A DNA stretch of 64,000 nucleotides from Corynebacterium sp. P4-C1 (GTDB lineage Bacteria; Actinomycetota; Actinomycetes; Mycobacteriales; Mycobacteriaceae), in assembly GCF_030503595.1 (NCBI RefSeq), contig NZ_CP129966.1, forward strand, positions 2,232,001 through 2,296,000. The letters are read 5' to 3'. The notes under the pieces were generated by a model that saw only the letters and a program-made list of their open reading frames with translations, searched no databases and had not been told where the DNA came from. Both the position numbers and the translations under genes were made by a program. Of this stretch, positions 1 to 64,000 are shown piece by piece; position 1 is the stretch's first letter, and every line of letters begins with the position of its first letter.

Positions 1-778
1 GAGAATCGCCCTGAATGAGGCGGTGGCACAGCGCGCCCGTGAAGGCGTCGCCTGCGCCAACGGAATCGACAGACTCCACACGGGGAGATGCGACCCGCAC
101 GACTCCGCCGCCATTTCCCACCAGCGCCCCGTCTGCACCCAACGTGACGACGACAGAAGGAAATTCGCGCAACAGCTCGTCCGCACAGACCTCAGGCGAA
201 GACTTCTTTCCGAGCACCAGCTGCGCCTCGTGCTCGTTGACGATCAGCGGATCGGCTCTTCGCAGAGCTTCCCGGTCCACCTCGATCACCGGCGCCAGAT
301 TCACCACCACGCGCCCGCGCGCCAGCTGGACCGCCCGCGCGAAACCATCCGCGGGGATCTCGCCCTGCAACAAAACAAGTTCCGCGTCGGCAATCAACGC
401 AGCATGCTTATCGACGACACCTGCCCCCACCACACCGTTCGCCCCCGGCACCACCATCACGGTGTTCTCTCCGTCCGCCGCAACTGTGATGACCGCCAGT
501 CCGGTCGGGGTGGGGGATGTCTCGACGGCTGTGAGGTCGACGCCGGCGTCGATAAGCAACTGCTTCGCGTCGTCGGCGTGCGCGTCGTTTCCTGTCGCCC
601 CCACGAGCGCTACGGAGCTTCCCAGACGCGCCGCCGCGACGGCCTGGTTCGCCCCTTTTCCGCCGGGCGTGATGCCGCCGCCGCTGCCCAGCAGCGTCTC
701 GCCGGGGTGGGGATGCCGCTGAACGTTAACGGTCAGATCGGCGTTGACGGAGCCGACCACGACGATGTTGAAAGCCAT
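1..778 (-). CDS. rbsK: ribokinase / PfkB-family sugar kinase (C-terminus beyond window)
   Basis: Predicted to phosphorylate ribose or a similar sugar with ATP in the cytoplasm. The first 259 codons are present; roughly 40-50 C-terminal residues lie outside the window. Residues 1-14 (MAFNIVVVGSVNAD) open the ribokinase fold, PGGKGANQ near residue 38 is PfkB signature 1, and GAGD at 241-244 supplies the anion hole and the catalytic Asp244. The ATG at 778 lies 9 bases after the stop of the transporter ATPase gene, so it is probably the last or a late gene of that operon. The family is clear; the true substrate (ribose, nucleoside or another sugar) is not shown by sequence. Confidence 0.9.
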   Translation of the reverse strand, partial: MAFNIVVVGSVNADLTVNVQRHPHPGETLLGSGGGITPGGKGANQAVAAARLGSSVALVGATGNDAHADDAKQLLIDAGVDLTAVETSPTPTGLAVITVAADGENTVMVVPGANGVVGAGVVDKHAALIADAELVLLQGEIPADGFARAVQLARGRVVVNLAPVIEVDREALRRADPLIVNEHEAQLVLGKKSSPEVCADELLREFPSVVVTLGADGALVGNGGGVVRVASPRVESVDSVGAGDAFTGALCHRLIQGDS

Positions 779-787
779 GCTTTTACC

Positions 788-2182
788 CTACGGAATCGCC
801 GCGAGCAATTTCCTGGTGTACTCGTGCCGCGGGTTCGCCCACACCTCCTCGGTAGGGCCTGTCTCCACGATGCGGCCGTGGTGGAGCACCGCGATCGTCG
901 GGCAGACCTGCCGGACAACGGACAGATCGTGGGACACGAAGACGAGGGTGACGTTGTCGTGGACGACCAGTTCGTCGATAAGCTCCAGCACCTGCGCCCG
1001 TACGGACACGTCGAGGGCTGAGACCGGTTCGTCCGCGATGAGGATCTCCGGGTGCGGGGCCGCGGCGCGCGCGATCGAGATCCTCTGCCGCTGGCCGCCC
1101 GAAAATTGGCTCGGGTAGCGGCCGCCAACTCCCTCAAGTCCGACCTGCGCGAGAACCTCGTCTGCCCGTGTGTCGCCTGCGCCCGCCTCCTTGATCGAAT
1201 CGCGGACCGTGCGGCGCGGGTTGAGCGACGAGTACGGGTCCTGGAAGACCATCTGCAGGCCCCCGTCGACGTTCACCGTTCCCGAATCCGGTTGGTTGAG
1301 CCCCGAAATGATCCGCAGGAGCGACGTCTTGCCCGAGCCGGAACCGCCCACGATGCCGATCCGCTCGCCCTTGCGCACCGACAAGCTCACGTCGTCGAGC
1401 GCCACCGTGCCGCCGCGTCTCCAAGTCACGTTGCGCAATTCGATCGCCGGCCCGCCGGTCTCCCTGAGCTTCGCGGGAAGGCCCGGTTTCGACGCCGCCA
1501 CCAACTGCGCGGTGTAGTCGACCTGCGGGTTATCCAAATCAGCGTCGGGGTCCACAATCTGTCCGTGCTTGAGCACAATGACCCGGTCGGTCATTTTCTT
1601 GATCACGGCGAGGTCGTGGGTGATGAACAGCAGCGCCATCCCCCGTTCCCGCACCAGTGTGTCCAGCAGGACGAGAATCTGCCGCTGCACCTCCACGTCG
1701 AGAGCCGTCGTCGGCTCATCGCAGATCAGCAGGTCCGGGTCGCCCGCGATGGCCATGGCGATCAGAACTCGTTGCCGCTGTCCGCCCGAAAGCTGGTGGG
1801 GGTACGCGTCCGTGCGGTCGACACCCACCTCTCGCAGAAGCTCGCGCGCCTTATGAATGGAGCACGCTTCCGCCACCTGGCGCTCCACCGTCATCAGCGG
1901 GTCGAGCGCCGTCATCGGCTCCTGAAAGACCATGGACACCGTCGAACCGCGCTGCTTACGCTTCACCCGCGGCGACGAGCCGATCATGTCCGTCCCGTTG
2001 AGCGTGACCGTCCCGGACACCGGGAGCCGCTCATCCAGCAGCCCCATGATCGTCAGGGCCGTCATCGACTTGCCGGAGCCTGATTCGCCGATCAGGCCGA
2101 GACGTTCGCCGGGCGCGATATCGAATGAGATCCGGTCTAGGATCCCGTCGATGCACACATCTTCAACATGCACGAGTGTCAC
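788..2182 (-). CDS. dipeptide/oligopeptide/nickel-type ABC transporter, fused double ATPase
   Basis: 464 residues with two complete nucleotide-binding domains in one chain, equivalent to DppD plus DppF. Domain 1 has Walker A GESGSGKS at about 32-39, an LSGGQRQR signature and Walker B with DEPTTALD. Domain 2 repeats this with GGSGSGKT, SGGQRQR and DEPVSALD. It would power import through the two permeases encoded just upstream. The GTG start overlaps the TGA of the upstream permease (GTGA), so translation is likely coupled. Fused DppDF proteins are common in actinobacteria. Cargo cannot be told from the ATPase. Confidence 0.93.
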   Translation of the reverse strand: MTLVHVEDVCIDGILDRISFDIAPGERLGLIGESGSGKSMTALTIMGLLDERLPVSGTVTLNGTDMIGSSPRVKRKQRGSTVSMVFQEPMTALDPLMTVERQVAEACSIHKARELLREVGVDRTDAYPHQLSGGQRQRVLIAMAIAGDPDLLICDEPTTALDVEVQRQILVLLDTLVRERGMALLFITHDLAVIKKMTDRVIVLKHGQIVDPDADLDNPQVDYTAQLVAASKPGLPAKLRETGGPAIELRNVTWRRGGTVALDDVSLSVRKGERIGIVGGSGSGKTSLLRIISGLNQPDSGTVNVDGGLQMVFQDPYSSLNPRRTVRDSIKEAGAGDTRADEVLAQVGLEGVGGRYPSQFSGGQRQRISIARAAAPHPEILIADEPVSALDVSVRAQVLELIDELVVHDNVTLVFVSHDLSVVRQVCPTIAVLHHGRIVETGPTEEVWANPRHEYTRKLLAAIP

Positions 2183-2967
2183 CGGTGGGACCTCCTGTCA
2201 GCCACAGCATCGCCGAGCAGGTTGAAGCCCAGCACTGTCGCGGCGATGGCTAGACCCGGCCACAGCGCCAGGTGGGGAGCAGTGGAGAGGAATGCCTGCG
2301 ACGACTGCAGCATCCGCCCCCAAGAGGCGTACGGCGCAGGCGTTCCCAGGCCCAGGAAAGACAGCCCCGCCTCCGCCAGGATCGCCAAAGCCAGCGCCAC
2401 CGAGACCTGCACCGCCAGCGTCGCGGTGATATTCGGCAGCACATGCCGCCACGCAATCACGACCCCGGAGACCTTGGAGATCCGCGCCGAGAGCACGTAG
2501 TCCTGCGCCATCACCTGCAGCGTCCCCACCCGCGAGACACGTGCGAACCCGGGGATACCGGCGATGCCGATGGCCAGCACCACAATCCACATCGAGCTCC
2601 CGAACACCGCTGTGAACACGATGGCCAACAGCAGCGCGGGGAATGCCAGGAGCAAATCGTTGCCCCGCATGATCAGCCGCTCGGTCCAGCCGCGGCTCAT
2701 GCCGGCCCACACTCCCAGCGGAACCCCGACCGTGGCAGACAGCGCGACCGACGCCACCGCGACTGTCAGCGTGGTCCGTGCCCCGTCCATCACGCGGCTG
2801 AGCACGTCGCGCCCGTACTGGTCCGTCCCCATCCAATGGGCGAGCGTTGATCCTTGCAGCCTCTCCGCCGGCACTGCGTGCACGGGGTCGTACGGAGTCC
2901 ACACCATCGCGACCACAGCGAAGAGCACCGCCATACCGACGAACAGGAGGCCTAGCCACTTCCTCAT
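2179..2967 (-). CDS. ABC transporter permease, DppC type
   Basis: 262 residues. Starts with a membrane helix (MRKWLGLLFVGMAVLFAVV) and has about six helices in the BPD_transp_1 fold. The H-W-x-G-T-D-x-x-G-R-D segment near residue 45 is typical of DppC/OppC subunits, and the EAA-type loop (LAEAGLSFLGLG) that contacts the ATPase is present. The ATG at 2967 overlaps the TGA of the preceding permease, fixing the start; longer in-frame extensions run through that other gene and are rejected. Confidence 0.92.
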   Translation of the reverse strand: MRKWLGLLFVGMAVLFAVVAMVWTPYDPVHAVPAERLQGSTLAHWMGTDQYGRDVLSRVMDGARTTLTVAVASVALSATVGVPLGVWAGMSRGWTERLIMRGNDLLLAFPALLLAIVFTAVFGSSMWIVVLAIGIAGIPGFARVSRVGTLQVMAQDYVLSARISKVSGVVIAWRHVLPNITATLAVQVSVALALAILAEAGLSFLGLGTPAPYASWGRMLQSSQAFLSTAPHLALWPGLAIAATVLGFNLLGDAVADRRSHR

Positions 2968-3896
2968 GCCTGGCTCCTCAACCGCGGGTCGATGAACCTG
3001 TACAGCACGTCCACCACCAGTGTGACCGCCAGGGTGAACACGACGAGGAGCATCATGAGGGTCTGCACCGTGGTGAGGTCGCGGGTCGCCACCGCATCCA
3101 GCAGCATGGAGCCCAGCCCCGGAAGGGCGAACACGCGCTCGATGACCACCGCACTCACGATCAGAGTGGTGAACTGCAGTCCCGTGACTGTCAGCACAGG
3201 GAGAAACGCGTTGCGCAGGGCGTGCCGGTACAGCGCCTGGCGGGTGGACAGGCCCACAGCACGGGCGGTGCGGACATAGTCTTTGTCCAGTTCCTCGTTG
3301 ACTGCGCTGCGCACATAGCGTGTGAGGATCGCTGCCTGAACAAGCGCCAGCGCGATCACCGGCAACACCAGATGCGCCAGGAACGCGCCGAATCCCGCGT
3401 TGGGCGGGACCCAACCGTTCGCCGGCAGCCAGCCCAACCACACGGAGAACACCACGACGGCGAGAATGCCCACGAGGAAGCTCGGTACCGCGATCCCGAC
3501 CTGGGTCAACGCCGAAACAATCGCAGTGTCCAGCTTTCCGCGCCGCCGCACGAGATACGTGCCTAAAGGAACGGCGATGGCCATTGAGAGCACCATGGCG
3601 CTCACCGTCAGGATCAGGGACACCTGCATCCTGTCGATCACCAGGGGAGTGATGTCCTGCTTGCTCGTCAGGGAGGTACCGAAATCGCCCGTCAGCATTC
3701 CGCCGACCCAGTCGAAATACTGCACGACCAGCGGCCGGTCGGTGCCCAATTGCGACGCCAGTTTCGCCACGTCCTCTTCCGAGGCGGTCACACCTAGCGC
3801 GATCCGCGCCGGGTCGCCCGGAATTGCGCGCAGCAGCAGGAAGATGATCACGCTCGCGGCGAAGAGCAGCGACACGAAGCGTCCGACCGCCTTCAT
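2964..3896 (-). CDS. ABC transporter permease, DppB type
   Basis: 310 residues. N-terminal helix, then the DppB/OppB hallmark R-A-I-P-G-D-P-A near residue 25 and five further hydrophobic segments. The C-terminal half has a conserved cytoplasmic loop (RTARAVGLSTRQALYRHALRN begins near residue 185) of the type that docks on the ATPase. It pairs with the DppC-type permease downstream (ATGA overlap), and its own start overlaps the stop of the binding-protein gene at 3893-3896. All genes of the transporter are therefore translationally linked. Confidence 0.93.
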   Translation of the reverse strand: MKAVGRFVSLLFAASVIIFLLLRAIPGDPARIALGVTASEEDVAKLASQLGTDRPLVVQYFDWVGGMLTGDFGTSLTSKQDITPLVIDRMQVSLILTVSAMVLSMAIAVPLGTYLVRRRGKLDTAIVSALTQVGIAVPSFLVGILAVVVFSVWLGWLPANGWVPPNAGFGAFLAHLVLPVIALALVQAAILTRYVRSAVNEELDKDYVRTARAVGLSTRQALYRHALRNAFLPVLTVTGLQFTTLIVSAVVIERVFALPGLGSMLLDAVATRDLTTVQTLMMLLVVFTLAVTLVVDVLYRFIDPRLRSQA

Positions 3897-5371
3897 CCCC
3901 TAGTCACCTCCGCCAGGCTGAGTCCGTCAGTGACCACGTCCGGATCGACTCCTTTCACGCCGGGGGCGGTGACAACGATATTGGGCAGATTTGCCAGGGT
4001 CAGGGAGCCCGCATCCGCCATGATCGAGTCGACGGCGTCGTGCATGAACTCGATCTGCTGATCCGGGGTGCCGGCATCCGCCCCGGCGAAATCGTCCCGC
4101 ACCACCTCGGAGTTGTACCCGACGTAGTACTCGGGGGAAAACAGCTGCGGCATATCGCGCGGTTCGACGTGCGCGATCAACGACGACTGGTAGTCCGCCT
4201 GTTTGAGCACCTGGTTCAGCCACACCGCGGGGAATTCGACGGTGGTCAGCTTCACCTCGAAGCCGACGTCCTTGAGCTGCGAGAAAATCAGTTCCGCCGC
4301 GTCCTGCGCGTACGGGAGGGACGGCACGGTCAACTCCACTTCTGGGGTTTTTCCCGCTAGAAGCTTGCGCGATTTGTCGGGGTCGTAGGGAAAATAATCG
4401 TTCCCCGTGAACCACGGGTCACTCGGCGCGACGGGGGCACCGCCGGTGTCAGCGGCCATGCCGGACCACACGATGTCGTTGAGCGCGTCCCTGTCGATCG
4501 CGTACGCAACCGCGCGGCGCACATCCGGGTCGTTGAACGGAACGGCTTTATTGTTCAAGCTCAGCAAAACCTCGCCGTTCGTCGTCCCCACATCCACGCC
4601 GAATTCACCGGGCAAAGTCTCCAGCAATTCGGGGGCCTGCAGCCCCCACACCACATCGACATCGCCCACGCGCAGGGCATTCACAGACGAAACAGCATCC
4701 GAGAAGTACCTGATCGCAGCGTCCTGCCGCGCGGGATCACCCCAGTAATCGTCGCGCGCCGAGAAGGAAATCGACTCGCCGAGCGCGAAATGATCGACGA
4801 TGTACGGCCCGGTCCCCACAGGATCGGTCGCGAGCTTATCGATGCCTCCCGGAGCCATCATCGCCCCCGTCAGCGTCCCCATCGACCACAGCCAACTATT
4901 CGACGGGGTCTGAAGTGTCACCTTCAACGTCAGCGGATCGACGACCTCGACGCCACTGACTGGCGCCATCTGTGCGGACAACCCGTTCGTCCATTTTTCC
5001 CGCACGTAGTTGATTGAGAATGCGGCGGTCTCGGCAGTGAATTTCTCGCCGTTGGAGAAGGCCACACCGTCTTTGAGGTGGAACGTGTATTCGGTCCTGT
5101 CGTTGCTGATGTCCCAGCTTTCGGCGAGGAAGGGTTGAGGCTGGCCGGAGTCGTCGATACGCACGAGCGTCTCGTACACGTTGTTCATGAGCGCCTGCGG
5201 GATCGCGGCACCTCCGGTGGTGGTGAAATCGAGCGACGCGGGCGCCGACGTCGTGCCCACGACCACGCTGTCCGGTTCGATACGGCCGACATTCGATGCC
5301 GTGCTGCCGGCGGAACACGCAGACAGCAATCCGACCGAAAGTACCGCCATGACGGTACCGAGTGCTCTCAT
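3893..5371 (-). CDS. extracellular solute-binding lipoprotein, DppA/OppA family (SBP_bac_5)
   Basis: 492 residues with the ATG at 5371. An upstream in-frame start at 5407 would overlap the regulator gene and spoil the signal peptide, so it is rejected. Residues 1-19 form a lipoprotein signal with lipobox LSAC (lipidated Cys19). The mature part follows the family 5 binding-protein layout: VVGTTSAPASLD near the N-terminus, the T-Y-F-H-L-K-D-G-V-x-F-S-N-G-E motif, and VRRAVAYAIDR in the middle. It should capture a peptide-like or other ligand outside the membrane for the permeases downstream. It lies 10 bases after the GntR gene. Confidence 0.92.
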   Translation of the reverse strand: MRALGTVMAVLSVGLLSACSAGSTASNVGRIEPDSVVVGTTSAPASLDFTTTGGAAIPQALMNNVYETLVRIDDSGQPQPFLAESWDISNDRTEYTFHLKDGVAFSNGEKFTAETAAFSINYVREKWTNGLSAQMAPVSGVEVVDPLTLKVTLQTPSNSWLWSMGTLTGAMMAPGGIDKLATDPVGTGPYIVDHFALGESISFSARDDYWGDPARQDAAIRYFSDAVSSVNALRVGDVDVVWGLQAPELLETLPGEFGVDVGTTNGEVLLSLNNKAVPFNDPDVRRAVAYAIDRDALNDIVWSGMAADTGGAPVAPSDPWFTGNDYFPYDPDKSRKLLAGKTPEVELTVPSLPYAQDAAELIFSQLKDVGFEVKLTTVEFPAVWLNQVLKQADYQSSLIAHVEPRDMPQLFSPEYYVGYNSEVVRDDFAGADAGTPDQQIEFMHDAVDSIMADAGSLTLANLPNIVVTAPGVKGVDPDVVTDGLSLAEVTRG

Positions 5372-5381
5372 GTGCAAAAGG

Positions 5382-6137
5382 CTATTCTTGCGCTGCGGTG
5401 ATCTCAAACCTCAACGGAATGGACGCACCCCGCACACTGCTGAGTTCGACCTTGACCATATCTCCGCGGTAAATATTCTCCGCGTATTCCACCGGTTCAC
5501 CCTGGAATGTGAAACCCCTCATTTCCAGCCGCCAAACCGGGTCGCCTTCCGGAATTTCCAGAAGCTCCGCGTGCGTGGCGGTGGCCCTGTCCACTTGCGC
5601 GGTGCGGGACGCGTTGTCGATGACCACGCCGGCGTCGAAAAGCTGGTCGTGCACAGGTTCGCTCTCCGGGGTCAAAGCCAGGAACCGCTCGCCGAAGCGG
5701 AGGGGGAACACGAGCCTTTCGATGAGCACCGGTACCCCATTCGCCGAGCGCACGCGCACGATTTCCACGACGGGGTCGTTGACCTTCAGGTTGAGCGCCA
5801 CAGCGATCTTCTCGCCGGCGGGCTCCCTCGCGACCCGGATGATCTTCTCGCCCGGGGTCTGGCCCGCTTCCGCGACGAGTGCGGATGCGGAGATGAGCGC
5901 GTTAAAGCTGTTCGTCTTCGGGGCCTCCAGCACGAGCGAGCGGCGGCCGCGGCCGGACGAGATCAGGCCCATGCCCCGCAGGTTCGCCACAGCTTGGCGC
6001 ACGGGGCCGCGCGAAGTGTCGAATTGCGCGCACAGCTCCGCCTCGGAGGGGAGAGGATCGCCCGGTGCGAGGGTTCCGTCATCGATCAAGCCGCGGAGAT
6101 AGTCCGCGATTTCCTCGTGCTGCTGTCGGCGTGCGAT
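5382..6137 (-). CDS. GntR-family transcriptional regulator with UTRA (UbiC-like) ligand domain
   Basis: 251 residues if translated from the ATC at 6137. The winged helix spans about 5-70 (LPSEAELCAQFDTSRGPVRQ is the recognition region) and a UTRA effector domain about 85-245. It probably senses the solute imported by the transporter genes it leads. The only conventional start, a TTG at 6089, would delete the first helix of the DNA-binding domain (RRQQHEEIADYLRG). No ATG, GTG or TTG exists between that TTG and the upstream in-frame stop. An AGGAG at 6145-6149 sits 7 bases before ATC, giving an N-terminus MARRQQHEE. Either a rare ATC start or a mutated or misread ATG. Confidence 0.85.
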   Translation of the reverse strand: MARRQQHEEIADYLRGLIDDGTLAPGDPLPSEAELCAQFDTSRGPVRQAVANLRGMGLISSGRGRRSLVLEAPKTNSFNALISASALVAEAGQTPGEKIIRVAREPAGEKIAVALNLKVNDPVVEIVRVRSANGVPVLIERLVFPLRFGERFLALTPESEPVHDQLFDAGVVIDNASRTAQVDRATATHAELLEIPEGDPVWRLEMRGFTFQGEPVEYAENIYRGDMVKVELSSVRGASIPLRFEITAAQE

Positions 6138-6228
6138 GGGAATTCTCCTGGCTCGAACTTGTCAAACTGTCTAAACTTTACCCGACAACCTCTCGCTAGA
6201 GTACAAAAACACCGACATAAATATTCAT
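6138..6228 (-). promoter_or_regulatory. leader of the GntR/transporter operon
   Basis: This AT-richer stretch holds the operon's ribosome site (AGGAG complement, 6145-6149). In the minus-strand sense it also has GTTTAGACA followed by GTTTGACA, a near direct repeat at about 6157-6175 that could be where the regulator binds. No convincing -35/-10 pair was fixed by eye. Confidence 0.3.
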
Positions 6229-7206
6229 CTAGACTGCGCCGGAAACGATCTCCATTGCCCGGACCGCCTCGTCGTGGGTGGGGGACTGGAACGAAACCAT
6301 CAGCTCGTCCGCCTTCGCGTGCGCCGCGAAATTCTCCAGGTAGTCCGCGACCTGCTCGCCAGTGCCTTGCGCGGTGTAGCGCAGCATACCGACGATCTGC
6401 TGGCCCTGCGGCGAGGCCATCACATTGTCCAGCTGTTCTTCGGTGAGGGTCCGCCCCTGGCGTCCCAGGAGCGCGCGCACCCTCGCGCGGTGGACAAGTT
6501 CTGTCTGGCGCGCGGCGTCCGCTGCGCTATCTGACGCAGTGACATTCACTGCGGCGATCACGTACGGCTCCGGGTGCCGCTCGGAGGGCTGGTAGTTCTC
6601 GCGGTAGTAGGTCGTCGCCGCCTCCAGGTGCGTCGGTGCGAAGTGGGAGGCGAATGAATACGGTAGCCCCAGCTTCGCCGCCAATGTCGCCCCGAACATC
6701 GAAGATCCGAGAATGTACAGCGGCACATTCGTTCCGGCTCCCGGCATGGCGGTCACACCCGGCACCACCGAATTCCCGGCGAGATAGCCCTGGAGCTCCA
6801 AGACATCGTCCGGGAAATTTTCCGCCGCCATCGGATCCCTGCGGAGGGCCCGCCCAAGAGTGTTCTGGTCTGTGCCGGGTGCGCGTCCGAGACCCAGGTC
6901 AATGCGGTCCGGGTACAGCTCGGCGAGCATGCCGAACTGCTCCGCAATCACATACGGGGAGTGGTTGGGAAGCATGACGCCGCCAGCACCGAGACGAATC
7001 TTCTCGGTCTTGGCGGCGATATGGGAAATGAGCACCGCCGGCGACGACGATGCGATCGACGGCATGTTGTGGTGCTCGGCGTACCAGACGCGGTCGTACC
7101 CCAGCTTCTCCGCTGTCTGGGCGAGTTCGACTGAGCGGGCCATGGATTGGCCCGGCGTCTCATCGTCGCGGACAGTGCAGAAATCCAGCAGGGACAGCGG
7201 GGTCAT
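6229..7206 (-). CDS. LLM-class flavin-dependent oxidoreductase (bacterial luciferase-like, YhbW/MsnO8 type)
   Basis: 325 residues. Family marks: LSLLDF at the start, YDRVWYAEHHNMPSIASSSP near residue 38, RLGAGGVMLPNHSP near 71, and RIDLGLGRAPGT near 100. The predicted enzyme uses reduced FMN and oxygen on an unknown substrate in the cytoplasm. It follows brnQ in the same orientation with a 66-base gap. The same order, C-S lyase/brnQ/luciferase-like gene, is known from C. glutamicum, but here the C-S lyase gene has been separated from brnQ. Confidence 0.9.
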   Translation of the reverse strand: MTPLSLLDFCTVRDDETPGQSMARSVELAQTAEKLGYDRVWYAEHHNMPSIASSSPAVLISHIAAKTEKIRLGAGGVMLPNHSPYVIAEQFGMLAELYPDRIDLGLGRAPGTDQNTLGRALRRDPMAAENFPDDVLELQGYLAGNSVVPGVTAMPGAGTNVPLYILGSSMFGATLAAKLGLPYSFASHFAPTHLEAATTYYRENYQPSERHPEPYVIAAVNVTASDSAADAARQTELVHRARVRALLGRQGRTLTEEQLDNVMASPQGQQIVGMLRYTAQGTGEQVADYLENFAAHAKADELMVSFQSPTHDEAVRAMEIVSGAV

Positions 7207-7272
7207 GGTGGTCCTTCCGTTCGGGGATTCTTGTCACCCCGTGCAACGTGACGGAAGGCCACCTCATTCCAC

Positions 7273-8673
7273 CTATACGTTCTGCGCTTCGGCCTCCTCC
7301 AAAGAGTCGCCGTCAACGGTGCGCTGTGTACCGATTTCGAGCGGGGCATGCGGTTTCGCGAAGTCGATGATGACACCGATCGCGAATGCCACTGCCGTCG
7401 GCAGCAGCCAGCCCAGGTCGTAGTCCTGCATCGGCGACCAGTCGACCAGAGGCGACAGAGCGTCTGCGCCCCAGCCGAGAGAAGTGAAGGTGGAGATCAG
7501 GGACCAGACCACCGCCACCCAGATTGGCAGGAAGAAGCCCCAGCGCAGGCGCGTGCGGCGACGGAATGCCGGCTCGATCAGGGTGACGAAGATCAGGGCG
7601 ATCGCCGGCGGGTACAGGAAGCCGATGACGGGGCCGGCAATCGAGATGACGAAGTCGAGGCCCTGCGTCGACATGACGGCGGATGCAACGGCGAAGATGA
7701 CCGCCCAGGTGTGGTAGGAGCCGGCGAATTGCTGGGAGAAGTACTCGGCGGTCGAGGTGATGAGGCCGATAGCGGTAGTCATGCAGGCGAGCACAACGAT
7801 GAGCGCGAAAACGGTCTGGCCGGGGCGGCCCATGAGCTGGAGTGCTGCGTCGGCAAGCAACGGCGCTCCGGAGTCGTACTGCCCGGCGTCCGGCATCGCG
7901 CGGCCGATCAGGCCGAGGCCCAGGTAGATCAGGGCGAGCAGGATGCTGGCGACGACCGCGGCGAGGATCGTGCCGCGGACAAGCGGCTTGCCTTCCTCGA
8001 AGCCCTTGAAGCGCAACGAGGAGATAACCACGATGGAAAATGCCAGCGCAGCGATCGAGTCCATGGTCAGGTAACCCTCCAGGACACCCGTCGGGTAAGC
8101 GCTGGAAGCGTAGTCCTCGCTCGGCGAGTAGTGCTGGTTCGTCATCGTGAACAGAGCCATGCCGATCATGACGGTCAGCAGGACCACCAGCGCCGGTGTG
8201 AGGAACTTACCCAGGGTGTCGGTGATGCTGTTCGGGTTCCAGGAAATTGCGAGCGCGATGCCGAAAAATACGATGTTGAAGATCGCCGCGGTCAGGGTGC
8301 TTTCCCAACCGAACAGCGGAGTCACCGCGACCTCGAAGGACACAGCGCCGGTTCGCGGCAGGGCGTAGAAGGCGCCGATCGACAGGTATGCCAGAACGGG
8401 GAACACGACTCCGAAGAGCGTGCCGGCGCGCTGCGCGAGGTCGCGCACGTTCGAGCCGGAGAGGGCGATCGCGATCACCGCGAGCACGGGCAGAAGCGCG
8501 CCCGTGGTCAGGAAGCCGAAGATCGCGGGCCAGAAATTCTCGCCCGCCTCCACGGCGAGCATGGGCGGGAAGATGAGGTTGCCGGCACCGAAGAACATCG
8601 AGAAAAGTGCGAGCGCCGTGACGACGATCGCGCTGGTCTGTGTCTTCTTGCCGCTTGGCACAGCAGTAGACAT
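7273..8673 (-). CDS. brnQ: branched-chain amino acid carrier BrnQ (LIVCS family)
   Basis: 466 residues, about twelve hydrophobic helices. The N-terminal ALFSMFFGAGNLIFPP segment and GPVIGFLYPPAIALIF near residue 330 are diagnostic of BrnQ, the sodium-coupled importer of isoleucine, leucine and valine (and methionine in C. glutamicum). The ATG at 8673 is chosen because GGGAGG sits 5-6 bases upstream; in-frame starts up to 8712 would lie in the leader. The luciferase-like gene downstream may be co-transcribed. Confidence 0.94.
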   Translation of the reverse strand: MSTAVPSGKKTQTSAIVVTALALFSMFFGAGNLIFPPMLAVEAGENFWPAIFGFLTTGALLPVLAVIAIALSGSNVRDLAQRAGTLFGVVFPVLAYLSIGAFYALPRTGAVSFEVAVTPLFGWESTLTAAIFNIVFFGIALAISWNPNSITDTLGKFLTPALVVLLTVMIGMALFTMTNQHYSPSEDYASSAYPTGVLEGYLTMDSIAALAFSIVVISSLRFKGFEEGKPLVRGTILAAVVASILLALIYLGLGLIGRAMPDAGQYDSGAPLLADAALQLMGRPGQTVFALIVVLACMTTAIGLITSTAEYFSQQFAGSYHTWAVIFAVASAVMSTQGLDFVISIAGPVIGFLYPPAIALIFVTLIEPAFRRRTRLRWGFFLPIWVAVVWSLISTFTSLGWGADALSPLVDWSPMQDYDLGWLLPTAVAFAIGVIIDFAKPHAPLEIGTQRTVDGDSLEEAEAQNV

Positions 8674-8984
8674 TGGGCCTCCCAAGGAAAATGAACAAAA
8701 TGTAGGGGCCACCCTATCATCTCACGCTACGGAACAGAATCCCATTGCGTGAAAATTTCGCTTTTCGACGCCCTCTCGCTGTTCGAATTTCCCATCCCAT
8801 CATTCAGTTGCGACCTGCCGTTTGTGGATTGGCGATCGAACAAGTGATCGAATCTGTGGATAAGTCTCTGCAGTTTTCCTGGGCGGTGTCCGGGTCGCAT
8901 GCAACACTGTCCGCACAGCCGTTTGAACGGGTGGTGCTAGGCCGCCCGGGCGGCACCCGCTCCGAGCACAGAAAGGAGAAGACC
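8674..8984. other. intergenic region with DnaA-box-like motifs
   Basis: 311 bases between divergent brnQ and the HNH gene, with no gene seen. It contains TGTGGATAA at 8855-8863, the exact complement of the DnaA box TTATCCACA, and a related TGTGGATTG starting at 8824. A 14-base palindrome GCCGCCCGGGCGGC lies at about 8941-8954, shortly before the HNH ribosome site. Promoters for both genes must lie here but were not fixed. Confidence 0.4.
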
Positions 8985-10421
8985 GTGACTGCCGCAGCAG
9001 AAGAAGAAGCGCACGTCCCGACTGGGGCGTTCTTCGCCAGTGAGAATCCCGACGACCCACTGACCGCCGCGGGAACCGGGTTCCGCCGGAACCAGCACGC
9101 CATCTTCGGGAAATACGCCCACCAGAATGAGTTCCTCGGGTCCCGCGATGTGGACGAGGAAGTGACAGCTGTCAGCATCGCCACCGGCCTGACGCCCCGT
9201 GACGTGAAGGAAGGCATGTTCGCCTACATGAGCCTCCAGCAGCTTCCCCGCCTCCGTGCCCTCCAAGACGAGAACCACCGGTTGGACGTGAGACGGCTCG
9301 CCGCCATCGAGAAAGCCGTGAACCGTCTGGGCAATGACGTGGAGGAGGAAGACTACGGGCAGATCGACGAGCTCCTCGTCGGTCTGTTCACGCCCGACTA
9401 CCCAAACCAGCAGCTGCCAACGCCGTACATGGTGACGCTGAGACTCAACCAGCTTCTGGCCACACTCGACTGCTCGGTGTCGTTCGACGCGGACAAAAAG
9501 AAGAGGCGGTCGGAAGGCCCGCCCGGGATCGGCCATGTTGAGTTCCACCCTGATCCCTCCGGCGTCGGATTGGCCGCTCTGACCCTGTCCGCGGATAATG
9601 CCTCGATGGCAGCCGCCAGAGCGTCCATCGCCGCTACGGCCCGCAAGCACGACCTCTCGGATTCGGATGCCGCCCTTAAACTCATCTGCGGCCGCCTGAC
9701 TCCTGAGCTTCCCGCGACGATCTTCGCCTACGCACCCAAAAACGCAGACGGTTCCGTCGATGTCACTAGGCCGGTCTTCATTCCTGGCTTCGGCTGGTCG
9801 GGTGCAGTGGGCACCGAGATGTTCCACTCCTTCAGCCTCAACGTGGTCGACCTCGACGCGGCCGCTACCTGCACCGTCGCCGGGTATGTCGCGCCAGACG
9901 CCGTCAAGGCATTCGTCCGCAGCCGCGACGGTACTTGCATCTACCCGGGCTGCGACCGCAGTGCGTGGACGTGCCAGCTCGACCACCGCATCCCGTTCGA
10001 CGAGGGTGGGCTGACCAGCGCCGACAATCTCTTCTGCCTCTGCCAGCACCACCACAACATGAAGACCGACCGCCTGGCCTTCTATGTTCCCGATCCGGTC
10101 ACGGGTGAGATCGTCTGGCTGTTCGCCAACGGCACCTATGCCCGCGTAGAGCCGGACAGCGTGCTGGAAGGCCAGATAACTCCGACGAATCCGAAGTGGT
10201 CGCGCACCCTGGATGACGTGAAGCGGTTGAAGCGCAAAAATGCCCGGTTTTTCGCCAAGTGCCACCGTGTCCTGGACGATTTCGAGGAGGATTTCGACTA
10301 CGAGGCCTGCATCGGCAAGCTGCAGGAGCTGGAGAGGGAATACGAGCTCCGTTTCCCCTTCCACCCTGAGCCGCCGCCGGGACCGTACGACCCGGAATTC
10401 GAGCCGCCGCCCGAAGACTAG
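8985..10421 (+). CDS. DUF222-HNH endonuclease-like protein (13E12 repeat type)
   Basis: 478 residues from the GTG at 8985, which has AGAAAGGAG 6-7 bases upstream; longer in-frame starts lack such a site. The N-terminal two thirds are the helical DUF222 region. The C-terminal HNH domain spans about residues 311-365: two Cys (CIYPGC), the catalytic LDHRIP pair, Asn in SADNLFCLC and a final His in HHHNMKTDR. All metal and general-base positions are intact. Such genes are multicopy in corynebacteria and mycobacteria and their biological role is unknown. Its stop shares the bases CTAG with the stop of the convergent maltokinase gene. Confidence 0.88.
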   Translation: MTAAAEEEAHVPTGAFFASENPDDPLTAAGTGFRRNQHAIFGKYAHQNEFLGSRDVDEEVTAVSIATGLTPRDVKEGMFAYMSLQQLPRLRALQDENHRLDVRRLAAIEKAVNRLGNDVEEEDYGQIDELLVGLFTPDYPNQQLPTPYMVTLRLNQLLATLDCSVSFDADKKKRRSEGPPGIGHVEFHPDPSGVGLAALTLSADNASMAAARASIAATARKHDLSDSDAALKLICGRLTPELPATIFAYAPKNADGSVDVTRPVFIPGFGWSGAVGTEMFHSFSLNVVDLDAAATCTVAGYVAPDAVKAFVRSRDGTCIYPGCDRSAWTCQLDHRIPFDEGGLTSADNLFCLCQHHHNMKTDRLAFYVPDPVTGEIVWLFANGTYARVEPDSVLEGQITPTNPKWSRTLDDVKRLKRKNARFFAKCHRVLDDFEEDFDYEACIGKLQELEREYELRFPFHPEPPPGPYDPEFEPPPED

Positions 10422-11464
10422 GAGAGTTCCCGGATTGCTCGCAGCGGAATGTCCACCCAATCAGGCCGGTTGTTCGCTTCGTAGACCACCTCGTACGCGG
10501 CCTTGTCAGCGATATACGCATCCAAGACAGGGGAGCGGGAGGTGCCGTAACCGGCGAGCAGCTTATCGACGTCCGCCTTACCGCCCATCGCATGCGCGTA
10601 CCCGAAACTTCGCACCATGCCGGCCACATCCCGCAACGGATGGTCGGGGAGCCTGCGCTGTTCGAGGGGTCGGGCAGGTTCGCCCTCGAAATCAATCAGG
10701 TACCAACGATCCGCGAGAAGTGTCTGTCCCAGGTGAAGGTCGCCGTGAATGCGCTGGATGTCGACGTCCCCGTCAGGGATGCGGGAGTAGATTTCCCGCA
10801 AATTGCCCTCGAAGGGAGAAAGGGCGTCGGTCTGGGTGAGAAGCTCGTCGAGATGCGAATTGAGGGAACCCCGGATGCGGGACCCGGCAACGGTTTCCGC
10901 TCCGAATGCTTCGGCTAACGCTTCGTGCACAGTGCGGATGGCGGCACCGAGATCGTGCTCATTATCGAGACCAGGGTCGAGAGACAATTGGAAGCCGTCG
11001 CGGCCACCGGTGATGAACTCCTGCATCATCGCCAGGACTTTTCCGTCGTGGGTGAGGTACCCGCGCACGCCCGCGACATGCGGGCAGTCACCGATGGAGC
11101 TGAGCAGCTCGACGTCGGGGTTGATGCCTTCTTCGAGTTTGCGGAAAACCTTGAGCATCCAGGTGCCGTCGACCACGAGGGAGGTGTTCGACTGGTCGGC
11201 CCTCAAAGGAACGGCGGTGCCCCCAGACATATCTCCTGTGATTTCGCCGAAATTGTGGAGGTGCTCGAGATAGGACTGCGCGCCCGCCTCGGTCTCGAGG
11301 GCGTCGCGGCCGCCAGCAACTAGGACCTGGTACTGGTCGACGGCTCCGTGGTCGACCTCGAGGATCTGCCAGGTGAACGAACCAGCGGAAAGTTCCGAGA
11401 CGACCGACTGGTGGTTGATCGGCTCGGACTTGGCGCCGTAGAAACGGGTGCTTTTCAGATCCAT
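10418..11464 (-). CDS. mak: maltokinase-like protein (Mak/Pep2 family)
   Basis: 348 residues from the ATG at 11464. The kinase-fold C-terminal half carries RIHGDLHLGQTLL (catalytic Asp) and YLIDFEGEPARP (metal-binding Asp), the signature of actinobacterial maltokinases and aminoglycoside-kinase relatives. It follows the trehalose synthase gene with a 10-base gap. In this pathway TreS converts trehalose to maltose and Mak phosphorylates maltose for the GlgE route. It is shorter than mycobacterial Mak (about 450 residues), with a compact N-terminal cap. Whether a GlgE exists cannot be seen here. Confidence 0.88.
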   Translation of the reverse strand: MDLKSTRFYGAKSEPINHQSVVSELSAGSFTWQILEVDHGAVDQYQVLVAGGRDALETEAGAQSYLEHLHNFGEITGDMSGGTAVPLRADQSNTSLVVDGTWMLKVFRKLEEGINPDVELLSSIGDCPHVAGVRGYLTHDGKVLAMMQEFITGGRDGFQLSLDPGLDNEHDLGAAIRTVHEALAEAFGAETVAGSRIRGSLNSHLDELLTQTDALSPFEGNLREIYSRIPDGDVDIQRIHGDLHLGQTLLADRWYLIDFEGEPARPLEQRRLPDHPLRDVAGMVRSFGYAHAMGGKADVDKLLAGYGTSRSPVLDAYIADKAAYEVVYEANNRPDWVDIPLRAIRELS

Positions 11465-11474
11465 GCTGGAAACC

Positions 11475-13179
<1,705 letters not shown>

Positions 13180-13193
<14 letters not shown>

Positions 13194-14322
13194 GGCCCCT
13201 AACAATAGCGGTAGAGATCCGGTCGAGCGCTTCGGACAAGATCTCGGGGCTGGTCGCGAAATTCAGGCGGGCATGGTGCGCGCCGCCCGGGCCGAACGTG
13301 ACCCCTTCATTGAGGGCGACTTTCGCTTCTCGACGAATCCAGGTAGCCGGTTTTTCATCTTCGATCACAGTGCCACTGAAATCGAGGAACATGAGGTAGG
13401 TGGCCTCCGGCTTGGTGAACTGGATGCCGGGGACTGCCTCCGGGAGGTTCTCGATCAGATAATCTCGGTGGGCCTTGAGGGTTTTCAGTTGGTCATCCAG
13501 GGCTTCTTTTCCGTGGTCGTAACAGGCCTGCGCGGCGACGATGCCGAGGGTGCCGGTTCCGTCCTTCGCCACTCCGGTGAGGTTCTTCCAGGTGTCGACG
13601 TCTTTTTCATTGCTGAAGACCATCTGGGCGCACTTGAGGCCGGCGACATTCCACGCCTTCGAGGTGGCGGTGACGGTGATGCAGACATTCGCGGCGGTGT
13701 CGCTGACGCCAGCGGCGCAGTGGTGTTTTCCCTCATAAACGATGGGGGCGTGGATTTCGTCGACAAGCACCCGGGCGCCGTATTTGTCGGCGATATTGGT
13801 GATCTGGACGAGCTCCTCTTCGTCGAATGTGTAGCCCCACGGATTATTGGGCGCGGCGAGGAGAATGGATCCGGCGCCGTTCTTGAAGGCGGCCTCGATT
13901 TCCATCAGGTCCAGGCCGTCCTTTGCCCCAACCTCGACCATCTCGCGGCCGGCGGTTTCGGGAAGCTCGAGGAACGGGGGATACGAGGGGACCGGAACGA
14001 TGACGGGAGAACCCGGCTTGGTGAAGTACTGGATGCCAAGTAGCATGCCGCGCACGACATCGGCGACGGGAAAAATGTGCTCCGGATTCGGTGTCCATCC
14101 GTACTGCTCGGAATAGAACCTGCTCAGGGAGTCTCCGAGAGTGTGGTGGGCAGGGGTGTAGCCGAACATTTCTCGGTCGACCGCGTCCTGGATCGCGCTT
14201 TTCACCGGCTCGGCGGTGGGGAAATCGCTCTCGGCGACCCAGAGTGGGAGGACATCGTCCTCGAACTGGGTCCACTTGCGGGTGCCGCGGGCGCGGAGGG
14301 TCTCAAGATCTGGGAACTGCAT
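13180..14322 (-). CDS. aecD: MalY/PatB-family PLP enzyme, cystathionine beta-lyase (C-S lyase)
   Basis: 380 residues. Fold-type I PLP enzyme: [15 protein letters not shown] at the N-terminus, [16 protein letters not shown] near 160, [12 protein letters not shown] near 190 (PLP-binding Asp) and [16 protein letters not shown] near 225 with the Schiff-base lysine. It cleaves cystathionine, cysteine conjugates and aminoethylcysteine; in C. glutamicum the equivalent is AecD. Its 3' end overlaps the treS start. The gene order differs from C. glutamicum, where aecD is directly followed by brnQ. Confidence 0.9.
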
Positions 14323-14331
14323 GGCCCCAAC

Positions 14332-16149
14332 CTACGCCTTGAAGCCGAAGGCTTTGAGGCGCTTCCGGTCGGCGGCCGACGACGAGGCGGTAAGTGCGAG
14401 CAGCTCTGAATAAATTCCGCCGGAGACTGCGAGGTCGGAGGGGGTGCCAATCTCGTCGATTTTTCCGTCCTTGAGGGTGATGATGGTGTCGACATCGGCG
14501 ATCGTCGATAAGCGGTGCGCGATCATGATGGTGGTCCGGTCTTTCATCAGTTCGTCGAGACCGGCCTGGACCAATCTCTCCGACTTGGTGTCTAAGGCGG
14601 AAGTGGCTTCATCGAGGACGAGAACTGGGGCATCCTTGAGCATGGCCCGGGCGACGGCAACCCTCTGCTTTTGGCCGCCGGAAAGGCGCAGACCGCGCTC
14701 GCCGATCACGGTGTCGTAACCGTCGGTGAAACTGGAAATGAAACTGTGGGCGTTCGCGCGCTTGGCGACGTCGATGATCTCCTGTTCGGTCGCATCCGGC
14801 TTGCCGTAGGCGATGTTCTCGCGGATGGTGCCGGAAAACAGGGCGGGTTCCTGGAAGACGACGCCGACAGAGGCTCGTACGCGCTCGACATCTGCGGTGT
14901 CGATGTCCTTGCCGCAGACGGTCAGGGAACCGGTGGAGATGGGGTAGAGCCCCAAAAGGAGGTTGACCAGCGTGGATTTTCCGCCGCCGGATTCGCCGAC
15001 GAGGGCGACCGTTTCCCCGTGGCGGGCGGTGAACGTGATGTCATCGAGGATAGGTTCGCCCTCGTCGTACGCGAAGGAAACGCGGTCGAATTTGATGGTC
15101 GGCTCCGCGGCGGGCAACGGGATGACAGGGGCGGTGTCGAGCTCGGGAACATCGGCGGCTTCGGTGGCGGCGACGATCTGGGTGTTGGCAGCTTCCTCGA
15201 TCTCCTGGTCCATCACCTTGAAGTAGTCACGGGAACCGGCGATGGCGCGCTGGGCGGAATCGACGAGCCAGCTCATCATGTGGACCGGCTGCTGCGCCAT
15301 GGTGACCAGCTGGATGAGCATGACCATGTCGCCGATGGTGAAACGGCCGTTGTAGGTCTGCACGAACAGGATCATGTAGATGCCCAAAAAGACCAGGTTC
15401 ATCGCCAGTCCACGCGCGACATCCATACTGTGCCACCAGCGCGACTGGGGGCGGGTGAGGCCGACCGTCTTTCCGTAATGGTTCGCGAATGCTTGAAGCT
15501 CGCGGGATTCGGCGACGAAGGACTTCGTGACCTTGACCTGCCCGACGACCTCGGCGAAGCGGCCGTTGGCTAGGTCGATCTGCTCGTTCTTCTCGTTCTC
15601 GAATTTCTGCCAACGCTTCGATGTCAAGGCAGTCAGGCCGAGGTAGATGGGGAAGAGCGCGAGCAGGAGGAGGGTGAGGGGCCAGTAGAAGAATGCGGTG
15701 ATGCCCAGGATCGCCGTAACCTGCAGCAGCATCGGCAGCAAGGTGTTGGAGAAGGTCTGGACCGTCTGGGTGATGTTCATGATTGAACGGTCCAGGCGCG
15801 CGATGATCGTGCCGGTGACTTGGCCGTCGAAATAGCGCTGCGGGAGAGCCAGTAGTTTGGCGAAGTAGCGCGTGGACAGCACTTGTCGGATGCGGACGGC
15901 GACGACATCGCCGAGGTAGCCGCCGATGTTCTGCATCAGTGTGTTCGCGGAATAGGCGGCGAACAGTGCCACGGCGAGCCAGGCGACCGTGCCAAGTTTT
16001 CCGCCGTCGACGATGATGTTTGTCGCTTCACGGATGATGAACGGTGAAACGAGGTTGAGCGCCGCCGTGACGGTGGAAATGAGGATAATGCCGACGTAAT
16101 AGGGCCAGAGGGCGGATGCGCTACGGATGATTCGTACTAGTGGCTGCAC
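14332..16149 (-). CDS. ABC exporter, fused membrane and ATPase domains (multidrug/lipid type)
   Basis: 605 residues from the GTG at 16149 (TGGAG upstream). In-frame codons upstream would extend it across the divergent promoter and add a sequence unlike the family. Residues about 1-310 form six membrane helices; the ATPase domain is C-terminal with Walker A GESGGGKST, signature LSGGQKQR, Walker B LVLDEATSALD and the AHRLS switch histidine. Length and layout match homodimeric exporters of the MsbA/LmrA group. It sits 9 bases upstream of the C-S lyase gene, suggesting co-transcription. Substrate unknown. Confidence 0.92.
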   Translation of the reverse strand: MQPLVRIIRSASALWPYYVGIILISTVTAALNLVSPFIIREATNIIVDGGKLGTVAWLAVALFAAYSANTLMQNIGGYLGDVVAVRIRQVLSTRYFAKLLALPQRYFDGQVTGTIIARLDRSIMNITQTVQTFSNTLLPMLLQVTAILGITAFFYWPLTLLLLALFPIYLGLTALTSKRWQKFENEKNEQIDLANGRFAEVVGQVKVTKSFVAESRELQAFANHYGKTVGLTRPQSRWWHSMDVARGLAMNLVFLGIYMILFVQTYNGRFTIGDMVMLIQLVTMAQQPVHMMSWLVDSAQRAIAGSRDYFKVMDQEIEEAANTQIVAATEAADVPELDTAPVIPLPAAEPTIKFDRVSFAYDEGEPILDDITFTARHGETVALVGESGGGKSTLVNLLLGLYPISTGSLTVCGKDIDTADVERVRASVGVVFQEPALFSGTIRENIAYGKPDATEQEIIDVAKRANAHSFISSFTDGYDTVIGERGLRLSGGQKQRVAVARAMLKDAPVLVLDEATSALDTKSERLVQAGLDELMKDRTTIMIAHRLSTIADVDTIITLKDGKIDEIGTPSDLAVSGGIYSELLALTASSSAADRKRLKAFGFKA

Positions 16150-16198
16150 AGGCTCCACTGTAAAGTGTGTTGGAGTTTCATCGATAGGAAGGCACATC

Positions 16199-16738
16199 AT
16201 GACGCGTAGGGCTCTTGGCATTGTGGCGGCAGTTTCATCAGCGTTGATTCTGGCCGCATGCGGCGACAGCGGAGTTGTCGACCAAGAGGGAAGTTCCATC
16301 ACCCCGACCACGGGCGTGGCCACACCGACGGAGGAACCGGAATCTTTCGAGACCCACAGTGCCGAACCGCTGACCACCGACCAGATTAACGGCAAGGTCG
16401 TTGAGGATCCGGGCATGGATGTCTCCTACAAGTGGCAGGGCACTACCTACGCCCCGAACGGCGGCACCGTGGTCACTGTCGCGGTAATGAACCACTCCGA
16501 CAACATCATGCCGCCGGAGGCTCTCGGCGAACCTGAGCTGAAGTACAAGGGCGGCAAGGAGAAAGCCAGCCGCATGAGCGCGGAAGAGGCCGGTATCGAG
16601 ACCGACGGGCTCGATCTCCCGCTGGGCAAGGGGGCGACAATGAATGTGCAGTACGCATTCGATGTCAGCTCGGGCAATCTTTCCGACGCGACGTTCAAGA
16701 TCGGCAACGTCGTCTTTGAAGGGAACCTGAACAACTAG
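16199..16738 (+). CDS. lipoprotein of unknown function
   Basis: 179 residues. ATG at 16199 with AGGAAGG upstream. Residues 1-22 are a signal peptide ending in a lipobox LAAC, then a Ser/Thr/Pro-rich linker. The rest is a probable beta-sandwich with TVVTVAVMNHSDNIMPPEAL, similar in style to DUF4352-type extracellular domains, but I do not claim a family. Divergent from the ABC exporter. Its TAG stop shares one base with the GTG of the IPP isomerase gene, so the two are likely one transcript. Confidence 0.8.
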   Translation: MTRRALGIVAAVSSALILAACGDSGVVDQEGSSITPTTGVATPTEEPESFETHSAEPLTTDQINGKVVEDPGMDVSYKWQGTTYAPNGGTVVTVAVMNHSDNIMPPEALGEPELKYKGGKEKASRMSAEEAGIETDGLDLPLGKGATMNVQYAFDVSSGNLSDATFKIGNVVFEGNLNN

Positions 16739-17250
16739 TGGATGAGCTCGTGGTGCTGTGCACCGAGGACGGCGAACAAATCGGCACTGCGCCGAAGGTT
16801 TCGGTGCACACTGCGGACACTCCGCTGCACCTCGCGTTTTCGGCATGGCTTTTCGACGGTGAGGGCAACGTTCTCCTCACCCGCCGTGCCCTGTCCAAGT
16901 TGACGTGGCCGGGCGTGTGGACGAACAGCTTCTGCGGACACCCAGGGCCGGGGGAGACGTTCGAGGAAGCGGTGGTGCGAAGGAGCCGCGAAGAACTGGG
17001 GGCCGCGGTGAAGGACATTGAGTCGGTCCTCCCCGATTTCCGCTACCGTGCGGTGGATGCTTCCGGGATCGTGGAGAATGAAGTGTGCCCGGTCTTCTTC
17101 GCCGCGCTTGACGGTGACCTGAATCCGCGGCCTGAGGAAGTCTGCGAATACCAGTGGGTGAGCATGGATGATCTGCGGGAAGCAGTGTCCCGCTGTCCAT
17201 TCATCTTCTCTCCGTGGCTGGTGGAAGAGCTAGCTCAGTTTCCGGTTTGA
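16738..17250 (+). CDS. idi: isopentenyl-diphosphate delta-isomerase, type I
   Basis: 170 residues. Interconverts IPP and DMAPP for isoprenoid synthesis. The NUDIX-like fold carries HLAFSAWLF, TNSFCGHPGPGE (active-site Cys and metal His) and RRSREELG; ENEVCPVFFA near residue 117 holds the catalytic Glu region. Full length for the bacterial family. The GTG start overlaps the lipoprotein stop. Its last 50 bases overlap the 3' end of the convergent esterase gene. Confidence 0.93.
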   Translation: MDELVVLCTEDGEQIGTAPKVSVHTADTPLHLAFSAWLFDGEGNVLLTRRALSKLTWPGVWTNSFCGHPGPGETFEEAVVRRSREELGAAVKDIESVLPDFRYRAVDASGIVENEVCPVFFAALDGDLNPRPEEVCEYQWVSMDDLREAVSRCPFIFSPWLVEELAQFPV

Positions 17251-18229
17251 GGTGTGGGTCCCCGGAGGACGCGAACTCGACCAGCCACGGAGTGAGCGGG
17301 CCGCTGAAGAGCGGGAATAGTTCGTCGCAGTGCTTTGAGTCACCGGTGAAGGTGACATTCCAGACCGTGCCGGGCGCGCGGTCGATGACCTCGCGGACAC
17401 GGTTGCGGATGATGCGGTTGGTCAGGCGGTTCCCGATGATGGGGTGCTGGAATTCCCGCTCGTGGGAGGACACGACGAGGTCGATGTCGGCCATTTCCTC
17501 CGGTGCGAGGGGGTATGGGCCCAACGCCATGTCGGTGAAATAGCGGCGGCGCAGTCGGTTGTAGGCGCGGTCGAGAGTTCTCGGGCGTGCACGGTTTAGC
17601 CAACGTCGGGTCGTGGGGATGCGAAGCGAGGATTTTCTTTGCTGGAAGCTGCCGCGGGGAAAAGCAGGGGACATGGCGACCGCGCGGCGGAAAGCGCCGC
17701 GGAAATGGTCTCTCCGCATCAACCACAGGACGATAGCGGCGCCTGCGGACTGCCCAGTGAGGGTGACATTGGTGGGGTCGCCGCCGAAGGACTCGATATT
17801 GGACTGGACCCATTCCAAGCCGAGGGCGACGTCATCGGTGGCGCGGTAGTGGTGGGGGTGGTCGTCGGGGAAAGGGACGAGACCGGGCAGCTTCTTCCGG
17901 TAATTGATGCGGACGAGAATGACGCCGTTGCGGGCGAGGTCTTCGCCGGGGGAGCCTTCGTCCTCGTGGTTGCTCATCTCGAAGCGGCCGCCGTGAATGT
18001 GGACGACGACGGGGAGATTCTCACCGGTTTTCGGGGCGACGATGGACAGGGCGGTGGTGTCCGGGGTGGGGCGTTGTGCGTCGATAAGAAGGCCCTTCGG
18101 TGCTGGTTCCGCATCGTCGAAGGGCGCCGGAATGCGCGAGTACTGAATGGAGTGGAAATAGGAGATGTCCCCGCGCGCGGTACCGATGATGGTGCCGGCA
18201 GGGCACGTCACTTCAACCGGGGAGCTCAT
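17201..18229 (-). CDS. type-B carboxylesterase-like protein, short form
   Basis: 342 residues, shorter than usual type-B carboxylesterases (about 500). It has the oxyanion-hole HIHGG at about residue 100 and the nucleophile elbow GQSAGA near residue 160, preceded by FGGDPTNVTL, all standard for the family. A histidine near the C-terminus (GDSKHCDEL) could complete the triad. Probably cytoplasmic because no signal peptide is present. The gene is convergent with idi (50-base overlap) and divergent from the micropeptide pair. Natural substrate unknown. Confidence 0.85.
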   Translation of the reverse strand: MSSPVEVTCPAGTIIGTARGDISYFHSIQYSRIPAPFDDAEPAPKGLLIDAQRPTPDTTALSIVAPKTGENLPVVVHIHGGRFEMSNHEDEGSPGEDLARNGVILVRINYRKKLPGLVPFPDDHPHHYRATDDVALGLEWVQSNIESFGGDPTNVTLTGQSAGAAIVLWLMRRDHFRGAFRRAVAMSPAFPRGSFQQRKSSLRIPTTRRWLNRARPRTLDRAYNRLRRRYFTDMALGPYPLAPEEMADIDLVVSSHEREFQHPIIGNRLTNRIIRNRVREVIDRAPGTVWNVTFTGDSKHCDELFPLFSGPLTPWLVEFASSGDPHLKPETELALPPATERR

Positions 18230-18235
18230 GGGGCC

Positions 18236-18249
18236 TAAGCTTAAGCGAC
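18236..18249 (+). promoter_or_regulatory. possible -10 box for a leaderless micropeptide mRNA
   Basis: TAAGCT at 18236-18241 lies 8 bases before the ATG at 18250, a spacing that would place the transcription start at or next to the start codon. There is no ribosome site before that ATG, which fits a leaderless message. The -35 region would lie inside the divergent esterase gene. Confidence 0.35.
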
Positions 18250-18396
18250 ATGATCGATCTCACGCAGGCGAGTCCGTGGCTGCAATTGCCGGTTGTTCTG
18301 GCGATCGCGCTTCCGTTGGCTGGGCTCGCGTCCGTCGGGCTGCTGCGGCTAGTGGACTGGCTGGCTGCCGTATTGAATGGAGGATCCCATGGCTAA
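18250..18396 (+). CDS. micropeptide 1, single-span membrane protein (48 aa)
   Basis: 48 codons: MIDLTQASPWLQ, then a hydrophobic helix (LPVVLAIALPLAGLASVGLL) at about 13-32, then an amphipathic tail ending GGSHG. No Shine-Dalgarno site, but a -10-like box 8 bases upstream fits a leaderless mRNA. Its last 8 bases overlap the next micropeptide gene. The last codons carry GGAGG, the ribosome site of that gene, so translation of the two is probably coupled. Function unknown. Confidence 0.6.
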   Translation: MIDLTQASPWLQLPVVLAIALPLAGLASVGLLRLVDWLAAVLNGGSHG

Positions 18397-18529
18397 CCCC
18401 GAAGACCTGCGCAAAGAGGACATGAAGCTGCCGAAGGCGCGCAGGAAGTACCCGCGCTCCCGTGTCACCCAGGCACTGTGGGTGCTCATCGCCCTCGTGG
18501 TGGTGATGGGGCTTATCGGGCTGTTCTAG
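18389..18529 (+). CDS. micropeptide 2, single-span membrane protein (46 aa)
   Basis: 46 codons: a charged N-terminal half rich in Lys and Arg (MANPEDLRKEDMKLPKARRK), then one hydrophobic helix (about 29-46) reaching the C-terminus. This is a tail-anchor layout with the basic part in the cytoplasm. GGAGG lies 5 bases before the ATG, the best evidence that it is real. Overlaps micropeptide 1 by 8 bases and the 3' end of convergent malQ by 17 bases. Function unknown. Confidence 0.65.
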   Translation: MANPEDLRKEDMKLPKARRKYPRSRVTQALWVLIALVVVMGLIGLF

Positions 18530-20609
18530 CGCTGGCCTCAGCCACCCGGTGGAACAGGTCGATGTCCTCGAGGTTCTCAATGAGGACAGCGTTTCCCTGT
18601 GCGTCGCTCAACGGGACGCACCAGTTCTTGTACTGGTGGGAATTGGTGCCGGGCTGGTTCTGGATGCGGGTGTCGCCGACCATGTCGACGAGGTTCGTGC
18701 AGGTCAAAGCTGAACCCGTGTCGGCGATGAAGCGGGTGAGGCCCAAGACAAGCTCATCGACGTCGCCGCGTTCGTCCCGTCCGAGGCCGTCGAAATCGGT
18801 GTCGGCCAGTGGAGTGCCCGCGAAATAGCCGTGCTCGCGGGCGGTGTTGAGGACATGGGACTGCCAGGCGATGTCCTCGGCGTCCATCTCGTCGAGGGAT
18901 TCGTCGACGAGGCCGAGCTGGGCGCGCAGCTCGTTGTGGGCGCCGGAGAGGTACCCGGCGGTCGGCGGCAAGTCGTGCGTGCCCACCGACGACAAAGCGA
19001 GGTTGCGGTACTCCTGCGGGTGCATCGGGCGTTCGCCGGTGGGGGCGTGCTCGAACCAGATGACGGAGGTGCCCAGCACGCCCCGGTCGCGCAGCTCCTC
19101 CTGGACCCACGGCTCGAAGGTGCCCAGGTCTTCCCCGACAACGACAGCATTGGCGCGGTCGGCCTCGAGGGCGAGAATGCCGAGCATCGCCTCGTGGTCG
19201 TAATTCATGTACGCGCCGTCGGCGGGGGTGCCCATGCGCGGGATCCAGAACAGGCGGAACAGACCCAGAATGTGGTCGACGCGGATCCCGCCCGAGTGGC
19301 GCAGGACAGTCTGGAGCAGCTCGCGCCACGGGGTGTAGCCGGTTTCTGCCAGTTTGAACGGGTTCCACGGCGGCTGGGACCAGTCCTGTCCGTGCTGGCT
19401 GTACCCGTCGGGCGGGGCACCGACGGAAGCATCCTGGACGAGGACGTCGCGCAGAGTGAAAGCATCCGCGCCACCCGGGTGCACGCCGACGGCGAGGTCC
19501 GTCATGATGCCAATGGACATGCCGGCGTCCTTCGCCACCTTCTGGGCGTGCTCGCGCTGCTTGTCGGCGACGAACTGGAGCCACATGTAGAAGCGGACCA
19601 GGTCGTCGGAATCGCCGTCGACCTCGAATTCCGCGCACCAGCGGGCGTAGTTGCGGAGACCCTCTCCCTCGAATTCGACGAAGCGGTCGAATTCCTCGTG
19701 GTCGCCTGATTCCTCGAAGACGTAGAAGAGTTCGTTCAGGGCGGCGAGTTTCGCGTCGAAGATCGGGTCGCGGTCGATGAAGGCGGGGGAGGTGTTGAGA
19801 GCCTTGAACTCGGCGGCGAGCTCGTCGATGTCGGCGCGGGTGTCGTCGTCGAGAAGCGCGTATTCCGGCACGTCTTCGACCGAAATATAGATCGGGTTAA
19901 TGAAGCGGCGGGAGGTGGGAAGGTACGGCGAATCCTCGATCGGCGGCAGCGGTTGGGCGGCGTGGACCGGGTTGATAAGCAGGTATTCGGCACCGTGGCG
20001 GGCAAGGACCTTTGCGAGCTCGCCCAGGTCGTGGAAATCGCCGATCCCCCAGGAATGCTCCGAGCGTACCGAGTAGAGCTGCGCCATGACGCCGTAGGCG
20101 GGGTTCTGCAGCAGCTCGAGGTTGCGGCGGATCACCTGGGGCGTGACGACGAGGGTGCACTCCTCGCGGATGTCGCCCGATTCGAGGTGGATCGTGTGCC
20201 AACCGGTGGGTAGGTCGCCGCGGGTATGGAAGGTCGCTTCCCCCCAACCTTCCGTCGGCGGAGCCCAGTTCTCGTCCTGGTAGGCGGGGGACTCGGAACC
20301 GTCTTCGAGGGTGATCCACACGTGCGCGGGGGCACCTTCGGGGACGTGGACGTTGAAGTAGGTCTCCCGTCCCTCGCGCGCGATCACCACCGGGGGTAAG
20401 GGGCGGGTGTCCCAGTGGGTGCGCCACGCCTGGAGGGCGTCGGTGAGCTCCTCGGGGGCCGGGTCGTCGGAAAGCGGAACATCGAGAGCTTTCAGGAGGA
20501 GGACCAGGGAATCGCGCGGCGAGGCCACGATCTCGTTATTTTGGCCCCGGTACGTCAAAGTGAACCCGTACGCGGTCGCGAGTTGCTCGAGCAGTTCCGT
20601 ATCAGCCAC
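18513..20609 (-). CDS. malQ: 4-alpha-glucanotransferase (amylomaltase), GH77
   Basis: 698 residues, the usual size for actinobacterial MalQ, which carries an N-terminal extension before the GH77 barrel. Visible marks: GVMAQLYSVRSEHSWGIGDF at about 180, GGIRVDHILGLFRLFWIP near 430 (nucleophile Asp), VVGEDLGTFEP near 480 (acid Glu) and SVGTHDLPPTAGY near 535 (third Asp). It transfers glucan chains between maltodextrins and releases glucose. With treS and mak nearby, the region holds much of the alpha-glucan/maltose metabolism. Confidence 0.96.
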   Translation of the reverse strand: MADTELLEQLATAYGFTLTYRGQNNEIVASPRDSLVLLLKALDVPLSDDPAPEELTDALQAWRTHWDTRPLPPVVIAREGRETYFNVHVPEGAPAHVWITLEDGSESPAYQDENWAPPTEGWGEATFHTRGDLPTGWHTIHLESGDIREECTLVVTPQVIRRNLELLQNPAYGVMAQLYSVRSEHSWGIGDFHDLGELAKVLARHGAEYLLINPVHAAQPLPPIEDSPYLPTSRRFINPIYISVEDVPEYALLDDDTRADIDELAAEFKALNTSPAFIDRDPIFDAKLAALNELFYVFEESGDHEEFDRFVEFEGEGLRNYARWCAEFEVDGDSDDLVRFYMWLQFVADKQREHAQKVAKDAGMSIGIMTDLAVGVHPGGADAFTLRDVLVQDASVGAPPDGYSQHGQDWSQPPWNPFKLAETGYTPWRELLQTVLRHSGGIRVDHILGLFRLFWIPRMGTPADGAYMNYDHEAMLGILALEADRANAVVVGEDLGTFEPWVQEELRDRGVLGTSVIWFEHAPTGERPMHPQEYRNLALSSVGTHDLPPTAGYLSGAHNELRAQLGLVDESLDEMDAEDIAWQSHVLNTAREHGYFAGTPLADTDFDGLGRDERGDVDELVLGLTRFIADTGSALTCTNLVDMVGDTRIQNQPGTNSHQYKNWCVPLSDAQGNAVLIENLEDIDLFHRVAEASARTAR

Positions 20610-20741
20610 AACACGTCATTGTGCCAAAGAATGACGGCCTCCACAGATTTCCTGCGCAAAAGTGCAGGTACTGGTGAGCGGTGAGCTACGGGGCAAGGGT
20701 ACGGTCATTGTTAGATAGCCCACACCGAGGGAGGTTTCACA

Positions 20742-22589
20742 GTGACTGCACAAGAATCCAAAGTCTTCACCAAGCCCGCCGAATTCACGCTGGCGCCGGG
20801 GGACAACTGCCTGACCATGATGCTCGCGCAATGCGAGAAGTATCCGGACCAGACATTCTTCTCCCGCCCGGAAGGCCGTGAGTGGATCGAGGTCACCGGC
20901 AAGGAATTCGCCGACCAGGTCCGCGCGGTGGCGAAGGGAATCGTGGCCAACGGCGTGGAGCAGGGCGACCGCGTGGTGCTCATGGGGGAATCCAGCTACG
21001 AGTGGGCGTTGCTCGACTACGCGATTTGGGCGGCGGGCGCCGCGAGTGTGCCGGTCTACCCGTCGTCGTCGGAGCACCAGGTGCAGTGGATCGTGGAGGA
21101 CTCCGGTGCGAAGCTGGCGCTGACCGACACAGAGTCGAACCGCCGCCTCTACGACCACCTGGTGCTCAACGAGGAGGGAAAGGCGCCCCTGCGCGACTCG
21201 CCGACCCAGCTGAAGCGCACCCTGTCTTTCGCCACCGGTGCGGTGGGCGCGTTGACCACGGACGGCCGCGAGGTCGAGGACTCCGTGATCGACGAGCGGA
21301 TCTCCAAGATCCAGCACGATGATCTGGCTTCGCTGGTGTACACCTCGGGCACCACGGGCCGGCCGAAGGGCTGCATCCTCACCCACTTGGTGTGGGCCTC
21401 TCAGGCGAAGGCGCTGCTGACCAACCCGATCGGCCACTTGATCAACGACAAGCAGGGCACGCACTACATGACGATCCTTCCGCTGGCGCACGTGCTGGCG
21501 CGCTCGGTGGCGCTGGCGAGCTCCATGGGCGGTGCCCACCAGGCGCACTGGGCGGACATGCGGACTTTGACGCTGGCGCTGCAGCGCTTTGAGCCGGAGA
21601 TGCTGCTCGGCGTGCCGCGTGTCTATGAGAAGGTCCGCGACGGCGCCTACAACAAGGCGGCGGAAGGGTCGGACTTTGCGGCGCGCACATTCCTTGAGGC
21701 GGAGAAGGTCGCTATCGAGCACTCCAAGGCGATGGATTCGGGGGAGCGGCTGTCGCTGCGCTCCCGGGTGCGCCACAAGGTCTTCGACCGCCTCGTGTAC
21801 AAGAAGCTCCGCGACGCGGTCGGCGGGAAGGCGACGCTGGCGATCTCCGGAGGCTCGGCGATTTCGACCGATCTGCTGCACTTCTTCCGCGGCATGGGCA
21901 TCCCGATCTACGAGGGCTACGGTCTGACGGAGACCGCGGCGGCCGCATGCGTGAACTACCCGGGCGGCACGAAGATCGGCACGGTGGGCAAGCCGAACAA
22001 CGGCTACTCGGTGAAGATCAACGAAGATGGCGAGATCTGCTTCAAGGGCGACGGCGTGTTCAAGGGCTACTGGAACAACGAGGAAGCAACGAAGGAAGCT
22101 CTTGTCGACGGCTGGTTCGTCACCGGTGATCTGGGCGAAATCGACGAGGAAGGCTACGTGAGGATCACCGGCCGCAAGAAGGACCTGATCGTCACCGCCG
22201 GCGGCAAGAATATTTCCCCGGGCCCGCTCGAGGACATCCTGCGCTCGGACAAGCTGATTTCCCAAGCTGTGGTGGTCGGCGACGGCAAGCCGTTCGTCGG
22301 CGTGCTGGTCACCATTGACGAAGATGAGCTGAGCCGCTGGCGCAAGCAGAACAACATGGGCGAGCGCCCGCTGAAGGATCTGGTGAAGACGCCTGAGCTG
22401 CGCGCCGCGGTCCAGGACGTGATCAACGAGGCGAACAAGACGGTCAGCCACGCCGAGGAGATCAAGAAGTTCCGCATTCTGACCAAGGAATTGAGCGAGG
22501 AGAACGGCGAGATCACCGCCACCATGAAGGTGAAGCGCAACGTGGTCATCGAGAATTACGCGAAGCAGATCGAGCGTCTCTACCGCTAA
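20742..22589 (+). CDS. fadD: long-chain fatty acid-CoA ligase (FadD15-like)
   Basis: 615 residues from the GTG at 20742, with GGGAGG 7-8 bases upstream. Adenylate-forming enzyme: AMP-binding motif YTSGTTGRPKG near 205, GYGLTE near 393, GWFVTGDLGEID near 455 and the adenylation lysine region RKKDLIVTAGGKNI near 475. It activates long-chain acids to acyl-CoA. It is followed after 58 bases by a decayed tandem copy. Probably cytoplasmic or membrane-associated; no signal peptide. Confidence 0.94.
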   Translation: MTAQESKVFTKPAEFTLAPGDNCLTMMLAQCEKYPDQTFFSRPEGREWIEVTGKEFADQVRAVAKGIVANGVEQGDRVVLMGESSYEWALLDYAIWAAGAASVPVYPSSSEHQVQWIVEDSGAKLALTDTESNRRLYDHLVLNEEGKAPLRDSPTQLKRTLSFATGAVGALTTDGREVEDSVIDERISKIQHDDLASLVYTSGTTGRPKGCILTHLVWASQAKALLTNPIGHLINDKQGTHYMTILPLAHVLARSVALASSMGGAHQAHWADMRTLTLALQRFEPEMLLGVPRVYEKVRDGAYNKAAEGSDFAARTFLEAEKVAIEHSKAMDSGERLSLRSRVRHKVFDRLVYKKLRDAVGGKATLAISGGSAISTDLLHFFRGMGIPIYEGYGLTETAAAACVNYPGGTKIGTVGKPNNGYSVKINEDGEICFKGDGVFKGYWNNEEATKEALVDGWFVTGDLGEIDEEGYVRITGRKKDLIVTAGGKNISPGPLEDILRSDKLISQAVVVGDGKPFVGVLVTIDEDELSRWRKQNNMGERPLKDLVKTPELRAAVQDVINEANKTVSHAEEIKKFRILTKELSEENGEITATMKVKRNVVIENYAKQIERLYR

Positions 22590-22647
22590 AACCGCACGAG
22601 CCTCCTGGAAACCAACTACTTTGTACTTGAAAACTAAGGAGGCTTTT

Positions 22648-24282
22648 GTGACCACTTTCACTGTTCCCGCTGGGTTCGTCGTCGCCCCGGACGAGAATTG
22701 CTATTCCGCTCTGGTGGACACCGCCGAAAAGAACCCGGACAACGTCCTGTTTTCCCGCCCCGGCGAGCACGACTGGGTGGACGTGACCGCCGCTGAATTC
22801 GTCGCGCAGGTGCGGAAGGTCGCGAAGGGGCTCATCGCCATCATGGCCTCCGGGGCGACGACGGTGGCGATCTACCCGACGAGTTCGCTGGACTAGATCC
22901 AGTGGATCGTGGAGGATTCCGGAGCAGGGTTCGCTATCGGGGAGACCCGCGACCACGGTGTGAAATTCGCGCACCTGACCGACTCGCCCGTGGAGCAGAT
23001 CCTGCTGTTCAACGAAGACGCAGTCGGCTATCTCGAACGCGCCGGGCAAATCATCGGCGACGAGGTGCTGGACGAAAGAATCGCGTCGATCCGGCACGAC
23101 GATATCGCTTCGCTGGTCTACACCTCGGGCACAACGGGGCGTTCGAAGGGCTGCAGCAGCACCCGATCGGCAAGATCGCGGGGCCGGGCACAAAGATGGT
23201 GACGTACCTGCCGCTGGCGCACGTCATGGCGCGCTCCGTGCACCTGCTGGCGACCATTTCGGGTACGCTCCAAACCCACTGGTCGGATGTGAAGACGGTC
23301 GCCGCGGAATTCCAGCGCGCCCAGCCGGATGTGGTGCTTGGGGTTCCCCGGGTGTACGAGAAGGCGCGCAACGCCGCATACGTGAAGGCGTCGGACGGTT
23401 CGGCTATCGGTGCCCGCATCTTCAAGGAGGTCGAGAAGACGGCCATCGAGTATTCGAAGGCGCTGGAGGGGAGGGGGCGGCCGTCGATAAGCTTGAAGCT
23501 CAAGCGCACGATCTTCGACAAGCTCGTCTACTCGAAGATCCGGGAGGCACTCGGCGGCAATGTGCAGTACGGCATTTCGGGCGGGTCGGCTCTGGGGGTG
23601 CCGCTCGGGCATTTTTTCCGTGGGGCCGGACTGCCCGTGTACAAGGGGTATGGGCTCACTGAAACTGCGTCGGCGGCCGCCGTGAATTTCGGGGACGACG
23701 CAAAAATTGGGTCCGTGGGTAAGCCGATGTTCGGTTATTCTGCGAAGACGACCGAGGACAGAGAGATCTGTTTTTCGGGTGACGGAATCTTCGTCGGGTA
23801 CTGGCAGAACGAGAAAGCAACAAAAGAAGCGCTTATCGACGGCTGGTTCCACACCGGCGATCTCGGCGAAATCGACGAGAACGGATTCATCACCATCACC
23901 GGCCGCAAGAAGGACATCCTGGTGACATCCGGCGGCAAGAATGTGGCGCCGCAGCCGCTCGAGGAAATGCTGCGCCAGGATCCGCTGATCTCCCAGGCTG
24001 TCGTGGTCGGTGACGGAAAGCCGTTCATCGGGGTGCTGATCGCCCTCGCCGAGGATGCGCTGTCCCGGTGGAAAGAAGCGCGTGGGCTGGACTTGCCCGC
24101 ATACAAGCTGGCGAAGCTGCCGGAGTTGCGCGGTGAGGTGCAAGATGCGGTGAACCGGGTGAACGCATCCGTCAGCAGGGCGGAACAGATCAAGAAATTC
24201 CGCATTCTTCCCCGCGACCTGACGGAAGCGGCCGGTGGTGCTGCGGACCTTCAGCCACCAGATACGGAAGCTTTACGGGTAG
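22648..24282 (+). pseudogene. decayed tandem copy of the acyl-CoA ligase gene
   Basis: Starts with a good ribosome site (AAGGAGG) and a GTG at 22648, and aligns by eye along the whole intact ligase upstream. It carries (1) an in-frame loss of about 30 codons after KGLIA; (2) a TAG at 22894-22896; (3) loss of the segment after TSGTTGRSKGC near 23150 with a frameshift; (4) another frameshift close to the 3' end, after which the expected C-terminus (HQIRKLYG, stop at 24282) is read in a third frame. The later block still reads GYGLTETAS and RKKDILVTSGGKN. A segmental duplicate undergoing decay. Confidence 0.9.
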
Positions 24283-24373
24283 CTCCCCGGCGCGCCGTAC
24301 AAAACGCTGTGAAACTCTGGCCTAGAGTCAACGCTCGAACGCCATAACAGGACTTGAGTTGAAGGGGGCCAGT

Positions 24374-25042
24374 GTGCACCGGACTGCCGCGACGCTGCGC
24401 CACCGCGAATTGACCCAAGAGGTCTACAACATCGGAGACGAGGTCGCGGAGTACATCGAGCACATCGCCGAGGCCGTCGCGGATTACGACGGGGAGCTCA
24501 CCGACGACTGCCTGGCCGAGTTCTCCGAGATCGTAGATGACGCACGCACCGATGCCCGCCGGGTGGTCGGCGAGCTGATCGGCCTGCGCCAGGCGCTGGT
24601 GTCGGGGGTGAAGGCCGGCTCGATTTCAGCCGCTCTTCCCGCTAGTGAAAGGCTTCCGGAGCCGGAACCGCTGGATGCGGCGGGGCTGTTCGAGCTGTTC
24701 CCTCTGAGTTCGCCTACCCCGGTGAAGGCCATGACGGAGGTGTGCACGCAGCGCACAGACCTGATCGTGCAGCACCTCGGGGAAGTGGTGGACTACACCC
24801 TCGAGCAGACCGACATGGTGGCGCAGAATCTGGCGGCTGTGTCGCTGCCGCACTTGTACGCCCGCGTCGGCGAGCTGGTGGAGTCGGCTGTGGACGGCTG
24901 GCTCGACGCTGTGGTCGCCGAGCACCCCGGTTTCACCCGCGCGATGCGCGGATCCAACCCCCCGAAATTCCTGGAGGAGCGCGCCCGCGTTGACGCCATT
25001 GTGGCGAAGGTGGCGGCGAAGCGGTCGCGCCGCGGCGCATGA
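24374..25042 (+). CDS. conserved hypothetical protein, all-helical
   Basis: 222 residues from the GTG at 24374, with GGGGG five bases upstream. No signal peptide or membrane helix. The sequence is Glu/Asp/Ala-rich and predicted helical throughout (VYNIGDEVAEYIEHIAEAVADY near the start, EVVDYTLEQTDMVAQNL mid-chain) with a basic C-terminus (AKVAAKRSRRGA). The stop overlaps the hemW ATG (ATGA), so it leads or belongs to that transcript. I recognise no family; a gene occupies the same place in other corynebacteria as far as I recall. Confidence 0.75.
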   Translation: MHRTAATLRHRELTQEVYNIGDEVAEYIEHIAEAVADYDGELTDDCLAEFSEIVDDARTDARRVVGELIGLRQALVSGVKAGSISAALPASERLPEPEPLDAAGLFELFPLSSPTPVKAMTEVCTQRTDLIVQHLGEVVDYTLEQTDMVAQNLAAVSLPHLYARVGELVESAVDGWLDAVVAEHPGFTRAMRGSNPPKFLEERARVDAIVAKVAAKRSRRGA

Positions 25043-26157
25043 GTTTCGGTGTCTACGTCCATGTCCCGTTCTGCGCGACCCGGTGCGGCTACTGCGACTT
25101 CAACACGTACACTCCGTCGGAGACCGAAACGAGCTATTCCGCCTACCTCGACTCCCTGGACAAGGAGCTTGAACTGGTCGCCGGAAAGGTCGGGGTGGCC
25201 GCGGAGACTGTCTTCATCGGTGGGGGAACCCCATCCCTGTTGGGGGCCGAAGGGCTGGGAAGAATTCTGGACCGGGTCCGGAATACATTCGGCCTGGCCA
25301 AAGATGCCGAGGTGACCACCGAGTCGAACCCGGAGTCGACCAGCCCCGAGTATTTCGCGGGCCTCAGAGAAGCGGGATTCACACGGGTGTCGCTGGGAAT
25401 GCAGTCGGCATCGACCCCGGTGCTGAAGGTGCTCGACCGCCAGCACACCCCGGGTCGTGCGGTGGAGGCGGCCAAAGAGGCGAAACGCGCCGGCTTCGAG
25501 CACGTGAACTTGGACCTAATTTACGGCACGCCGACGGAGACGGACGACGACGTGCGCACGTCGGTGGATGCGGTGCTCAGCGCGGACGTGGACCACGTTT
25601 CCGCCTACTCGTTGATCGTGGAGGACGGCACCGCCATGTCGCGTAAGATCCGGTCAGGGCAGTTGCCGGCGCCGGAAGAGGACACGTACGCGGACCGGTA
25701 CGAGATCATTGCTTCACGGCTCGAGGAAAATGGTTTTGGCTGGTACGAGGTGTCGAACTGGGCGAAGCCGGGCGGAGAGTGCCGGCACAACCTGATCTAC
25801 TGGCGCGGCGGCAACTGGTGGGGTGCCGGGCCGGGGGCGCACGGCTACGTGGACCGCTACCGGTACTTCAACGTCAAACGGCCGGAGAAATACAACGTGA
25901 TGCTGGCGGACGGCGCTCTTCCTGTCGGCGGCAGCGAGATCATCACGGACGAGGAGCACCACTTCGAGCAGATCATGCTGGGGCTGCGCCTGAAAGAAGG
26001 AATCCCGCGGGAATGGGTGGGGGGAAAGGCGCAGGGGGTCGTCGATAAGCACGTGCGCGGCGGTGTGCTGGCGGAGAAAGACGGGAGAATTTCCGCGACC
26101 GACGCCGGAAGATTGCTGATCGACGGGGTGGTCACGGACATCTTGGCCGCGGAGTGA
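25039..26157 (+). CDS. hemW: HemW-like radical SAM protein (coproporphyrinogen III oxidase homologue)
   Basis: 372 residues. Near the N-terminus VPFCATRCGYCDF gives the CxxxCxxC iron-sulfur/SAM motif; the extra Cys of true HemN (CxxxCxxCxC) is replaced by Phe, which points to HemW, the heme chaperone, rather than the oxidase. GGGTPSLL and the HemN C-terminal domain (GPGAHGY) are present. ATG overlaps the upstream stop. Placed before hrcA-dnaJ2, a common actinobacterial order. Confidence 0.92.
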   Translation: MSFGVYVHVPFCATRCGYCDFNTYTPSETETSYSAYLDSLDKELELVAGKVGVAAETVFIGGGTPSLLGAEGLGRILDRVRNTFGLAKDAEVTTESNPESTSPEYFAGLREAGFTRVSLGMQSASTPVLKVLDRQHTPGRAVEAAKEAKRAGFEHVNLDLIYGTPTETDDDVRTSVDAVLSADVDHVSAYSLIVEDGTAMSRKIRSGQLPAPEEDTYADRYEIIASRLEENGFGWYEVSNWAKPGGECRHNLIYWRGGNWWGAGPGAHGYVDRYRYFNVKRPEKYNVMLADGALPVGGSEIITDEEHHFEQIMLGLRLKEGIPREWVGGKAQGVVDKHVRGGVLAEKDGRISATDAGRLLIDGVVTDILAAE

Positions 26158-26172
26158 CGCGGGCGCTACACT
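26143..26172 (+). promoter_or_regulatory. predicted SigA-type promoter of hrcA
   Basis: TTGGCC at 26143-26148 and TACACT at 26167-26172 with an 18-base spacer, inside the end of hemW and the short gap. The transcription start would fall near 26179, exactly where the CIRCE element begins. Confidence 0.55.
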
Positions 26173-26178
26173 CGTGAC

Positions 26179-26205
26179 TTAGCAGTCGAGGAAGGAGAGT
26201 GCCAA
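26179..26205 (+). promoter_or_regulatory. CIRCE element (HrcA operator)
   Basis: TTAGCAGTC at 26179-26187, nine bases, then GAGTGCCAA at 26197-26205. The consensus is TTAGCACTC-N9-GAGTGCTAA; each half matches 8 of 9 and the spacer is exactly 9. It overlaps the predicted transcription start and the ribosome site (GAAGGAGAG) and ends 2 bases before the hrcA ATG. Bound HrcA should therefore block its own expression and dnaJ2. Confidence 0.85.
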
Positions 26206-26207
26206 GT

Positions 26208-27230
26208 ATGGCGGGTGTCGCGCGCGAACGCAGGCAAGCAGTCCTGCGTGCGATCGTCGCGGACTACATTTCTTCCCAGGAACCGGTTGGCTCGAAGCGC
26301 CTCGTGGAACGCCACAAGCTCAAAGTCAGTTCCGCGACGATCCGCAACGACATGGCCGTCCTCGAAGCGGAGGGCTTCATCGCGCAGCCGCACGCCAGTT
26401 CCGGCCGCGTGCCCACCGAGAAGGGCTACCGCGCCTTTGTGGACGCGATCAACGACGTCAAGCCCCTGTCGCTTCCGGAGCGCCGGGCGATTTCGGACTT
26501 TCTCGAGTCCTCCGTCGACCTCGAGGACGTGATGCGCAGGTCGGCGCACCTGCTGGCGCAGCTCACGCGGCAGGCGGCTGTGGTCCAGCTTCCCACCCTG
26601 GCGGTCTCGCGCGTGAAGCACTGCGAGGTGGTGGCGCTGACACCGATGCGCCTGCTGCTCGTGCTCATCACGGACAACGGGAGAGTGGACCAGCGGAATG
26701 TGGAGCTGGCCGCCCCGATCGACGAGGACGGACTGACGCAGCTGCGGGATCTCCTGAACCGGGCCCTGGCAGGCAAGACGATGGGGGATGCGTCGACATC
26801 GCTCGCCCTGCTTGCCGACGACGCCCCAGCCGCCATCGCCGAGCCGCTGAACAGGGCCATTGCTGTATTGATCGACACGCTGGTGGAGAGCCCGAGCGAC
26901 CGCGTGCTCATCGCGGGGGCCGCGAACCTGGTGCCCATGACCACCGACCTGCTCAGCGTTGTCGAGGCGCTCGAAGAACAGGTGGTGGTGCTCAAACTCT
27001 TGGCCAACCTGCCGGAACTGGGAAACGTCAGCGTGATCATCGGCGCGGAGAACGAGGACGAGGAACTGTCCAAAGCGAGCATCGTCACCACCGGTTACGG
27101 TGCGGCCGGAGAAACCCTCGGCGGGGTGGGTGTCCTCGGCCCGACGTACATGGACTACCCCGGTACCATGCAGAAGGTCGCCGCCGTGGCCCACTACATC
27201 AGCCACATCCTCGGCGAAGAGGGCGGATGA
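26208..27230 (+). CDS. hrcA: heat-inducible transcription repressor HrcA
   Basis: 340 residues from the ATG at 26208. A GTG at 26199 is too close to the ribosome site and inside the operator. The N-terminal winged helix ([38 protein letters not shown]) and the HrcA marker [14 protein letters not shown] near residue 65 identify it. It represses chaperone genes through CIRCE, refolding with GroEL. A CIRCE lies right at its own start, implying autoregulation. Confidence 0.96.
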
Positions 27231-27287
27231 CACCCCGCGTTTTCACACGATTAGAAGATGAACAGATTTAGCGGAAAAGGACTTTAG

Positions 27288-28415
27288 ATGGCTCGCGACT
27301 ATTACGGCATTCTCGGAGTGGACCAGGGCGCCACCGACGCGGAGATCAAGAAGGCGTACCGCCGCCTGGCGCGCAAGTACCACCCGGATGTTAACGATAC
27401 TGAGGAAGCGGCGGAGAAATTCCGCGAAATCTCCGTGGCGCAGGAGGTTCTGCTCGACCCGAAGAAGCGCAGCATCGTCGACCGCGGCGGCGACCCGATG
27501 GAGCAGGGCGGAGGCCCAGCCGGCGGCACCGGCGGATTCGGTTTCGGGGACATCTTCGAGGCATTCTTCGGGGACACAGGCGGCGGGCGTGGTCCGCGTT
27601 CGCGCGTGCAGCCGGGCAACGACGCCCTGCTGCGCACAACGATTTCGTTGGCGGAGGCGTATTCCGGCACCCGCAAGGATGTGACCGTGGATACCGCTGT
27701 GCTGTGCGAGCACTGCCACGGCACAGGCTCCGAATCGGAATCCAAGCCGGTCACCTGTGACGAATGCGGCGGCCAGGGCCAGGTCCAGCAGGTGCAGCAG
27801 TCCTTCCTGGGCAACATCATGACCACCACGTCGTGCCCGAAGTGCTCCGGTTTCGGGGAGATCATCACCGACCCGTGCCAGAAGTGCGGCGGGCAGGGGC
27901 GTGTCCGTTCGCGCAGGGATATCGCCGTGAAGATTCCGGCGGGCATCGTTGGCGGCATGCGAATCCGCATGGCCGGCCAGGGTGAGGTCGGGCACGGCGG
28001 CGGCCCGGCCGGCGACCTGTACGTGGAGGTGGACACGGAGACCCACCCGGTGTTCGTGCGCGAAGGCGACAACCTGCACCTGAAGGTCAACGTGCCGATG
28101 TACGACGCGGCACTGGGCACCACCGTCGAGGTGGAGAATTTGGCGGGCGAGACCACGACGATCGACATTCCGGCCGGCACGCAGCCGGAGGAGGAGCTCG
28201 TGCTTACCGGCCAGGGCATGCCGCGCCTGCGCCGGGAAGGCACCGGCGACATGGTCGCGCACGTCCAGGTCGTCGTGCCCACGGAACTGACCAAGGAGCA
28301 GCGTCGCAGCCTGGAAGAGCTGCGCGACGCGCACGGGGATTCCTCGTACGTCGAAGAAGAAGCGGGCCACGACGAGGGCTTCTTCTCCCGTCTCCGCGAC
28401 CGTTTCCGCCGCTAA
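27288..28415 (+). CDS. dnaJ2: co-chaperone DnaJ (second actinobacterial type, DnaJ2)
   Basis: 375 residues: J domain 1-70 with HPD (residues 32-34), a Gly/Phe-rich stretch about 72-105, a zinc domain with four CxxCxGxG-type repeats ([32 protein letters not shown]) and the C-terminal substrate domain. It stimulates DnaK and hands over unfolded proteins. The first gene after hrcA, 57 bases away, and expected to share its CIRCE control. Confidence 0.96.
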
Positions 28416-29119
28416 TGAGCCTGCCTTATTTCATCGCCGAGGATCCCGCATCGGGCCGATTGGACGGGCCGGAGGGGCGGCACGCCGTCACAGTCAAGCG
28501 CATCCAAGTCGGGGAGCACATTGTGCTTTCCGACGGCCGCGGGACCGTCGCCGAAGTCGAAGTCGAAGATATTTCCGGGAAGGACCAGTTGACCGGGCGT
28601 GTTGTGGATGTGGCCGAGGTGCCGAAGCCGGGGCCGGCTGTGATTGTGGTGCAGGCGATCCCGAAATCCGAGCGGGCGGAGCTCGCCGTCGACCTGGCCA
28701 CGCAGGGCGGGGCCGACGAGATCTACCCCTGGGTCTCCCACCGGACTATCGCCCGCTGGCAGGGCGCAAAGGTGGGCAAGAACGTGGAGAAATGGCGGGC
28801 GACAGCCCGCGAGGCGGCGAAGCAGTCGCGGCGGCCGTGGATCCCGGAGGTGCACGAGCCGGTGACCACGAACCAGCTGGCGGAGCTGATCCGGGGAGAA
28901 TCGGCCGTGGTCCTCCACGAGGATGCGGAGACGAAGATCGGAGAGGTAGATTTTAGCGTCGACAAGCTGTTCTTGATCGTCGGCCCGGAAGGTGGAATCG
29001 GCGACGACGAGCTCGAGCTGCTCGACGCGCAGAAAGTGAAGCTGGGGCCTGAAGTCCTGCGCACGGCTTCCGCGGCCTTCGCGGGATTGAGTGCCATTGG
29101 GGCACTTTCCCGCTGGTAG
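28415..29119 (+). CDS. rsmE: 16S rRNA (uracil1498-N3)-methyltransferase RsmE
   Basis: 234 residues. PUA-like N-terminal part followed by a SPOUT fold; LIVGPEGGIGDDELELL near residue 188 is the knot motif that binds SAM, and LGPEVLRTASAAFAGL near the C-terminus is the second knot segment. Methylates 16S rRNA on the small subunit. TAATG overlap with dnaJ2 implies coupled translation. Confidence 0.94.
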   Translation: MSLPYFIAEDPASGRLDGPEGRHAVTVKRIQVGEHIVLSDGRGTVAEVEVEDISGKDQLTGRVVDVAEVPKPGPAVIVVQAIPKSERAELAVDLATQGGADEIYPWVSHRTIARWQGAKVGKNVEKWRATAREAAKQSRRPWIPEVHEPVTTNQLAELIRGESAVVLHEDAETKIGEVDFSVDKLFLIVGPEGGIGDDELELLDAQKVKLGPEVLRTASAAFAGLSAIGALSRW

Positions 29120-29129
29120 GGTGAACCGC

Positions 29130-30110
29130 ATGGCAGAACTCGTCTCCAGCTCCTACGAGCTCGACCCGGAACTCGCCCAGGCTGTTTTGGGCATCACCGA
29201 CGGGAATCTGCGCGCCCTCAACGAGATTCTGGGCATCGACCTCTTCGCCCGCGGCGGCTCCGTGATGCTGCGCGGGCCGGTGGACAAGGTCGCACACGGG
29301 GCGCGGGTGCTCTCCGAGCTCGAGGCGATGGCGCGCCGCGGCATCGTGATCACGTCCGACGCGGTGAAGCACGCGGTGGACATCATGGCCACGGACATGC
29401 CCGAATCCGTGGCGGAAATCCTCGGCCAGGAGATCGTCGCGCGCCGGGGCAAGATCATCCGCCCAAAGACGGCGGGGCAGCGCGAGTACGTCGACGCGAT
29501 CGACGACAACACGATTGTTTTCGGCATCGGCCCGGCAGGGTCCGGCAAGACATATCTCGCTGTGGCGAAAGCGGTCCAAGCGTTGCAGGCCAAAGAGGTC
29601 AAGCGCATCATTCTCACCCGTCCGGCTGTGGAGGCGGGGGAGAAGCTCGGATTCCTTCCGGGCACGCTGAACGACAAGATCGACCCGTATTTGCGGCCGC
29701 TCTACGACGCGCTGCGGGACATGCTCGACCCGGAGATGATCCCGAAGCTCATGGAGGCCGGCATCATCGAGGTGGCGCCGCTCGCGTACATGCGCGGACG
29801 AACGCTGAACGACGCATTCGTCATTCTCGACGAGGCGCAGAACACCACCCCGGCGCAGATGAAGATGTTCCTCACTCGTTTGGGTTTTGGCTCCAAGATG
29901 GTGGTCACGGGCGATATTTCGCAGGTGGACCTGCCGCGCGGTGTGATCTCGGGGTTGCGGGTGGCCAGCCGGATCCTCAAGGACGTCGAGGACATCCACT
30001 TCCAGGAATTCGGCGCAAACGACGTGGTGCGCCACCAGCTTGTCGGCCGCATTGTCGCTGCTTACGATCGGTACGACGCACAACGAGCAGATAAGGGAGA
30101 GCAACAGTGA
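29130..30110 (+). CDS. phoH: PhoH-family ATPase
   Basis: 326 residues from the ATG at 29130, with an AGG about 9 bases upstream. P-loop [11 protein letters not shown] near residue 135, [18 protein letters not shown] near 162, Walker B VILDEAQN near 230, and [10 protein letters not shown] as the sensor segment. A cytosolic ATPase linked to RNA metabolism; PhoH and YbeY genes are nearly always adjacent, as here (ATG of ybeY overlaps this stop region by 4 bases). Confidence 0.94.
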
Positions 30111-30676
30111 GCATCGAGGTCCTCAACGAGTCGGGCGAGGCAGACATCAACGAGGAGATGCTTGTCGACGTCGCCTCCTACGCCCTGACCGCGATGGATG
30201 TGCACCCCGACACTGAGGTGACCATCACGTGCGTGGACACGGACACAATGGCGGACCTGCACGTCCGCTGGATGGACCTGCCCGGCCCAACCGACGTGAT
30301 GAGCTTCCCTATGGACGAGCTCACCCCCGGCTCGGGGCGACCGGACGCACCTGCCCCGGGACCGGCGATGCTGGGGGACATCATCCTGTGTCCCGCCTAT
30401 GACCGGAAGCAGGCGGACGCGGCGGGGCACAGCCTCGGCCACGAGATGGCGCTGCTGACCGTCCACGGCTGCCTGCACCTGCTCGGCTACGATCACGCGA
30501 CCCCGGCGGACGAGCGCGAAATGTTCGCGCTGCAGAACGAGATCTTGGCCGACTGGTACGACGATCTCTCAGCCCGCGGGGTGGAGTTCCAGCCGAAACC
30601 GGACGGCAAGCACGCCTTCCCGTCGGCGGCGGACCGTGAGGAGCTTGACGGGCTCGTCGAGAAGCGGGGCGAATAA
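30107..30676 (+). CDS. ybeY: rRNA maturation endonuclease YbeY
   Basis: 189 residues. The zinc-binding core [11 protein letters not shown] near residue 123 matches HGxLHLxGYDH exactly, and [11 protein letters not shown] near 63 is the other conserved block. Single-strand endoribonuclease acting in 16S rRNA 3'-end processing and ribosome quality control. The C-terminus carries a basic/acidic tail of about 30 residues not needed for catalysis. GTG of the next gene follows its TAA directly. Confidence 0.96.
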
Positions 30677-32014
30677 GTGGATCTGTGGGTGACCTACCTG
30701 CTCATCTCGCTGGTGTCCCTGCTGGGGGCGGGCGTGATGAAAATGCTCGAGTCCGCGCTCGTGCCCATCTCGCGCGCCCGGGTGGAATCGATGGCGAAGG
30801 ACGATGTCGGCGGCGCTGCGTCGCTGCTGCGCGTCGTGGACGCGCGGTCGAACCATCTGGGCCTGCTGGCGCTGATCCAGACGGTGCTGGACACGCTCGC
30901 CGCTGTGTTCGCCCTGCTGACCGCCTTGGACCTGATTCCGCAGCGCGGCTGGGCGATCACGGTGGCGATCATCGTGGTTACGCTCATGCGCTTCGGCATC
31001 ATCGGCGTGATCGCGCGGCGTGCGGGCAAGCTCAATCCGTACTCGATCTCTCTGCGCGCGGCGCAGATCCTCACCGTCGTCTATGCCGTGTTGGGGCCGG
31101 TGTCGAAGCTGCTGATCTGGATCGGCAACCTCGTCACCCCCGGTGAGGAATCGCTGGAGAACCCGTACGCCACCGACGTGGAACTGCGCGAGGCGGTGGA
31201 CATCGCGCAGGAACAAGGCGTGGTGGAGACTGTCGAGCACCGCATGATCCAGAATATTTTCGACCTGGCCACCACTCATGCGCGGCAGGTGATGGTGCCG
31301 CGCCCGGAAATGGTGTGGATCGAGGCGGAGAAGACCTCCGGCCAGGCGGCGAACCTGATGATCCGCTCCGGCCATTCCCGCGTGCCTGTGATCGGAGAGA
31401 GCGTCGACGACATTGTCGGCGTGATCTACTTGAAGGACATCGTGGAGCGCACCTACAACCGCACCGACGGCGGCAGCGGCGTCGCCGTGTCCGACATCAT
31501 GCGCGAACCGAAATTCGTCCCCGACTCCAAGCCGCTGGATGATTTGCTCGCGGAGATGCAGCGGGACCAGACGCACATCGCGGTGCTTGTCGACGAGTAC
31601 GGCGGGATCGCCGGGCTGATGACAATGGAGGACATCCTCGAGGAGATCGTCGGTGAGATCGCGGACGAGTACGACGCCGACGAGGAAGCGCCGATCGAGC
31701 CGGTCGAGGAACGGACATACCGCGCGCAGGCGCGGCTTCCGCTCGATGACCTGGTCGATTACCTCGAGGACGAACTCGACTACGACCTCGAATTCGACGA
31801 GGAAATCACCGACAACGTGGAGACGGTGGCCGGGCTGCTGTCGTATGAATTGGGGCGCGTGCCGCTGCCGGGCTCGTATGTGGAAGTCGACGGGTTGCGC
31901 TACACCGCGGAAGGCGGTCACGATCGCCGCGGGCGCGTGAAGGTGCGTACCGTGCTCATCGACGTCCCGGAGCAGCCCCGTGAACAGGACAGGTACCACG
32001 ACGGTGCACAATAG
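30677..32014 (+). CDS. CNNM/CorC-family membrane protein with CBS pair (hemolysin-like)
   Basis: 445 residues from the GTG at 30677. An N-terminal DUF21 membrane domain with about four helices spans 1-150. Two CBS domains follow (MVPRPEMVWIE near 210, VYLKDIVER near 252, HIAVLVDEYGGIAGLMTMEDILEEIVGEI near 295), then a C-terminal CorC/HlyC domain. The family is tied to magnesium or cobalt efflux and metal tolerance. Directly follows ybeY; order phoH-ybeY-CNNM-era is conserved in actinobacteria. Confidence 0.93.
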   Translation: MDLWVTYLLISLVSLLGAGVMKMLESALVPISRARVESMAKDDVGGAASLLRVVDARSNHLGLLALIQTVLDTLAAVFALLTALDLIPQRGWAITVAIIVVTLMRFGIIGVIARRAGKLNPYSISLRAAQILTVVYAVLGPVSKLLIWIGNLVTPGEESLENPYATDVELREAVDIAQEQGVVETVEHRMIQNIFDLATTHARQVMVPRPEMVWIEAEKTSGQAANLMIRSGHSRVPVIGESVDDIVGVIYLKDIVERTYNRTDGGSGVAVSDIMREPKFVPDSKPLDDLLAEMQRDQTHIAVLVDEYGGIAGLMTMEDILEEIVGEIADEYDADEEAPIEPVEERTYRAQARLPLDDLVDYLEDELDYDLEFDEEITDNVETVAGLLSYELGRVPLPGSYVEVDGLRYTAEGGHDRRGRVKVRTVLIDVPEQPREQDRYHDGAQ

Positions 32015-32018
32015 GTGC

Positions 32019-32870
32019 ATGAAGAACGTTCTCTCCATCCAGTCGGCGGTCGCCTACGGCCATGTCGGGAATTCGGCGGCGGTGTTTCCGCTCCAGCGGA
32101 TCGGGCATGAAGTGTGGCCGGTCTACACCGTGAATTTCTCCAACCACACCGGCTACGGATCGTGGAAAGGGCCGATGATTCCGGCGGAGGACGTGCGCGA
32201 GGTCATCGCGGGGATCGACGACCGCGGAGCCCTCAAGGATGTCGACGTGGTCCTTTCCGGCTACCAGGGCGGCGACGACATCGCCGAGGTGATCGTGGAC
32301 ACCGTCGCGCGTGTGAAGGAGCTGAACCCTAAGGCCGTCTACGCGTGCGACCCGGTGATGGGCAACGCGAAATCCGGCTGCCACGTCTCGGACAATATTC
32401 CGCCGCTGCTGCGCGACAAAGTCGTGCCGGTCGCCGACATTATTTCCCCGAACCAGTTCGAACTGGGCTACCTGACCGGGGTTGAGTGCTCCGGACTCGA
32501 CTCGACGCTCAAGGCGGTCGAGGAGGCGCAGCGCATGGGGCCAGAGACTGTTCTGGTCACCTCCGTGGAGCGGCCTGACCAGCCAGCGGACGTGCTCGAA
32601 ATGATCGCGGTGGACCAGCATGGCGCGTGGATCGTGCAGACACCGCGGCTGCCGTTCAAGCGCAACGGCTCCGGGGATGTCGCGAGCGCACTGTTCACCG
32701 GCCACTACATGGAATCGGGCGACGCGGCGGATGCGCTGGCGAAGACGGCGAGCAGTGTGTTCGACCTGCTGGAAGCCACCTACAAAGCGGATGCGCCGGA
32801 GCTGCTCCTGGTGGAGTCGCAGGAGTTCTACGCGAACCCGCGCATGCAGTTCGAGGTCACCGCGCTGTGA
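32019..32870 (+). CDS. pdxY: pyridoxal kinase, PdxY type (copy 1)
   Basis: 283 residues from the ATG at 32019. SIQSAVAYGHVGNSAAVFPLQ at the N-terminus, VVLSGYQGG near 79, and the ribokinase-fold active site NGSGDVASALF near 221 with the catalytic Asp. Phosphorylates pyridoxal in vitamin B6 salvage. The stop overlaps the GTG of a second copy that shares the same opening motif, so this is a tandem duplication. Confidence 0.93.
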   Translation: MKNVLSIQSAVAYGHVGNSAAVFPLQRIGHEVWPVYTVNFSNHTGYGSWKGPMIPAEDVREVIAGIDDRGALKDVDVVLSGYQGGDDIAEVIVDTVARVKELNPKAVYACDPVMGNAKSGCHVSDNIPPLLRDKVVPVADIISPNQFELGYLTGVECSGLDSTLKAVEEAQRMGPETVLVTSVERPDQPADVLEMIAVDQHGAWIVQTPRLPFKRNGSGDVASALFTGHYMESGDAADALAKTASSVFDLLEATYKADAPELLLVESQEFYANPRMQFEVTAL

Positions 32871-34639
32871 ATATCCTCTCCATCCAGTCGGCGGTCTCGT
32901 ACGGGCACGTGGGCAATTCCGGCGCCGTGTTCCCGATGCAGCGTCTCGGCCACGAGGTGTGGCCGGTGCACACCGTCAATTTCTCCAACCACACCGAATA
33001 CCCGTCGTGGCGCGGCCCGAAAATCGCGCCGCGAGATGTCGCCGATGTGCTCGACGGAATGTGCTCCGCCTACCCGCTCGTGGACGTGGTTCTGACCGGC
33101 TACCTGGGATCCTCTGCGTTGGCGTCTGTCATCGTCGGAGCGGTGGGGGAGATCAAGCGGGCGAACCCGGAAGCGGAGTGGGTGTGCGACCCAGTGATCG
33201 GCAACGCCAAAGTCGGTTCGTTCGTCGACGACGACATTCCGGCGATCTTCAAAGAGGAGATCATCCCGCTGGCCGACGCCATCTGCCCGAACCAGTGGGA
33301 GCTGGCGCTGCTCACCGGCAGGGAGCTGAACAGCATCGGGGAAACGGTCGATGCCGCCCGGGCGCTGAAGAGCAGGGCCCTGATCACCAGCGTGGACACG
33401 GGGAACCCTGAGACGATCGGCATGCTAGACATCTCCGAGGAGGGAGCCTGGTACGTGGAAACACCGCGCATCGGGGGAAACGTCGTCGGCGCCGGCGATC
33501 TCGCCGCCGCGATGTACACCGCGCTCATCGACGAGGCTCCAGCCGATCGTCTCGAGCACATCGCCGCGTCCCTATACGGCATGGTCGTGGCCGCGCAGAA
33601 AACGACCCGGCTGGACAACAGCTTCGCCGGGTTGCCGTTGGTGGAGCGGCAGGACCTCATCGTGGCACCGGAAGACAGTTTCAGTGCCGTACCATCAGCA
33701 GGCATGGACCACCTTTCCCAGTTCACCGACACCCCGGAGGGCTTCCGCTCCGGATTCGTCAGCTTCGTCGGCCGCCCTAACACGGGCAAATCGACGCTGA
33801 CGAATGCTCTGGTGGGCGAGAAGATCGCCATCATGGCCGACCAGCCGGAGACCACCCGCCACCCGATCCGCGGCATCGTCAACCGCGACGACGCGCAGAT
33901 CGTCGTTGTGGACACGCCCGGCCTGCACCGCCCGCGCACGCTGCTGGGCGAACGCCTCAACGAGGTGGTCAAGGACACTTTCGCGGACGTGGACGTGATC
34001 GGACTGACCATTCCCGCGAACGAGAAGATCGGTCCCGGCGACCGCTGGATCCTCGACGCGGTGCTGAAGACGAAGCCGGGCACCCCGATTGTCGGCATCG
34101 TGACCAAGCTCGACCGCGCCGGGAAGGACCAAGTGGGCGAGCAGCTGGTGCGGCTGCACGACATGCTGGTGGAGGCCACCGGCAGCGAGAACGTCGATGT
34201 CGTGCCCGTGTCCGCGACTGAGGATGTCCAGCTGGACGTGCTTCTCGACGTGTTGGCTTCCCACCTGCCGGAAGGGCCCCGTTTCTACCCGGAGGGGCAC
34301 GTCACCGACGAGGACACCGAGACGCGCATCGCCGAGCTGATCCGCGAAGAGGCGCTGCGCGGCTTGCGCGACGAACTGCCGCACTCCGTGGCGGTGCAGG
34401 TGGACGAGATCATCAACGAAGGCGGCCGCGCCAAGATCTACGCGGTGATCTACCTCGAACGTCCGGGCCAGAAAGCGATCATCGAGGGCCGGGACGGCCG
34501 GCGCCTGTCCGGTATCGTGCAGCGCTCGCGCAAGCAGATCATGGAGCTGGTCGGCCAGAATGTCTATTTGGACCTGCGCATCAAAGTGCTGAAGAACTGG
34601 CAGTCTGACCCGAAGCATTTGGGGCGCCTTGGCTTCTAG
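32867..34639 (+). CDS. PdxY-type kinase (copy 2) running in frame into Era GTPase, no stop between
   Basis: One uninterrupted frame of 590 codons. Residues 1 to about 279 are a second PdxY: SIQSAVSYGHVGNSGAVFP at the N-terminus, VWVCDP-type segment near 105, and VVGAGDLAAAM near 206 with the catalytic Asp. The kinase domain ends near SFAGLPLVERQDL; the stop expected shortly after is absent, and the chain enters Era at residue 280. Compared with copy 1, which stops 20 codons after LLLVE, the kinase stop appears to have been lost. The product may be a fusion, or Era may also start from its own ATG at 33704. Confidence 0.8.
   Translation: MNILSIQSAVSYGHVGNSGAVFPMQRLGHEVWPVHTVNFSNHTEYPSWRGPKIAPRDVADVLDGMCSAYPLVDVVLTGYLGSSALASVIVGAVGEIKRANPEAEWVCDPVIGNAKVGSFVDDDIPAIFKEEIIPLADAICPNQWELALLTGRELNSIGETVDAARALKSRALITSVDTGNPETIGMLDISEEGAWYVETPRIGGNVVGAGDLAAAMYTALIDEAPADRLEHIAASLYGMVVAAQKTTRLDNSFAGLPLVERQDLIVAPEDSFSAVPSAGMDHLSQFTDTPEGFRSGFVSFVGRPNTGKSTLTNALVGEKIAIMADQPETTRHPIRGIVNRDDAQIVVVDTPGLHRPRTLLGERLNEVVKDTFADVDVIGLTIPANEKIGPGDRWILDAVLKTKPGTPIVGIVTKLDRAGKDQVGEQLVRLHDMLVEATGSENVDVVPVSATEDVQLDVLLDVLASHLPEGPRFYPEGHVTDEDTETRIAELIREEALRGLRDELPHSVAVQVDEIINEGGRAKIYAVIYLERPGQKAIIEGRDGRRLSGIVQRSRKQIMELVGQNVYLDLRIKVLKNWQSDPKHLGRLGF
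33704..34639 (+). CDS. era: GTPase Era (domain of the fused frame; possible internal start)
   Basis: 311 residues counted from the ATG at 33704, close to normal Era length (about 300). G1 GRPNTGKS, G2 region TTRHPIRG, G3 DTPGLH, G4 TKLD, G5 near SATED, and a C-terminal KH domain ending at the TAG. Binds 16S rRNA and guides 30S maturation. Only AGCAGG, a weak ribosome site, precedes this ATG, and the frame is open upstream into the kinase. The 3' end overlaps the TTG of recO by 11 bases. Confidence 0.93.
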   Translation: MDHLSQFTDTPEGFRSGFVSFVGRPNTGKSTLTNALVGEKIAIMADQPETTRHPIRGIVNRDDAQIVVVDTPGLHRPRTLLGERLNEVVKDTFADVDVIGLTIPANEKIGPGDRWILDAVLKTKPGTPIVGIVTKLDRAGKDQVGEQLVRLHDMLVEATGSENVDVVPVSATEDVQLDVLLDVLASHLPEGPRFYPEGHVTDEDTETRIAELIREEALRGLRDELPHSVAVQVDEIINEGGRAKIYAVIYLERPGQKAIIEGRDGRRLSGIVQRSRKQIMELVGQNVYLDLRIKVLKNWQSDPKHLGRLGF

Positions 34640-35366
34640 ACCCAGCTTCCGCGACCGCGCCTTCGTCGTGCGCACCTACGACTTCGGCGAAGCCGACCGC
34701 GTCGTCGTGCTGCTCACAGAAAACCACGGTCTCGTCCGGGCCGTAGCGAAAGGCGTGCGGAAGACGAAGAGCCGTTTCGGTTCGAGAGTGCAGCCGTTCG
34801 TGGACATCGACGTGCAGCTCTACCCGGGCCGCAACCTGGCCACCATCACACAGGCCGACACCGTCGCGTACTACGGGCGCGGCATCATCGAGGACTTCGA
34901 CCGCTACACCGCCGCCTGCGCCGTGCTGGAGGCGGCGGAGAAGCTCAGCTACGCCGACGAGGCGGATTCCTTCCTGTTCGCGGAAGTGGGAACAGCGCTC
35001 GAGGCTCTGCAGGACACGGATTTCCCCACACTGGTGCTCGACGCATTCATCCTGCGGGCCACCGCGCATGCCGGCTGGGGGCTGAGCCTGTTCGATTGCG
35101 CCCAGTGCGGCCGCCCGGGGCCGCACCACGCCTTCCACCCGGCCGTCGGCGGGGCGGCGTGCGTGCACTGCCGTCCGCCTGGCTCCTTCGATGTCCAGGA
35201 GGACACCCTGCACATCATGTGGCTGCTCGCCGGGGGCTACCGCGGCGCGGCGGAGCAGAAGCTGACTGAGACGACGGCAATTCAGGTGCACCGGCTATCC
35301 ACCGCCCACCTGCAGTTCAATGTGGAATCGGCCGTGTCTTCGCTGAAGATCATGGAGCAGGCATAA
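34629..35366 (+). CDS. recO: DNA repair protein RecO
   Basis: 245 residues, TTG start at 34629 inside the end of era. N-terminal OB fold ([20 protein letters not shown]), a helical middle with two CxxC pairs (CAQC and CVHC, residues about 157-178) that bind zinc, and [11 protein letters not shown] segments typical of actinobacterial RecO. Loads RecA onto SSB-coated DNA with RecR. Stop overlaps the uppS ATG (TAATG). Confidence 0.93.
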
Positions 35367-36106
35367 TGGGCGGGGTGAGCACCATCCCCGATATCCCCTG
35401 CGAGTTCATTCCCCGACACATTGCCATGGTCATGGACGGCAACGGCCGTTGGGCGCAGGAACGCGGCATGCCGCGCACCGAAGGCCACCGTGTCGGCGAG
35501 AAGGTGCTGATGAACATGGTCGACGCGGCTATTGAGCTCGGCGGGGTCGAATGGCTCTCCGCCTACACGTTCTCCACGGAGAATTGGCGGCGCAGCGCGG
35601 AGGAAGTCCGCTTCCTCATGGGCTTTTCCCGGGACATCATGCGTGCAGAGCGCGACCAGCTGCACGAGAAGAATGTGCGCATCGTGTGGGTGGGCCGGCG
35701 CCCGCGCCTGTGGCGCTCGGTCATCCGTGAGCTGGAAGCGGCCGAGGAACTGACCAAGAACAACACGGGCCTGACGCTCGCTATGTGCATCAATTACGGC
35801 GGCAGGGCCGAGCTTGTCGACGCCGCGCGTTCGCTCGTCCAGGCGGCCTCCCGCGGGGAGATCAAGGCGGGCCAGATCAACGAGAAGACGCTCGCCGAGT
35901 TCCTGTACCGCCCTGATATGCCGGACGTGGATTTGTTCCTCCGCCCGTCGGGTGAGCAGCGCACCTCGAATTTCCTGCTGTGGCAGTCGGCGTACGCGGA
36001 GATGGTGTACCGGGACATCCTCTGGCCAGATTTCACTGCCGATGATTTGTACGATGCGGTGCTGGAATACGCCAAGCGCGACCGCAGGTTCGGAGGTGTG
36101 AAATGA
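35366..36106 (+). CDS. uppS: (2Z)-isoprenyl diphosphate synthase, UppS/decaprenyl type
   Basis: 246 residues. [13 protein letters not shown] near residue 18 with the catalytic Asp, [19 protein letters not shown] near 70, and [20 protein letters not shown] near 193. A cis-prenyltransferase that extends farnesyl diphosphate to the long lipid carrier of cell-wall sugars. Product chain length cannot be read from the sequence; in corynebacteria the era-recO-linked copy is considered the long-chain enzyme. Uses IPP/DMAPP supplied in part by Idi at 16.7 kb. Confidence 0.94.
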
Positions 36107-37197
36107 CAGGGACCGCACCGGTGCAGCAACCCACCCGCAGCCAAATCCGCAAGTGGCGCCAGTACTTGGCCAACGAGCGGGCTGAGGCGGCCACCTACCG
36201 CGAGCTGGCGAAGAAGCGGGAGGGGGATGAGCGCGAGATCCTCGAGGAGATCGCTGAAGCGGAATCGCGCCACGAGAAATACTGGCGCGACAAGCTCGGC
36301 CCGGAAGTGGGAATGCCCATCAAGCCGGACCTGCACACGCGCTTCATGTCGTTCATGGCGCGCAATGTGTCGCCCGTTTTCGCCCTGGCCTTGATGCAGA
36401 CCTCGGAGCAGCGTTCCCCGTACCTCGACGACGAGGACGCCTCCGACGAGATCGCGGCGGATGAGGCGATGCATGCGGAGGTCGTCCGCGCGCTGGCCTC
36501 TCAAGGCCGGGAGAAGCTCTCCGGGTCCTTCCGTGCGGCAGTCTTCGGCGCGAATGACGGTCTGGTCTCCAACGTCGCGCTCGTGCTCGGCGTGATGGGT
36601 TCCGGAGTGTCCTCGAATTTCATCTTGCTCACCGGCATTTCCGGTCTGCTAGCGGGCGCCCTGTCGATGGCGGCGGGCGAGTACGTCTCGGTGAAATCGC
36701 AGGCGGAGCTTCTCGACGCATCGACGCCCGCCCCCGAGGCCCGCGACCTGCTGCCGAAACTGGACGTGAACCAGAACGAGCTCGCCTTGGTCTACCGCGC
36801 ACGCGGGATGAGCGCCGAAGAAGCCGACACCCAGGCGAAGAACGTGTTCTGGTCCATGATGACGGGGCACCAGCACCACCACGTCGAGGACGGGTTGGAA
36901 CCGGAGGACACCGATGCCAGCGGCGCTTGGTCGGCGGCGATCGCGTCGTTCGTCTTCTTCGCCACCGGCGCTTTCATCCCGATCATCCCGTTCCTGTTCG
37001 GCGCCAGCCCGCGCCTAGGTGCGATCGTGGCGTTGATTCTCGTGTCCGGGGCGTTGCTGATCACCGGTGGAATCACTGGGCTGCTCTCCGGAAAGAAACC
37101 TGCGCTGAGGGCGTTCAGGCAGCTGGTGATCGGACTCGGTGCTGCTTTGGTGACGTACCTGCTCGGCGCGCTCTTCGGCTCGGTGGTGGGCGCTTAA
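36103..37197 (+). CDS. ferritin-like domain fused to VIT1/CCC1-type iron/manganese transporter
   Basis: 364 residues. The N-terminal 130 residues are a rubrerythrin/ferritin-like helical bundle with carboxylate motifs ([45 protein letters not shown]). From about 140 a VIT1 domain follows: [17 protein letters not shown] and [13 protein letters not shown], then three C-terminal helices. The layout equals the MbfA type of membrane-bound ferritin that exports iron. ATGA overlap with uppS. Convergent with zur: the two stop codons share TTAA at 37194-37197. Confidence 0.92.
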
Positions 37198-37631
37198 CGC
37201 TTCCTGCAGGTCCCGCAGACACCGAAGATCTCGGCGTCGTGGCCGCTGAGCTCGAAGCCGTATTTCTCGGCGGTTTGCTTCGCCCATTCTTCGACTGGGC
37301 CGCCGTCGATCTCCTCGCTCCGTCCGCAGTTCGTGCACACCAGGTGGTGGTGGTGACGGTCAGTCAAGCAATGACGGTAGAGGGTCTCGCCGGTGTCGGA
37401 GTTGAGCGCGTCGACTGCGCCGACCTCGGTGAGTGTCTGCAACGTGCGGTAGACTGTGGTCAGGCCGACCTTCTGGCCGCGGTCGGTGAGTTCCCGGTGG
37501 ATGGACTGGGCCGAAGCGAATCGGTCGATTTCCTGGAGCACGTCGACGACGGCGCTGCGCTGGCGCGTGTTGCGCGCTCCGATTTTCGGGGTCTCGTTCC
37601 TTGCCGGGCGGGTAGTCATGCCCTCCACCAT
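37194..37631 (-). CDS. zur: Fur-family regulator, Zur (zinc uptake repressor)
   Basis: 145 residues from the ATG at 37631, or 141 from an ATG at 37619. GGAGG before 37619 is only 2 bases away, so coupling from the upstream gene to 37631 looks better. GLTTVYRTLQTLTEVGAVD is the recognition helix; HHHHLVCTNCGRSEEIDG and CGTC give the histidine cluster and the two CxxC zinc pairs. Represses zinc uptake genes. Placed 5 bases after znr; in corynebacteria znr-zur form one operon. Confidence 0.92.
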   Translation of the reverse strand: MVEGMTTRPARNETPKIGARNTRQRSAVVDVLQEIDRFASAQSIHRELTDRGQKVGLTTVYRTLQTLTEVGAVDALNSDTGETLYRHCLTDRHHHHLVCTNCGRSEEIDGGPVEEWAKQTAEKYGFELSGHDAEIFGVCGTCRKR

Positions 37632-37636
37632 ATTGC

Positions 37637-38104
37637 TTATGAGTGTGGAGGTGCAGAGGTGTCCGGTGCAAGACCCGGATCGGTTTCTGGAGTGCAGTCC
37701 GGCAGGGGCCCGAATGCGGCGGCCGCGCCTGCGCTGTTCGAGGCGTCGATGAAGTCCGGGGAGGGTTTCCGGCGGGCAGCGAGCTCGTCCTCCGGTGCCT
37801 CATCAGCGCGTTCCGTGAGCAAGGAGATGGATTCGAGGGTGGGGATGATGCCGGGGACGGCGAGCCGGTACACCACCTCGCGGCCGGAGCGGGTGGCCTC
37901 CACGAGGCCCGCGTTCTTGAGCACCCGCAAATGCTGGCTCACGAGCGGCTGGGACTTGTCCAGGATGCGCACGAGTTCGTGCACGACGTGATCGCGGGTG
38001 TTCAGCAGAAGAAGAACATGCAGGCGCAAGGGAGAGTCGAGTGCGCTGATGACCTCCGCGGTACGGCTCAATTTGTCCGCGGGCCACGTCGTGGGGTCGC
38101 TCAT
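37637..38104 (-). CDS. znr: ArsR-family regulator, Znr-like
   Basis: 155 residues. Winged helix with SPLRLHVLLLL and DKSQPLVSQHLRVLKNAGLVEATRSGREVVYRLA. The C-terminal 50 residues are Ala/Pro-rich and low complexity, longer than a normal ArsR protein. Cysteines are scarce, so metal sensing would use His/Asp sites as in SmtB/CzrA-like sensors; not proven. First gene of the znr-zur pair, divergent from glyS. Confidence 0.88.
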   Translation of the reverse strand: MSDPTTWPADKLSRTAEVISALDSPLRLHVLLLLNTRDHVVHELVRILDKSQPLVSQHLRVLKNAGLVEATRSGREVVYRLAVPGIIPTLESISLLTERADEAPEDELAARRKPSPDFIDASNSAGAAAAFGPLPDCTPETDPGLAPDTSAPPHS

Positions 38105-38279
38105 CTTCCTCGTCGTCTCCAGGTGTGCAGAAAACTTAGATTGTCGCTTTAGTTTAATAAGAAGGTGTCCTAGTTTTCAGCTAGGCCCCAGAAAAAACGG
38201 GATGATCGCTTGTTTTTTGAGGAAAGAAAGACGCTTTGCTTTGCCGCTGGCCGCCACGCCTGTGTTTCCGGCGACCGGC

Positions 38280-38285
38280 TACACT
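38280..38285 (+). promoter_or_regulatory. possible extended -10 box of glyS
   Basis: TACACT preceded by GGC, giving a start near 38292 and a leader of about 50 bases before the ATG at 38344. A clear -35 is not visible. The 239-base gap between znr and glyS also holds an AT-rich block at 38132-38165 that should carry the znr-zur promoter. Confidence 0.35.
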
Positions 38286-38343
38286 TGTTCCCGTTGACGT
38301 AACGAACGAGTTACCCGAGTTATTCAGGAGAGTTGAACTACCC

Positions 38344-39726
38344 ATGGCTTCGACCGTGATCGATACCGTTGTGAACCTGTGTAAGCGCCGCGGCTTGGTG
38401 TACCCAGCCGGTGAGATTTACGGCGGCACCCGGTCCGCATGGGATTACGGTCCGCTGGGAGTGGAGCTGAAAGAGAACCTAAAGCGCCAGTGGTGGAAGC
38501 ACATGGTCCAGTCGCGCAACGATGTCGTCGGCGTGGACACCTCCATCATCCTCCCGCGCCAGGTGTGGGTCGCCTCCGGCCACGTCGATGTGTTCACCGA
38601 CCCGCTGGTTGAGTCCCTGTACACCCACAAGCGCTACCGCGCCGACCACCTGCTCGAGGCGTACGAAGAGAAGCACGGCCACCCGCCGGCAAACGGCCTG
38701 GCCGACATCAACGACCCGGAGACCGGCCAGCCGGGCAACTGGACGGAGCCGCGCGAATTCTCCGGCCTGATGAAGACGTACCTGGGTCCAGTCGACGACA
38801 AGGAAGGCCTGCACTACATGCGCCCGGAGACGGCGCAGGGCATCTTCGTGAACTTCAAGAACGTCATGACCTCGGCGCGTATGAAGCCGCCGTTCGGCAT
38901 CGCGAACACCGGCAAGTCTTTCCGCAATGAGATCACGCCGGGCAACTTCATCTTCCGCACTCGTGAGTTCGAGCAGATGGAGATGGAATTCTTCGTCAAG
39001 CCGGGCGAGGACGAGAAGTGGCACCAGTACTGGATCGACGACCGCCACCAGTGGTACATTGACCTGGGCATCAACCCGGACAACCTGCGTCTCTACGAGC
39101 ACCCGCAGGAGAAGCTGTCGCACTACTCCAAGCGCACCGTGGACATCGAGTACGCCTTCGGCTTCCAGGGCTCCAAGTGGGGCGAGCTGGAGGGCGTGGC
39201 TAACCGCACCGACTACGACCTGAAAACCCACGCGGAGGGCTCCGGCGAGGACTTGAGCTTCTTCGACCAGGAGACCAACGAGCGCTGGATCCCGTACTGC
39301 ATCGAGCCAGCTGCCGGTCTCGGCCGCGCGATGATGGCTTTTCTTATCGACGCCTACCACGAGGACGAGGCCCCGAACGCCAAGGGCGGCGTGGACAAGC
39401 GCGTCGTGCTCAAGCTCGACCGACGTCTCGCACCGGTGAAGGTGGCTGTGCTCCCGCTGTCCAAGAAGCCGGAGCTGTCCGGCCCGGCGCAGGAGCTGGC
39501 GGACACGCTGCGCCAGCACTGGAATGTCGACTACGACACTTCCGGCGCCATCGGTCGCCGCTACCGCCGCCAGGACGAGATTGGCACCCCGTTCTGCGTC
39601 ACCTACGACTTCGACTCGCTGGAGGACGGCGCTGTGACCGTACGCGAGCGCGACACCATGGAGCAGGAGCGCGTCAAGATCGATGAGCTTGAGTCCTACC
39701 TGGCCGCACGCTTGATCGGCTGCTAG
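38344..39726 (+). CDS. glyS: glycyl-tRNA synthetase (alpha2 dimeric type)
   Basis: 460 residues from the ATG at 38344; the longer in-frame extension lies in the leader. Class II motifs: [23 protein letters not shown] at the start, motif 2 [25 protein letters not shown] near 197, motif 3 [14 protein letters not shown] near 322, and an anticodon-binding domain [12 protein letters not shown] at the C-terminus. Charges tRNA-Gly. AGGAG lies about 12 bases upstream of the ATG. Confidence 0.96.
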
Positions 39727-39738
39727 GGGCAAAAGACC

Positions 39739-40257
39739 ATGCACTACGTCAGCTGGGACCGCGCGGACCGCGAAGCCCCCGTCCTGCTCGTCGAGGAAGG
39801 GCCGGCCGCGTTGGCGAAGTTCACGCACGCGAACGCCGAGCTCACGTCGGGCGAGGTGTGGGAGCTGGTGACCACCCCGGAAGGTGGCGCCGTGGCTCAG
39901 CAGGACGGCCGCGAGGTCGTCCGCGCGGAGGGCTCCCTGCGCCGCGACAAGCAGATCCCGGTCACCGTTGAGGGCCGCCGCTACGTGCTCGTTGCGGAGA
40001 CGTCCAAGAACTGGATCATCGACGACGCGAACGGGGAGAAGATCGGCCAATTCACCTCCGATCACAACGGTGTGCGGCGTTCCATCCTCGAATTCGAGGG
40101 AGAAACGGCGCTGAACCCGGTCGACGTCATCGCCCTCGCCTGGGTCAGCCGCCTCGTGCTGGAGGCGCGGAAGATGATCAACTCGACCGCGTTGATCGGC
40201 TTCCTGGTCTTCCTCAGCGTGTTCATCGTTCTCGTCTGGCTCATCGGGCCGAGGTAG
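39739..40257 (+). CDS. hypothetical protein with C-terminal membrane anchor
   Basis: 172 residues. Residues 1-140 are soluble and beta-rich (GRRYVLVAETSKNWIIDDANGE); the last 25 (TALIGFLVFLSVFIVLVWLIG) form one membrane helix, so it is a tail-anchored protein facing the cytoplasm. The beta pattern with an 'E-D/NGE-K-I-G' turn recalls LURP-one/tubby-like folds, a weak suggestion. It lies 12 bases after glyS, 3 bases before a shorter gene with similar layout. Confidence 0.7.
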   Translation: MHYVSWDRADREAPVLLVEEGPAALAKFTHANAELTSGEVWELVTTPEGGAVAQQDGREVVRAEGSLRRDKQIPVTVEGRRYVLVAETSKNWIIDDANGEKIGQFTSDHNGVRRSILEFEGETALNPVDVIALAWVSRLVLEARKMINSTALIGFLVFLSVFIVLVWLIGPR

Positions 40258-40260
40258 AAC

Positions 40261-40701
40261 ATGGCGGGTGCGGTGAAAGCAGTGTGGGAAAAAGCGGCTC
40301 TCGTCGCTGAGAGCGGCACAGTCATCGCCGCAGTCACCGCCGGGAACGAACTGGTGGCAGACGGAACAAAGATTTCCGTCTCCCACACAGCCGGCGCGCT
40401 GCGCTGGGAAGTCTCCGGCGCAGCGGCGGAGGAAGACTTCCAGATCCGCATGCGCGGGCTGGGCACAGGCACGCTGACCGCGCAATGCGGCCCGCGCCGC
40501 TACACCGCGCAGCGTGACGGCACCTTCAGCACGAAACGGTCCATCGTCAACGAAGAGGGGGAGCTCGTCGCACGCACCGCGCCCCGCAACGGGACAGAAC
40601 TGCACGTCGAGCTTTACGACGCAGCCCCCGTCGCCGACCTCGCCTTCATCACCTGGGCGCTGACCCTCATGGACACACCAGGGCGCAGGACGAAGATCTA
40701 G
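40261..40701 (+). CDS. hypothetical protein, possible soluble relative of the preceding gene
   Basis: 146 residues, no signal or membrane helix. Order of short motifs parallels the neighbour: an N-terminal SHTAGALRWEVSG block, CGPRRYTAQRDGTF (compare GRRYVLVAE), NEEGELVARTAP (compare DANGEKIGQF) and a final DLAFITWALTL (compare DVIALAWVSRL). This suggests tandem paralogues, one of which lost or never had the anchor. Function unknown. Confidence 0.65.
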   Translation: MAGAVKAVWEKAALVAESGTVIAAVTAGNELVADGTKISVSHTAGALRWEVSGAAAEEDFQIRMRGLGTGTLTAQCGPRRYTAQRDGTFSTKRSIVNEEGELVARTAPRNGTELHVELYDAAPVADLAFITWALTLMDTPGRRTKI

Positions 40702-40707
40702 CCGGGG

Positions 40708-42699
40708 CTAGAAGCTGCCGCCGCGGCCGTCCATGCCGCCGGCGAACCCGCCTCCGCCACCGCCACCACCGCTGAAGCCGCCGCCTCCGCCGCCAAAGCC
40801 GCCGCCGAAACCACCCCCGCCGGAGAGCAGTGAGCCCCAGATGATGGCGTTGGCCATACTGTTCATCGACTGGTTGGTCTGCTGGCGGCGGTAGTGGTTG
40901 ATATCGCCCTCCGCGCTGCTCACCGCTTGGCGGGCGGTGTTGGTGGCGCTGCGCGCGGAATCAATCGCGCCGCGGGTGTCCTTGACACGGTTGTTCTGGG
41001 CTTCCGCGTACTGGCGGCCGGCCTCCGCCAACAGCGCGCGTGCCTGGGAGCCGATGATCCGGCCGTGGGACTGGATGAGGTCCTGGGCGCCCTGAATCTG
41101 CGCCGCCGCGACCTGGAGCTGCTGGTCGAGGATCTGGAGCTGGCGCTGCTGATCGCTGGCGGCGCCGCGGGCGGTGTCAATCTCGGCGTCGATATCCGCG
41201 TCCAGCTCCGTCAACTCCGTGTACAGGGCGAGGGGATCGGTCTGCTCGCGGTTGCCCATGGCGCCGAGCTCCCTGCGAGCACGGTCGGCGACGGCATCGA
41301 GGGCGGTGACGTCGATACGCGCGCCCGTGCTGCGCTCGGCCTTGAGCCGCTCAATATCGTCGAGCTCGTCCTTGATCTCCTGGACTAGGGCGGGCAGGTT
41401 GGTGCGCGCCGTCTGGATATTTGTGTCCGCGTGCTCGATCGACGCGAGATTCGTGTCCGCGACATCGACGGCGTGCTTCGCGGCGCGCAACACATCCACG
41501 AGAGCGCCCTGCTTGCCCGCCGGCTGGCCGGCGAGACTGCGCGCCTCCTCGATCTGCCGCTCGGCCTCGTCGATGGATTCGGAAGCGATGTCCGTGTTGT
41601 GGCTGATGGACTCCAGAAGCTGCTCTGAATAGCGGGACCGCAAATCCTCGAGCGTGCTGCGCGCGGGCTCAATGCGGGCGCGCAGGTCGACCGTGCGCTG
41701 GAAAATTCCGTCGATCTCGCTGTCGGCGCGCATGAGCACATTGCGCATGTCCTGAAACTCCTGGCTCTTGTCCCGCAGAGCCTGCTCCGCCTTGCCACAG
41801 GAGGAAATGATGTCGATGAGCATGGCACGCTTATCGGGCTCGGTCTCCGGGATCGAGTCGTAGAGCCGGTGGTGGGTCGTGAACGCGCGCTGAAGCGCGG
41901 ACGTCGCCTCGTTCATCGCGGCCGTGAACGGGCGGACGCGCTCAGCACCGAACTCGGCGTTGGCGACCTGGAGCTCCTCCTTGCCCACGCGGATCGACTC
42001 GTCGGTGTCCACCAGAGCATCCTGGGCGAGCTGTTCCAGGGTGTGCGTGGGCAGACGGCCCAGGGACTCGGTGTCGCCTGGGGCCAGCTCGCGTGCCGAC
42101 GACAGCTGCTCCTCATCCCGCTTCCTGTTCCGGTTCCGGCCGTAGAGCCAGAAGCCGCCGCCGGCGAGCGCCGCCGCGCCCACACCGCCGGCGACGAATG
42201 CCGCACCCTCACCGTCGGAGGAGCCGTTGACAGCGTTGATGGCGTCCAGGCCCGCCGCCCCGTAGTTCTTGTTCGTCAACTGGCTGTACGCCGCGTCGGA
42301 CATCTTGTCTACGTCGCCAGCCGCCCACTGGGAACCGGCGTTGACGTTGTACTTGCCCTCCTCAGGCGAAATCGCGATCACCGCGGTATTAGGGCCTTTG
42401 TCCGTGACAGCCTCGCGCACCCACGTCGCCGGGTCCTCGCCGCCGAAGGATGACAGGTACACCACATACGCGTTGAGCTTCTTCGACTCCTTCAGCTTCG
42501 CGATGGCGTCCTCGATCTCCGCCTTCTCCCCGCCAGAGAGCACGCCAGCCTCGTCGACGACGTTGTCCTTCAGCTCAGTCGGAGCCATCTGCGTCAGCAC
42601 AGAATCTGTCACAGCCAACGCCTGGGGAGCGGCGGACAAAGCGACGCCGCCGGCGAGCAGCGGGGCGGCCAGGGCAATACGGAGATAGCGCGGAGTCAT
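40708..42699 (-). CDS. TPM-domain membrane protein with coiled coil and Gly-rich tail
   Basis: 663 residues from the ATG at 42699 (a GTG two codons earlier is possible). Signal peptide 1-30 (ends QALA); a TPM domain about 35-165 (VVDEAGVLSGGEKAEIEDAI; VIAISPEEGKYNV); a membrane helix near 168-188; then about 400 residues of coiled coil; and a low-complexity tail of Gly/Phe/Ser (positions 40715-40830). TPM domains face outside. Tail and layout match actinobacterial TPM proteins of unknown role. Convergent with the preceding hypothetical gene. Confidence 0.88.
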   Translation of the reverse strand: MTPRYLRIALAAPLLAGGVALSAAPQALAVTDSVLTQMAPTELKDNVVDEAGVLSGGEKAEIEDAIAKLKESKKLNAYVVYLSSFGGEDPATWVREAVTDKGPNTAVIAISPEEGKYNVNAGSQWAAGDVDKMSDAAYSQLTNKNYGAAGLDAINAVNGSSDGEGAAFVAGGVGAAALAGGGFWLYGRNRNRKRDEEQLSSARELAPGDTESLGRLPTHTLEQLAQDALVDTDESIRVGKEELQVANAEFGAERVRPFTAAMNEATSALQRAFTTHHRLYDSIPETEPDKRAMLIDIISSCGKAEQALRDKSQEFQDMRNVLMRADSEIDGIFQRTVDLRARIEPARSTLEDLRSRYSEQLLESISHNTDIASESIDEAERQIEEARSLAGQPAGKQGALVDVLRAAKHAVDVADTNLASIEHADTNIQTARTNLPALVQEIKDELDDIERLKAERSTGARIDVTALDAVADRARRELGAMGNREQTDPLALYTELTELDADIDAEIDTARGAASDQQRQLQILDQQLQVAAAQIQGAQDLIQSHGRIIGSQARALLAEAGRQYAEAQNNRVKDTRGAIDSARSATNTARQAVSSAEGDINHYRRQQTNQSMNSMANAIIWGSLLSGGGGFGGGFGGGGGGFSGGGGGGGGFAGGMDGRGGSF

Positions 42700-42770
42700 G
42701 GGCACAAGAGTACCCGTGGGCGCGTGGTAGCCGTGGGTTTACGCGATTCCCGTCTAGGCTCGATGGCGCT

Positions 42771-44036
42771 ATGACGTACCAGTATGATTCGGCGGATCTC
42801 GCCCGCCGCGTGGTGGAGGGGGAGAAGGGCTCCCAACTCACCCGCATGCAGGAGCACCGCGATGCTTTCGCCCGCGACCGCGCCCGCGTGCTGCACTCGG
42901 CGGCGCTGCGTCGCCTAGCGGACAAAACCCAGGTTGTCGGGCCGCGCGACGGAGACACCCCGCGCACCCGCCTGACGCACTCGCTGGAAGTCGCCCAAAT
43001 TTCCCGCAGTATCGGCATGGGACTGGGACTCAATCCCGACCTATGCGAAATGGCCGGCCTCACCCACGACATCGGGCACCCGCCGTACGGGCACAACGGG
43101 GAGGTGGCGCTCGACGAGCTCGCCGCCGGCTGCGGCGGCTTCGAAGGCAACGCCCAGACCCTGCGCATTCTGTCCCGCCTCGAGCCGAAAGTCCTGGACG
43201 GCGGGCAGTCCTTCGGCCTCAACCTCACCCGGGCGGCACTCGACGCCGCGTGCAAATACCCGCGCACACGCACCAACCCGGACGGGACGATCAGCCGGAA
43301 ATACGGGGCCTACGACGAAGACGCCGAGGTTCTGGCGTGGCTCCGTGAGGGGCACACGGACGATCTGCCGCCGATGGAAGCGCAGGTGATGGACTGCTCC
43401 GACGACATCGCCTACAGCGTCCATGACGTGGAGGACGGAATCGTCTCCGGCCGCGTCGACCTCAAGGTGCTGTGGGACCTCGTCGAGCTGGCCGCGCTCG
43501 CAGCTAAAGGGGCGGCGGCGTTCGGGGGAACGGCAGACGAGCTTATCGACGCCGCCGCCCGCCTCCGCTCCCTCCCCATCGTCTGCGCCGCCGCGGATTT
43601 CGACTTCTCGCTCACCGGCTACGTCACCTTGAAGAAGATGACCTCCGAGCTGGTCGGACGCTACGTTGCCGCCGTTATCACCGCGACGAAGGAGGCCAAT
43701 CCGTTCCCCGTCGGACGCATGCACGGCGAACTGGTCGTCCCGCCGGAGGCGGAGGCAGAAGTACGGCTACTCAAGACTGTGGCTGTGCTCTACGTCATGG
43801 ACATGCCATCCCATATCGCGCGGCAGGACCGGCAGCGCAGCCGCATCGTGCGCGTCTACGACTACCTGAATGCCGGCGCTCCCGGAGCTTTGGACACCAT
43901 GTTCGCCGCCTGGTGGCACGAAGCCGACTCGGAAGCAGCCCGCCAGCGCGTGATCATCGATCAGATTGCCTCCATGACCGAGTCCCGCCTCGAGCGCACG
44001 GCGAAAAAGACCGCTTCCTTGGACGGGTACCTCTAG
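42771..44036 (+). CDS. dgt: deoxyguanosinetriphosphate triphosphohydrolase-like protein
   Basis: 421 residues. HD-domain metal ligands: RLTHSLEVAQ near 66-75, LTHDIGHPPYGHNGE near 97-111, CSDDIAYSVHDVEDG near 210. Hydrolyses dGTP or other dNTPs to nucleoside and tripolyphosphate, trimming dNTP pools. A TAGGCT box at 42755-42760 ends 10 bases before the ATG, so the mRNA may have almost no leader. Divergent from the TPM gene; in related genomes dgt is near dnaG, as here. Confidence 0.93.
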   Translation: MTYQYDSADLARRVVEGEKGSQLTRMQEHRDAFARDRARVLHSAALRRLADKTQVVGPRDGDTPRTRLTHSLEVAQISRSIGMGLGLNPDLCEMAGLTHDIGHPPYGHNGEVALDELAAGCGGFEGNAQTLRILSRLEPKVLDGGQSFGLNLTRAALDAACKYPRTRTNPDGTISRKYGAYDEDAEVLAWLREGHTDDLPPMEAQVMDCSDDIAYSVHDVEDGIVSGRVDLKVLWDLVELAALAAKGAAAFGGTADELIDAAARLRSLPIVCAAADFDFSLTGYVTLKKMTSELVGRYVAAVITATKEANPFPVGRMHGELVVPPEAEAEVRLLKTVAVLYVMDMPSHIARQDRQRSRIVRVYDYLNAGAPGALDTMFAAWWHEADSEAARQRVIIDQIASMTESRLERTAKKTASLDGYL

Positions 44037-44037
44037 G

Positions 44038-44988
44038 TCAGAATGAAAGGTCCCGGCGACGTAGCCGCCGTGCCCCGAGCACCTCACCTACGAACCCCTC
44101 CGGGTCGGCCTCGATTTCCCGGGTAGTGAAGTGGAGCTTGCGGTATCCGCGCGCCGCAGCCCACCGGTCGCGCTTCCGCAGGTTCCGGGCAAGCATCCGC
44201 CCGTGCGGTTCTTCTTCGAGCTCACGGAACAGTGGGTCCTCGTCGACCGCGATGACTAAGTCATTGCCGGCTAGGAGAACGGCGTGCCCCATTTCATCGA
44301 GTTCGCAGTTGATGCGGACCCGGACAGGGGAGTCGAGAAGAAGCGAATACGCGAGCAGGTACCGGTAGGACTTCAGCTCCTTGGCGGTGTGCGGAAGCGA
44401 CGCGGCCATCCGCTTCCGGTTCGGGTGAAGCGGCCCTTCGAAATCCCGTGCATAAGCAGAAATCCCCTCCGCCGTCAGTCCGCGCTCGAGCAACCAGCCC
44501 GCCGCGAGCCACGCATTCGAATTCTGCCGCAGCCGGCACATATCCAGGTACGTCCGCAGCGGATCCGTCACGCGCACGCCGTCGAGCTCCTCGATTTCCT
44601 CCTCCCGGAGCTTCATGGACTTGAACCGCACACCATGGGGCAGCATGCTTTTCGACGGCTGGTACCCCGACGGCAGTGCAAACAACACCGAGTGGTCCTT
44701 CGGCGGGATGAACCACATGCCCCATTGCGCGGCCGCCCAGGGGCCGACTAACACCGCCTTCCGCGATTCCTGCGAGGCTGCGGCTCCCCGCACCACCAAC
44801 TGGCGTCTCAGGCCGAGGCTGCGGAACCACTCGGCCGCGACTGCGCTGGTCGGCGAGATCTGGCGGAGATTAGGGGGAAGGTTCCCTGTACCCTTTCGTG
44901 AAACCTGAATCCGTTCGCGGATAAACCTCTGGCGAATCTCCCGAACGTCCTGTTTAGCAAAGCTTTCCCAATCCCGACCCCCAGCCAT
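44038..44988 (-). CDS. AbiEi-antitoxin / DUF559-nuclease-like protein
   Basis: 316 residues, ATG at 44988 with AGGAGA upstream. N-terminal RFIRERIQVSRKGTGNL resembles the winged-helix start of AbiEi-type proteins. The middle VRVTDPLRTYLDMCRL is typical of AbiEi (DUF4433-like) family members. The C-terminal third follows the DUF559/Vsr-like nuclease layout: an acidic strand (DLVIAVDEDPLF), R-x-L-x-R-N-L-R-K-R-D-R-W and a final HFTTREIEADPEGFV. No partner toxin (AbiEii nucleotidyltransferase) is adjacent. Convergent with dgt, stop 1 base away. Function uncertain. Confidence 0.6.
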   Translation of the reverse strand: MAGGRDWESFAKQDVREIRQRFIRERIQVSRKGTGNLPPNLRQISPTSAVAAEWFRSLGLRRQLVVRGAAASQESRKAVLVGPWAAAQWGMWFIPPKDHSVLFALPSGYQPSKSMLPHGVRFKSMKLREEEIEELDGVRVTDPLRTYLDMCRLRQNSNAWLAAGWLLERGLTAEGISAYARDFEGPLHPNRKRMAASLPHTAKELKSYRYLLAYSLLLDSPVRVRINCELDEMGHAVLLAGNDLVIAVDEDPLFRELEEEPHGRMLARNLRKRDRWAAARGYRKLHFTTREIEADPEGFVGEVLGARRLRRRDLSF

Positions 44989-45043
44989 GTCTCCTGTTTA
45001 CCCCGGATGAATTCAGGATTCTCTCCAAAACCCGATAAAAGGA

Positions 45044-45075
45044 CCGATATTGCGCACTGAAATGCGCAATATCGG
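45044..45075 (-). terminator. strong intrinsic terminator of the RNase-barstar operon
   Basis: Perfect 13-bp stem CCGATATTGCGCA / TGCGCAATATCGG with a 6-base loop CTGAAA. In the minus direction it is followed by TCCTTTTATC; the plus side has CCCGTTTTC, so it may work both ways. It lies about 110 bases past the barstar stop. Confidence 0.85.
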
Positions 45076-45184
45076 CCCGTTTTCACCTTCTGGAATCAGG
45101 TTTTAGGCAACGGTGCTGATGCACTACCCAGGGTGCTCTGTTTCTCAGAGAGCGGAAAGGGGAAGGACAGCGGGCAGGTGCGCT

Positions 45185-45505
45185 CTACATGTGTGTCAGT
45201 GCCACGCCTTCGCAGGTGAACACGTGTAGAAGTTGGTCGCCGAGATCCCTGGGTACGCGCCAATCCGTGACGATGACTCGATCCACCCGCGTTTCGCGCA
45301 GAAGGTCGGCGAGGGCATCGAGGTTACGCGGCACCGGACGGGTCGGGGTGTTCTCCTCCACTTCTCGGGAGTCGTAGACGGCGTCGATGATCGCGGTTCC
45401 GAGGTCCTCGACTGAGTGGATGGGCCGAGTGACGCACACAGTGTTCGCAGTGTTCGCAGAGGTCGCGGTGTTCTCGGTGTTCTCGGTGTTCGCGGGAGTG
45501 CTCAT
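45185..45505 (-). CDS. barstar-family ribonuclease inhibitor
   Basis: 106 residues, ATG at 45505 sharing a base with the TAA of the RNase gene. After an Asn/Thr-rich N-terminal repeat (residues 6-22), the barstar layout appears: IHSVEDLGTAIIDAV near 29-43, then NLDALADLLRE at 61-71 and VIVTDWRVPRDLGDQLLHVF at about 77-96. In barstar the equivalent stretch NLDALWDCL holds Asp35 and Asp39 that plug the RNase active site; here these are Asp63 and Asp67. It should neutralise the linked ribonuclease in the cytoplasm. Confidence 0.82.
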   Translation of the reverse strand: MSTPANTENTENTATSANTANTVCVTRPIHSVEDLGTAIIDAVYDSREVEENTPTRPVPRNLDALADLLRETRVDRVIVTDWRVPRDLGDQLLHVFTCEGVALTHM

Positions 45506-45936
45506 TACTTGACATCCATTTCGCAGAACGACTCGTAGTGGTCGTCTGTGTAGTAGTACACGTCCGGGTCGGTCTCGGTGCCTCCGCCGGTGACGATGCG
45601 GCGTTCCCCGCGGTGCTTCAGGCCCGGGGTGGGAACGGTGTACTCCCGGTAGTAGTCGGAGTCCTCCTCCGGGAGAACGCGCTCGTAATTGCCGAAGTGG
45701 GCACCATCGTTCTGGGGGTAGGTGAAGGGGCCGTTGGAGTGGATGTCGTCGATAAGCTCTGTTGCTTCTTGCGGAACCGACGTGCACGCGCTGATGCCGT
45801 CCGTTGCTTGCGGGGCGCTGGCGGTCTCCGGATCGTGCAGGATGGTGTAGACGATTGACACCAAAGTGATGAGCCCGACGATGAGAATCAAAGGCAGAGC
45901 CACCGAATGGCTCGAACTGTCTCCTTCAGTAGACAT
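45505..45936 (-). CDS. membrane-anchored guanyl-specific ribonuclease, RNase Sa/barnase (N1/T1) family
   Basis: 143 residues. One hydrophobic segment at 13-33 (signal anchor or signal peptide), then an RNase Sa-like domain from about 50: ATELIDDI and NGPFTYPQND, then YYREYTVPTPG with catalytic Glu98, HRGERRIVTGGG with Arg109 and Arg112/113, and DDHYESF with catalytic His133. Cys51 and Cys138 sit where RNase Sa has its disulfide. All residues known to be needed in the family are present. Predicted to act outside the membrane; the barstar-like gene downstream protects the producer. Gene is divergent from dnaG. Confidence 0.88.
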   Translation of the reverse strand: MSTEGDSSSHSVALPLILIVGLITLVSIVYTILHDPETASAPQATDGISACTSVPQEATELIDDIHSNGPFTYPQNDGAHFGNYERVLPEEDSDYYREYTVPTPGLKHRGERRIVTGGGTETDPDVYYYTDDHYESFCEMDVK

Positions 45937-45963
45937 GCGTTCATTTTAAACACACGCGCGCGG

Positions 45964-45969
45964 TAGGAT
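45964..45969 (+). promoter_or_regulatory. -10 box for leaderless dnaG mRNA
   Basis: TAGGAT ends 7 bases before the dnaG ATG at 45977, so transcription should begin at the start codon. No ribosome site precedes this ATG. No good -35 seen. Confidence 0.45.
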
Positions 45970-45976
45970 GTGCGCC

Positions 45977-47878
45977 ATGGCTAGGGGCAGAATTCCGGAT
46001 AGTGATATCGAGGCTATTCGCGAGCGCGCCAACATCGCCGACATTGTGGGGGAGTACGTCCAGCTCAAACCCGCCGGGCACGACTCGCTGAAGGGGCTGT
46101 CCCCGTTCAAGGACGAGAAGACGCCGTCCTTCCACGTGCGCCCCGCGCGCGGCTATTACCACTGCTTTTCCACGGGAAAAGGCGGCGACGTCTTCTCCTT
46201 CATGATGGAGATGGAGCAGCTCAGCTTCCCCGAGGCCGTCGAAGCGGTGGCCGAGGAGATCGGCTACCACATTAATTACCAGGGCGGATCCACGGGCGCG
46301 CGCGACGTCAAACCCGGTACCCGCGCGCGACTGCTCGCCGCGAATAAGGCCGCGCACGAGTTTTACCGCGACAAGCTCGAGCAGCCGGAAGCCGAAGTGG
46401 GGCGTCGTTTTCTGCTCGACCGCGGCTTCGATAAGGAGATCATCCACCACTTCGAATGCGGGTACGCGCCCGACGGGTGGGACACAATGACAAAGCACTT
46501 GCTCCGCAAGGGCTTCGATGTCCAGGAGCTTATCGATGCCGGTTTGTCCACGATGGGGCGCCGCGGGCCCATCGACAAGTTCCGTCGCCGTCTCCTGTGG
46601 CCCATCAAGGACGTGGCCGGCAACGTCATCGGTTTCGGTGCCCGCAAGCTTTTCGATGACGACACCATGGGCAAGTACATGAACACCTCGGACACGATGC
46701 TGTACCACAAGTCAAAGGTGCTGTTCGGCCTGGATCTGGCCAAGAAGAATATCGCCCAGGGCCACCAGTGCGTCGTGGTGGAGGGTTACACGGACGTGAT
46801 GGCCATGCACGCCGCCGGTGTGACCACCGCGGTGGCATCGTGCGGCACCGCCTTCGGCAAGGACCACATGAGCATCATCCGCCGCCTGATGCTGGACGAC
46901 AATTACTTCCGCGGCGAGTTGATCTACACCTTCGACGGCGACGAGGCTGGGCAGAAAGCCGCCATGCGTGCTTTCGAGGGCGACCAGCAGTTCACCGGCC
47001 AGTCCTTTGTTTCCGTCGCTCCCGACGGCATGGACCCCTGCGACCTGCGTATGGCCAAGGGCGATTCCGCCGTGCGCGACCTTGTGGCCTCCCGGGTTCC
47101 CATGTTCGAGTTCGTCATCGAATCTCTGCTCCAGGATTACTCCCTGGACACCCCCGAGGGCCGCCTGCAGGCTTTGCGCCGCACCGTTCCCGTCGTCGCC
47201 CAGATCCGCGACACCCCGCTGCAGACCGAGTACGCCCGCCAGCTCGCCGGTTGGGTCGGCTGGCCTGATCCGAGCGAGGTGATCCGGCAGGTCCGTAAGG
47301 AGGCCAAGAACCCCAAGCTGGTCAAACGGACCGTCTGGGAGGGCACTTCCACCACGGCGAACCAGCCCGCTCCTAACCAGCCCGCCTTCGAGCTGCCCAA
47401 CCCCGACGACCCGATGCTGTGGGCCCAGCGGGAGGCGCTCAAGGTGGCCCTTCAATATCCGGAGGCTGCCGGCAGCTACTTCGACGGCATCAACCCCGAC
47501 GCGTTCACCCACCCCGCCTACCGCGCTGTCCGCGACGCCATGGGCAGAGCTGGCGGCACGTCGAATTCCGCCGCAATCGGGGCCGGCACCTGGATCTCCC
47601 ACGTCGCCGACGAGATGCTCGATCCCACCGGCCGCACTTTCGTGTCCGAGCTCGCCGTCGAGGAGATCCTCGCCGAGGACCCCGCCTCCTACGCTGACTC
47701 TGTCCTTTCCCGCCTGCAGGAAGTCCGCGTGGGCAACCAGATCGCCCAGCTGAAGTCTCAGCTGCAGCGTATGCGCCCCAGCGACGACGAGATGGCCTAC
47801 AACGCTTTGTTCTCCGACCTGGTCGCTCTCGAGCAGGCGCGGCGGGAGCTCAATGACCGGGCGTTCAGGGGCAACTGA
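45977..47878 (+). CDS. dnaG: DNA primase DnaG with degenerate zinc motif
   Basis: 633 residues from the ATG at 45977. Starts RIPDSDIEAIRERANI; the catalytic TOPRIM core has VVEGYTDVMAMH near 265 and the metal site FDGDEAG near 320; the C-terminal helicase-binding domain follows. The zinc-binding pattern C-x2-H-x17-C-x2-C is replaced by Ser42-x2-Lys45-x17-Cys63-x2-Thr66 (SPFKDEKTPS...YYHCFSTG): three of four ligands are gone although the surrounding sequence is normal. It synthesises RNA primers at the replication fork. Confidence 0.95.
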   Translation: MARGRIPDSDIEAIRERANIADIVGEYVQLKPAGHDSLKGLSPFKDEKTPSFHVRPARGYYHCFSTGKGGDVFSFMMEMEQLSFPEAVEAVAEEIGYHINYQGGSTGARDVKPGTRARLLAANKAAHEFYRDKLEQPEAEVGRRFLLDRGFDKEIIHHFECGYAPDGWDTMTKHLLRKGFDVQELIDAGLSTMGRRGPIDKFRRRLLWPIKDVAGNVIGFGARKLFDDDTMGKYMNTSDTMLYHKSKVLFGLDLAKKNIAQGHQCVVVEGYTDVMAMHAAGVTTAVASCGTAFGKDHMSIIRRLMLDDNYFRGELIYTFDGDEAGQKAAMRAFEGDQQFTGQSFVSVAPDGMDPCDLRMAKGDSAVRDLVASRVPMFEFVIESLLQDYSLDTPEGRLQALRRTVPVVAQIRDTPLQTEYARQLAGWVGWPDPSEVIRQVRKEAKNPKLVKRTVWEGTSTTANQPAPNQPAFELPNPDDPMLWAQREALKVALQYPEAAGSYFDGINPDAFTHPAYRAVRDAMGRAGGTSNSAAIGAGTWISHVADEMLDPTGRTFVSELAVEEILAEDPASYADSVLSRLQEVRVGNQIAQLKSQLQRMRPSDDEMAYNALFSDLVALEQARRELNDRAFRGN

Positions 47879-47885
47879 GAGACAC

Positions 47886-47891
47886 TAGTAT
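47886..47891 (+). promoter_or_regulatory. -10 box for leaderless mazG mRNA
   Basis: TAGTAT ends 7 bases before the ATG at 47899, with the dnaG stop just upstream, so the start of transcription coincides with the start codon. No ribosome site is present. Confidence 0.5.
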
Positions 47892-47898
47892 CTAGCCC

Positions 47899-48513
47899 AT
47901 GACCATCCTCGTCCTGGACTCCCGCTGGCCCGACATGATCCCGCTGGCCGCCGCCACGAGCCTCGAAGGCCCCGTCGTCTACACCGACGAGGTGCCGGTC
48001 TCCGTCCGCTGGAACCTCGGGGATATCAGCACGACGGAGTCTGCGACGGGGACGCTGGTCACGACCGATCCTGATGACGTGGAGGTGCGCACACGCATCG
48101 CGGCGGGGGAGAAGGTCATTGAGGCTCCGTCGCTAAGCGACCCGCTCCACCAAGCCCAGCAGGTCATGCGCACTGCCCGTACCCGCGGTGAGTGGGAGAT
48201 GGCGCAGACGCACGAGACGCTCATTGAGTACCTCGAGCAGGAAACGCATGAGTTTATCGACGCCATCCGCAACCACCACCCCGACACCGCCCTCAAGAAA
48301 GAGCTCTCCGACCTCCTTCTCCAGGTCCTCTTCCACGCTGAGATCGCGTCCCGCCGCGGCGCCTTCACTTTCCCGGATGTCGCCCAAGCCTTCGTGGACA
48401 AGATGCGCAACCGCGCCCCCTACTTCTTCGACGGCTCCACCGGCACCGTCCCGGTCGACGAACAGGACCGCCTGTGGGCGGAGGGGAAGCGGCGGGAAAA
48501 GAAAAATTCGTAG
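47899..48513 (+). CDS. mazG: nucleoside triphosphate pyrophosphohydrolase MazG
   Basis: 204 residues. All-alpha NTP-PPase: ETLIEYLEQETHEFIDAI near 112 (Glu metal ligands), KKELSDLLLQVLFHAEIA near 133 with the remaining Glu/Asp ligands, and DKMRNRAPYFFDG near 165. It lacks the second MazG domain of the E. coli protein and has an N-terminal beta-rich extension of about 85 residues as in other actinobacteria. Hydrolyses non-canonical or damaged NTPs to NMP and PPi. Next to dnaG; probably leaderless. Confidence 0.9.
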   Translation: MTILVLDSRWPDMIPLAAATSLEGPVVYTDEVPVSVRWNLGDISTTESATGTLVTTDPDDVEVRTRIAAGEKVIEAPSLSDPLHQAQQVMRTARTRGEWEMAQTHETLIEYLEQETHEFIDAIRNHHPDTALKKELSDLLLQVLFHAEIASRRGAFTFPDVAQAFVDKMRNRAPYFFDGSTGTVPVDEQDRLWAEGKRREKKNS

Positions 48514-48885
48514 TAGAGGGGCCTGTTCGACCTCTCGGTCGTGGAAGGGGCTTGGCAGGAGCCGCTGACGGTCATGGTTAAGTTTGGGATACGCCTTGAA
48601 GTTATCGAGCCCGCTCCGGTAATCAGGAAATCTAAAAAAGTGCGGTTTTTCAGGGATCGTTCACGACTTGTACCTGATGGTCCGCGGCAAACTCTGAACC
48701 AGGTCATAACCAAAGTGCTTGAAGGGATGGATCCAATCAACGGTGAGGTAGGCCCGAGTAAGGATGGAAATCCGTGCTTCACCGCTTAGGGGGCGGGGCC
48801 CTCTCTTTACTGCCTCCGATTCTTCGAATGATGGGATGAAGTTGGCCCAATTGCGGGTCAGCGCCTACGCCGTTTAGCAAGCGCC
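48514..48885. other. 372-base AT-richer intergenic region
   Basis: Between mazG and the secreted-protein gene. Base composition is visibly lower in GC than its surroundings. The only long reading frame (48541-48789) is treated separately. Otherwise nothing recognisable, apart from AGAGG/CCTCT around 48517-48535 that could form a weak hairpin after mazG. Confidence 0.5.
48541..48789 (+). CDS. unsupported small reading frame (82 codons)
   Basis: GTG start at 48541 without a ribosome site. The product is charged with a basic patch (IRKSKKVRFFRDRSR) and matches no family I know. It may be a remnant of transferred DNA rather than a gene. Confidence 0.2.
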   Translation: MEGAWQEPLTVMVKFGIRLEVIEPAPVIRKSKKVRFFRDRSRLVPDGPRQTLNQVITKVLEGMDPINGEVGPSKDGNPCFTA

Positions 48886-49326
48886 TTAGAAGCGGCTCAC
48901 GTTCGGCGCGATAGCCGGCAGCACGTTGCGCAGCTCGGGCAGGCCGGCCTGGGAGGAGAGCTCCGAGGCGAAGTCGATGGCCTGGGACTGCGGGGTGACG
49001 GGGTCGGGCTTGACCACGCCGCACTGGAGGGCGCGGTTGCCAATGGCGTTGACGGTGGGGGCGCCGAGGAGGGCGAAGGCCGGGTCGGTGCCGATCTTGC
49101 TGTTGAGGGTGGCGGTCAGCTGGGAGCGGGTGGTGTCCTGGCCGACGAGCTTGGCGCCGCGCAGTAGGGTGCCCACGCTGTTGCAGTCGAGGTTGGCGAT
49201 GTTGCCGTTGAGGGCGCTGACGAGGGCGAGGGTGTTGTTCTGTGCGTCGGCTTGGTTGGAGGAGATGACGCCGGTGGTGGCGACGGCGGCCAGTGCGGTG
49301 GCGATGGCAGCGGTGCGGAAACGCAT
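48886..49326 (-). CDS. secreted two-cysteine helical protein (PorB/PorC-like locus or hemophore-related)
   Basis: 146 residues from the ATG at 49326, AAAGGA upstream. Signal peptide 1-38 ending QADAQ. The mature part of about 108 residues is helical with two Cys (ANLDCNSVGTLL and RALQCGVVKPD) likely forming a disulfide. The second Cys block (A-x-x-C-G-x-V-K) is shared with the protein at 50837-51406, so they are paralogues. In C. glutamicum the small alpha-helical anion porins PorB and PorC are encoded near eno, which fits this place; actinobacterial 'hemophore-related' proteins also have this topology. Undecided. Confidence 0.7.
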   Translation of the reverse strand: MRFRTAAIATALAAVATTGVISSNQADAQNNTLALVSALNGNIANLDCNSVGTLLRGAKLVGQDTTRSQLTATLNSKIGTDPAFALLGAPTVNAIGNRALQCGVVKPDPVTPQSQAIDFASELSSQAGLPELRNVLPAIAPNVSRF

Positions 49327-49485
49327 GGTGGGGGAGTCCTTTCGGGCTGTTTGCATGGGGATGCGCGAATCTGGTTTTCCAGACGAACGTTGATACTACA
49401 GTGACTGTAGTGAAAGTTGTGGCTTAAAGGCGAATTTCCGTGGGGAAGAATGGGTCCGCGGGGGCGGGCGGTAAAGTGAGCGATC

Positions 49486-50304
49486 GTGAACCCGTCTCGT
49501 AGAAACCCAGGGCGCCCGCGCAACGCCGCGGGCTGCGGGTGCGGGGGAGCGCTGATCATCGTGATGGCGATCGTGCTAATCATTTCGCTGCTGATGTGGC
49601 TATTCAGCATTCTCGACGCGCCGCTCAGCACGAAGAAGCGGGCACCCGTTCCGGCGGATGTGCCCCCGGCAGCGGCGGTGAGCCCGCCAGACATTGACGT
49701 GCATGGGCCCGGGCGCACCGCGGATCAGCTCGCGAACTGGGCGGCACCGATCGCGGAAAGCATCGATATCTCACCGCAGGCGGTGCGGGCTTACGGCAAC
49801 GCGGAACTCATCGCGCGGGAAGCGTGGCCCGGGTGCAACCTGCACTGGAACACGCTCGCGGGGCTCGGCTGGGTGGAAACGCGCCACGGCACCTACACCG
49901 GCAAGATCGCGTCGGGCGCTCGGCTTGACGACGCTGGCCGCCCCACTCCACCCATCATCGGTCCGGCGCTGGATGGCGATGGTTTCGCGCATGTCCCCGA
50001 CACTGACGGTGGTGAGCACGACAACGACGCCGAGTACGACCGGGCTGTCGGGCCGATGCAGTTCATTCCCGAGTCCTGGGCGCGCTACGGCCGGGACGCG
50101 GACGGCGACGGTTACGCCGACCCCCAGCAGATTGACGACGCGGCGCTCGGAGCGGCGAATCTGCTGTGTGCCGGGGGCCGCGACCTGGATACGCCGGAGG
50201 ACTGGCAGGAGGCGATTCTCGGGTACAACCAGTCGAACGATTACGTGATCAGGGTGCGTGACGCGGCGGCAAACTACGCGCTTGGCCAGCCGGCGCATAG
50301 GTAG
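49486..50304 (+). CDS. lytic transglycosylase-like / resuscitation-type murein hydrolase, membrane anchored
   Basis: 272 residues from the GTG at 49486. Cytoplasmic basic start, membrane helix about 22-43, Pro/Ala-rich linker, then a lysozyme-like SLT domain from 95: WNTLAGLGWVETRHGTY carries the catalytic Glu (about residue 132), followed by AVGPMQFIPESWARYGRDADGDGYADP and NLLCAGGRDL and ILGYNQSNDYV. Cleaves peptidoglycan glycan strands outside the membrane. Lies between the two related secreted-protein genes and before eno. Confidence 0.9.
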   Translation: MNPSRRNPGRPRNAAGCGCGGALIIVMAIVLIISLLMWLFSILDAPLSTKKRAPVPADVPPAAAVSPPDIDVHGPGRTADQLANWAAPIAESIDISPQAVRAYGNAELIAREAWPGCNLHWNTLAGLGWVETRHGTYTGKIASGARLDDAGRPTPPIIGPALDGDGFAHVPDTDGGEHDNDAEYDRAVGPMQFIPESWARYGRDADGDGYADPQQIDDAALGAANLLCAGGRDLDTPEDWQEAILGYNQSNDYVIRVRDAAANYALGQPAHR

Positions 50305-50563
50305 AAAAGGCTTGGCTCGGGGCTAGGTTTGGAGCTGGGTGGGTGAGCCTGGCCTGAGGATTTGGGGACGGTTGCCGGGGCTCAATCGTCGGGAGAATCT
50401 GAGTGCCTCTTCGGTCCGTGCATTCAAAAAGAACTTGAAGCGATTCTTCGCGAAGCCGAGAAACGAGGCTGGATAAGTCTGTCCACGTTTCGTCTTCGAA
50501 CCCTAACTATTCTCGCGAACTTGTGAAGCAGTTGAAGAGGGTGACCTGCTGGGAGGAGAGGTC
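50305..50563 (+). other. low-GC intergenic DNA with possible gene remnant
   Basis: An open frame from a TTG at 50362 to a TGA at 50526 (54 codons) contains a highly helical stretch (IQKELEAILREAEKRGWISL) with a codon use unlike the neighbours. No ribosome site. Could be a fragment of an acquired gene upstream of the small gene at 50564. Confidence 0.3.
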
Positions 50564-50764
50564 ATGACAAGCATCATCTCTATCGAACAACGTTGCCAGC
50601 GGCCGAAGTGCAGCAACGAGAGTTTTGATGACTTCTTGGACTGTGGTTTAGACAAGTTTTACGAAATCGGAGTCGAAGCTGACTACTTGGCTGACCTGGA
50701 TACTCTTCGGGTTGAGTGGATGATCTCTGTCGACGAGGAGGGGTCTGGGGTGCCCGCTTTATAA
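50564..50764 (+). CDS. small hypothetical acidic protein (66 aa)
   Basis: 66 codons with the strong ribosome site GGGAGGAGAGG about 5 bases before the ATG, the main support for a real gene. The product is acidic, soluble, with Cys at 11, 16 and 27 (QRCQRPKCSNES; LDCGLDK). No family recognised. Low GC compared with surrounding core genes suggests acquisition. Followed by a bidirectional terminator at 50785-50816. Confidence 0.5.
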   Translation: MTSIISIEQRCQRPKCSNESFDDFLDCGLDKFYEIGVEADYLADLDTLRVEWMISVDEEGSGVPAL

Positions 50765-50784
50765 GTTATTCCTGGCCGCGTGAA

Positions 50785-50816
50785 AAGGCCTTCTCCTGGG
50801 AGGGGAGAGAGGCCTT
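50785..50816 (-). terminator. intrinsic terminator between convergent genes
   Basis: Stem AAGGCCTTCTCC / GGAGAGAGGCCTT (one bulged G) with a short GC-rich loop. In the minus direction it is followed by TTTTCA, so it should end the secreted-protein transcript whose stop is at 50837. The plus side has CATTTC and may serve the small gene. Confidence 0.75.
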
Positions 50817-50836
50817 CATTTCAAGAGATTTTCTGC

Positions 50837-51406
50837 TTAGATGCTGGAGCCAGCCGGCAGGTTCGCGTTGACCTGCGCGCGGTATGCGTTGATCTGGTTC
50901 TTGAGCTGTGCCTGGGCGGCAGAGGACATTTGGGCCGGGTTGCCGATGGCCTGGTTGACCTGGTTGACGATCTGGTTGACCGGGTTGGCCGGAAGTGCCG
51001 GTCCCGGTGCCGACGGGCGTGCCGGGGCGGGAACGCCCGGGAGGCGGTTGGACGGGGCCGGCGCGTTGTTTCCGCCGTTGCCGGTCTTGACCAGGCCGCA
51101 CGCGACGGCGCGGTCCGCGACCTTGTTGATGGTGCCGCCAGCGGCGGCGCGCAGGGCCGGCTTGGATGCGAGCTCGGCGTTGGCCATGTTCACCAAGTCG
51201 GTGCGGGTGGTGTTGGCGTTCACGCGGCCGGTCTTGTCCAGCTGCTTCTTCAGGTCGGGGCAGGAGATGGTGTCGGCCTGCGCGGCGACTTTCATGAGGT
51301 TCTTAAAGTTGGCGGTCTGGGACTGTGCCGGCGCGGCAGCGAAGAGTCCGGCGGAAACGACGAGGGCGGCGGCAGCGGCCGCGGTTTTGGCGGGGGTGAA
51401 ACGCAT
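50837..51406 (-). CDS. secreted two-cysteine helical protein with Pro/Ala linker and helical tail (paralogue of 48886-49326)
   Basis: 189 residues from the ATG at 51406, AAGGAAGGA upstream. Signal peptide 1-30 (ends APAQSQ). Helical domain with two Cys (DTISCPDLKKQL and RAVACGLVKTG) parallel to the protein encoded at 48886-49326, then a Pro/Ala-rich linker (about 115-145) and a C-terminal helix with repeated NQ (NPVNQIVNQVNQAIGNP). Position just upstream of eno is where C. glutamicum carries porB/porC; homology is not proven. Confidence 0.75.
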   Translation of the reverse strand: MRFTPAKTAAAAAALVVSAGLFAAAPAQSQTANFKNLMKVAAQADTISCPDLKKQLDKTGRVNANTTRTDLVNMANAELASKPALRAAAGGTINKVADRAVACGLVKTGNGGNNAPAPSNRLPGVPAPARPSAPGPALPANPVNQIVNQVNQAIGNPAQMSSAAQAQLKNQINAYRAQVNANLPAGSSI

Positions 51407-51577
51407 AGTCGGTCCTTCCTTGGCGGGCGGGCTGGGGTCTTTGAACGCGCTAAGGCCTAGCAGAGTGAAACGCATGGGGCGGAAGTGTCGCATAGTGCAT
51501 ATGTGTCTTTGCTGAGGTGTTAGCCCCGACTGGCGCCGAAGGCTCTGACCGGCAGGCCGATTTTCTGGAACAATTGA

Positions 51578-52891
<1,314 letters not shown>

Positions 52892-52950
52892 CGGCACGTA
52901 GCGCGCCTTCCGCCCGCGGGTAGCGGGGCCACGTAGACTACACAGTCACT

Positions 52951-53532
52951 ATGGCCACTTCTTCCGCACGAGGCGCTCTCCGAAGCGACACCAGCCCCCA
53001 GCACACCGGCATGCCCGGACGTGCTGGGGGCTCACGTCGTCGTCCGACGACGGTGCCCGTGGCCAGCCGCGACGCCGAGCGGGCCGCGAGGAAGCAGAAG
53101 CGCTCGCGCACAGACATGCTCAAAGGCGACATTGTCGGTGTCGCCGTCTTGATCACGGTCGTACTCGTCGTTCTCGTCGCGATCGCAGTTCCGCTGCGCA
53201 ACTATTACACGGGTAAGGCCGAGATCGCGCGTCTCAACGAGTCGATCGCGGCGAAGCAAGAGGAAAAGGCCCAGCTTCAGGAGGATCTGGAGCGCTACAG
53301 CGACCCCGAGTACGCAAAGCAGGAGGCCCGTCGCCGGCTCAGCATGGTGGAGCCGGGGGAGACCGCGTGGCGCATCATCGACCCGCGCATGGAGGGTTCG
53401 ACGATCACGAGCGAGCACGCGGAGGACCCTAACGCGGGTGCGCCGTGGAACGAGATCCTCTGGAATTCCTTGCGCGAGGTTCCCAAGGAAGAAGAGGCAG
53501 CTCCGCCCGAGGAGATCCCCGAACAGCAGTAG
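52951..53532 (+). CDS. ftsB: septum formation initiator protein FtsB/DivIC
   Basis: 193 residues. Basic cytoplasmic N-terminus of about 55 residues (longer than in E. coli), one membrane helix at about 58-80 (GVAVLITVVLVVLVAIAVP), a periplasmic coiled coil (AEIARLNESIAAKQEEKAQL) and the DivIC motif DPEYAKQEARRRLSMVEPGE near 112. Part of the FtsL/FtsQ division complex. TAGACT at 52935 ends 11 bases before the ATG, so the leader is very short. Follows eno as in other actinobacteria. Confidence 0.93.
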   Translation: MATSSARGALRSDTSPQHTGMPGRAGGSRRRPTTVPVASRDAERAARKQKRSRTDMLKGDIVGVAVLITVVLVVLVAIAVPLRNYYTGKAEIARLNESIAAKQEEKAQLQEDLERYSDPEYAKQEARRRLSMVEPGETAWRIIDPRMEGSTITSEHAEDPNAGAPWNEILWNSLREVPKEEEAAPPEEIPEQQ

Positions 53533-53548
53533 CCTGTCGTGTGCGACA

Positions 53549-54106
53549 ATGAGCGTCATGCAGAAACCCACTGAGGAAGAGCTCGCCACCGTCGCTCGGC
53601 AACTCGGCCGCATTCCGCGCGGCGTGCTCGAGATCGCGTACACGACGCCAGACAAGCAACCGGCGGTAGTCACGACTGCACCCAAGCTTGACGACGGCAC
53701 CCCGTTCCCCACCCTCTACTATCTCACCGATCCACGCCTCACCGCGGAAGCGTCCCGCCTCGAGGTCGCCCAGGTGATGAAGTGGATGGAAGCCCGGTTG
53801 GGCTCGGACACGAAGCTGAAGGCAGACTATGAGGTCGCGCACCGCCATTACCTGGACAAGCGCAATTCGATCGAGGACCTTGGCACTGATTTCTCTGGTG
53901 GCGGCATGCCGGATCGTGTGAAGTGCCTTCACGTCCTGATCGCGTACGCTCTCGCCGAGGGGCCGGGCCGCGTGCGCCTCGGCACGGAGGCGGTCGCTCT
54001 CGCCGCCGAGCACGGTAATCTGCGCGGGACGGCTATTCCCGCTGACTGGCCGGCACTCGCGGATCTCGGCATTTCACTCGAGGAAGCAGGGGAGGGGCTG
54101 GCATGA
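53549..54106 (+). CDS. DUF501 protein
   Basis: 185 residues from the ATG at 53549 (ATG at 53558 also possible). No signal or membrane segment. LGRIPRGVLEIAYTT and PFPTLYYLTDPRLTAEASRLE near the N-terminus and PDRVKCLHVLIAYALAEGPG near 118 are DUF501 marks. Function is unknown in the family; the order eno-ftsB-DUF501-ppx is conserved in actinobacteria. Stop overlaps the ppx ATG. Confidence 0.92.
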   Translation: MSVMQKPTEEELATVARQLGRIPRGVLEIAYTTPDKQPAVVTTAPKLDDGTPFPTLYYLTDPRLTAEASRLEVAQVMKWMEARLGSDTKLKADYEVAHRHYLDKRNSIEDLGTDFSGGGMPDRVKCLHVLIAYALAEGPGRVRLGTEAVALAAEHGNLRGTAIPADWPALADLGISLEEAGEGLA

Positions 54107-55041
54107 CCCGCGTAGCAGCCGTTGACTGCGGCACCAACTCCATCCGCCTGCTCATCCACGACTCGGAAGCCGGCGAAATTTGCCGCGAGATGACTATCGT
54201 GCGTCTCGGTGAAGGTGTCGATGCCACAGGCCGTTTCACCCCGGACGCTATCGCCCGCACCCGCGACGCCCTTGCCGCTTATGCCGAGCGCATGGAGGCC
54301 GAAGGCGTGGAGGCTGTCCGCATGGTCGCCACTTCCGCGACCCGTGATGCCGCGAACCGCGACGAATTCTTCGGCATGACCCGCGAACTGCTCGGCCGGA
54401 TCCAGCCCGGCGCCAACGCCGAGGTCATTTCCGGCGAGGAGGAGGCCGCCCTGTCTTTCCGCGGCGCCACCGCCGACCTTGCCGCCGACCGAGGCCCTTT
54501 CTGCGTCATCGACCTCGGCGGCGGCTCCACCGAAATCATGGTGGGCACCTCCGAGGAGATTCTCGGCGCTTACTCGACGCAGATGGGGTGCGTGCGGATC
54601 ACCGAACGCTTCATGCGTACTGATCCGCCCACCGAGGCCGAGACCGCCGCCGCTCGCGAGTACATCGATGGGCAGATCGCCGCGGCTCTCGAAGTCGTGC
54701 CGTTGGGTGAGGCTGATACCTTCGTCGGCTGCGCGGGCACCTTCACCACTCTGAGCGCGATCGCGCAGGGGCTGGACTCCTACGACCCCGAGGCCATCCA
54801 CTGCTCCGAGATCACATTCGGCGAGATGCGGGATGTCACCGCGCAGCTGCGGTGCCAGACGGCTGCGCAGCGCCTCGAAGATCCCGTCATGCACGCGGGG
54901 CGTGCCGACGTCATCGGCTCCGGCTCCACCGTCGTCGAACAGCTAATGACTGCCATCACGCGTGAGACTGGCGGTGCCGCTGAGTCCTTCGTCATCAGTG
55001 AGAAAGACATTCTCGACGGAATCGTCGCGGGCTTGCTCTAG
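54103..55041 (+). CDS. ppx: exopolyphosphatase / guanosine pentaphosphatase, Ppx/GppA family
   Basis: 312 residues. Actin-like fold: AAVDCGTNSIRLLI at the start (phosphate 1), ATSATRDAANRDEF near 83, GEEEAALSFRGA near 108, and DLGGGSTEIMVG near 137 (phosphate 2). A single-domain, short form as in actinobacterial Ppx. Hydrolyses polyphosphate or pppGpp. ATGA overlap with the DUF501 gene. Confidence 0.94.
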   Translation: MTRVAAVDCGTNSIRLLIHDSEAGEICREMTIVRLGEGVDATGRFTPDAIARTRDALAAYAERMEAEGVEAVRMVATSATRDAANRDEFFGMTRELLGRIQPGANAEVISGEEEAALSFRGATADLAADRGPFCVIDLGGGSTEIMVGTSEEILGAYSTQMGCVRITERFMRTDPPTEAETAAAREYIDGQIAAALEVVPLGEADTFVGCAGTFTTLSAIAQGLDSYDPEAIHCSEITFGEMRDVTAQLRCQTAAQRLEDPVMHAGRADVIGSGSTVVEQLMTAITRETGGAAESFVISEKDILDGIVAGLL

Positions 55042-55047
55042 CTCCGC

Positions 55048-55320
55048 CTAGTCCTCATCGGGCTCGTAAATCGTGTGCTCGAGTTCGCCGCCCTTCCCGC
55101 GGCTGCCCCGGCGGAGATCCTTCACCTCGCGCATGCGCGGGTCCGGGTCGAGCTGGTTCGCGATCGTCTTGCGCGTCGAGCGGACAACCTGCCGCGTGAG
55201 CGGGGAGTTGACCACCTTCTGGGTCGTGTCCACGATCTGGTGGTAGCGCTTGCGCCCGGCTTTTGATCCCATGACATATCCGGCAGCGGCACCAATCGCC
55301 AGCTGGGTCAAACGTCCCAT
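55048..55320 (-). CDS. small hypothetical protein, YtxH-like
   Basis: 90 residues from the ATG at 55320 with AAGGAGG upstream, which decides the start. The N-terminal 20 residues are a short hydrophobic helix with Gly/Ala (LAIGAAAGYVMGSKAGRKRYHQI), the YtxH-type opening; the rest is basic then acidic. Family function unknown. Convergent with ppx, 6 bases apart. Confidence 0.75.
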   Translation of the reverse strand: MGRLTQLAIGAAAGYVMGSKAGRKRYHQIVDTTQKVVNSPLTRQVVRSTRKTIANQLDPDPRMREVKDLRRGSRGKGGELEHTIYEPDED

Positions 55321-55454
55321 GGTTTTCAGCCTCCTTATAGAGCTCCGAGCCAGTTCCATTTCACCTTAGCGAACTCGCGGCGTAGAAGTGACTCGGGTGG
55401 ATTGCCGGGCACGGACAACCCACAGTTATACTTTGACGACGCGCCTGAACCACC

Positions 55455-55476
55455 GTGCCCACGGATCCGTGGGCAC
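55455..55476. repeat. perfect 22-base palindrome before the tRNA gene
   Basis: GTGCCCACGGA followed by its exact reverse complement, containing a central GGATCC. It lies 15 bases upstream of the tRNA and 24 bases downstream of a TATACT box at 55426-55431 (TTGCCG as a loose -35). It could be an operator, a transcript hairpin in the tRNA leader, or a processing signal. Confidence 0.6.
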
Positions 55477-55490
55477 GTCCGGCGCAGCGA

Positions 55491-55564
55491 GGGGCTATAG
55501 CTCAGTCGGTTAGAGCCGCGGACTCATAATCCGTTGGTCGCGGGTTCGAGCCCCGCTGGCCCCA
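55491..55564 (+). tRNA. tRNA with CAU anticodon (elongator Met or Ile2)
   Basis: 74 bases folding into a full cloverleaf: acceptor GGGGCTA/TGGCCCC with discriminator A, D arm with AGCTCAG...AGAGC, anticodon arm GCGGA-CTCATAA-TCCGT with CAT at 55535-55537, T arm GCGGG-TTCGAGC-CCCGC. The CCA end is not encoded. A paired 1-72 position rules out initiator tRNA. CAU is read as Met, or as Ile after lysidine modification; the variable loop TTGGTCG resembles tRNA-Ile2 but this is not decisive. Confidence 0.93.
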
Positions 55565-55586
55565 CTATCTCGACGCGTCACCGTGA

Positions 55587-56285
55587 TCAGGAAAGGTCCT
55601 TTACGAGGCGCTCCGCGAGCTCCTGCGACGAGGACGGGTTCTGCCCGGTGTACAAGTTGCCGTCAACAACGACGTAGGAGGCGAACGGCTCGGGAGCCTT
55701 TTCGTACTTCGCTCCGAGCTCCACGAGCCTGTCCTCCAGCAGCCACGGCGCCTTCTCGGCAAGGCCGCCGGCGCGCTCCTCGTCGTTGGAAAAGCCGGTC
55801 ATCGCACGCCCGGCGAATGGCGAGCCGCCGGGCGCATTCACGGTCGCCAGCACAGCGGCCGGGGCGTGGCAGAGGAGGGCCGTAGGCGCGTTATCAGCCA
55901 TGCGCTGGTCAAGAATGCGTCCTGACGTCTCGTTGACGGCGAGGTCTTCCATCGGCCCATGCCCGCCGGGGTAGAAGACGAGGTCGTAATTTTCGGCCTC
56001 GACATCATCAAGGCTGAGCGGCTGCGCCAGAACAGGTTCCAGCTCTTCCAGCTTCGTTTTCACCGCTGCGAGTGTCTCAGCGTCGACCGCATTCTCATTC
56101 AGGCTTGCCTGATCGACGGTCGGAGCTTTGCCGCCCGGGGTTGCCACATCCACATCCCAGCCTGCGTCGGTGAAAACCGAATACGGCGTCACCAACTCCT
56201 CGGCCCAGAAGCCGGTGGGGTGAGGCGTGCCGTCGTTAAGCGTCCACTGCTCGGCCGCCGAAACGATCATGAGTACCTTGGTCAT
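55587..56285 (-). CDS. DJ-1/PfpI superfamily protein, Hsp31-like (possible glyoxalase III)
   Basis: 232 residues. KVLMIVSAAEQW at the start, GFWAEELVTPYSVFTDAGWDVDVATPGG with an acidic residue in the active site, FYPGGHGPMEDL near 104, and the nucleophile elbow LLCHAPAAVL near 137 (Cys139). Matches the Hsp31/YhbO-like class that handles methylglyoxal and acts as a holding chaperone. No signal peptide. Lies 9 bases after the MDR oxidoreductase gene, so possibly an operon for reactive carbonyl protection. Confidence 0.88.
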   Translation of the reverse strand: MTKVLMIVSAAEQWTLNDGTPHPTGFWAEELVTPYSVFTDAGWDVDVATPGGKAPTVDQASLNENAVDAETLAAVKTKLEELEPVLAQPLSLDDVEAENYDLVFYPGGHGPMEDLAVNETSGRILDQRMADNAPTALLCHAPAAVLATVNAPGGSPFAGRAMTGFSNDEERAGGLAEKAPWLLEDRLVELGAKYEKAPEPFASYVVVDGNLYTGQNPSSSQELAERLVKDLS

Positions 56286-56294
56286 GTTGTCCTC

Positions 56295-57293
56295 CTAAAA
56301 CTTGACGATCATCTTGCCGGTGTTGCCGCCGCTGAAAAGCTCCAGGAATGCATCCGGCATGTTCTCGATGCTGTCGCGCACCGTCGTTTCGTAACTGATG
56401 GAGCCGTCGACGACGAGCGGCGCGATCTTCTCCTGGAATTCCTCGGCCAGGTGGGAATACTGTCCCACCACGAACCCACGCAGCGTGAGGCACTTGCCGA
56501 TGGACAAGCCCAGATTGCGCGGCCCCGGTGCGGGCTCGGTGTCGTTGTACTGCGCGATCGCCCCGCACATCGCGATGCGGCCGAACGTATTTGCGTTGGC
56601 GATCGCCGCCTCGAGGTGGTCCCCACCGACGTTGTCGAAGTAGACGTCGATGCCCTCCGGCGCGGCCTTGGCGAGCTGGCCACTCACATCGCCGTCCTTG
56701 TAATTGAATGCCTCGTCGAAACCGAGCCCCTTGATGTAGTCGATCTTCTCCGCAGAACCTGCAGACCCGATCACCTTCGACGCACCGAGATGCTTCGCGA
56801 TCTGCCCGGCCGCCGAGCCGACAGCGCCCGCCGCGCCCGAGACGAACACGACATCGCCTTCTTTCATTTCTCCGACGGCGGTCAGACCGACATAGGCGGT
56901 CAGGCCGGTCACGCCGAGGATGCCCAGATAGGACTCAGCAGGGGCGATGCTGGTGTTGATGGGTTCAACCTCATCCTCGTTGAGGACGGCGTGCGTGCGC
57001 CATCCTGCGAAGTGCCGCACAGTGTCGCCCACCTTGAACCTCTCCGAGCGCGACTCCGTGACAGTGCCGATGGCTGTGCCCGTTAGTGGCTCGTCGATCT
57101 GGAACGGCGGGATATAAGATTTCACGTCGTTCATTCGCCCGCGCATATAAGGGTCGACGCTGGCGTAGGTGTTCTCGACGAGGAGCTGACCGTCGGAAAG
57201 CTGCGGAAGCTCTGCTGTCTCGAGCCGAAAATTCTCGTTAGTCGGCGCGCCTTCTGGGCGGGAGGCGAGGACCCATTGTTTGCTCGTGGTCAA
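56295..57293 (-). CDS. NADP-dependent MDR oxidoreductase (PTGR/CurA type, zinc-free)
   Basis: 332 residues from a TTG at 57293 with AAGGAG 7 bases upstream; in-frame extension far upstream is non-coding. YASVDPYMRGRMN near 50, GLTAYVGLTAVGEMKEGDVVFVSGAAGAVGSAAGQIAKHLG near 125-165 (NADP-binding), FDEAFNYKDGD and VDVYFDNVGGDHL follow. No zinc ligands. Reduces alpha,beta-unsaturated carbonyls or quinones. Followed by the Hsp31-like gene. Confidence 0.93.
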   Translation of the reverse strand: MTTSKQWVLASRPEGAPTNENFRLETAELPQLSDGQLLVENTYASVDPYMRGRMNDVKSYIPPFQIDEPLTGTAIGTVTESRSERFKVGDTVRHFAGWRTHAVLNEDEVEPINTSIAPAESYLGILGVTGLTAYVGLTAVGEMKEGDVVFVSGAAGAVGSAAGQIAKHLGASKVIGSAGSAEKIDYIKGLGFDEAFNYKDGDVSGQLAKAAPEGIDVYFDNVGGDHLEAAIANANTFGRIAMCGAIAQYNDTEPAPGPRNLGLSIGKCLTLRGFVVGQYSHLAEEFQEKIAPLVVDGSISYETTVRDSIENMPDAFLELFSGGNTGKMIVKF

Positions 57294-57453
57294 AGCTGTG
57301 CTCCTTAATTTTTGTCGTCGTAGCCCGACCGTAGACTCGCTACTCGTCGGGGAGCTTTTCGCGTCCAGATCCATCCGCGGCACCCAGACAACGCTTAACG
57401 TAACGACACGCGGGGTCACCCTTATTCCATCCGCCTCCGCTGCACAATAAAAA

Positions 57454-57489
57454 CACCCCGCTACCAGCTTGAAAACTAGTGGCGGGGTG
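57454..57489 (-). terminator. intrinsic terminator, minus-strand transcript
   Basis: Stem CACCCCGCTACCAG / CTAGTGGCGGGGTG (14 positions, one G-T pair and one mismatch) with an 8-base loop. On the minus strand it is followed by TTTTTATT. Placed right behind the tRNA fragment, as expected for the terminator of the tRNA originally there. Confidence 0.8.
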
Positions 57490-57498
57490 AATATAAGC

Positions 57499-57525
57499 GC
57501 TCCTCCAACTGGGCTCGAACCAGGT
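57499..57525 (-). other. tRNA 3'-end fragment, probable attachment site
   Basis: On the minus strand CTGGTTCGAGCCCAG has the T-arm pattern, followed by TTGGAGGAGC, an acceptor-like end with no 5' partner strand nearby. No complete tRNA is present around it. An integrase gene starts 120 bases away. Best read as the att remnant left when an element integrated into a tRNA 3' end; the GGAGGAG end recalls actinobacterial tRNA-Asn, not certain. Confidence 0.5.
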
Positions 57526-57648
57526 AGAGTAATTAAGGTAGAAATATAAAATACCTGCGTATAAACGTTTATTGACGACATTGAACGCCATTGAACGTCA
57601 ATCAGTGCCAATAGATGTAGCATGTATGTAGCACGCAAGGAGGAGCGC

Positions 57649-58758
57649 ATGCCACAATCACGAGGACGCCGCGCACGGTGGGGGTCAATCAAGAAATTGC
57701 CCTCCGGACGCTGGCAAGCGTCTTACCCGGACCCGTCAGCAGAAGGCACCCGCAAACGCATCACAGGACCAACCACATATGACAGGCGTGCAGACGCAGA
57801 AGTGTGGCTCGCCAGCGAACACGCCCTCATAGCCCAGCACGCATGGACACACCCACGCGAACGAGAAGAGACCCAAGCACGCGAGGCGGCAGAACGACAG
57901 CGAGGTGCAGTTACGTTCAAGCAATACGCAACACAATGGGTTGACACCCGCACGAACTCACAGGGAGATAGGCTCGCCAGCAGAACACGCGAGGAGTACA
58001 GGCGCTATCTCACCGACAGGCTCAGCGTATGGGCCGACATGCCGATCAACGCGATCACGCCCGACCAAGTACGAACGTGGCACGCAGAACAACTCAAATC
58101 CGGCAAGAAGACGTCTGTAGGACGCCAATACGACCTGATGAAGAGCGTGTTGAAGACCGCCGAGGAAGACGGACTCATAGCAAAAAACCCGTGCAGGGTA
58201 CGCGGCGGGTCGAAGACATCCACAGAACTCACCGTGACGGCACCAACCGACTCAGAGCTAGACATCATTATTGAGGCGATGCCTGAACACCTTCGCTACC
58301 CAGTCATTACTGCAGCAGCGGCGGGTCTGCGCTGGGGAGAGATACAAGCACTGACACGTGATGACTTCACGGTCACACGGGACGAACGCGGCGAGATCGA
58401 CGCCGTGCACATCAACGTGGACAAGGCAGAGGTACGACTCGCAGGCGGCACCCGCGAAGTCAAACGGCCCAAGTCACGAGCCGGAGTGCGCAGCGTAACT
58501 GTCTTCGGCAACGACGCACGATCAATCGCAGACCACGTAAACACGCACGGAGACCAACTGCTCAACGTTACCTATTCAGGTTTCCAGTACCACTGGCGAA
58601 AGGCGCGAACACAAGCAGGACGCCCAGACCTACACTTCCACGCATTGCGGCACTACTCAGGCACACGGTTTGCACAGGCAGGGGCTACACTCGCAGAGAT
58701 CATGGCATGGCTAGGACACTCAGACGTCGCCAGCGCGATGCGTGCTGTCAAGGGGTGA
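57649..58758 (+). pseudogene. tyrosine-type integrase, truncated by IS insertion
   Basis: ATG at 57649 with AAGGAGG 5 bases upstream. AP2-like arm-binding N-terminus (RGSIKKLPSGRWQASYPDPS-like pattern), SAM-like core-binding domain, then the catalytic domain with Arg in AAAGLRWGEIQAL, HALRHYSGT (His-x-x-Arg) and LGHSD (His). At 58740 the frame enters the IS and stops after RAVKG, so the last part with the catalytic tyrosine is gone. It cannot carry out recombination unless the missing end is supplied. The rest of the gene is not seen to the right of the element. Confidence 0.9.
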
Positions 58759-58767
58759 ATGCGCCAC
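58748..58767 (+). repeat. left terminal inverted repeat of the IS30 element
   Basis: 20-base repeat matching the right end at 18 positions. It overlaps the first in-frame ATG of the transposase frame, one reason to prefer the later GTG. Confidence 0.85.
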
Positions 58768-58785
58768 TTCGACCGGGAGGTAGTT

Positions 58786-60447
58786 GTGACGCGTTGGACT
58801 CCGAAGGATGTTAAGGATGCTGCTGTTGAGCGCGTGGTGGCAGGCGAGGCAGTTAGCCTGGTCGCGCGTGATGTGGGTGTAGGCCCCGAATCGGTTTACG
58901 GTTGGTTGAGGGTAAGAGGTGTCGAACCTCCAGGCAGGCGTGCGAGTCGTTTGCGTGATCCGTTTGTCCGTGAGGCTGTTGGGTTGGTGCGTGCAGGTAT
59001 GTCGATCAGTCAAGCAGCACAGACTGTTGGAATATCGACTGGCTTGCTTCACAGCAGGTTAAAGAAAGCTGGTGTAATCGAAGTGCGGCCTAGACGCGCC
59101 CACTTGTCACCTGATGAACGTGCCCAGGCCGTGGAGCGAGTGCTTGCTGGTGAGAGCTGTCAGACAGTGGCTGATGCTATCGGTGTGCATCCTTCTACCG
59201 TGTATGGGTGGATAAGGAAGCAGCGGTATGCGAAGTTACGCCGGCAGCGACATCGTCGAACGCCTGATGAGGCGGTGGTGTCTTTGCCAGATACAGGCAA
59301 GAAGCTGGGTAAAGATTCTGTTATGCCAGCACCGATGAAAACTCAAGCCGTTGATGGATTTCCTAGCGGCGTATTCGACAAACACGCCTTAGTAGGGCGT
59401 GGTCGCAGGCTTACTGTTGAAGACCGTGTTGCTATTGAAGCGGGATGTCGTGTCGGTGATTCGGCACGAGCCATCGCGCAGAAAATAAATAGGCACCACA
59501 GTGTCGTCGCTCGTGAAATCACCCGTAATGGTTGGAAGATCGTCGATGAGGACGGCACAGAGCAGCTGCGGTATAACGCCCACAACGCTGCTGTTTCTAC
59601 TGCTGGTCGGATGGTGCGGCCAAAACTACGCAAGCTCGATGAAAGCCCAACGCTTCGGGGTGTAGTAGTCGATTGCCTTGCCCGCAGGTGGTCACCTGGG
59701 CGCATTAGTGCATGGCTTGAGCATGCTTTCAGCGATGATGAAAGCATGCGTATTTCCCACGAAGCGATCTACAGTGCCTTATACATTCAAGGCAAAGGCA
59801 GCCTGCGAGCCGAGCTTGAAGAAGTCATGAAGACTAAAGACGTACTTATCCGCGGCGGCTCAACACGCAAGCGTCGTGCCCGAAACGCTGGCGTGTTAAC
59901 CGGTCGCCCTTGGATCAAAGGTGCTGAGATCACCCACCGCAGCCCGGAAGCTGATGACAGGGCTATTCCCGGGCACTGGGAGGGCGACCTTGTTATTGGT
60001 AAAGGTGGCAAAAGCGCGCTGATTACCCTAGTAGAGCGCACCAGCCGTTACACCCTGCTTGGACACCTTCCCGATGAGCACAGTTCACACACCGTGGTCG
60101 CAACCCTGCAGGACATGGTCAAAGACCTCAACACCGAGCAGCTAAAGACCATCACATGGGACCAAGGCGCAGAAATGGCTGTCACAGCACAAGTCCAGAT
60201 TAAAGACGGCTGCCAGGTGTTTTTCTGTGAACCGCACTCACCGTGGCAGAGACCAACCAACGAGAACACCAACGGCGAGATCAGGCGCAGGTTCTACAAA
60301 AAGGGCACCGACTTTGCCACCGTCACACCCGAACATGTCGCGTGGGTGCAAAATGAGCTCAACGAAACACCCCGACAAATCCTCGGCGGCGCAACCCCAC
60401 GTGAAATACTTAACGAACTATTCAAGCGTGGCGCATCCACCGCTTGA
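58786..60447 (+). CDS. IS30-family transposase
   Basis: 553 residues from the GTG at 58786, which has GGGAGG 5-6 bases upstream; an ATG at 58759 sits in the terminal repeat. Several helix-turn-helix units in the N-terminal 200 residues (SLVARDVGVGPESVYGWLR; SISQAAQTVGIS; TVADAIGVHPSTVYGWIR), an IS30-type HTH (RRLTVEDRVAIEAG) near 215, then the DDE core: GHWEGDLVIG, TITWDQGAEM and NENTNGEIRRRF carrying Asp, Asp and Glu. Intact, so probably active. Longer than E. coli IS30 because of the N-terminal HTH array. Confidence 0.93.
   Translation: MTRWTPKDVKDAAVERVVAGEAVSLVARDVGVGPESVYGWLRVRGVEPPGRRASRLRDPFVREAVGLVRAGMSISQAAQTVGISTGLLHSRLKKAGVIEVRPRRAHLSPDERAQAVERVLAGESCQTVADAIGVHPSTVYGWIRKQRYAKLRRQRHRRTPDEAVVSLPDTGKKLGKDSVMPAPMKTQAVDGFPSGVFDKHALVGRGRRLTVEDRVAIEAGCRVGDSARAIAQKINRHHSVVAREITRNGWKIVDEDGTEQLRYNAHNAAVSTAGRMVRPKLRKLDESPTLRGVVVDCLARRWSPGRISAWLEHAFSDDESMRISHEAIYSALYIQGKGSLRAELEEVMKTKDVLIRGGSTRKRRARNAGVLTGRPWIKGAEITHRSPEADDRAIPGHWEGDLVIGKGGKSALITLVERTSRYTLLGHLPDEHSSHTVVATLQDMVKDLNTEQLKTITWDQGAEMAVTAQVQIKDGCQVFFCEPHSPWQRPTNENTNGEIRRRFYKKGTDFATVTPEHVAWVQNELNETPRQILGGATPREILNELFKRGASTA
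60428..60447 (-). repeat. right terminal inverted repeat of the IS30 element
   Basis: Complement matches the left repeat at 18 of 20. Its last bases are the TGA stop of the transposase gene. Confidence 0.85.
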
Positions 60448-60490
60448 TTCCGCCCCCCTGGCTTGAACATATGGCGATGAAAACTAGATT

Positions 60491-60504
60491 TCAAGTAGTT
60501 GAAC
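60491..60504. promoter_or_regulatory. inverted repeat upstream of mntH, candidate metal-regulator site
   Basis: TTCAA-GTAG-TTGAA, nested with AACTA...TAGTT just to its left, in the 64-base AT-rich leader of mntH. Position suits a DtxR/MntR- or Fur-type operator, but the sequence is not a consensus I can name. Confidence 0.35.
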
Positions 60505-60523
60505 TTTTGGTATGGAGATGCCT

Positions 60524-61708
60524 ATGCGTAAGACCTTAATCAGCCTCACCGGCCCCGCCTTCGTTGCTGCAGTGGCTTACGTCGACCCCGGCAACGTAGC
60601 CGCCAACATCAGCGCCGGCTCCCACTACGGCTACCTCCTGGTGTGGGTACTCGTCGTGGCCAACCTCATGGCCATGTTCATCCAGTACCACTCCGCCAAA
60701 CTGGGCCTAGTCACCCACCGCTCCCTGCCGGAAATCATGGGCGAGCGTCTCTCCCGCCGCGCGCGCCTAGGCATGTGGGCCCAGGCCGAGCTCATCGCCG
60801 CGGCCACCGACCTCGCCGAAGTCATCGGCGGCGCCATTGCCCTGCAACTCCTCTTCAACCTCCCCCTGTTCGCGGGCGCGCTCATCATCGGCGCGGTCTC
60901 CATCATTCTCCTCATCTTCCAGAAGAAGAACCAGTGGTTCGAGGGGCTTGTCATCGGCCTGCTCCTGGTCATCTGCATCGGCTTCCTTGCCGGCCTCGCC
61001 ATCGCCCCGCCCGACCCCGCCGACGTGGCCGGCGGCCTCATCCCCCGCCTAGAGGGCAAGGACAGCATCCTGCTGGCCGCCTCCATGTTGGGCGCCACCG
61101 TCATGCCGCACGCCATTTACCTACACTCCTCCCTGACCAAGCAGCGCTACCCCGACCTGGAAATCCCCCACGTGCTGGCCGGCACCCGCGCGGACATCGC
61201 CGTGGCGCTGTCCATCGCCGGGCTCGTCAACGTGGGCCTGCTGGTCCTGGCGGGCTCGGCCCTCTACGGCGTGGACGGCACAGAGACCATCTCCGGGGCC
61301 CACACGGCGATTGCCAGCCACCTCGGCCCGCTGGCCGGCGTTCTCTTCGCCATCGGCCTGCTGGCCAGCGGCCTCGCCTCGACGTCAGTGGGCGCCTACG
61401 CCGGCTCCGAAATCATGGACGGCCTGCTTCACATCAAGGTCCCCCTACTAGTCCGCCGCCTGGTCACGCTCATCCCGGCGCTGGTCATCATCGGCTGCGG
61501 GGTCGACCCCACTATGGCACTGGTGGTCAGCCAGGCACTTCTTTCCCTGGGCATCCCCTTCGCCATCATCCCGCTTTTCCGCTATGCCGGCTCCCGGGAC
61601 GTCATGGGTGAGTTCGCCGCGAAACCCTGGTCTATGGCCGTGGGCTGGACGCTTGCCGCGCTGGTCATCGCACTCAATCTCGCCCTCGTGCTCCTGCCGC
61701 TGCTCTAG
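60524..61708 (+). CDS. mntH: NRAMP-family Mn2+/Fe2+ transporter MntH
   Basis: 394 residues from the third in-frame ATG (60524), which has GGAG about 6 bases upstream; ATGs at 60512 and 60518 are alternatives. Eleven or so membrane helices. DPGN in VAYVDPGNVAANI (helix 1) and MPH in GATVMPHAIYLHSSL (helix 6) form the metal site. Proton-coupled import of manganese, and possibly iron. It is the first gene between two IS30 copies; its codon use is GC-rich like core corynebacterial genes, unlike the vapBC end. Confidence 0.94.
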   Translation: MRKTLISLTGPAFVAAVAYVDPGNVAANISAGSHYGYLLVWVLVVANLMAMFIQYHSAKLGLVTHRSLPEIMGERLSRRARLGMWAQAELIAAATDLAEVIGGAIALQLLFNLPLFAGALIIGAVSIILLIFQKKNQWFEGLVIGLLLVICIGFLAGLAIAPPDPADVAGGLIPRLEGKDSILLAASMLGATVMPHAIYLHSSLTKQRYPDLEIPHVLAGTRADIAVALSIAGLVNVGLLVLAGSALYGVDGTETISGAHTAIASHLGPLAGVLFAIGLLASGLASTSVGAYAGSEIMDGLLHIKVPLLVRRLVTLIPALVIIGCGVDPTMALVVSQALLSLGIPFAIIPLFRYAGSRDVMGEFAAKPWSMAVGWTLAALVIALNLALVLLPLL

Positions 61709-61728
61709 GCCGCCTACAATCAGCAGCC

Positions 61729-62118
61729 ATGATTGAAGTAGCAGCCGTCGTCATCCGCAACCCACAAGGCCACGTGCTTACCGTGCGCAAGAAGTCCTCC
61801 ACCAAGTACCAACTGCCCGGCGGCAAGCCCGAGGCGGGCGAGGCGCTTGTCGACGCCGCCCTGCGCGAAGTTGCCGAAGAAGTAGGCCTCACCCTCGACG
61901 CCGAGAGCCTCAACAAACTCGGCACCTTCGACGCTCCCGCCGCCAACGAACCGGGCGAGGTCGTCGTCGGCACCATCTTCACCTACACCCGCACCGTCAC
62001 CGCCGACGAACCCCATGCCGCCGCCGAAATCGGCGACACCGCCTGGGTCAACCCAGCAGCCCCCGACCGCGAGCTTGCACACCTGCTGCGCGACCGCGTC
62101 TTCCCCACGCTGGCCTAG
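61729..62118 (+). CDS. NUDIX hydrolase (MutT-like)
   Basis: 129 residues. NUDIX box GGKPEAGEALVDAALREVAEEVGL spans about 32-55 and keeps every signature residue (GX5EX7REVxEExG). EVAAVVIRNPQGHVLTVRK at the start is typical of small MutT-like enzymes that clean up modified nucleotides. Lies 20 bases after mntH, maybe co-transcribed; the sequence has no metal-uptake link. Confidence 0.92.
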   Translation: MIEVAAVVIRNPQGHVLTVRKKSSTKYQLPGGKPEAGEALVDAALREVAEEVGLTLDAESLNKLGTFDAPAANEPGEVVVGTIFTYTRTVTADEPHAAAEIGDTAWVNPAAPDRELAHLLRDRVFPTLA

Positions 62119-62144
62119 CGCCAACTGTCAACACTTCGGCGTCA

Positions 62145-62173
62145 TTGACCTCGAAACCATCAAGAGCTACCCT
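62145..62173 (+). promoter_or_regulatory. promoter of the tetR-doxX pair
   Basis: TTGACC at 62145-62150 and TACCCT at 62168-62173, spacer 17. The predicted start at about 62180-62181 coincides with the ATG of the TetR gene, so the mRNA should be leaderless; there is no ribosome site. Confidence 0.6.
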
Positions 62174-62175
62174 TT

Positions 62176-62200
62176 TGAACATGTTCACTGAACACGTTCA
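62176..62200. promoter_or_regulatory. double palindrome, probable TetR operator
   Basis: TGAACATGTTCA (perfect 12-base palindrome, 62176-62187) and TGAACACGTTCA (one changed pair, 62189-62200), 13 bases apart centre to centre. The first contains the start codon and the predicted transcription start, so bound repressor would block its own gene and doxX. Confidence 0.65.
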
Positions 62201-62756
62201 CTCATCGCGCTCGGCCGCCAAAGCTGGCACCGTCAGCAAGGTCCTAGCCACCGCCTACGAACTCTTCCTCACTCAGGGCTACGCCACCACCAGCATCCGG
62301 ACTATCGCATCCGAAGCTGGCGTTAGCGTGGGAACCGTCATGGGAGTCGGCGACAAACAAACGCTGCTCATCCGCACCATTGGCCAACACATTTCAGAAC
62401 TCCACGATGACATCCGGGGACAATCCGATAGCCTTCTCGATGTCCTGAGACCTTTCCTCCAGATGTTTACCGGCCACGAAGAGCTCTCCCGCGCCTTTGG
62501 CGCAGCACTCATCCAACAAGGCAATCAAGGCGAAGCGCTCACCGCACTCAAAACGCTCCTGACCGATGAAATCACCCTGCGACTCGGCACCAGGCTCAGC
62601 AGCGCCGATGCGGCCGAGTACGCCGACCTGCTGTACAACGTCTACCTCGGCTTACTCATCGGCTGGGCCGCCGGAATCTACGACACCGAGCACCTCACAT
62701 CCCAAGCCGCCTCATCGATCGAACGCCTCAACACCGCATTCGGAGTAACCCAATGA
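62181..62756 (+). CDS. TetR-family transcriptional regulator
   Basis: 191 residues from the ATG at 62181. HTH at about 15-60: VSKVLATAYELFLTQGYATTS and TIASEAGVSVGTVMGVGDKQTLL. C-terminal helical ligand domain without recognisable pocket residues. Starts within a palindrome it probably binds. The stop overlaps the ATG of the DoxX-like gene (ATGA), so that gene is the likely target. Confidence 0.88.
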   Translation: MFTEHVHSSRSAAKAGTVSKVLATAYELFLTQGYATTSIRTIASEAGVSVGTVMGVGDKQTLLIRTIGQHISELHDDIRGQSDSLLDVLRPFLQMFTGHEELSRAFGAALIQQGNQGEALTALKTLLTDEITLRLGTRLSSADAAEYADLLYNVYLGLLIGWAAGIYDTEHLTSQAASSIERLNTAFGVTQ

Positions 62757-63115
62757 TCCTAGAATCTTCCCCAGCCTGGCCCTCCCTTCTACTAGCAGCC
62801 ATTCTGCTTGGCGACGCCGCCCTCTCCCTCAAACCAGTCCCCTTCATCGAAGCCTGCCTCAGCGGCGTCAAACTCCCCAAGGACTGGTGGTGGGCGCTCA
62901 TTGTCATCAAGTGCCTCGCCGCCGTAGGACTCATTGCCGGCCTCTGGTTCCCCGGCGTAGGAATCACAGCCATGATTGGAGTCATCGCCTATTTCTGCGC
63001 GGCCGCAGCAGCCCATGTCCGCGCCCACTTCCTCGGTAGCGCATTCTGGATCAACTGCTTAGGCATGCTCGCATTCTCCATCGGAGTACTGATCCTGACG
63101 CTCGCACTGAATTAA
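62753..63115 (+). CDS. DoxX-like membrane protein
   Basis: 120 residues, four membrane helices. LLAAILLGDAALSLKPVP at the start, KLPKDWWWALIVIKCLAAVGLIAGLW mid-chain and AAAAHVRAHFLG before the last helix are typical of DoxX-like (DoxX_2) proteins. Such proteins often sit next to TetR or MarR genes and are linked loosely to thiol or redox stress. Translation is probably coupled to tetR. Confidence 0.85.
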   Translation: MILESSPAWPSLLLAAILLGDAALSLKPVPFIEACLSGVKLPKDWWWALIVIKCLAAVGLIAGLWFPGVGITAMIGVIAYFCAAAAAHVRAHFLGSAFWINCLGMLAFSIGVLILTLALN

Positions 63116-63203
63116 GACACCAGTCAACCTTTCACGGCTTCCTGAAGGCAGATACATCATTGCACCTCTTGAATGATGACTTGATGCTTTCTACCCTAAA
63201 GGT

Positions 63204-63446
63204 ATGCGCACGACGATAAACCTCCCGCCGAAACTCCTTGAAGAAACGAAGGTCCAAGCCAAAGCCAACAATGTCACTTTGAGCTCATACGTCGAAGAGG
63301 CGGTCCGCGCTGCCCTCAAGAAGGAAGCCCGCATCAGTACCGAAGACACCCCCGTTAACCTGCCCTCCTTCGATTGCGGCGGACCGGCTCTAGTTGATCT
63401 CAGCAACAAAGAAGCTGTGTGGGCGGTACTCGATGATCATTCCTGA
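63204..63446 (+). CDS. vapB: VapB-like antitoxin (ribbon-helix-helix)
   Basis: 80 residues. N-terminal RHH MRTTINLPPKLLEETKVQAK and a helical EEAVRAALKKEAR, then a flexible Pro/Asp tail that would bind the toxin. Its last bases overlap the ATG of the PIN toxin gene at 63433, the normal order for vapBC. The toxin partner is broken by the IS. Confidence 0.85.
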   Translation: MRTTINLPPKLLEETKVQAKANNVTLSSYVEEAVRAALKKEARISTEDTPVNLPSFDCGGPALVDLSNKEAVWAVLDDHS

Positions 63447-63612
63447 TGTCAACATTCTCGTTTATGCCTTCCACTCCGCTGCACCGCAACATAAACCCGC
63501 TCAACAATGGCTAAGTAGTGCTCTAAATCGGCATGAAACAATTGGACTCCTGGATGTTGTGGCAACGGGCGTGCTGTCAAGGGGTGAATGCGCCACTTCG
63601 ACCGGGAGGTAG
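63433..63612 (+). pseudogene. vapC: VapC-type PIN toxin, truncated by IS30 copy 2
   Basis: ATG at 63433. MIIPDVNILVYAFHSAAPQHKPAQQW is a PIN-domain start with the first catalytic Asp, but the frame leaves the toxin at about 63569 and ends inside the IS at 63612. Two thirds of the PIN domain, with the other acidic residues, are missing. Inactive as a ribonuclease. Confidence 0.88.
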
Positions 63613-64000
63613 TTGTGACGCGTTGGACTCCGAAGGATGTTAAGGATGCTGCTGTTGAGCGCGTGGTGGCAGGCGAGGCAGTTAGCCTGGTCGCGCGTGA
63701 TGTGGGTGTAGGCCCCGAATCGGTTTACGGTTGGTTGAGGGTAAGAGGTGTCGAACCTCCAGGCAGGCGTGCGAGTCGTTTGCGTGATCCGTTTGTCCGT
63801 GAGGCTGTTGGGTTGGTGCGTGCAGGTATGTCGATCAGTCAAGCAGCACAGACTGTTGGAATATCGACTGGCTTGCTTCACAGCAGGTTAAAGAAAGCTG
63901 GTGTAATCGAAGTGCGGCCTAGACGCGCCCACTTGTCACCTGATGAACGTGCCCAGGCCGTGGAGCGAGTGCTTGCTGGTGAGAGCTGTCAGACAGTGGC
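63569..64000 (+). mobile_element. IS30-family insertion sequence, second copy (continues beyond window)
   Basis: By eye, base-for-base the same as 58740-59171, same orientation; left inverted repeat at 63577-63596. The right end lies outside the window. Confidence 0.9.
63615..64000 (+). CDS. IS30-family transposase, 5' part of second copy
   Basis: GTG at 63615 with GGGAGG upstream, reading the same HTH-rich N-terminus as the first copy through about residue 128 at the window end. No difference from copy 1 was seen. Confidence 0.9.
   Translation, partial: MTRWTPKDVKDAAVERVVAGEAVSLVARDVGVGPESVYGWLRVRGVEPPGRRASRLRDPFVREAVGLVRAGMSISQAAQTVGISTGLLHSRLKKAGVIEVRPRRAHLSPDERAQAVERVLAGESCQTV

Follow-up and report, generated by a model that had tools for sequence, protein, structure and literature searches.

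What does a guanyl RNase with its own small inhibitor do beside dnaG in Corynebacterium, and why do so many relatives of the enzyme stand there without an inhibitor? The question is raised by two overlapping genes in a 64,000-nucleotide stretch of the Corynebacterium sp. P4-C1 genome (the window). The first-pass annotation described them as an RNase Sa-like toxin and a barstar-like inhibitor, with the enzyme tethered to the cell surface and the pair forming a portable unit, and offered three roles: contact-dependent killing, use of extracellular RNA, and defence against phage or plasmid RNA. The coordinates that it gave are correct (Table 1). The explanation that we favour, and consider rather probable, is that a membrane-tethered RNase degrades RNA on the cell-wall side, with a diverged cytoplasmic barstar as its immunity protein.

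Table 1. Features of the RNase-inhibitor locus in window coordinates
Feature	Position	Strand	Remarks
dgt-like gene	42771-44036	+	Other conserved neighbour
AbiEi-like accessory gene	44038-44988	-	Lies between dgt and the pair without belonging to it; PADLOC AbiEi E=5.5e-5
Strong hairpin with T tail	45041-45078	-	Likely terminator ahead of the next gene
Diverged barstar-like inhibitor gene	45185-45505	-	106 aa from ATG; one-base overlap
NLDALAD motif, inhibitor residues 61-67	45305-45325	-	Asn61, Asp63, Asp67; aligned with barstar NLDAL
RNase Sa-type guanyl RNase gene	45505-45936	-	143 aa, stop codon included; PF00545, PDB and model matches
RNase domain, residues 51-141	45514-45786	-	Holds Cys51, Glu98, Arg109, Arg113, His133, Cys138
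Asn76 codon of RNase	45709-45711	-	Residue tracking inhibitor presence across the genus
Membrane helix (signal anchor), RNase residues 13-34	45835-45900	-	Prediction
TAAAAT, possible -10 element	45943-45948	-	Read from sequence; 6 nt before RNase ATG
dnaG, divergent neighbour	45968-47878	+	Second possible ATG 45977; relatives show it by tblastn

The RNase and its relatives

The RNase of the window matches PF00545 with E=2.3e-22 (79.8 bits, cut-off 24). In a PDB sequence search its nearest solved relatives are RNase Sa chains, at an E of about 1e-20, and its model fits RNase Sa, Sa2 and Sa3 with a target TM of 0.79-0.85 among the best 30 structural matches listed. The active-site residues had been named correctly: Glu98, Arg109, Arg113 and His133 are all present, as is the proposed cysteine pair, Cys51 and Cys138, and these six residues are invariant in an alignment of 43 rows (A4). 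Judged from its sequence, the protein is an RNase Sa-type guanyl RNase, and guanyl-specific cleavage is predicted. It has the fold, the catalytic residues and the cysteine pair in common with RNase Sa, Sa2 and Sa3 of Streptomyces, to which the structural matches give 37-45% identity, but differs from them in the membrane helix or lipobox ahead of the domain, and from RNase Sa in a loop that is longer by one residue, Asn76.

For comparison, 192 RNase loci were fetched from the genus, 148 in a discovery set and 44 later. The discovery set is what was left of 155 loci after exclusion of L032-L038 (six repeats and one locus without the RNase, all from the PF01337 search); the fetched loci do not include those of genomes G078 and G126, the latter lying where a contig ends, or the second RNase place in G169. 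Those with an inhibitor gene are called paired here (103 loci, 100 of them in the discovery set) and those without it orphan (89, with 48 in the discovery set). The RNase domain is conserved, with a median identity of 67% in the 100 paired discovery loci compared. Column 51 holds cysteine in 148 of 148 discovery loci in the first alignment; a later re-alignment shows alanine there in one orphan (L135). As a separate observation, several genomes of family f14 have a strong and a weak PF00545 match next to each other on the same strand (G318:C87:47039-47605 and similar places), perhaps marking a two-domain RNase.

The inhibitor as a diverged barstar

The identity of the small protein does not come from family models, so a profile comparison was needed. 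PF01337 has no match at E 1 to the window inhibitor and none anywhere in the whole 2.31 Mb one-contig genome, and direct Pfam and NCBIfam searches and a PDB sequence search with this protein return no barstar. Among 66 inhibitor relatives, 21 match PF01337 at E 1 (best E 1.6e-4), and within Corynebacterium such sub-threshold matches fall in the inhibitor slot. With a profile of the family (A2), barstar ranks first in the PDB, at an E of 0.25 only. The profile-profile comparison with barstar gives Prob 91.9 over 67 columns and at most 2.3 for the controls. A bridging sequence was found in Mycolicibacterium wolinskyi (L288), where the neighbour of the RNase fits the canonical barstar profile as well as the Corynebacterium one; the RNase of this locus likewise has Asn76. 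Outside the genus, canonical barstars occupy the same slot behind the RNase. The predicted structure of the inhibitor agrees with the beta-alpha-alpha-beta-alpha-beta fold of barstar but is weak alone. One further homologue carrying PF01337 (P0112, 739 bases) was set aside since it looks like a joined contig.

On profile-profile similarity, bridging sequences, position and, more weakly, predicted structure, the small protein, proposed earlier to be barstar-like, is taken to be a very diverged barstar, even though the Pfam barstar model misses it. The two aspartates attributed to it are found as Asp63 and Asp67, in 97 and 96 of the 100 discovery partners, respectively, and Asn61, Asp63 and Asp67 are each conserved in 90% or more of 66 partners. 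In the register of the alignment the aspartates fall at barstar Asp35 and Asp39. The comparison well above controls, the bridging sequence, the canonical barstars that take this slot in other genera and the sub-threshold matches found there within Corynebacterium make it very improbable that the protein is an unrelated helper of the RNase, such as a chaperone or secretion partner, with a convergent NLDALAD.

The barnase-barstar complex of Bacillus is a textbook case of tight protein binding. With it the present pair has in common a guanyl RNase and a small inhibitor with NLDAL and two aspartates; the modelled topology of the inhibitor agrees, more weakly, with that of barstar. Here, in contrast, the inhibitor of the window lies below Pfam detection, the genes overlap and the enzyme appears tethered; the stretch FPxWFG or FPxYFG that canonical barstars show before NLDAL is also missing from the window inhibitor. 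The one-base overlap noted in the first-pass annotation is real: the last base of the RNase stop codon is also the first of the inhibitor ATG (TAATG), from which we infer a shared transcript with translational coupling.

Predicted membrane anchor and side of the membrane

Over the predicted helix the model of the RNase has a pLDDT of about 50-63. In the 148 discovery loci, to which this classing applies, the N-termini comprise 130 with a hydrophobic helix, 17 with a lipobox and one with neither (L144), as classed by script and corrected by eye; the uncorrected script gave 132, 14 and 2, with one false lipobox (L097) and four missed (L028, L055, L084 and L086). Among the 132 loci assigned to the helix type by the script, 8 have a strict AxA just past the hydrophobic stretch. 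On the DnaG tree, the lipobox requires at least three changes.

The window RNase has no Lys or Arg ahead of the helix, so its side of the membrane has to be argued from relatives. Lipidation is an event outside the cytoplasm, and the lipobox lineages, together with the two kept cysteines, suggest that the enzyme is anchored on the outside of the inner membrane. Because the helix has been swapped for a lipobox in some lineages, the trait that is maintained seems to be a tether on the outer side. In this genus that side of the inner membrane lies beneath the mycomembrane, according to PMC7775120. Of the proposed surface tether, the anchor and the extracytoplasmic side are borne out by sequence and prediction, but "cell surface" is better read as the envelope below the mycomembrane.

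The same observations bear on the idea of a toxin-antitoxin or anti-phage module working in the cytoplasm. Overlapping genes and an AbiEi-like next gene would suit such a module. The helix or lipobox and the kept cysteines point outside, though, the position of the locus is conserved in the genus, and no PADLOC model matches the RNase or the inhibitor up to E 1. We give this explanation very little credence, and the suggested defence against phage or plasmid RNA is not supported, given the PADLOC result and the predicted side of the membrane.

Distribution and genomic position

The RNase is present in 194 of 201 Corynebacterium genomes, usually between what we take, from their sequences, to be dgt and dnaG. 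Two RNase matches each are found in three of the 194: G059, G169 and, in fragmented form, G078. The C. glutamicum control genome likewise gives a PF00545 match. The inhibitor occurs in 104 of the 201 genomes with one match each, and in none of the seven that lack the RNase; in 103 of the 104 the gene was found directly behind the RNase, and G078 fits by its coordinates. In G078, a genome 77% complete, the RNase stands in two pieces before an inhibitor match without stops (G078:C1:1799585-1799847). Among the 89 orphan loci, dgt begins within 120 nt of the RNase stop in 56 (33 discovery, 23 later), leaving no room for an inhibitor gene. It is further away in 18 (10 and 8) and absent from the examined stretch in 15 (5 and 10), and a very diverged inhibitor could hide in those 33 loci.

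In the discovery loci (3.3-5.3 kb each), dnaG was found in 133 of 148 (94 paired, 39 orphan) and dgt in 110. Canonical RNase-barstar neighbours in other genera of the order, with the inhibitor at most 500 nt behind the RNase, account for at least 53 of 84 places; unlike in Corynebacterium, neither dnaG nor dgt lies within 1.5 kb of the RNase in any of 30 outgroup loci. The DNA of the pair matches no phage record, PHROGs give no match to the pair, and the RNase relatives on 16 plasmid records are every one below 60% identity. With a near-universal RNase, a conserved neighbourhood and no phage match, the portable unit has to be given up; the inhibitor alone is patchy.

This distribution also weighs on the contact-dependent killing of the first-pass annotation, in which an interbacterial toxin, the anchored RNase, would be shed or transferred to neighbours while the barstar protects kin. 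The toxin-then-immunity order and the one-base overlap would fit. Moreover, simple barnase-barstar pairs without notable polymorphism have already been described, and a review regards them as a possible incipient form of the toxin-immunity order (PMC3482391). The polymorphic Tox-Barnase/Imm-Barstar systems of that review likewise share this order, but the Corynebacterium pair shows neither a delivery part nor polymorphism. No delivery domain was found in the RNase, whose 143 aa hold a helix and the RNase domain and leave no room for a delivery module; the gene is near-universal, the domain is conserved across the genus, and 89 of 192 loci have no immunity gene. An interbacterial toxin is consequently unlikely here.

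One genome, G059, holds both kinds of locus: a paired RNase with Asn76 and an orphan RNase with Thr76, the latter grouping with other species on the DnaG tree. The two dnaG-RNase loci (L099 and L110) lie about 29 kb apart on one contig.

Transcription signals and neighbouring genes

The starts of the RNase and of the divergent dnaG stand back to back, separated by 31-40 nt. The TAAAAT element is kept in the four relatives compared (L112, L081, L104 and L110), although a sigma-70 promoter scan did not report it. This arrangement suggests leaderless starts.

The very strong terminator said to end the pair is a strong hairpin with a T tail (-34.3 kcal/mol, z -6.9), but it starts 107 nt past the inhibitor stop. 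It recurs with one change in L112, from the same species; L104 and L110 share only the core, and in L081 no hairpin was found in the 170 nt examined. The core, TTGCGCATTTCAGTGCGCAA, has six copies in the genome including this one (at most 3 mismatches), while a reversed-pattern control gave none. In 3 kb stretches around the six copies, the AbiEi-like gene is near this one only. The hairpin may be more than a terminator. Relatives of the AbiEi-like gene were found by tblastn in 13 of 147 other RNase loci, with 67-99% identity in L104, L110 and L112 and 26-38% in the rest, so accessory genes may tend to settle at this place.

Probable repeated loss of the inhibitor and residue 76

Inhibitor presence changes 17 times on a FastTree tree of DnaG and Dgt from 192 loci, and supported branches force at least nine of these changes. 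The number is 14 in a short IQ-TREE search and six, at least four of them forced, on a smaller DnaG tree (115 loci). Because canonical barstars hold the same slot outside the genus, most of the changes are likely losses. Glu98 is kept in every one of the 48 orphans of the discovery set and in 29 of the 41 fetched later, so most orphan RNases look active without an inhibitor. The other 12 of the 89 orphans have Ser98 (L228, L229, L231, L234, L243, L250, L252, L256, L257, L258, L263 and L265), which requires two changes on the tree and occurs in none of 103 paired enzymes. It is plausible that orphans are tolerated since the enzyme folds properly only outside, where the disulfide forms.

One residue follows the inhibitor. 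Asn76 is found in 92 of 100 paired discovery loci (the others having Lys in four and His in four) and in five of 48 orphan ones. A prediction recorded before the later loci were fetched agrees with them (Asn76 in 3/3 paired and 2/41 orphan loci), in a set whose orphans are related by descent to earlier ones and which has only three paired loci. The overall counts are 95 of 103 paired against seven of 89 orphan loci. Of nine independent pairs on supported branches of the first tree, 7.1 show Asn76 on the side of the inhibitor and 0.1 show the opposite (sign test, median p 0.0156, range 0.0039-0.219). Its net value of 7.0 is the highest among 72 variable columns, for which the runner-up reaches 4.7 and the mean is 0.68 (sd 1.73). 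The IQ-TREE tree yields six pairs, 4.5 with and 0.1 against, which is not significant (median p 0.125). Furthermore, in the four paired discovery loci with Lys76, two of which are close relatives, the Asn61/Asp63/Asp67 motif of the inhibitor is altered in 4/4, against 7/96 of the others. Other candidate residues were rejected: for G68 and E98 too few independent pairs differ, and T116 tracks the inhibitor weakly, in 4.7 of 9 pairs on the first tree (median p 0.0625) and in 1.7 of 6 with the IQ-TREE tree.

By alignment, residue 76 precedes Asp33 of RNase Sa, in a loop that we take to be the rim of the active site touched by barstar. Asn76 may be a residue that contacts the inhibitor and is conserved on its account. 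In 30 outgroup loci the residue is missing in 22, Asn in five and Arg in three, and Asn76 is not tied to barstar there, which means that the link belongs at most to this genus and its altered barstar.

Alternatively, the link could reflect shared ancestry together with faster evolution of orphan RNases, and no contact. The clustering of orphans on the tree, the second-tree sign test and the behaviour of residue 76 outside the genus are consistent with this; the rank of Asn76 among the variable columns, the nine pairs of the first tree and the fit of the later loci speak against it. We regard this as a real possibility, while leaning away from it. The contact reading can be extended, tentatively, to the proposal, less likely than not, that the rim loop of the RNase is held in place by the inhibitor and not by catalysis: Asn76 would be kept with the barstar and released at each loss, and orphans would be free to change, as in the group where Ser stands in for Glu98 and an envelope RNase has possibly become an RNA-binding protein.

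Proposed role and meaning

In the explanation that we favour, the RNase and inhibitor would be made from one transcript with coupled translation. The helix would export the RNase and then hold it on the cell-wall side of the membrane, while the inhibitor would stay in the cytoplasm, where its two aspartates could dock it in the active site, blocking any RNase that folds before export. The exported RNase would degrade RNA; that it does so for nucleotide salvage or RNA clearance, most likely with reuse of the breakdown products, is our guess. Of the three roles originally offered, use of extracellular RNA is the best candidate. The best reading of the inhibitor is a useful but dispensable immunity protein, and that of the RNase a housekeeping enzyme of the envelope.

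A literature search, with most subscription papers outside it, found no account of the Corynebacterium pair. The pair is of a known enzyme-inhibitor kind, in an unusual and repeatedly dismantled form; what is new is the tethered enzyme, the diverged inhibitor, the genus-wide position and the repeated loss with a residue following the inhibitor. The analysis also provides a likely name for proteins that are mostly called hypothetical where they are named at all. Corynebacterium offers a natural series of 103 pairs and 89 enzymes without an inhibitor, in which one residue seemingly reports inhibitor presence, and the loss of an inhibitor and the protection that replaces it become directly testable in one genus.
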